The translations under genes and the position numbers were made by a program. Below are positions 1 to 23,095 of a stretch of DNA of 23,095 bases, in pieces (within the stretch, counting starts at the first letter, position 1; each line of letters starts with the position of its first letter). A model generated the notes under the pieces. The model worked only from the letters and a program-made list of their open reading frames with translations, made no database searches and had not been told where the DNA came from. The stretch is from positions 1-23,095 of the IMG/VR virus record IMGVR_UViG_3300001720_000028; one strand, written 5' to 3'. The stretch is from a virus.

Positions 1-2318
1 GTATCTGATACTGCTTTCATATATGTTAAAAACTTTTCAAATTCTTTAGATTGAGCTCTACCACCAAGGATAGATATCATTTTTTCTTTAGCTACATCAT
101 CGGTAGCATCTCCAATCCCAAGCTCTCTCATAAATTTATTTATGTTAAACATAGAAGTATCTTTTGGACTAAATTTTATTTTAGTTGCGTCAAATATATT
201 AGTTCCAGATTTAACTTTATCGATGCTAAAATCTACTACATCACCCTTTTGAACCATAGATTCCATAACATCAACAGTACCATTTATACCTGCTCTAACT
301 GTTGAATCATTCATGATTTCATCAATCATCGTTCTACCCGCAGGAGATGAAGCTGAATCAAAACCTTTGTAGAATGAATTAAACATCCATCTAGCTTTTG
401 CTGCATTGTATAATGCCTCTCCACCACCTTTAGTAACACCTATTGCTTTACCAGTCTTTTTAGATGTGATTTTATCAGCCCCTAGTAATTGTCTGAACTG
501 TTTAATTGCTGTTGAGTCACCTCGTGTAAATACATCATTTGCTAAATCATTAAAAAATCTTTGTGCTTTTTTCTTCTCCATTGAACCAATTCCAGCTAAA
601 GCTTTGTTAGTAAAGGCAGTTGTGCTGTATTCTTTAAATACTTTTGTAGCATTTGCTCTTTGGTAAAAGTTCATTAACGTAGAGAAAGTGTCATTTGCAC
701 CATATAATTTATCTCTTAAACCTTCTGATGCTTTTATTTTTAATGCCATGTCTGCTTCTGCAGCAGCAGGATTTGTTTTTTTTAATGTTTCATATGCAGC
801 TTTTACCGCATCGTCTTTTAAAAAAGTTTCTTTTGTTATGTTTCCACCAAATGAGTTAAGATCATTTTCAAGAGCTTCTCTTATAGACCATAGGGTAGGT
901 CTTATATTGTCATAGCTTGTATCTCCTATAGCTCTGTTTAATGTTTCCATCATTCCTTTATATTGTTTAGGCGTAACAAAATCATCAATACCGTTCATGT
1001 ATCTAAAGAATAATGCTAAGGGATCTCCTGTGCCTTGTAATTTAGCAATTTCTTTCATGTCTATGTCACCTAAGGCATCCTGTGCATATCCTCTTAAACC
1101 GGGATATTTCATAGAAAGTTCATCTACATAATTTTTAGCCATAAATTTTACATGACCCGTAGGAATAACTTTTGGATTACCAATTGTATCCGCTAAAGTA
1201 TCAAAGGCTTTGTAACTTGCATTAATTAAATTACTATTTTGTATAAAAGCTTGGTCAGCTTGTTTCCAAACAGTAGCTGATAACATTCCTGTTTTAACAA
1301 GTGGACCGTATTTTAATACGTCATTGTTTAAATAGTTTCTTCCGGCTGCTTGTTCCGCTCCTTGTAGAGCTTCTTTTCCAATACCATTAATAAAAGGCAT
1401 GATACCAAGTACCTTAAAATACTTAGCAGCAAAACCACCAAGTAGACCTGTACCTTCTTGTGCAGTCATTACCATAGGAAGTGGTAAACCTTTATCTCTT
1501 GCAATGTTTACTAATTCTTTTGCGTCCTTGGATTTAGCACCAATCATTAATCTTCCAACTTTACCTAAACCTTTTGTAATAACCGGTGTCAGTGCTGCAG
1601 CACCAGCGTTCCAAGCTAAAGCTGTAAACATAGAGTCTGCTGCGTTAGCCATCATATCTGTATCAACTTCTTTTGGACTCATGTTTTCCATATCAGAAGC
1701 TATTGCATCCATTGCAGCAACTCCAACAGTTTCATTTAACATGTCATAAGTAATTGAACCTGCGCCTGCACCAGCAGTACCTCCTAATACAGAGTATATT
1801 TCTGCTTTTCCAAGTGGACTAGCTATGACTCTTCCAATAGTTGGGTCTGCTACTTTAGCAAGTAATTTTGTAAGGCCACCTAATAATTTAAATCGTCCTG
1901 GTAGTCTTGCAGTTAGTTTGTCTGAAAAGTTGCTAAACATTTTAGTTCTAGCAAATAGACCTGTTGATTTATCTCCAGGTACTTTTGATTTAGCTGCACT
2001 AAATATTTTTTTTCTCATTGCAACATAAGGTGTAATTGATCCTATAAGATCTCCAGCAAGAACTGCTTCTGATCTACCATCTAACGAGCTACCTTGTTGT
2101 TGTAGTTGTACACCAATAGGATTTTTAACTGCAGCATCCATAGTTGCTACATCTTTTGCTGCACCAGCTCTTTCTGTTTGTAATTCATTCATTGAAGGCC
2201 CTGTGATTAGTCCTCTTCGAATAGCTTCATCTATTGCTTTTCTTTGTCTAGCATTTAATTTACTTGGATCAAAAGTATTATTATTAATTTGATCCTGTAT
2301 TTCTTTTACTGAAGCCAT
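1..2318 (-). CDS. Large internal/ejection-type virion protein (partial, C-terminus outside window)
   Basis: The frame is open from an ATG at 2318 to the left edge, giving at least 772 residues without a stop; the C-terminus is missing. It starts MASVKEIQDQINNNTFDPSK. The start overlaps the stop of the preceding gene as TAATG, so the two are translationally coupled. The sequence is mostly helical in character, with an alanine/glycine-rich hydrophobic stretch at about residues 175-200 (IYSVLGGTAGAGAG) and repeated Lys/Ala/Asp-rich helices after it. I recognise no catalytic motif. Its size, its position last in the tail-gene run and the hydrophobic helices fit a large internal or DNA-ejection protein like those of T7-type or marine podoviruses. 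That is inference from context; no homology was tested. Confidence 0.62.
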   Translation of the reverse strand, partial: MASVKEIQDQINNNTFDPSKLNARQRKAIDEAIRRGLITGPSMNELQTERAGAAKDVATMDAAVKNPIGVQLQQQGSSLDGRSEAVLAGDLIGSITPYVAMRKKIFSAAKSKVPGDKSTGLFARTKMFSNFSDKLTARLPGRFKLLGGLTKLLAKVADPTIGRVIASPLGKAEIYSVLGGTAGAGAGSITYDMLNETVGVAAMDAIASDMENMSPKEVDTDMMANAADSMFTALAWNAGAAALTPVITKGLGKVGRLMIGAKSKDAKELVNIARDKGLPLPMVMTAQEGTGLLGGFAAKYFKVLGIMPFINGIGKEALQGAEQAAGRNYLNNDVLKYGPLVKTGMLSATVWKQADQAFIQNSNLINASYKAFDTLADTIGNPKVIPTGHVKFMAKNYVDELSMKYPGLRGYAQDALGDIDMKEIAKLQGTGDPLALFFRYMNGIDDFVTPKQYKGMMETLNRAIGDTSYDNIRPTLWSIREALENDLNSFGGNITKETFLKDDAVKAAYETLKKTNPAAAEADMALKIKASEGLRDKLYGANDTFSTLMNFYQRANATKVFKEYSTTAFTNKALAGIGSMEKKKAQRFFNDLANDVFTRGDSTAIKQFRQLLGADKITSKKTGKAIGVTKGGGEALYNAAKARWMFNSFYKGFDSASSPAGRTMIDEIMNDSTVRAGINGTVDVMESMVQKGDVVDFSIDKVKSGTNIFDATKIKFSPKDTSMFNINKFMRELGIGDATDDVAKEKMISILGGRAQSKEFEKFLTYMKAVSD

Positions 2319-4510
2319 TAGTTTATCCCTTCAATAATATTTTCTATTTCTTCTAAACTTAAATCTTCTGCTAGTTGTGAAGTAACCCCACCTTCTCCTT
2401 CAAATACTTCAAAGTTTTTAAGTCTTCTTAAATCTTTAAGAGTGTTTTCTAAACCACCCGCAACTGTGTATAAACTTTCTTGTCTTCTAATATCAGATTC
2501 AAGTTGTCTTCCAATAGCTTCAATAGAAGCTCTAACGTCTTTAGAAGATCTTCCAAGTGAGAATATGTTTACAATTTCTTTAGCAGCGTTAACATCTCTT
2601 TGTGTCAATCTATCTTGATCTTTAAATGTGTTTGCTAGTGCGTATGTTAATGTAACTTCTTGTACAGCAAGTTTTTCCTGTTCTTCTCTAGATAAACCAG
2701 AAAGCATTCCTCTGCTTTTTAGTCTAGCTTTAGCTTGTTTAATTAAATTTTTGCTATCTAAATTTTTCTTAGCTGCTTCTTTACCTTCATCACTTAAATC
2801 AGGATCTCTATCAATTGCAGCGTATTCATCAGCTTGAAGTTCAGAAACTTTTTGTTCTAATGCATCTAAAGACATTCCAGATATTTCAAATCCAAAAACT
2901 TCTTTTGCAACACCACTTAATCTTCTAGTAAATTGATCAATTTGTAATCCAGCACCGGCTTTAACTTTATTACCATCTTGATCCACTTGATTTAATGTTT
3001 TTAATACATCCCTTGTAACGGATAGTGCATTGTACCTGTTTCCAAGTACGTCTTGAATATCAAATAACCTTTTGTCTACACTGTTTTGTTCTAAGAAGTT
3101 TTCATATTGACCAATAAGTTTACCTTCACTATCCATAATAGGTCCTCCTTGGTTTACTGGTACGAATGTTTCTCTACCGTTTGGTCCAATACCTGCTGCT
3201 ATTTGTTTCGTTCCATCTTTTAAAGTGTAGCCTTTGTAATTTCTTAACCTACCATCAGCTCCTCTAATTTGAATTATTCCTCCAGTTCTATCAGGACTTT
3301 CCTCTACTGCATTTTCATTAACAAATTTCATGTGATCTACTGCAGCATTTAATGATGCTTCTCTATTTCGAGCTCTAAGCTCACCTTCTTTTAATTTTAT
3401 TGTTGCATAATTATTTACTGCAGGGCCTATCGCTTGACCAAATACTTCCATAGCTCCACCAATACCAGCTTTAGCTGTAGTTCCTGTTAATAATCCTGAC
3501 GCAAGGTTTGCTAAAAATACTAATTTAGCTTGTGATCCTTCACCTTTAAATACTTCTTCTTGATATTTTTTAGCAAGTTTTATTGTTTTATTAAAATCAA
3601 CATCATTAGAAGGTCCATCTAATGTAATTTCATTATTCCCTTGAGCAGTGCTTTCTGCTTTTTGTGCTTTCTTCTCTGAAGCAGGCATATCTTTATCTAC
3701 TACTTTAGTTGGTAAAGTATCTGTACTACCCGGAGGTCCTGGAGGCATTCCTGTGCTGTCTATATTAACAGCATTTTCTTGTACAGCATCTAAATTAGCT
3801 ATGTCGTCTGAATTAGCTACGTTGTCCTGTAGCAGTGGGTCGCCTTCAGCTTTTAATGTTTTTGAATTACTTCCAAACCCAGAAGGTCTTCCAGAACCCG
3901 GTCCTGTTTTTGGTGCTGCTGAAGATCTTGGTTCAATTGGCTTAGGTGGTTTTGGTACAAATTTACCAAATAAATCTTGATCAGTTACACCTTCACTCAT
4001 TACATCTGTTGCTTTTAATCTATTTTGTCTTGCAAACTCAGCTCTTTCTTTAGGAGACATTGCATTAATTCTTTTTCTTTCTGCAATTCCTGCCTTTGTT
4101 CTATCATATGCACCATAAGCAGCAGCACCAACAATAGCGCTTGGTAACACACCAATACCCGCTAAAGTAGGTAATGCTTTAGTTGCATAATAACCTCCTG
4201 CTAATCCAAAAGGCATTTTTGCTAGATCACTTTCAATACCTAAACCCTCTGCAACTTTTTCACCTGCATAGTAACCACCAATTGCCGGTATGTTAGCTAT
4301 ACCTCTAATTAAATTTTTTCCCATTCTTGCTGGGCTACTCACTTTCATTCTTTCCATAAATGTAGGTGGTTTTCTAATTGCTGGAACTCCTGGTGCTGTG
4401 TAAGCTGGTCCAACCATAACACCATTGCTTGCATTAATAGTTTTAAGCACACCTTTTCTAAGTGCTTCTCTTCTAAACATCGGTCTGTTTAAAACTTTGT
4501 TAAGTGACAT
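2318..4510 (-). CDS. Large internal/ejection-type virion protein, 730 aa
   Basis: A 730-aa protein with ATG at 4510 preceded by a clear AAGGAG ribosome site. Residues 70-135 are glycine/alanine-rich and hydrophobic (GGYYAGEKVAEG, then a stretch ending SAIVGAAAYGAYD), which could insert in a membrane. Residues about 185-290 form a low-complexity Pro/Gly/Ser/Asp linker. From about 305 there is a conserved-looking helical block (AKLVFLANLASGLLTGTTAK) and the C-terminal third is charged and helical, with coiled-coil potential. It is coupled by TAATG to the even larger gene downstream. Two successive large helical proteins after the tail genes match the arrangement of ejection proteins in podoviruses. 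The exact role is not shown by any motif, so treat it as a probable virion protein. Confidence 0.65.
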   Translation of the reverse strand: MSLNKVLNRPMFRREALRKGVLKTINASNGVMVGPAYTAPGVPAIRKPPTFMERMKVSSPARMGKNLIRGIANIPAIGGYYAGEKVAEGLGIESDLAKMPFGLAGGYYATKALPTLAGIGVLPSAIVGAAAYGAYDRTKAGIAERKRINAMSPKERAEFARQNRLKATDVMSEGVTDQDLFGKFVPKPPKPIEPRSSAAPKTGPGSGRPSGFGSNSKTLKAEGDPLLQDNVANSDDIANLDAVQENAVNIDSTGMPPGPPGSTDTLPTKVVDKDMPASEKKAQKAESTAQGNNEITLDGPSNDVDFNKTIKLAKKYQEEVFKGEGSQAKLVFLANLASGLLTGTTAKAGIGGAMEVFGQAIGPAVNNYATIKLKEGELRARNREASLNAAVDHMKFVNENAVEESPDRTGGIIQIRGADGRLRNYKGYTLKDGTKQIAAGIGPNGRETFVPVNQGGPIMDSEGKLIGQYENFLEQNSVDKRLFDIQDVLGNRYNALSVTRDVLKTLNQVDQDGNKVKAGAGLQIDQFTRRLSGVAKEVFGFEISGMSLDALEQKVSELQADEYAAIDRDPDLSDEGKEAAKKNLDSKNLIKQAKARLKSRGMLSGLSREEQEKLAVQEVTLTYALANTFKDQDRLTQRDVNAAKEIVNIFSLGRSSKDVRASIEAIGRQLESDIRRQESLYTVAGGLENTLKDLRRLKNFEVFEGEGGVTSQLAEDLSLEEIENIIEGIN

Positions 4511-4520
4511 CTAATCTCCT

Positions 4521-5372
4521 TTACTTGTTAGGGTTTACGCCTTGGAATGCTGTAAAGGCACCAATACCTGTTCCAACAGCTTGTGCTAATGGACTAGTAG
4601 TAGGCTGAGTACCCATGGTAACACTTGACGTAGATTTTGGACCTGCCGCATAAAGGTTAGATAAAAATTCTGCTCTTTGATATGGTTCGTATTGTTGTTG
4701 TAAAGTATTTGCTCTTGTTGCATCTAATGCTTGTTGAGCAAGTTGTCTTTGAACACCTCCTGCGCCCATCAATTGTTGTATATCTGCTTGTGCCATTTGT
4801 TGTTGACCTGCACCTACATTTGCTAATTGTTGACCGCCTGCTAAACCAACTCTTTGTTGGTTTTGAGCTGCTTGTAATGCTGTTTGAAAGCCCATTTGAT
4901 TAGATCTTCCTATTGAGTCTAAAGTTCTTCCTTGTAGCTCTGCTTGTTGAATACCTTCTCTTCCTCCACCAAAAGCACCTGAACTAATTGCTTGTTGTGC
5001 TATTTGATTTTGCATCATACCTGATTTTCTTAAAATTTCATCGTTAACATAACTTTGGTATGGATTTAAATATTGATTTATTTGTGATGCTCCGACTGGT
5101 TGAACAGCTGATTGAAGAGCTGCAATACCTTGGTTAACAGTTCCAGAACCTACTCCAGTTGTTCCAGCTTGTGTAAGACCTAATTGTTCTAAAGCACCTA
5201 ATGGAGCAATTTGTTGATCGGGTAAATTAATTGGTTGTTGAGCAACTTGTCTTGCTACATCCATTAATTCAAGTTTTCGTTCCTCTATACCAGGAGCTTC
5301 TCTTACAAACTGTGTTTGAGAACTTGGTGTTGCTGCGGGTTGATTTCTATTTCCTCCTCCGAAAAAACTCAT
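4521..5372 (-). CDS. Glutamine-rich internal virion / DNA-transfer-like protein
   Basis: A 283-aa protein very rich in Gln, Ala and Gly. ATG at 5372 has AGGATAAGAAT just upstream. The N-terminus (MSFFGGGNRNQPAA) is followed by a region with NPYQSYVN at about 103-110 and SSGAFGGGREGIQQAE at about 130-145. From memory, that second motif recurs in small ejection-type virion proteins of marine tailed phages. The rest is amphipathic Gln-rich helix, consistent with a coiled-coil structural protein. It sits between the GNAT-like gene and the two large helical proteins, and all five genes at the left end probably form one internal-protein module. No enzyme signature is visible. Function is inferred from composition and position. 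Confidence 0.6.
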   Translation of the reverse strand: MSFFGGGNRNQPAATPSSQTQFVREAPGIEERKLELMDVARQVAQQPINLPDQQIAPLGALEQLGLTQAGTTGVGSGTVNQGIAALQSAVQPVGASQINQYLNPYQSYVNDEILRKSGMMQNQIAQQAISSGAFGGGREGIQQAELQGRTLDSIGRSNQMGFQTALQAAQNQQRVGLAGGQQLANVGAGQQQMAQADIQQLMGAGGVQRQLAQQALDATRANTLQQQYEPYQRAEFLSNLYAAGPKSTSSVTMGTQPTTSPLAQAVGTGIGAFTAFQGVNPNK

Positions 5373-5376
5373 ATTC

Positions 5377-5841
5377 TTATCCTATCCATTTTTCTAATTG
5401 TACATGTCTTTCTTTCCAACCATATTGTTTTGTAATTCTCTTCCAACCAGGTCGGGCCATAATACTTAATCTTTTACATTCATTTGCTTTTGCAAATTTT
5501 ACTATTTCAGCTTCTAAGTTATCTTGCCAAAGATCTCTTCTACGACCAGTGCATATAACTATTTCATATTGATTAAAATTTGGCATAACACCTATTCTAC
5601 CAAGACAAACACCAAAAACTTTATTTTCTTCTAGTTCATCAGAACCAAACATAACCCAACATTGCATTTCGTCTTTTTTTAACCACTCTAAAATATGCGA
5701 TGAATCTGCGTATTTACCCGAGTAAGCTAAAGCTTCCATTACCATAAATTCTGCTAAGGGCCAAAACCGTTCGATATCTTTTGGCTCAAGTGGTAAAATA
5801 CTAACTAATGCTTTAATTTTTTTTTGTTTCGCTGTTTCCAT
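5377..5841 (-). CDS. GNAT-fold-like phage protein (T7 gp13-like position)
   Basis: A 154-aa protein, ATG at 5841 with AAGGATAATT before it; its first 29 nt overlap the 3' end of the upstream gene. The layout is that of a small N-acetyltransferase-like fold: an N-terminal helix with FMVMEALAYSG (about 32-42), a strand pair with CWVMFGSDE and KVFGVCLGRIG, then TGRRRDLW (98-105), FAKANECKRL (116-125) and ARPGWKRITKQYGW (129-142), like the terminal helix-strand pair of GNATs. Many short-tailed marine phages carry such a protein next to ejection proteins, as T7 carries gp13. The canonical acetyl-CoA loop (Q/RxxGxG/A) is not evident, so a structural role is more likely than catalysis. Confidence 0.6.
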   Translation of the reverse strand: METAKQKKIKALVSILPLEPKDIERFWPLAEFMVMEALAYSGKYADSSHILEWLKKDEMQCWVMFGSDELEENKVFGVCLGRIGVMPNFNQYEIVICTGRRRDLWQDNLEAEIVKFAKANECKRLSIMARPGWKRITKQYGWKERHVQLEKWIG

Positions 5842-6802
5842 AATTATCCTTCAATAAATCAAATACTCTTTTGTATCTTTTTTGTTGTTCATAGAAGTAT
5901 TCAGCGCCTTTTTCTCTCATATCTTTCATACTATTTGGATTTCCACCAGCTATGATTCCAGCACCTAATACTCCATCTGCTCTTGTTACAAATTCTCCAT
6001 CTGCTAATTGAGCTAACATTGTATCCTCGTCTTTATCTCCTACACCTGCTCCATCTTCCACATAACCTGTGGCTCTTATATAATTGTTTGCATCGTCTTC
6101 ATCATGAGAAACTTTTGATGGAAGATAGTTAATACCACCTTCATTAAATTTTTTTATTTCAGCTAAGCCACCTGTTCTTAGTCTAGTTTTTTCCATTGCA
6201 TAAGGTCCAGTTCTAAAATCACCTTGATTTTTTGGATCTGCTTCTGGTTTATAAACTTGAGCATATTCTTTTTCTTGTCCTGTTGTTGGATCTATATAAG
6301 TATAATTTGGTCTGTTAGCCGCAAAATCTGCATAACCAACATTGTAAGTTGGTGTGTAAATATCCGTTGGCCCTTGATCGAAAGCACCCAACAAGTAAGG
6401 CACACCTCCTGCTAAAGCAGAAACTTTTAATGGATCAAAGCCCTCGTATCCTCCGTCTTTTTGTTTTCGCCTTAATAAAATATCTAACAAACTTCCTGAT
6501 TTTGGTTGACCATTTTGCATACCGTCTGGAGTTTCAAAAGGGTTAGGTGAACTATTTGTTGGATTATAAGCTCCAGGCATATTACGTAAGATCGCTGGTT
6601 GATTTGCTGCAAACTGTTGTGCTGCTGAAGAATTAGGGACCATACTCAAACCAGAAGAACCTAAAGTATAACCTGTGTATGCTCCAGCGGCTCCCCCTAG
6701 TAATCTACCAATCCCTGATGCACCTGAATCTTTTGCTGATTTATATCCCTGATAACCACCATAGGCAGCTAAGGCGTAAGGGACAAGTGCTAGTGGGTTC
6801 AT
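5813..6802 (-). CDS. Glycine-rich virion-associated protein with ADGEFV motif
   Basis: A 329-aa protein, ATG at 6802 with AAGGAG 11 nt upstream. The N-terminus is Ala/Gly/Tyr-rich and hydrophobic (residues 1-50, with LLGGAAGAYTGYTLG), resembling glycine-zipper membrane segments. The middle is Pro/Asn-rich and low in predicted structure. The C-terminus has a block with ATGYVEDGAGVGDKDEDTML followed by ADGEFVTRADGVLGAG (about 268-282) and a KGAEYFYEQQKRYKR helix. The 'DGEFV' block recurs, as I recall it, in unannotated structural proteins of marine phages. It overlaps the GNAT-like gene by 29 nt. It probably belongs to the internal-protein module; a direct function cannot be read from the sequence. 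Confidence 0.55.
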   Translation of the reverse strand: MNPLALVPYALAAYGGYQGYKSAKDSGASGIGRLLGGAAGAYTGYTLGSSGLSMVPNSSAAQQFAANQPAILRNMPGAYNPTNSSPNPFETPDGMQNGQPKSGSLLDILLRRKQKDGGYEGFDPLKVSALAGGVPYLLGAFDQGPTDIYTPTYNVGYADFAANRPNYTYIDPTTGQEKEYAQVYKPEADPKNQGDFRTGPYAMEKTRLRTGGLAEIKKFNEGGINYLPSKVSHDEDDANNYIRATGYVEDGAGVGDKDEDTMLAQLADGEFVTRADGVLGAGIIAGGNPNSMKDMREKGAEYFYEQQKRYKRVFDLLKDNYGNSETKKN

Positions 6803-6848
6803 TTAATAAATTCTCCTTTTATGATCTTTAGTAAACAATATTACCATT

Positions 6849-7733
6849 TTAAGGCTTAGATATCAACTCATCAGCAAAACGTCCTTGATAAGAATGCTCT
6901 CCCACGTGTACAATAGGGGCCTCTACAAAGGCATAGCATTTACCACCTATATCTTTCCATAACTTACAAAATGAAAAATCTTCTCCAAGATATGTTTTTG
7001 TTTCTGGGTCATGCAAACAATCAAAAAAATTCCACATATTTGGTTTATCTACATATTTACCATTTATTACTGTTTTTTGGACTATACTTTTGTCAGGGTA
7101 TTGTTTAATCATTTTTTCAAATACAGATCTTTTAATCAACATACAACCTGTAGGGCTATGTGTTACTTCCATAACTCCATTATCAAGCATAATACTTTTG
7201 GGGTCATCTACTTTCATAGGGTAGGTATTCAAATATTTTTGTAAATCTGACGCTTTTTTTACTTTACCCTCTTGAATTTTACTAAACAATTTATCCCACA
7301 TCATAGTTTTTAATGGATAGGGAACAGAAATCACTTCTTTATCCTTATCAATCATTTTAAATATAGAAGGAGAATGAAACCAAATATCTGAATCAATAAA
7401 AAGTAAATGAGTATGTTTACTTTCTAAAAAACCGGAAACACATAAATTTCTTCCTTGGGTTACTAAAGATGATTTTATTAAGTGAAATTGTATTTCCACA
7501 CCTCTATCAAAAGACATTTTTTGAAACTCAAGTAAAGCTTGAGCATAATGCATTGAAACATCACTGTGTACTGGGCTTGCGACAAATATTGAATAAGGTG
7601 CTTTTTCTTTTTCTTTTTTTGTTTTTTCCTTCCATAAAGGTTCTATTGCCTTTTCGTAAGGTGGTGGATCTACCTTAAACTCTTTAAGAGTTTGATAAGT
7701 ATCTTCATTTACAAATTCATTGTTTCCACTCAT
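6849..7733 (-). CDS. GT-A fold glycosyltransferase
   Basis: A 294-aa protein, ATG at 7733 with AAGGAG 8 nt upstream. After a charged N-terminal tail (about 1-46, Lys/Glu-rich) comes a Rossmann-like nucleotide-sugar domain: YSIFVASPVHSDVS (47-60), RNLCVSGFL (95-103) and LLFIDSDIWF (110-119), where DSD at 114-116 is the metal/nucleotide-binding DxD of GT-A enzymes. Toward the end, LGEDFSFC and the HVGEHSYQG block look like the acceptor-side acidic and His motifs of this superfamily. It should transfer a sugar from a nucleotide donor to an unknown acceptor. Its first 17 nt overlap the GT-B gene, so the two enzymes are made together. The acceptor (virion protein, DNA or host glycan) is unknown. 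Confidence 0.8.
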   Translation of the reverse strand: MSGNNEFVNEDTYQTLKEFKVDPPPYEKAIEPLWKEKTKKEKEKAPYSIFVASPVHSDVSMHYAQALLEFQKMSFDRGVEIQFHLIKSSLVTQGRNLCVSGFLESKHTHLLFIDSDIWFHSPSIFKMIDKDKEVISVPYPLKTMMWDKLFSKIQEGKVKKASDLQKYLNTYPMKVDDPKSIMLDNGVMEVTHSPTGCMLIKRSVFEKMIKQYPDKSIVQKTVINGKYVDKPNMWNFFDCLHDPETKTYLGEDFSFCKLWKDIGGKCYAFVEAPIVHVGEHSYQGRFADELISKP

Positions 7734-8649
7734 GCAAGGCTCCTTTCAAAAAGCTAGACCACTGTTGTCCCTTTTTATTCCAGTTGTAAAATTTTTTATA
7801 AAACTTTTGTTGTTCTTCTAAATGATCTTGAATAAAATCTTCATGCAAGTAATTAGCTGCAGTCTTAATAGCTTCCGCTGTGTCTAATGCCATTTGTTCA
7901 TAATTTTTATTATAATTTACATACACTGGCCATTCTGCACAAGTTTCATATAAAGCACCAAAATTATTTGTAATGACATGTACTCCAGAAGCTAAAGCCT
8001 CAAGAGCAGAAGCGCAGGAAGTTTCTTCAAATATTGAAGGATAAACAAACATATCATAATTTGGCATCATTTCTTTTATGTATTCGTTTGGCTTATAACC
8101 AATATAATTTACATTTGGTAATTTTTCTGCTTGTTCATACAAAGGTTTAAATTCATCCTCATGAATTTTACTAAAGTCACTTCCATAAACTTTAGTTGAT
8201 GAATAAACATCTAAAGTAATATTTGGGTCTTGTATTTCTTGCATAGCTCTTAATAATACATTTACTCCCCTCCAAGGAGTACAATGATGAATTAATTTTA
8301 TAGGATCACCTTTTTTATAAATTTTTCTTATAGGAAACTCTTCTATACCATTTTTAATGACTAATGATTTTTCTGTAGGAATATCAAAAAAATATCTAAA
8401 CTTTTCGTAATTCCAATGACTGTTAAAAATATACCAATCATATTCATGATGTCTTTCTTTATTTCTAAAAAACTCTTGTAGATTAGGTTGATCGTAAGAA
8501 TTTTTTTGCCAAAGTATGTTCATTTTGTTTGGGTCAATGGGTACCTTACCTGGTATAGAAGTACATATTTGTACTTGATCTAACAGATCTTTTGAAACAT
8601 GCTTTTCAAGCATTTCCATTTGTAGCTCTGTAGCACCTCTTGGTTTCAT
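7717..8649 (-). CDS. GT-B fold glycosyltransferase (GT4-like)
   Basis: A 310-aa protein with ATG at 8649, only 3 nt after the stop of the 65-aa gene, and little Shine-Dalgarno signal. The C-terminal half is a typical GT4 nucleotide-sugar domain: LIHHCTPWRGVNVLLRA (119-135), LPNVNYIGYKPNEY, MFVYPSIFEETSCASALEAL (200-219) with the E-x7-E pair at E209/E217, then ASGVHVITNNFGALYE. The N-terminal acceptor domain is short: only about 110 residues precede the donor domain, versus about 170-200 in typical GT4 enzymes. It contains DWYIFNSHWN, a usual inter-domain strand. It opens with MKPRGATELQ, reminiscent of the glycine-rich loop of the N-terminal Rossmann domain. Retaining sugar transfer is predicted; substrate unknown. 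Confidence 0.8.
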   Translation of the reverse strand: MKPRGATELQMEMLEKHVSKDLLDQVQICTSIPGKVPIDPNKMNILWQKNSYDQPNLQEFFRNKERHHEYDWYIFNSHWNYEKFRYFFDIPTEKSLVIKNGIEEFPIRKIYKKGDPIKLIHHCTPWRGVNVLLRAMQEIQDPNITLDVYSSTKVYGSDFSKIHEDEFKPLYEQAEKLPNVNYIGYKPNEYIKEMMPNYDMFVYPSIFEETSCASALEALASGVHVITNNFGALYETCAEWPVYVNYNKNYEQMALDTAEAIKTAANYLHEDFIQDHLEEQQKFYKKFYNWNKKGQQWSSFLKGALHEWKQ

Positions 8650-8652
8650 AAG

Positions 8653-8850
8653 TTATTTTTTGGTGTGTGCGTCTAACGTTACTCTTGTAACTTTCACTTC
8701 AAGATCTTGTCTAAAATCATCCACAGTAGTATCAGTATTGGGATCAGCAACATCAGCATCAAAATCAGCTTTAGTAGCATATATTTTTCCCGTTTTTTTA
8801 TGTTTAATTATTTCTTTAGCTTCTACTGGTATTTTTGGTAAATCATTCAT
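8653..8850 (-). CDS. Small conserved-type phage protein, 65 aa
   Basis: A 65-aa protein starting at 8850, with ATGA overlap with the stop of the cupin-like gene. It contains IIKHKKTGKIYATKADFDAD (14-33), then VADPNTDTTVDDFRQDLEVK (34-53) and a Lys-ending tail. From memory, this pattern (KHKKTGK.Y, then a DVADPNTDT block) recurs in marine tailed phages without known function; I could not check this. The protein is acidic in the middle with no membrane segment. It lies between two modification-type enzyme genes, but such proteins are more often found near virion genes, so it may be a structural leftover of the core module around which the enzyme genes were inserted. Confidence 0.6.
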   Translation of the reverse strand: MNDLPKIPVEAKEIIKHKKTGKIYATKADFDADVADPNTDTTVDDFRQDLEVKVTRVTLDAHTKK

Positions 8851-9395
8851 TGTATATTTATGGTTAAAGATAATTTATTTTCATTTTTACTTAAAACTTG
8901 ATGATATGTATTTTTTGGAATTATGCAAGTATCTTTAGGTTTAAGTATAAATTCTTTATTTTCTACCTTCCAAAGTGCTTCTCCATATATTTGTTTAACA
9001 ATTACATCGTAGTCATGCTTGTGGTAAGGAAAGCTAGGTATTTGCCCAGGTTTAGAAAAATAAAAATTTCCATTTATCATTAAACCTGATTTATTTGTTA
9101 AAGTTTTATTTAAACTTCTTAATTGGTTTGTTAAATCAAAAACATTAGAAATAATAGTTGTAAAGCCTAGATCATAAAATTTTTTCCATTCTTCATAATT
9201 TAAATAACCCTTTAAATTAAAAAAAAGTACAGATTCAAGCGCAGCAGTATTAGTTAAAATTTCAACCGATGCTTGTCCCCACGGATATCTATGGGGCCAT
9301 CTTTTTTCTATCTTTAATAAATCTAATAGATCTTGTTCCTTAAAATCTACGTCTGTTTTTTTAATTATTGTTTCTAGTTCTTGTAAAAAATTCAT
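8847..9395 (-). CDS. JmjC/cupin-like Fe(II) oxygenase-type protein
   Basis: A 182-aa protein, ATG at 9395 in a TAATG junction with the upstream 2OG-oxygenase-like gene. The C-terminal half has a cupin_8/JmjC-like core: FPYHKHDYDVIVKQIYGEAL (122-141), WKVENKEFILKPKDTCIIP (142-160), then KNTYHQV (161-167). Aligned to ribosomal-oxygenase/JmjC proteins, the metal ligands would be H125, H127 and H165; the usual acidic ligand (HxD) is replaced by His, giving a cupin-style HxH. The N-terminal half has a tryptophan-rich RWPHRYPWG stretch. Such proteins hydroxylate protein or small-molecule substrates with Fe(II) and 2-oxoglutarate, but with HxH the activity is uncertain. The partner genes suggest a modification cluster. 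Confidence 0.65.
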   Translation of the reverse strand: MNFLQELETIIKKTDVDFKEQDLLDLLKIEKRWPHRYPWGQASVEILTNTAALESVLFFNLKGYLNYEEWKKFYDLGFTTIISNVFDLTNQLRSLNKTLTNKSGLMINGNFYFSKPGQIPSFPYHKHDYDVIVKQIYGEALWKVENKEFILKPKDTCIIPKNTYHQVLSKNENKLSLTINIQ

Positions 9396-9997
9396 TAAAA
9401 TATAAATATTACTTGGTTTTTTCTAAATTTATTTTTAAATTTATTGTTATCATAAGCTAAGCCATGAATCAAATTTGATCTAAAAACTACCAATTTATTA
9501 AATTTAGATTTTATGTTGCATAGTAATTTAAAATTTTCTTTTTTTTGCCAAGGAGTAGAATGTTCTGTGCCTACATTATCATGCTCATTAATTTTTTCAT
9601 AAATGTTTGTGCCGTCGCAGGGATCTTCATTTAAATAAATTATACAATTATAAAAATTGTCATCTTGGTGTGGCCACCAATAATTGTTCTTATAATCTTC
9701 TTTTATATTTTGAAACTTTGTAAAGTTAGTTATGATGTCTCCTTTAATATTTTTACAATCTCTATTAAATAAATTATAAATTTTTTTTTCTGTTTCTTTA
9801 AATTCTTCAGCAACAACATGATGCTGACAGTCTAAAAAATCATGTGTATTCAAAGAATCTTTTTCTGACCATTTATGTATTACAGGTGCAACGGAATCAA
9901 AAAATGAGTTAACCTCATGTGGGTTTTTATAAAAATTATCCATTTCATAAAAATATTCATTAACCTTAAGTAAATTAAAGTTGTTTATTTCAAACAC
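9395..9997 (-). CDS. 2OG-Fe(II) oxygenase-like protein (DUF6445-like)
   Basis: A 200-aa protein starting with GTG at 9997 inside a TAGTG junction with the small basic gene. It shows the iron/2-oxoglutarate triad: NYWWPHQDDNFYNCIIYLNE (105-124) contains H110-x-D112; KLVVFRSNLIHGL (168-180) supplies H178; and FRKNQVIFIF at the C-terminus has an Arg (R192) where the 2-oxoglutarate carboxylate is normally bound. The order of strands (HxD, then about 65 residues, then H...R) matches DUF6445-type and related phage oxygenases. The N-terminal 90 residues resemble the leading helices (FYKNPHEVNSFF). Substrate unknown; the neighbouring JmjC-like and glycosyltransferase genes suggest modification of a protein or glycan. 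Confidence 0.72.
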   Translation of the reverse strand: MFEINNFNLLKVNEYFYEMDNFYKNPHEVNSFFDSVAPVIHKWSEKDSLNTHDFLDCQHHVVAEEFKETEKKIYNLFNRDCKNIKGDIITNFTKFQNIKEDYKNNYWWPHQDDNFYNCIIYLNEDPCDGTNIYEKINEHDNVGTEHSTPWQKKENFKLLCNIKSKFNKLVVFRSNLIHGLAYDNNKFKNKFRKNQVIFIF

Positions 9998-10134
9998 TAA
10001 ACCCTTCCTTGGCCCTTATAACGTGTAAGTTTTTTTTGTAATTTTGCGTGCTTGTTTAAGCTTTTCTTGTGGACTCCACGACGCTTCTTTGGTTTATCCC
10101 TAGGTGTAAAGAATTTAAAACTTTGTTTAGCCAT
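9997..10134 (-). CDS. Very small basic protein, 45 aa
   Basis: ATG at 10134 to TAG at 9997-9999, translating as MAKQSFKFFTPRDKPKKRRG followed by VHKKSLNKHAKLQKKLTRYK and GQGRV. About one third of residues are Lys, Arg or His. The start lies 8 nt inside the end of the 116-aa gene, and the stop shares a base with the GTG of the next gene (TAGTG), so it is framed by coupled genes, which supports it as real. No hydrophobic segment. Its basic character suggests nucleic-acid or capsid contact. Small basic proteins of this type (KKRxGxHKKSxN...RYxGQGR) recur in marine phages from memory. Function unknown. Confidence 0.62.
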   Translation of the reverse strand: MAKQSFKFFTPRDKPKKRRGVHKKSLNKHAKLQKKLTRYKGQGRV

Positions 10135-10477
10135 TTTCTTGTGATCTATCTATCAGTGCGTAACTTATTGCTCCTTGAATTGCATTACTTCCTGCGGCTG
10201 CTTGTACTGTTATTGCGTCACCTGCTTCTAAATTTAAACCCTGAGGTGTAGCATTAACTTGTGATTTAGCGGCAACTTCATCTCTAAAAAATTCATACTC
10301 AGTGCTTGAATCAGAAGCATCTACCAAATTCATGTTTACTAAAATACCTGAAGAGGCATCGTTGTTAGAACAATAAACACTTTTAACAATTATTGTTGCA
10401 TCACTAGGGCATGTCAGTGCTGTAGTTTTACCTGTACTAGCTTGTTTGTAACCTTGATTTTTATATCTAATTGTCAT
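10127..10477 (-). CDS. Small structural-type protein, 116 aa
   Basis: A 116-aa protein starting at 10477 in an ATGA overlap with the 54-aa gene. It has a beta-rich pattern: TIRYKNQGYKQ at the start, then TALTCPSDATIIVKSVYCSN, VNMNLVDASDSSTEYEFFRD, and LNLEAGDAITVQAAAGSNAI near the end. The alternating strand pattern and the 'LEAGDxITVQA' block are typical of small trimeric or jelly-roll virion proteins that decorate heads or tails. No catalytic motif, no signal peptide. Its position between the tail-nozzle region and the modification enzymes supports a virion role. I recall similar proteins in marine phage genomes, but this is unchecked. Confidence 0.6.
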   Translation of the reverse strand: MTIRYKNQGYKQASTGKTTALTCPSDATIIVKSVYCSNNDASSGILVNMNLVDASDSSTEYEFFRDEVAAKSQVNATPQGLNLEAGDAITVQAAAGSNAIQGAISYALIDRSQENG

Positions 10478-10638
10478 GATAAAAAATAATTAAATGTATC
10501 TAGTTCATTTTTAAGTTCTTGTTGATAAGAAGTGTTTAACTTATCCTTAAGAGTTTGTAAAGTTTGAGCTATCTGTCTTTGATTTGTCTCAGTATAAGTA
10601 GGTGTAGGCTCTGGTATAATTATATCTACCCTAGCCAT
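10474..10638 (-). CDS. Small conserved-type phage protein, 54 aa
   Basis: ATG at 10638 (TAATG junction with the 184-aa gene) to TGA at 10474-10476 (ATGA junction with the 116-aa gene). Translation: MARVDIIIPEPTPTYTETNQ, then RQIAQTLQTLKDKLNTSYQQ, then ELKNELDTFNYFLS. The N-terminus is a short strand plus a Pro-rich turn; the rest is a single amphipathic helix ending in aromatic residues. Both ends are coupled to neighbours, which supports it as genuine. The pattern IIIPEPTP...NQRQ...LNTSY.QELK is one I recall from many marine phages next to the tail-nozzle gene. Function unknown; probably a minor virion or assembly protein. Confidence 0.68.
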   Translation of the reverse strand: MARVDIIIPEPTPTYTETNQRQIAQTLQTLKDKLNTSYQQELKNELDTFNYFLS

Positions 10639-11192
10639 TACGAACTACCCATTGCATCTGAGCCACCAGCTCCAGTAGATCCTGGAGAAGGCTCACCTCC
10701 TCTTGAAGATCCTATTCCACCCCCATCAGAATTGATGTTAGGATTATTAGTAATAATTTGATTATTTAAACTTTGTTTTGCTAGACCTCTTTTTCCTACA
10801 GCTGTTCTAATTTTTGCATCTCTTCTGGCTTGAAGATACGAAGAAATTGTTTTTGATCTTCCAAATAAACTAGACTGAGCATCTGTGTTAAATTTAGCTA
10901 AAGCTCCAATCCCTAAACCAACAGGATTTAAAATTCCTAAACCAAATGGATTTCCAAATATTGCATTAGTTCCCATAGCATTACCTACAATTTCAGGTAA
11001 ACCTAATTTGCTTGCTACTGCCTGAGTAACTTGATTCCTAACTTGATTTTTTGCAATTGTTCCTAGATCTGGCATTTGAAAACCCCCATCTTGACCTTGC
11101 ATAGCTCCTGAACCCATAAGATTATTATTATATATTGGAGCAATTCCTTGGTTCATATCATCGTATAGTGGTGGTAAAAAATCTGGTTCCAT
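10638..11192 (-). CDS. Gly/Asn-rich hypothetical virion-region protein, 184 aa
   Basis: A 184-aa protein starting with ATG at 11192 (TAATG junction with the nozzle-like gene; GAGAGGAT ahead of it). N-terminal third is Pro/Gly/Asn/Met-rich. The middle (about 50-110) is a hydrophobic, glycine-rich stretch containing FGNPFGLGILNPVGLGIGAL, which may form a buried or membrane-active helix. Residues 115-150 are basic and helical (YLQARRDAKIRTAVGKRG). The C-terminal 40 residues are Gly/Ser-rich and probably disordered. I do not recognise a family. The junctions on both sides put it in one translational unit with the nozzle-like protein and the 54-aa protein, so a virion role is likely. Confidence 0.5.
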   Translation of the reverse strand: MEPDFLPPLYDDMNQGIAPIYNNNLMGSGAMQGQDGGFQMPDLGTIAKNQVRNQVTQAVASKLGLPEIVGNAMGTNAIFGNPFGLGILNPVGLGIGALAKFNTDAQSSLFGRSKTISSYLQARRDAKIRTAVGKRGLAKQSLNNQIITNNPNINSDGGGIGSSRGGEPSPGSTGAGGSDAMGSS

Positions 11193-13336
11193 TATCCTCT
11201 CATTCCATCGGGTTGTATATCTGCTCTAAAAGTACCATATCTCCAATTTTCATCAATAGCAGTATTGGCAACTCTTAAACTAGCAAATCTAGATCTTGCT
11301 CGAGTATCTACCTTATCAGTTGTGTTTGATATTGTAAATGGTCCTAAAGGAGAAGACGTTGCGGTGTCCGTTGGGTAATCTCGTAAATTAATTGTTACTT
11401 GTGCATTGCCTGTAATCAATTTAAAATCAGGTACAAACCTTCGCATACTCATAAATACTTGTCCTTCTCCTAAATCAAAATCACCTGATTGTATAAAAGC
11501 AGGTATAGCTGTTTTTGTTCCAAAAGCATCTACTTCATTATTACCTTCTTCGTGAGCATAATATGTTGAGGCTCCGTTAACTGCATTAACTCCTTGAATA
11601 GTTGGAAAGTTAGGTGTCCCTGTTGCAATAAATTCAGTGGCGTAAGGATTATCATATAAAGTTGCGTCTGCCCAAGTTGTTCTAGATAATGACCCAGTAG
11701 TCCAAGTTTGCTCAGAATAATTATAAGTTACTACTCTATCAATTAAACTTGAACCATTTTTAGGATAGAACCAACTTATTTCTTCGTAGAGATGATTTAA
11801 GGATGCATAAATTTGTTCACCATTGCTGTAACTTAATCCTAAATTATCTCCTTTTGATGTGAAGACAAAATCTTCAACTAAACAAGGAACAGATTTTACA
11901 GTTCCGTCATAAACAAAAAAACCGCCTGCTTGCCCCATCCACCATACAGCACCATTAATGTATTTAATGGAGTGTTGGCCTATTGCTCCACAATTACTTC
12001 CAACTTGTCTTATTGAAAAAGTAAATGGAGGACCAACAAATTGCATTACATAAGCGGATGTATCAGTAAGAATTAAAATATAATCTTTTCCTCTTACTGC
12101 ACCTACAATTTTTGTTCCAGAGTCTATTCTAAAAGTACCCGATGTATTAACTGAAGTAGGGCTGTAATCTGAAATATCTTCTTGATCCGAAAATCTTATA
12201 AACATTTTATCTTGAGTAAAACTATTACCAATAGTTGTTTCTGTGCCTAGCATAATTAAATGTCTATCTCTTTCAGAAACAATAGACATAACGGATGTAC
12301 TAGGGGCACCACTGACTACAGTAGCTCTTGTTGTTAAAGCTCCTCCAGTCGTGCTAATAGTATCCCATTGGAACGTCTTTCCATTTTTTATAGTTGCAAT
12401 TAATTTAGATCCAAAGTGATCTAATGACCAAGAAGCGGAATCTAAAGTTACCCCTCCTGTTAATGAAGCGACTCCCCACCCTAAATATGCTTCAACAGTA
12501 GCTCCTGTAGAATGAGCCGATCGAGTTCCAGCAACTCCTCTAGTAATACCAGTTAAATCATTAGTGGATATACCGGTGTAGCTTATAAATTCAGTACCTA
12601 TTTTAATTGTACCAGAAGTTGGAAAACCAACAACGGAAGATAATGTGATTGAAGTACCAGACCCTCCTGTACCAGCTGCATCATCTTGTAACAAACCATT
12701 CAATGTTGATATAACTCCAGATGAGCCTCCCCATCCTGATGTACCATATCCAAAACCAGAGGTTTGATTTAAAGGACCAACTTTGACGTAAGGATTAATT
12801 ACAGCAGAACCACTTGCCGCAACAGTAGTTCCAGCATTAGCAGCCATAGTAATTGTAAAAGTATCTTGCGATGGAACGGTTACTACTTGAAAAGTATTAG
12901 TCGTAAAATCTGCAGCTGAATAACCAGCTCCACTTGGCGGTGTTACAGAAGTAAATGTAAATAAATCTCCAGCAGATAAACCATGTGCAATTTTATTTAC
13001 TGTCACAGTTGGACTCGTATTGGCTGTTGTAAAAGTAGCTCCACTAATGGCGCTATCTAAAGGAGTAACATCATAAAAAGCTCCTTCAAAATAAATTACT
13101 AAAACTTTATTTGTCCCTAACGCTACGTATCTTCTACCATCTAAATCTGCCCAAACTAATTGTTCTCTGACTGCGCCTACAAGTGTTTTAAATGTAATTT
13201 GCTGCCATCCACCTATTTTTTCTGGTAGGCCATATCTAAATCTTACAAAATCTCCATCTGTCCACTGTCCTTCAGCACCAGTTTGAGTTACTTGCTTATT
13301 AAATCCAGGTCTTATCTGTACGTTTGTCAAAGGCAT
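11192..13336 (-). CDS. Tail nozzle / tail tubular protein B-like (P22 gp10, T7 gp12 type)
   Basis: A 714-aa protein, ATG at 13336. It opens with QIRPGFNKQVTQTGAEGQW and WTDGDFVRFRYGLPEKIGGW, an N-terminus I know from nozzle-like proteins of marine podoviruses. Next come WADLDGRRYVALGTNKVLVI and YFEGAFYDVTPL (83-93), the start of a beta-propeller-like fold. Residues about 99-181 (HGLSAGDLFTFT and FQVVTVPSQDTFTI) and about 225-287 (IGTEFISYTG...GITRG) look like two extra beta domains placed inside the propeller. The C-terminal half returns to the fold (DHFGSKLIATIKNGKTFQWD, IRFSDQEDISDYSP, VWWMGQAGGFFVYDG). The role would be closing the tail end and carrying fibres. No Shine-Dalgarno is visible before the start. 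Confidence 0.72.
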   Translation of the reverse strand: MPLTNVQIRPGFNKQVTQTGAEGQWTDGDFVRFRYGLPEKIGGWQQITFKTLVGAVREQLVWADLDGRRYVALGTNKVLVIYFEGAFYDVTPLDSAISGATFTTANTSPTVTVNKIAHGLSAGDLFTFTSVTPPSGAGYSAADFTTNTFQVVTVPSQDTFTITMAANAGTTVAASGSAVINPYVKVGPLNQTSGFGYGTSGWGGSSGVISTLNGLLQDDAAGTGGSGTSITLSSVVGFPTSGTIKIGTEFISYTGISTNDLTGITRGVAGTRSAHSTGATVEAYLGWGVASLTGGVTLDSASWSLDHFGSKLIATIKNGKTFQWDTISTTGGALTTRATVVSGAPSTSVMSIVSERDRHLIMLGTETTIGNSFTQDKMFIRFSDQEDISDYSPTSVNTSGTFRIDSGTKIVGAVRGKDYILILTDTSAYVMQFVGPPFTFSIRQVGSNCGAIGQHSIKYINGAVWWMGQAGGFFVYDGTVKSVPCLVEDFVFTSKGDNLGLSYSNGEQIYASLNHLYEEISWFYPKNGSSLIDRVVTYNYSEQTWTTGSLSRTTWADATLYDNPYATEFIATGTPNFPTIQGVNAVNGASTYYAHEEGNNEVDAFGTKTAIPAFIQSGDFDLGEGQVFMSMRRFVPDFKLITGNAQVTINLRDYPTDTATSSPLGPFTISNTTDKVDTRARSRFASLRVANTAIDENWRYGTFRADIQPDGMRG

Positions 13337-13338
13337 AG

Positions 13339-13370
13339 TAGATTATAACATGTATGAAACGTTTAATCTA
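13339..13370 (-). promoter_or_regulatory. Hairpin with embedded extended -10 before the nozzle gene
   Basis: In the 46-nt gap before the nozzle-like gene the minus strand holds an inverted repeat, TAGATTA paired with TAATCTA (7 bp). It can extend inward by AAC/GTT across a one-base bulge, and the loop is about 11 nt. The right arm contains TGTTATAAT (TATAAT at 13342-13347), which matches an extended -10 promoter box. The A of the ATG lies only 6 nt after this box, and no Shine-Dalgarno is seen. A transcript starting there would be leaderless. No convincing -35 box is present. The reading as promoter or translational hairpin is inference. Confidence 0.35.
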
Positions 13371-13382
13371 TAATCCATATAT

Positions 13383-13607
13383 CTAAGAAGTTTTAATTTC
13401 CTCACCTGGAACTGTCGTTTTTTCAGCTAAATTTTTATCTTTTTCTACAATAGCTCTTTGTAAATTTATAACAACATTTGAAAGATTATTTATTAAATCT
13501 TTAGAAGCTGTGAACGTTAAAGAAACATGGCCTTTCTCATTTATAATTTTAACTTCTTCTTTATTAAAAGCTATTTCTAAATGTTTTTCTTTTAAATTAA
13601 AATTCAT
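13383..13607 (-). CDS. Small hypothetical protein, 74 aa
   Basis: A 74-aa protein, ATG at 13607 in an ATGA junction with the 184-aa oxygenase gene, with GAGGAAAC ahead of it. It begins MNFNLKEKHLEIAFNKEEVK and continues with a strand-rich middle (GHVSLTFTASKDLINNLSNV) and a charged helix ending GEEIKTS. It is lysine/glutamate-rich and soluble-looking, with no cysteine. I do not recognise a family. It is the last gene of the accessory oxygenase block and is followed by the 46-nt gap before the nozzle gene, so it closes this translational unit. Confidence 0.5.
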   Translation of the reverse strand: MNFNLKEKHLEIAFNKEEVKIINEKGHVSLTFTASKDLINNLSNVVINLQRAIVEKDKNLAEKTTVPGEEIKTS

Positions 13608-14158
13608 TGTTTCCTCGATCCTAAGTTAGGTCTTTTATCATATTTAAATTCTGTCATATCACCCTTAGCTAATACATAATGTAAAAATACATTATACGCA
13701 TAATCTCCTTCAAATTCTTTTCTTGAGTGTGGTAAGTAAGCACCAAAATATAAAACACCATCTCCTTCGTCAATTAAAATATCTTTGCCATCAATATTTA
13801 TGGGATATTTTCTATCAGTACCTACATTAATAGATATGGTAACTTCGCAGGATTGTCTATCAGTGTGTACTGGTAAGGATGAATATTTTGTGTATAGCCT
13901 CCAAAAAGAATATGTAGGTATCAATTCATGTTTTAAAGCTTTTTCTATAATTGGTTTTTTTGATATTAGCAATGTTTCCATTATTGTATCCCCATACTTT
14001 CTAGTTTCACCTAAACCTGTCTGACTCATATCACTAAATTCAAGATCAGAAAGATTATTGTTATGAAACATATCCATATAATTAAATAATAAATTACGTT
14101 CATCTTTTGTAAGAATATTTTTAATATAGATAACTAATGATTTATTTACTTCATCCAT
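13604..14158 (-). CDS. 2OG-Fe(II) oxygenase-like protein
   Basis: A 184-aa protein, ATG at 14158, overlapping the preceding oxygenase gene by 13 nt. Its second half carries the oxygenase core: TYSFWRLYTKYSSLPVHTDR (82-101) with H98-x-D100, then CEVTISINVGTDRKYPINID (104-123), GDGVLYFGAYLPHSRKEF (132-149) with H144, and YAYNVFLHYVL. The HxD-to-H spacing of 44 is short but normal for small phage oxygenases, where the distal Arg that binds 2-oxoglutarate may be R146. The N-terminal half is helical. Proteins like this, of unknown substrate, are frequent in marine T4-like and pelagic phages. It is paired with a second oxygenase directly upstream. Confidence 0.68.
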   Translation of the reverse strand: MDEVNKSLVIYIKNILTKDERNLLFNYMDMFHNNNLSDLEFSDMSQTGLGETRKYGDTIMETLLISKKPIIEKALKHELIPTYSFWRLYTKYSSLPVHTDRQSCEVTISINVGTDRKYPINIDGKDILIDEGDGVLYFGAYLPHSRKEFEGDYAYNVFLHYVLAKGDMTEFKYDKRPNLGSRKQ

Positions 14159-14727
14159 GATACAATACTATACCTTAATCCTTTTGTTACTGGTTTTACC
14201 GCATGTGGGTATAAATAATTACTAGGCCACATTATTAATTTACCAACTTCTGGTTTAATTATTTTAATAACTTTTTTTATACTTGGATCCCAAAATTCTA
14301 ATTCTCCTCCTTCATAATCATTATTTAATAAAATAATTGCAGATACTTCTCTAAAATATTTTTCACAGTTATCTACATGGGGTCTATAAAAACCTCCAAC
14401 TGAATATTTTAATAAGGTAAGCTCATCAATAGTTTTTAAGTTTATATCAAATTTATTTATATTTTTTGAATAATGCAAAACAGAATTTTTTAATAATTTA
14501 TACAAAAGATTTCTCCAATGTGCTTCAGTTCTACTAGTAAGATTAGCTTGGTGAAAAGCTCTTAATTCAACTGTTCTTATATCTTTGACTAATGAATCTT
14601 CTTCTGAGGAAGAACTAACGACTCTACCTGGAATAAATTCTAGATCTTTAAAAAATCTTAAAAATGCAGATACCTGTTGAGGGCTCATAAATTTTGGATG
14701 TTCCCAAATGTATTCTGTTATTTCCAT
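14146..14727 (-). CDS. Prolyl-4-hydroxylase-type 2OG-Fe(II) oxygenase
   Basis: The protein is 193 aa from the ATG at 14727. A TTG at 14742 in the same frame is possible but less likely. The core is that of P4H-like enzymes: LLKYSVGGFYRPHVDN (105-120) with H117-x-D119, SAIILLNNDYEGGELEFWD (129-147), GKLIMWPSNYLYPHAVKPV (162-180) with H175, and GLRYSIVSWMK at the end with the 2-oxoglutarate Arg (R185). All four key residues are present and well spaced, so this is the most convincing active oxygenase in the window. Its start overlaps the DUF6065-like gene by about 10 nt. The natural substrate is unknown; P4H family members hydroxylate proline or other peptide residues. Confidence 0.82.
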   Translation of the reverse strand: MEITEYIWEHPKFMSPQQVSAFLRFFKDLEFIPGRVVSSSSEEDSLVKDIRTVELRAFHQANLTSRTEAHWRNLLYKLLKNSVLHYSKNINKFDINLKTIDELTLLKYSVGGFYRPHVDNCEKYFREVSAIILLNNDYEGGELEFWDPSIKKVIKIIKPEVGKLIMWPSNYLYPHAVKPVTKGLRYSIVSWMK

Positions 14728-15452
14728 GTTTTTTTTGTCCAAAATTGTCTTTCATACCAAGATGTTAAATGTTTAGATGAATCTAGTATAGCTTTGTGTA
14801 TGTGATTTTTTTTAAATGGTTTTATTTTCATTTTCCAACTGTCAATCTTAAAAGGAAAAACACTAGCAATAGGTTCTCCTTTTCTTAAAATCCATGTACC
14901 TTCTTTCTTAAAGACACAGGGAAAATTTGTTTGTATAGGGTGGTTATAGTCTACTAATCCAGTAATTATTTCAAACCTATCTTCATTTCTATTTATAGGA
15001 GGTAAGTATAAAATACCATAACCTTTTGGAACTTTAACAACCCAAGGATTATTTAATTTATAAATCTTAAATCCTTTATTCTTTTGAGCATAAGGACAAG
15101 ACATACCGCCTATTTGTTCTAAACTATGCCACTCATCCCCCATATTCATATTGTAATCTCTAATATTAACGCTCTCACTAAACTGACTTACTTCAACCCA
15201 AGCATCTAAAGTATCTTTTGGATTAGTGACATTGAAATTTATTTTCTGATCTTTGGGATTTTTTATTATGTATCCAGCTGTAATACTATCTAAAAAAGGT
15301 TTACAGGCTTTTATTGTTCTTTTTAATTGATCTGATGGGTTTTTAACATCTTTATACCATTGAGGTATACTTAATTTTGCTGGAATAGGATGTATAGACT
15401 CATCTTCTATTAAATTTTCTTGAGCTTGAAATTCAATTATTTGTTCAAACAT
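14718..15452 (-). CDS. DUF6065-like protein of unknown function
   Basis: A 244-aa protein with ATG at 15452 and only A/T-rich sequence, no Shine-Dalgarno, in front. It contains IPQWYKDVKNPSDQLKRTIK (29-48), ACKPFLDSITAGYII (49-63), then a Cys-containing SLEQIGGMSCPYAQ (110-123), NPWVVKVPKGYGILYLPP (135-152) and EPIASVFPFK (193-202). This order (PxWYK, IKxCxPFLDxxTxGY, P.GYS/GxLxxxP, then a 'VxPF' strand) is one I know from DUF6065-type proteins common in marine phages; I could not verify the number. The fold is probably a beta-sandwich or cupin-like barrel. It lies directly before two oxygenase genes and may act with them. Function unknown. Confidence 0.6.
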   Translation of the reverse strand: MFEQIIEFQAQENLIEDESIHPIPAKLSIPQWYKDVKNPSDQLKRTIKACKPFLDSITAGYIIKNPKDQKINFNVTNPKDTLDAWVEVSQFSESVNIRDYNMNMGDEWHSLEQIGGMSCPYAQKNKGFKIYKLNNPWVVKVPKGYGILYLPPINRNEDRFEIITGLVDYNHPIQTNFPCVFKKEGTWILRKGEPIASVFPFKIDSWKMKIKPFKKNHIHKAILDSSKHLTSWYERQFWTKKTWK

Positions 15453-15495
15453 AAAAAATATGTATCATTTTTTTATGAAAAAAAACAGGTAAAAA

Positions 15496-15945
15496 TTATT
15501 GTAAACCAAACTCCATACTTAGAGGAACGGGTAAAGAATTATTCTCTAGTGCATCTGTTAGATTATTTCCTGATATAGGCCAACTTGCCTCACTGAGAGA
15601 AAGCCATGTGTTATGAACAATATCTTTAGAAGTAGACCAAATTGCAGGAGAGTTTTCATTATTATTTATTGCTCTATCCATTCTTTCAACCATTTTACCT
15701 ATTTCAGAATAAGCATAAGCCTCAGTAAACTCCATTACTTCATTTGGAGTTGGGTGATCAATTACAGTTGGGTTTACAGGTTGTTTTTCTGTCAATTCTC
15801 TTTTACCTTTTCTAATACCATCATGATCAGAATCCGAGATTTCATGACATCCACAACCTTGATTTACATAATGATCCTTTGATTCATCATCATCACATAA
15901 CTTCATAAAATTATTTTCTTGATTTTTTATTATCCATTTAGACAT
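15496..15945 (-). CDS. Possible tail-fibre assembly/chaperone protein
   Basis: A 149-aa protein taken from ATG at 15945, with AGGAAC 7 nt upstream and one base after the fibre stop. An in-frame ATG 21 nt earlier (15966) would lie within the fibre gene and is not chosen. It begins MSKWIIKNQENNFMKLCDDD and has GCGC (residues 31-34), a charged region, a helical part (EVMEFTEAYAYSEIGKMVE) and a C-terminus with WLSLSEASWPISGN followed by NNSLPVPLSMEFGLQ. The start MSKW(I/L)IKN and the terminal W....WPI....L block resemble proteins coded right after tail fibres in marine phages. A role as fibre chaperone or fibre cap is inferred from adjacency; no family was confirmed. Confidence 0.52.
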   Translation of the reverse strand: MSKWIIKNQENNFMKLCDDDESKDHYVNQGCGCHEISDSDHDGIRKGKRELTEKQPVNPTVIDHPTPNEVMEFTEAYAYSEIGKMVERMDRAINNNENSPAIWSTSKDIVHNTWLSLSEASWPISGNNLTDALENNSLPVPLSMEFGLQ

Positions 15946-15946
15946 A

Positions 15947-17227
15947 TTAAGTTCCTGTGTTTTCAAAAATTATTAATACTCCAGCAGAACCCTGGTTACC
16001 TGATACGGCTTGTGAATTATTACCATTACCTTTAGATCCTGAAAATCCTATAATAGGGGCTTCCTGCCTGTTCTCGACAGTAAAACCAGATCTCATACCA
16101 TTCATATCTATATCAGCTCCTGAAAGGTTACCTGGATTTCCAGCTCCGCCGCCTCTTCCTTTTGCTCGTCCGCCATTTGCTCCATTAGCAGTTACATTAG
16201 AAATTGCAGTTGCACCTCCGGCATTACCAGGTGATCCAATTCCATTAGAACCTGGACCGCCATCTCCCTGTGAACCTACATTAAAAGGATATGCATCGCC
16301 TCCTGTAACAGAAATTTCTGCGAAACCTGTACCACCAATACCACCTGGTTGAGCTGGTTGGCTATTTGGAGCATTAGATCCACCTCCGCCTCCGCCTCCG
16401 CCACCGCATAAGTAAATTTGTGCTTTTGTAGCGTTAGGGTTTGCAGTATATGTTCCAGAAGTAGGGCCGCCATAAGATGCTGTAAAAAATTCAAAACTAC
16501 CTCCGCCCGCTGTTCCTGAAGACGCAGCAGTTAATCTTCCTTGAGCGTCAACAGTGATTGATGCTAGAGTATAAGAGGCTGCCGTTACAGCAGTGTTTGC
16601 CAATTTATCAGCAGTGACTGCATCATCAGCAATTTTTGCAGTAGTAACATTTGCGTCAGCAATTTTATCAGTCGTTACATTCGCATTTAAAATTCCTGCG
16701 GTCACAACTGCGTTGTTTGAAATTTGTGCAGCTCTTACTGCATCATCAGCAATTTTTGCATTCGTTACGGCATCATCTGCGATACCCGCAGTTCCAATCG
16801 ATCCACCTAAAGTATCAAGAGATATTTCTTTTAGATTTGTACCATCTGAGTAAGCAGCATAAATTTTTGCTTGATCTAATGTAAAACCACTTCCACTTGC
16901 AGTTTTAATTGTTAAATTTGTTGGATTAGTTAATCCAGTTGCATCAAAAATATAAAATTTTTCTATACTATCAGGTATAGTACAAATTGTACTTGCAGCT
17001 ATTGAAGCAGTTGCAAATTTGATAACCATATTTCTTGCATTAGAAATAGCTTTATCAGTCATAACAAGAGCTAAAGTTCCGCCACTTGAAAGTGTAACTT
17101 GTTCAAAACCTGCAATAGCTTGTTGAATTAAATTTAAATTGTTATTTGTGTTATCGCCCCATGTACCAGCATTTTCACCAGTAACCATTAGTTCGAGTTT
17201 TAAATCTGCAGAATAACTAGATGTCAT
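15947..17227 (-). CDS. Tail fibre with decapeptide repeats and glycine-rich tip domain
   Basis: A 426-aa protein, ATG at 17227 with AAGGAG 8 nt ahead. Residues 1-140 form a head domain, with TGENAGTWGDNTNNNLNLIQ (17-36) typical of phage fibre attachment regions. Residues 145-214 are seven exact 10-residue units (for example TNAKIADDAV, TTDKIADANV, TTAKIADDAV), then SITVDAQGRLTAASSG (223-238), a classic fibre motif before the tip. From 245 the protein is glycine-rich, with nine consecutive glycines at 275-283 after a Cys, many NGG/PGG/GGxGG turns, and a closing strand GVLIIFENTG. This resembles poly-glycine sandwich receptor-binding tips of phage adhesins. It should recognise the host surface. 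Attachment to the nozzle is inferred. Confidence 0.8.
   Translation of the reverse strand: MTSSYSADLKLELMVTGENAGTWGDNTNNNLNLIQQAIAGFEQVTLSSGGTLALVMTDKAISNARNMVIKFATASIAASTICTIPDSIEKFYIFDATGLTNPTNLTIKTASGSGFTLDQAKIYAAYSDGTNLKEISLDTLGGSIGTAGIADDAVTNAKIADDAVRAAQISNNAVVTAGILNANVTTDKIADANVTTAKIADDAVTADKLANTAVTAASYTLASITVDAQGRLTAASSGTAGGGSFEFFTASYGGPTSGTYTANPNATKAQIYLCGGGGGGGGGSNAPNSQPAQPGGIGGTGFAEISVTGGDAYPFNVGSQGDGGPGSNGIGSPGNAGGATAISNVTANGANGGRAKGRGGGAGNPGNLSGADIDMNGMRSGFTVENRQEAPIIGFSGSKGNGNNSQAVSGNQGSAGVLIIFENTGT
16586..16795 (-). repeat. Tandem decapeptide-coding repeat in the tail fibre
   Basis: Seven consecutive 30-nt units encode ten-residue repeats of the form xxAKIADDAV at fibre residues 145-214. 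At DNA level they are diverged except for one exact 24-nt pair (16617-16640 and 16737-16760, 120 nt apart). The regular ten-residue period suggests a triple-helical or coiled fibre shaft whose length can change by recombination or slippage. This is a coding repeat, not a CRISPR array. Confidence 0.8.
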
Positions 17228-17251
17228 AAAAAATTCTCCTTAATTGTGTTA

Positions 17252-17280
17252 ATTATACCTTTATCATGCAGCCAAATCAA
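17252..17280 (-). promoter_or_regulatory. Candidate sigma70-type promoter for the tail-fibre gene
   Basis: On the minus strand, TTGATT (17275-17280) is followed by a 17-nt spacer and TATAAT (17252-17257), a perfect -10 with a 4/6 -35 at the ideal distance. The transcript would start near 17245, just before the AAGGAG ribosome site and the ATG at 17227. The -35 lies within the end of the upstream gene. This is a sequence match only; the phage may rely on read-through or its own polymerase. Confidence 0.45.
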
Positions 17281-18253
17281 CCTCAGTCCAAACATTATTT
17301 ACCCCTGGATTTACTTCAGCCCAGGCTGTAATGTTAGGGCTACCCACTGACATAGTCATTTGTATTCCAGTTGGTTGAACTAAAGCATCGGCCACCACTG
17401 TTGTTTGTCCTGCAGCCGCTGTTATTTGTTGACCTGAAACACCTATTATTTGACCAGGTATTTCAGCATGTTGTCCAAGAGACATTGTAGCTTGTAAACC
17501 AGTCGGTGATTCAACAGTGGTTTGTATTAGTGAAAAAGTACCTAATGTTGAAGTTAATTGAATACCACTTACATCTACTGGAGTTTTTAAACCAGCTACA
17601 GTGGTACCTATTGAACCTGTTAATGATCCCGCACTTGTTACAGTAACGTTTGCATCGGCATCAAAAGTGGATGTTCCAATAGAAAAATCTAATTGGTCTT
17701 CAGAAGCTAAAACAAATATATCTTGGTCAATTTGAATTGAAAAAGATGGATTAGCAAATGTAGTTGAAATTTGTCCAGCACTTGTTACAGAAACAGTTAC
17801 GTCTGCTTTACCTATTGCAGAACCAATAGATGAAGTTAAAGTTTGTCCAGTTGCAATAACTGAAAAAGCTCCGCCCCAAGCAAGGTTACCCCAAGTTCTT
17901 CTACCCCAACCGATTCCAGTTAATTCAGATTCATCAACGGTAGCTGCACCAATACTTGAAGTTAATGCTGTTCCAGTTACAGGAACTCCTATACCAATAA
18001 CTGTGCTTCCTACAGCCATTGATTCAAGACTACCTGTTACTTGTACTAAGGCAGAAGTGCCACCTACAGTAGTACCTTGTGATGAAGCTATTTGTATTCC
18101 TGTTACGCTAACATCAGCATTAGCAGAAATAGTTACTGAGTTTTGTGATGTGGTTAATGAAAGACCTGATCCACCCCAATCATTTGAGCCCCAATTAGAT
18201 TGACCCCAATATTCAGAGCCTGGCGACTGAACTTTAACAGTAATATCAGCCAC
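17264..18253 (-). CDS. Repeat-built structural protein with WG motifs
   Basis: A 329-aa protein starting with GTG at 18253 behind a perfect AAGGAGG. Two blocks, YWGQSNWGSNDWGG (15-28) and GWGRRTWGNLAWGG (115-128), each have three WG steps. Between and after them come roughly ten degenerate beta units of about 24-32 residues, each ending in a motif like sxxG(S/T)x(l/i)... (for example PVTGTALTSSIGAAT, GQTLTSSIGSA, PTGLQATMSLGQ, PTGIQMTMSVGS). Only one acidic turn (SEDQLDF) interrupts them. There is no signal peptide. Similar Ser/Thr/Gly-rich repeat proteins in marine T4-like and podoviruses are virion proteins; this is recalled, not checked. Position next to the fibre gene supports a tail or head surface role. 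Confidence 0.6.
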   Translation of the reverse strand: MADITVKVQSPGSEYWGQSNWGSNDWGGSGLSLTTSQNSVTISANADVSVTGIQIASSQGTTVGGTSALVQVTGSLESMAVGSTVIGIGVPVTGTALTSSIGAATVDESELTGIGWGRRTWGNLAWGGAFSVIATGQTLTSSIGSAIGKADVTVSVTSAGQISTTFANPSFSIQIDQDIFVLASEDQLDFSIGTSTFDADANVTVTSAGSLTGSIGTTVAGLKTPVDVSGIQLTSTLGTFSLIQTTVESPTGLQATMSLGQHAEIPGQIIGVSGQQITAAAGQTTVVADALVQPTGIQMTMSVGSPNITAWAEVNPGVNNVWTEVDLAA

Positions 18254-18269
18254 TAGGCTCCTCCTTAAA

Positions 18270-18722
18270 TTAAGCTAATCTCAATATAGCGGCAGCTGTT
18301 GTAAACGCTGGAAATTGAATTGTAAAAGTTCCAGACGTTGCAGTTTTGTCCGCACCAAAATCTAATACAGCTACAGCGTCAGTAGTATTTGAACCACCGT
18401 TAGTTTGTGTATTGTAAATTAATGCACCTCGCGCAGTAAGTGTTACACCTACAAATGATAAGTCAGCAAAATCAGTAATAGCTACTGAAGATGAAACTTT
18501 TACGCCTTGGTTAACAAGAGCTGAACCACCTGCTGTGTATCCAGATGATGAAACTTCATTTCCAGTAGTATAATTTTCTGTTGATTTTCCTAAAGTAGCT
18601 GAGTTTGTATACATTGCCAGTTTGTAAGTGTCTCCACTTGCTGGTGCTGTATCAAAATCGTGACTTCCTTGTAGTAATTCTTTTTTAAAAGAATCGCATA
18701 TTGCATTTGTTGTTATTGCCAT
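18270..18722 (-). CDS. Small virion structural protein, 150 aa
   Basis: A 150-aa protein, ATG at 18722 with TTAAGGAGAAC upstream. It begins MAITTNAICDSFKKELLQGS, then SGDTYKLAMYTNSATLGKST, a beta-rich middle (YTAGGSALVNQGVKVSSSVA), LIYNTQTNGGSNTTDAVAVL and a C-terminal TFTIQFPAFTTAAAIL. The start (TTNAICxSFKxELLxGxHxF) and the 'YKLAMYTxSA' block are ones I recall from conserved structural proteins of marine phages. The strand pattern suggests a beta-sandwich. It sits between an adaptor-type gene and the WG protein; probably a head-tail or decoration protein, exact role unknown. Confidence 0.65.
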   Translation of the reverse strand: MAITTNAICDSFKKELLQGSHDFDTAPASGDTYKLAMYTNSATLGKSTENYTTGNEVSSSGYTAGGSALVNQGVKVSSSVAITDFADLSFVGVTLTARGALIYNTQTNGGSNTTDAVAVLDFGADKTATSGTFTIQFPAFTTAAAILRLA

Positions 18723-18736
18723 GTTGTTCTCCTTAA

Positions 18737-19399
18737 TTAATAAGTTGTGTTAGGAGTAGGGCTTGGAACCTTAATTCTTGGCACTCCATCGCTATACTCC
18801 CCTCGTCTTCTTCTACCCATTTGTTGTAGGGCAAAATTTTGTACTTCTTCATTATACTTATCAAAATACAACTTGTACATATCCTGAGGTCCTTTTAAAT
18901 ATCTAAAAGCCTCTGTTAGCACTCCATGTAAAAGCATGGATTCCTGGTAAGTTGATATAAATGTATTATTTGTAGATGTAAATTGTGGTGGATCAGTAAT
19001 ATAATTAATTTGAACTTCATACGCTTGATCAGGAACGGGTGCTACAAGTAAATTAAAATCGTCCCAATTAGCCCAAAATTTAGGTAAAGCTTGAGCAGAA
19101 GCTCCGTTAAATTCAGAAATAAAACTAGTATCTCTTTTTTCTAAAAAAGTTCTAGTAGTTCCGTTTATGACCTGTAATGATCTAATAATAGTTAGATCAG
19201 AAGGTAAACTTAAATATCTATTTGCAGCGGTAAAATTAGAAGTAGCATATTTTCTTAAATCATCATAATCAACTTTACCTGCAATATCTAATTCAACAGA
19301 TCTAATAAAATCTTGAATAATAGCATCAGTTAAAACAGTGCTACCTACCTCTGTATAGTTTCTTACTTGTGTTAAAAAATTTGAATGTGTAACAGCCAT
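18737..19399 (-). CDS. Adaptor/tail tubular protein A-like protein, 220 aa
   Basis: A 220-aa protein, ATG at 19399 in a TAATG junction with the upstream gene. It begins MAVTHSNFLTQVRNYTEVGS with LTDAIIQDFIRSVELDIAGK (23-42), a helical start like head-tail connector adaptors (T7 gp11/P22 gp4 group). A strand part follows (RYLSLPSDLTIIRSLQVING), then KFWANWDDFNLLVAPVPDQA and YEVQINYITDPP, ending with a helix bundle (YQESMLLHGVLTEAFRYLKG). Compared with the 231-aa protein upstream it has the same general order (helices, strands, L..P/VAP strand, YY or YI strand, long C-terminal helices), so the two may be distant relatives sharing the neck. Role: likely neck or tail-tube adaptor, inferred. Confidence 0.6.
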   Translation of the reverse strand: MAVTHSNFLTQVRNYTEVGSTVLTDAIIQDFIRSVELDIAGKVDYDDLRKYATSNFTAANRYLSLPSDLTIIRSLQVINGTTRTFLEKRDTSFISEFNGASAQALPKFWANWDDFNLLVAPVPDQAYEVQINYITDPPQFTSTNNTFISTYQESMLLHGVLTEAFRYLKGPQDMYKLYFDKYNEEVQNFALQQMGRRRRGEYSDGVPRIKVPSPTPNTTY

Positions 19400-19857
19400 T
19401 ATGTAATACTTACCTCTATTTTTCCTAAAGAAGAAATTAATTGTCTTCTTCTATTTTGTAATGCTGGGTCCTCTGGTATCATACTATGCATAACAGTTGT
19501 AACCCCATTTCTTATAATATTAAAATCTTGTGTCCTAAATGCAAAAGATCCTGGGAGAGATAAATTAGCTACTCCAACCATTGTACCACCCGAATCTGCA
19601 ATAGTATCATCATTAGGTGCTTTTGGGTTTATTTCAGAAATATCTGTGGGCTGTTGAAATTTCATTCCTCTGGTATTTTGTAAAGCAATAGCATCTGCAG
19701 TAAAATGTTTTCTTCTAATTTGTGGGTGCTTTGGTTCAAATTCAGAGTAATGAACTAAGGAACCATTCCATTCCTTGACCATTTCAGAATATGGAAAAGC
19801 CATACCAGATCTATCTGATATTGATTGTGATCTTTTACCTGTTGCCCATTTTGCCAT
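19399..19857 (-). CDS. Conserved-type structural protein, 152 aa
   Basis: A 152-aa protein, ATG at 19857 three nt after the stop of the adaptor gene. It begins MAKWATGKRSQSISDRSGMA, followed by FPYSEMVKEWNGSLVHYSEF and EPKHPQIRRKHFTADAIALQ, then a Pro/Asn-rich linker, a strand region (GVANLSLPGSFAFRTQDFNI) and a helix at the end (EDPALQNRRRQLISSLGKI). The block 'ISDRSGxxFPYxEMVxEWNG...EPKxPQ' is one I recall from neck-region proteins of marine phages. No enzyme motif. It is placed between two adaptor-like genes, so a head-tail connection role is the best guess. Confidence 0.6.
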   Translation of the reverse strand: MAKWATGKRSQSISDRSGMAFPYSEMVKEWNGSLVHYSEFEPKHPQIRRKHFTADAIALQNTRGMKFQQPTDISEINPKAPNDDTIADSGGTMVGVANLSLPGSFAFRTQDFNIIRNGVTTVMHSMIPEDPALQNRRRQLISSLGKIEVSIT

Positions 19858-19859
19858 AA

Positions 19860-20555
19860 TTAAATTCCTGTAGGATAAAATGATTGTGGTGTTATATATG
19901 TAGATGTTCTTTGACCATCTTCATCAAGTGCTCTTTTTAATTCATCTTCATAAATAAGTTTGTTTTGTTGTACTCTTTCTGGTGCTTTTTTAATTGATAA
20001 ATAATACGCTAAACCTGCACACATGCATGGTAAAAATCTATAAACTACATCTGAATCGTTTGTGTAATTTCCTGCATCTTCAATTCTTTTTATTACATAA
20101 TATTTCAAAACTGTATACGTACTTAAATTAGGTGCTTGATATAAATAAATTTTTGGAGTTTTTTCTCTAGATACATAATACTGAGAGGGTTGTCCAAGAG
20201 CTAACTTATTAGGCAAAGCAGCATATGCTGATCTGTCTATTTTCGTTAATGAAACATCTTGAGTATTTATTGTGTCTGCTCCAGCAGCTGTCGAGGAAAC
20301 AAATGCTTCTAGTACATCACTAACATCAGCGGTTACTGAGTACTCAGCTTGCCCACTGACTAAAGCATTTTCGTGTAGAGCAACTTTCCATAAATGAATT
20401 CCTCTATTTGCCCATTCAGCAAATAATAAATCTAAACTTCTTCTAGCAGATCTTAAATCATATCCTTGATTAGTAGAAAGACCACATCTTTCATAACCCT
20501 CATCAATTACTTCATCAATACTAAGATTGAAACTTGTAGTTCCAGACGTAGTCAT
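19860..20555 (-). CDS. Head-tail adaptor (P22 gp4/T7 gp11-like) protein
   Basis: A 231-aa protein, ATG at 20555 with AAGGAG 10 nt ahead, both inside the end of the upstream small gene. Key parts: FNLSIDEVIDEGYERCGLST (9-28), LRSARRSLDLLFAEWANRGI (34-53), HLWKVALHENALVSGQAEYS (54-73), then PKIYLYQAPNLSTYTVLKYY and the helical VVYRFLPCMCAGLAYYLSIK (165-184). The pattern of a helical N-terminus with LDLLFAEWANRG, beta strands and a C-terminal helix (LAYYLS.K.APERV) is characteristic of tail accessory/adaptor proteins of the P22 gp4 type in marine podoviruses. It would form the ring under the portal. Confidence in the family is fair; the ring arrangement is inference. Confidence 0.72.
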   Translation of the reverse strand: MTTSGTTSFNLSIDEVIDEGYERCGLSTNQGYDLRSARRSLDLLFAEWANRGIHLWKVALHENALVSGQAEYSVTADVSDVLEAFVSSTAAGADTINTQDVSLTKIDRSAYAALPNKLALGQPSQYYVSREKTPKIYLYQAPNLSTYTVLKYYVIKRIEDAGNYTNDSDVVYRFLPCMCAGLAYYLSIKKAPERVQQNKLIYEDELKRALDEDGQRTSTYITPQSFYPTGI

Positions 20556-20695
20556 TTTAAAATCTCCTTTTTAGCCGCGGCTTTGTAAGTGTATAACTTA
20601 TCCTTTTTGCGGTTGTACAACTTAGAAGATTGTATCACTTTTTGACTAAATTTTGAAGACCTTAGGTTTTTTGCTATTGGGTTTTTTTCTCGCAT
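20552..20695 (-). CDS. Very small basic protein, 47 aa
   Basis: ATG at 20695 to TGA at 20552-20554, with ATGA overlap with the adaptor gene. Translation: MREKNPIAKNLRSSKFSQKV, then IQSSKLYNRKKDKLYTYKAA and AKKEILK. It is basic (Lys/Arg-rich). Its first 50 nt lie out of frame within the 57-aa gene and its end carries the ribosome site of the adaptor gene. The 'NPIAKNLRxxxFxxKVI...YNRKK' pattern is one I recall from small phage proteins beside the adaptor. Function unknown, possibly nucleic-acid contact or a neck component. Confidence 0.62.
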   Translation of the reverse strand: MREKNPIAKNLRSSKFSQKVIQSSKLYNRKKDKLYTYKAAAKKEILK

Positions 20696-20819
20696 GTTCA
20701 CTGTCTTTCATAAGCCTGCCGTTGGGCATATAATGGTATCCTGAAGGTGCCTTTTTCTTTCTTGCTCCCCTAAGTTTGCCATCTATTTGTTGTTGAATTT
20801 GAGATCTACCTATTGCCAT
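20646..20819 (-). CDS. Small basic protein, 57 aa, overlapping both neighbours
   Basis: ATG at 20819 to TAG at 20646-20648. Translation begins MAIGRSQIQQQIDGKLRGAR, then KKKAPSGYHYMPNGRLMKDS, then EHARKKPNSKKPKVFKI. Its start overlaps the end of the oxygenase-like gene by 14 nt, and its last 50 nt overlap the 47-aa gene in another frame. The central GYHYMPxGxLMKDSEH pattern recurs, as I recall, in small marine phage proteins near head or neck genes. It is Lys/Arg-rich, with no membrane segment. The long overlap is unusual but both products have recognisable patterns, so I keep both. Confidence 0.65.
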   Translation of the reverse strand: MAIGRSQIQQQIDGKLRGARKKKAPSGYHYMPNGRLMKDSEHARKKPNSKKPKVFKI

Positions 20820-21345
20820 TTATTTTTTCTATTTTAATATTACCTGCAATTGTAACAGAATTATTATTTTTGCAAACCATATGTGTAAGAAAACTAGGAA
20901 ATAAGATCATTTGGCCTTGCTTACAGGATGGTTTAAAATCTTTCTGACAAATATCATCAATTATTGTTTCATCATAATAGCTTTCAAGTAAAGTAAAAGA
21001 TGGGTTAATAAAAACAGTATTTGAGTCTTTAATTTTCTTATATATTACAAAAGAAATGTGCTTTCCTGGATGTTCATGTTTTTCTTGAAAATCATTTTCA
21101 AGATATTGATTTTCCCATATAGAGTCCATAATAACTTTAAAAGGTGGTTTTATTGTGGGTAATAACGTTTTAACAATTACTTCTAAAAGATATTTTTCTG
21201 AATTTTCTTCAAGTTTATTATTATAATCGTGAGAACTTAAAGTTTCTGATAGAAACGTTTTTGAAAATTTTAAATTATTTAATTTTATTTTATCTAAATC
21301 AATATTAGTTATCCAAAAAGGAACTGAAAACAGATCTAACTTCAT
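20806..21345 (-). CDS. 2OG-Fe(II) oxygenase-superfamily protein (Oxy_5-like)
   Basis: A 179-aa protein with ATG at 21345 and little Shine-Dalgarno signal. It shows the small phage oxygenase form: SIWENQYLENDFQEKHEHPG (75-94) with H90-x-H92, FVIYKKIKDSN (99-109), TVFINPSF, GQMILFPSFLTHMV (144-157) with H155, and a closing TIAGNIKIEK strand. The order WxN..., HxH..., lilFPs.l.H.V, .iagN is that of the PF13759-like group (2OG-FeII_Oxy_5), where HxH or HxD occurs. The residue usually supplying the 2-oxoglutarate Arg just before the last strand is not Arg here (NNSVTIAGN), so activity is doubtful. Its place between the endolysin and the small adaptor-side genes is odd for an enzyme. Confidence 0.65.
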   Translation of the reverse strand: MKLDLFSVPFWITNIDLDKIKLNNLKFSKTFLSETLSSHDYNNKLEENSEKYLLEVIVKTLLPTIKPPFKVIMDSIWENQYLENDFQEKHEHPGKHISFVIYKKIKDSNTVFINPSFTLLESYYDETIIDDICQKDFKPSCKQGQMILFPSFLTHMVCKNNNSVTIAGNIKIEKINGNR

Positions 21346-21349
21346 TAAA

Positions 21350-21850
21350 TTAGCTAATTACTTTTCCATCTTTCCACTCCATATCAGGTAAGCCTTGAGT
21401 ATAGTTTTTCCCATCAAAGGTCAATACTTGTTTTCTGTTTGAATCTGACTCGTGATAGCTTATATGGATCCAGCCTCCTGCGGGATCGTCTTTGTCAAAG
21501 TACTCCATAATCAGCTGATCAAAATCTACGTTATTTTGTAACCAGTAGGCTACCTTAATGTTGGGTACACCAAATATTTCTAGGTCGACCGCCTGGCCCA
21601 GTGCGTGCTGCGATGTCTTTTTGCTGCCGATCGCTTCACACAACGCCTCGCTCCGATATCCGCTGGTGACTGTCACAGGTTTGTCGAAGTGTGCCCGTAA
21701 GGGCTCAAGGACTTCATAACATAGATCACCTAAATTTTTTATTTCTACTGATCCAGGTGTGTTATCAATTCCCTTACGTTGAGCCGTCATCGAATTGGTC
21801 ATCTCTCTTAAAGTAAAATGTTTGCTTAATTGAAATGGTTTTTTTTTCAT
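21350..21850 (-). CDS. M15-family peptidoglycan peptidase (likely endolysin)
   Basis: A 166-aa protein, ATG at 21850 with AGGAC 8 nt ahead. The zinc site of M15 D,D- or L,D-peptidases is present: TSGYRSEAL (62-70), then SQHALGQAVDLE (80-91) with H82 and D89, and GGWIHISYHE (125-134) with H129 as the third ligand. The N-terminus LSKHFTLREMTNS (8-20) is the usual opening of phage M15 proteins. It should cut peptide cross-bridges of the cell wall at lysis. Codons and GC content change inside the gene: about 59% G+C over 21581-21710 (hand count) against clearly lower values around it. There is no signal peptide, so export would need a holin, which I cannot identify with certainty. Confidence 0.85.
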   Translation of the reverse strand: MKKKPFQLSKHFTLREMTNSMTAQRKGIDNTPGSVEIKNLGDLCYEVLEPLRAHFDKPVTVTSGYRSEALCEAIGSKKTSQHALGQAVDLEIFGVPNIKVAYWLQNNVDFDQLIMEYFDKDDPAGGWIHISYHESDSNRKQVLTFDGKNYTQGLPDMEWKDGKVIS

Positions 21851-21857
21851 AATAGTC

Positions 21858-22067
21858 CTATTTTAATATTAATTTAACAATTGACTTTTCACCCATATAA
21901 ATTTCTGTCTCTGCTTTCGATTTTAAACAATGGTATTCTACATTATTACCTGTAGTAGAACGCATAGCAATTCTTTTACCTTTTAAACATTGAGACATAG
22001 ACTCTTGTATTCTATGTTCGAGAATTTCTCCGTTTACAATCATTAATAAGGCTATTACAACTTCCAA
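21858..22067 (-). CDS. Small protein with short hydrophobic start, 69 aa
   Basis: A 69-aa protein starting with TTG at 22067, right after the stop of the coiled-coil gene, with GGAG about 9 nt upstream. The start MEVVIALLMIVNGEILEHRI has a hydrophobic stretch at 3-11 that is short for a full membrane helix. The body contains SMSQCLKGKRIAMR (23-36) and YHCLKSKAETE, with two cysteines, and closes with KSIVKLILK. It may be exported, with a disulfide. It is in the lysis-type cassette next to the M15 peptidase. I recall similar small proteins in marine phages but know no function. Confidence 0.55.
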   Translation of the reverse strand: MEVVIALLMIVNGEILEHRIQESMSQCLKGKRIAMRSTTGNNVEYHCLKSKAETEIYMGEKSIVKLILK

Positions 22068-22433
22068 TTAGTGTGCTCCATTTCCATTTGCTCTAACTTT
22101 ATCTTTTAATTGCTCAACATCGTTTAATGCTTTTTCAAGTTGTGCTTTTAAAAATTCTATATTAACTTTATTTGTCATGTTTTGTTCTTGAGTTATTTCT
22201 AACTTTTCTGTTGTTTTGTATAGATCTTCAATCAACATATACTGCTCTTGATCCGTAGGTAATTGTTCACTTTTTTTTAATAAATCAGCTTGAAACAATT
22301 CTCGTGATGTCTCTAACGATGTAAGTCTAGCAGTAACTTCTGTATATGCAAAGACACCCATAGCAACGGCTATGACTATACCAATCATATTTTTCATTGG
22401 CATGCTTACTGATGTATTTTCACTAATCTTCAT
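22068..22433 (-). CDS. One-helix membrane protein with coiled coil (spanin- or holin-like)
   Basis: A 121-aa protein, ATG at 22433, overlapping the upstream gene by 11 nt. After a polar start (MKISENTSVSMPMKN) comes one membrane helix (about 15-31, containing IGIVIAVAMGVFAY), followed by a 90-residue Glu/Lys/Leu-rich region with heptad-like spacing (VTARLTSLETSRELFQADLL and later VNIEFLKAQLEKALNDVEQL). This is the shape of an inner-membrane spanin (N-terminal helix, periplasmic coiled coil). Proteins of this kind are frequent beside peptidases in marine phages. With the exported cysteine protein upstream and the M15 enzyme downstream it fits a lysis cassette. A holin role is the alternative. 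Confidence 0.55.
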   Translation of the reverse strand: MKISENTSVSMPMKNMIGIVIAVAMGVFAYTEVTARLTSLETSRELFQADLLKKSEQLPTDQEQYMLIEDLYKTTEKLEITQEQNMTNKVNIEFLKAQLEKALNDVEQLKDKVRANGNGAH

Positions 22434-22974
22434 TTTTTGGTTTTGGTAGAGGTAGTATATAATCTTTTGGTGGTATTTTCAATTTACTTTTAGGAGGTCC
22501 TATTATCTTATCATTCATTAATTCAAGGTCTGGGTTCTCTTTTTTGTAATCATCTTTCATGTCATCCCACAAACTTTGAGAGTCTTCAGGTCTAGTAGTA
22601 TCTCTTGTAGGAGTAATACCTCTACATTTTGATACTAACAATCTAAAGTTTTCGTTGTATGCAAGACTAGGATTATTATTAACCCTACCACACATCTTCA
22701 TCAATTCTAATTGTTGTTTTATTTTAACGTTTTCATTTATAGTTTTGCAATCTACACCTAAATATTTTCTGTATGTAAAACTTAAATACTTTTGTTCGTT
22801 TGTACTATTGTCTGAGTAATTATAATCAGTATCACGTCTATCTGTTCTTACTTCAAGATCACCACATCTTGCACCATACTCGTTAAGATATTCGTTTCTA
22901 GGATACGCAGGTTCTATAAATAGGGCTAACATTGTAATTGCTAAAACAAGTAATCCTGTAAAATAATAATTCAT
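22423..22974 (-). CDS. Exported four-cysteine protein, Pro-rich C-terminus
   Basis: The protein is 183 aa from ATG at 22974, chosen because GGAGG lies 8 nt upstream; an earlier in-frame ATG at 22989 lacks such a site. Residues 4-20 (YFTGLLVLAITMLALFI) are a signal peptide or N-terminal anchor followed by EPAYPRNEYL. Four cysteines (37, 76, 95, 117) lie in the exported part and could form two disulfides. The C-terminal 25 residues are Pro/Lys-rich (PPKSKLKIPPKDYILPLPKP). I recognise no family. It precedes the coiled-coil membrane protein and the M15 peptidase, so a periplasmic role in lysis is possible. Confidence 0.5.
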   Translation of the reverse strand: MNYYFTGLLVLAITMLALFIEPAYPRNEYLNEYGARCGDLEVRTDRRDTDYNYSDNSTNEQKYLSFTYRKYLGVDCKTINENVKIKQQLELMKMCGRVNNNPSLAYNENFRLLVSKCRGITPTRDTTRPEDSQSLWDDMKDDYKKENPDLELMNDKIIGPPKSKLKIPPKDYILPLPKPKNED

Positions 22975-22992
22975 CCTGAAAACCTCCATACA

Positions 22993-23095
22993 TTACCTGT
23001 TTAAATCCTTAATATCGTAGCTGTGTTCTCTAACTTGATCTGCAAGTTGTCTGTATAAATTTTCTGCCATCTGCCACGTAGACTCTGCAGAAGTT
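22993..23095 (-). CDS. C-terminal end of an unidentified gene (partial)
   Basis: The reading frame is open from the right edge to TAA at 22993-22995, giving at least 34 residues: TSAESTWQMAENLYRQLADQ then VREHSYDIKDLNR. The piece is an amphipathic helix with a Ser/Tyr/Asp end. Because the frame is open to the window edge, the gene is probably longer, though a short gene starting at an internal ATG cannot be excluded. Its identity cannot be judged. It is on the same strand and within a few bases of the next gene, so it belongs to the same transcription unit. Confidence 0.55.
   Translation of the reverse strand, partial: TSAESTWQMAENLYRQLADQVREHSYDIKDLNR

Follow-up and report, generated by a model that had tools for sequence, protein, structure and literature searches.

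Little is known of what SAR11 phages, which rank with the most abundant viruses, recognise on their hosts. A gene of the ocean virus fragment IMGVR_UViG_3300001720_000028 raises the question of which part of such a phage may grip the host, and of how this part changes between related viruses. In an earlier note on this DNA, hereafter the window (the whole stretch of 23,095 bases that was analysed), the gene was described as a tail fibre with a perfect ten-residue repeat as shaft and a tip like the polyglycine sandwich adhesins of T-even-like phages, with the difference that both are joined in one chain.

The virus fragment and its relatives

The window shares gene content with the SAR11 phage HTVC023P, which has homologues of the N-terminal part of the fibre, of phrog644, of two glycosyltransferases (73% and 65%) and of the genes at 11192 and 10127. 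As judged from these genes, the fragment belongs to an HTVC023P-type pelagiphage, a SAR11 podovirus, and since they match those of a SAR11 phage the host is, by relatedness alone, very probably SAR11. Genomes of the HTVC023P type have been described, including their many 2OG-Fe(II) oxygenases (PMC9599517). Among the other genes of the window, the adjoining glycosyltransferase-type genes at 7717-8649 and 6849-7733 (PF00534; weak Anp1) match HTVC023P gp77-gp78 in order, those at 18737-19399 and 19860-20555 lie in one neck module and each have a hit to PF24175, the SU10 adaptor family, and the gene at 21350-21850 (Peptidase M15, PF08291) likely encodes a lysin.

Relatives of the fibre were collected by a scan of viral contigs, in which 580 of the 599 stretches listed encode one, in such a way that at least 580 relatives exist. 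The best 80 loci were kept, and these gave 67 distinct full-length one-chain proteins that, together with the window protein, form the family of 68 analysed below.

The fibre gene, its N-terminal domain and its shaft

The fibre is read on the minus strand from 17227 to 15947, with an ATG at 17227 preceded by AAGGAG; the plus-strand frame at the same positions is full of stops and was rejected. The gene and its parts are the following, with the supporting evidence in brackets:

15947..17227, minus strand: tail fibre gene, 426 aa (open reading frame; nearest isolate protein HTVC023P gp69; matches to PHROG tail fibre families)
16808..17227, minus strand: N-terminal domain, residues 1-140 (87% median pairwise identity in the 68 proteins; many invariant residues)
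16586..16795, minus strand: shaft of seven decapeptides, residues 145-214 (lag-10 identity count; shaft lengths of the relatives)
16520..16552, minus strand: VDAQGRLTAAS linker, residues 226-236 (several invariant or near-invariant residues; drop in DNA identity; exchange breakpoint)
15950..16504, minus strand: glycine-rich tip, residues 242-426 (Pam3 profile and Foldseek matches; PF21722 in relatives; conservation of glycine columns)

The nearest isolate protein, HTVC023P gp69, is annotated as a 'putative tail protein' and is 70% identical over residues 1-209. Its match covers the N-terminal domain, which presumably is the end attached to the virion.

The shaft consists of seven blocks (GTAGIADDAV TNAKIADDAV RAAQISNNAV VTAGILNANV TTDKIADANV TTAKIADDAV TADKLANTAV), all exactly ten residues long as had been described before, but not identical in sequence, so that the repeat is perfect in length only. 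The number of identities at lag 10 is 32, a value that none of 10,000 shuffles reaches (mean 7.8, maximum 19), and the consensus of the register across the family is T-T-A-K-I-A-D-D-A-V. The median pairwise identity of the shaft is 66% in the 68 proteins, and in 63 of them its length is 74/75, 84/85 or 94/95 residues. Such steps of about ten residues suggest that entire decapeptides are gained or lost. Three relatives match PF19264 (DUF5907) in the shaft, and a literature search on the decapeptide repeat yielded no useful paper. In the shafts of L039, L046, L047, L053, L056 and L074, a common insert (TTTxNRVLGAxxAGTIGEVQV) stands in place of decapeptides.

Directly upstream of the fibre, the gene at 17264-18253 encodes a repetitive protein of 329 aa with WG-rich motifs, moderately variable (median pairwise identity 51%) and without match in Pfam and PHROG searches. 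A divergent WG-rich protein is also encoded upstream of the fibre of L072.

Sequence of the glycine-rich tip

The C-terminal half has the elements ascribed to it earlier, namely the linker at 226-236, nine consecutive glycines at 275-283 and a terminal hydrophobic strand (GVLIIFENTGT). Phase variation through poly-G slippage was rejected, as the glycine run is written in a mixture of GGN codons and no stretch of G in the gene exceeds 4 nt. Across the 68 tips the longest glycine run goes from 2 to 9, so the nine of the window are at the high end of the family.

The tip is hypervariable, as the earlier note had expected: its median pairwise identity is 36% among the window protein and its 67 metagenomic relatives, against 87% for residues 1-140. 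This variation is unevenly distributed. Glycine makes up 20-34% of the tips, and on average the consensus residue reaches a frequency of 0.61 in columns where it is glycine and of 0.37 in all others, a pattern in which the glycines read as a scaffold that stays fixed while the loops vary. At lag 3, pairs of glycines are strongly enriched (z 27.8), and PG occurs in preference to GP; both would be expected of glycine helices in extended form and of turns. With Pfam, PF21722 (Gly_rich_2) is matched at E<=0.01 by 27 of 62 members (best 3e-8); the window protein reaches 19.0 bits, under the curated cut-off of 24.3. A tblastn search of the tip against annotated phages gave no match. The reading of the gene as a tail fibre in which a conserved attachment end, a repetitive shaft and a hypervariable glycine-rich tip follow one another is well supported, and it is the tip that most likely grips the host, acting presumably as the receptor-binding domain.

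Predicted fold of the tip

The fibre was modelled as a single chain with AlphaFold2, with 62 sequences in the alignment (mean pLDDT 71, pTM 0.48). Confidence is high in the tip, with pLDDT values of 86-97 over most of 251-370 and of 83-95 over 401-426, and lower blocks near 381-400, whereas the N-terminal region and the shaft are less confident (block pLDDT 34-80). The modelled strands lie between 222-274, 300-317 and 417-423, the last one within the hydrophobic C-terminus, and the model aligns overall to the Pam3 fibre 7ypx.

This fibre, of a cyanophage, was the best solved match in Foldseek (E 3e-7, TM 0.51 on the target, rmsd 7.6), followed by the Bxb1 tail tip and by the glycine-rich domains of ALK and LTK. 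A profile search against the PDB pointed to the same protein (7yfw/7ypx, E 1e-5), and hhalign aligned the tip to Pam3 gp24 with 93.9% over 65 columns; the immunoglobulin chains also retrieved by the profile search (E 0.2-0.8) were taken as chance matches. Among viral models, 230 matched the fold at E<=0.001, often under the name 'glycine-rich domain-containing protein', so that a tip of this predicted fold seems to be common among viruses. It is the TNF-like fold of the Pam3 type that the modelled tip looks like, and not the beta-helix of gp38 and its attachment helices. The polyglycine sandwich proposed earlier is thus supported as regards a packed glycine-rich domain, but the close likeness to T-even gp38 is not.

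A variable island behind the linker

The tip lies at the opening of a variable island of about 3.2 kb (13337 to about 16520). The genes that follow the fibre, up to the conserved flank, are these:

15496..15945, minus strand: ORF of 149 aa, candidate tip-specific chaperone (start codon 1 nt past the fibre stop)
14718..15452, minus strand: phrog_7084 protein of unknown function, in the island (phrog_7084, E 1e-37; found in 49/64 relatives)
14146..14742, minus strand: 2OG-Fe(II) oxygenase, in the island (PF13640, E 4e-19; HxD...H...R motif)
13604..14158, minus strand: second oxygenase-like gene, in the island (HTD at 98, HxD only; homologue in 64/64 relatives)
13383..13607, minus strand: ORF of 74 aa, far end of the island (open reading frame; DNA identity with relatives stays low as far as about 13337)
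11192..13336, minus strand: virion structural protein, conserved island flank (phrog_3287, E 1e-83)

When the window was compared with 78 relatives, DNA identity fell from 0.72 to 0.58 just past the linker, stayed at 0.52-0.65 inside the island and recovered to 0.76 where the 11192 gene begins, a gene that in most relatives is about 70-90% identical in its best segment. The order of the downstream genes is largely constant, with an ORF of 140-168 aa, usually phrog_7084 and then the two oxygenase-like genes, the first of which, like the second, has a homologue in all 64 relatives with enough sequence. Median pairwise identities are 0.20 for the ORF next to the fibre, 0.48 for phrog_7084, and 0.35 and 0.46 for the oxygenase-like genes, against 0.86 for phrog644.

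With the backbone controlled, the tip, the candidate chaperone and phrog_7084 diverge together: the partial Mantel rho is 0.31 (p 0.001) between tip and candidate chaperone, 0.51 (p 0.001) between candidate chaperone and phrog_7084, and 0.31 (p 0.007) between tip and phrog_7084. The values between tip and oxygenases are lower (rho 0.11-0.13, p about 0.1), hence the oxygenases are tied less tightly to the tip than the other two genes.

A clear exchange in block was found between two relatives, L063 and L072. Their DNA identity is about 0.55 upstream of the fibre, which is near random, 0.80-0.83 in the N-terminal part and 0.65 in the shaft, and it rises at about the linker to 0.88-0.99, which it keeps across the island as far as the shared DNA extends, in such a way that the breakpoint is at or near VDAQGRLTAAS. 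The converse was seen in the pairs L039/L047, L022/L049 and L060/L061, related in the N-terminal part and near random from the shaft or tip onward. In addition, pairs of relatives whose phrog644 is 97-98% identical have tips that are only 24-43% identical.

Beyond this family, related repeats and the same linker occur in the phages P-GSP1 and KBS-P-1A, where the C-terminal parts that come next are quite different ones. As the linker precedes unlike C-terminal parts across phages, it is a general joint that carries differing tips.

The candidate chaperone

In 74 of 75 relatives, the ORF of 140-168 aa begins between -1 and +13 nt relative to the stop codon of the fibre; in the exception, L003, the same protein is present with its start called differently. 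The protein of the window was modelled with confidence (pLDDT 87) as a small alpha/beta N-terminal part followed by a helical hairpin. No convincing chaperone relative was found by PDB profile search, Foldseek, PHROGs, Pfam or hhalign against Pam3 gp25, and thus membership of the Tfa/gp25 family is not claimed. Two relatives of the protein matched the 'tail fiber assembly protein' family phrog_188, with an E value of 0.035 at best, and the L060 member gave no match against annotated phages. Its position, coupling to the fibre, near-constant presence and co-divergence with the tip indicate that it is probably the chaperone of the tip.

The oxygenase-like genes

The protein encoded at 14146-14742 is a 2OG-Fe(II) oxygenase both by its Pfam score (PF13640, 69.7 bits versus a cut-off of 27) and by its motif (HVD at 122, H180, R190). 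The second oxygenase-like gene has no match in a Pfam search, and its match in HTVC023P sits among genes annotated as 2OG-Fe(II) oxygenase and ferrochelatase. About five oxygenase-like genes were counted in the fragment, two of them in the island; those outside it are at 20806-21345 (PF13759), 9395-9997 (HxD only) and 8847-9395 (JmjC/cupin-type).

One could imagine that the island oxygenases hydroxylate the tip, for instance at X-Pro-Gly, in such a way that an adhesin would be exchanged with its own chaperone and modifying enzymes as a kit for post-translational modification, an idea that we regard as speculative and hardly probable. The enrichment of PG in the tips (293 versus 227 expected) was rejected as proof of it, since the depletion of GP is just as large and PG is accounted for by turns that lie between the glycine helices. 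Also against this argument, HTVC023P gp70 has few prolines, though HTVC023P carries 2OG genes.

Discussion

In our opinion, these data are probably best explained by a one-chain fibre of a SAR11 podovirus with a host-binding tip that is exchanged, in an island, with the genes downstream of it. The conserved N-terminal domain would fix the fibre, presumably a trimer, to the virion, and the decapeptides would make a short shaft whose length changes by steps of ten residues. The C-terminal glycine-rich and, as predicted, TNF-like domain would be the host-binding tip, with its conserved glycines packed into a lattice and its contact loops made of the variable residues in between. Tip, 149-aa gene, phrog_7084 and the two oxygenase-like genes would constitute an island replaceable as a unit by recombination, bounded by the linker on one side and by the structural gene at 11192-13336 on the other, both conserved. 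Swapping it could be of advantage to the phage, as its receptor specificity would change while the virion end of the fibre is kept.

Host pressure could also have made the tip vary by point mutation and drift alone, with no exchange of cassettes, the downstream genes being simply fast-evolving. That tips mostly match one another at only about 36% and cannot be traced to a donor, that co-divergence between tip and oxygenases is weak, and that a single clear recent transfer appeared among the pairs examined would all fit such a process, which nevertheless seems unlikely to us given the high identity of the L063/L072 island next to a shaft at 0.65 and near-random upstream DNA, and the divergent tips of pairs with almost identical phrog644.

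As to the nature of the tip itself, a gp38-type polyglycine sandwich adhesin of T-even phages fused to its fibre would account for the alternation of glycine-rich motifs with hypervariable segments; helix 3 of the S16 gp38 adhesin, described in PMC6851490, also has a run of eight glycines, and the Syn9 Gp38 model appears at rank 50 among the viral models (BFVD), so that a distant link is possible. We find this origin quite improbable, having in mind that the 50 best PDB matches in Foldseek include Pam3 gp24 and ALK/LTK and no S16 gp38 entry, and that no separate attachment domain exists, because the tip is covalently joined to the shaft. A last possibility is a non-adhesive structural protein, a decoration or neck fibre with the glycine-rich part only as a cap. 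The gene indeed sits among neck and adaptor-like genes of the SU10 family, but hypervariability confined to the C-terminal domain, a well-defined predicted tip fold in common with a known fibre tip and the annotation of the HTVC023P homologue as a tail protein make this role very doubtful.

The fibre tip offers a testable domain for host recognition by SAR11 phages, VDAQGRLTAAS a defined joint at which tips appear to be exchanged, and the island a list of genes that share one variable block with the tip. That two oxygenase-like genes are constantly present in it leads to a concrete hypothesis on why marine phages keep many of them beside their tail genes.

Comparison with known systems

Pam3 gp24 forms trimers in which an alpha-helical shaft is combined with a TNF-like and a glycine-rich domain; the hypervariable distal loops of the latter, rich in glycine, have been proposed to bind the host, and gp25 is the chaperone of gp24 (PMC9608196), encoded by the gene next to it. 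The fibre of the window resembles the gp24/gp25 pair (7ypx, 7yfw) in its single chain, in its glycine-rich and, as predicted, TNF-like C-terminal part and in the gene of similar size directly after it. It differs from Pam3 in that gp24 has an alpha-helical shaft, without decapeptides and without the VDAQGRLTAAS linker, and in that the gene next to the fibre here has no detectable relation to gp25. Since gp24, the best solved match, is one chain, a glycine-rich tip on a one-chain fibre was already known. The same layout is found in UOF77890.1 of MW202496 (Myoviridae sp. ctvy9321), with a similar N-terminal start, a linker of the type NTAVTAGSYT...VDAQGRLTAAS and a glycine-rich tip, though with another shaft, a spring-water source and no oxygenase annotated in the stretch shown. 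With the many viral models of like fold, these cases do not allow the one-chain arrangement to be called unusual.

Adhesins of the S16 gp38 type (6F45; PMC6851490) share the distal glycine-rich motifs with hypervariable segments, but gp38 is a separate beta-helical protein that caps the gp37 trimer. A related gene neighbourhood is that of HTVC023P, whose gp69 has the same N-terminal domain and a decapeptide-type shaft. By contrast, gp69 ends at 224 aa without a tip and is followed by gp70, a separate glycine-rich protein of 308 aa, with no ORF of 140-168 aa directly after gp69; with this splitting of fibre and glycine-rich protein, the one-chain layout does not hold for every phage. What comes next after the fibre homologue in HTVC027P is a collar-type protein.

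The island also has precedents. In Table 1 of a 2014 study, variable host-recognition islands of marine phages are given with tail fibres, fibre assembly proteins, Gp38 and Fe(II) oxygenases (PMC3909814). Those metaviromic islands are, like the one described here, host-recognition regions that differ between close relatives and hold similar kinds of genes, while this cassette, its boundaries and the linker joint are not defined in that part of the study. The sharing of fibres and chaperones between distant phages is likewise known (PMC10579305). The fibre is therefore of a known design, its tip appears from these comparisons to be exchanged between viruses together with downstream genes, and, as far as the searched literature shows, the mapping of the island boundaries and of the linker joint is the new detail.
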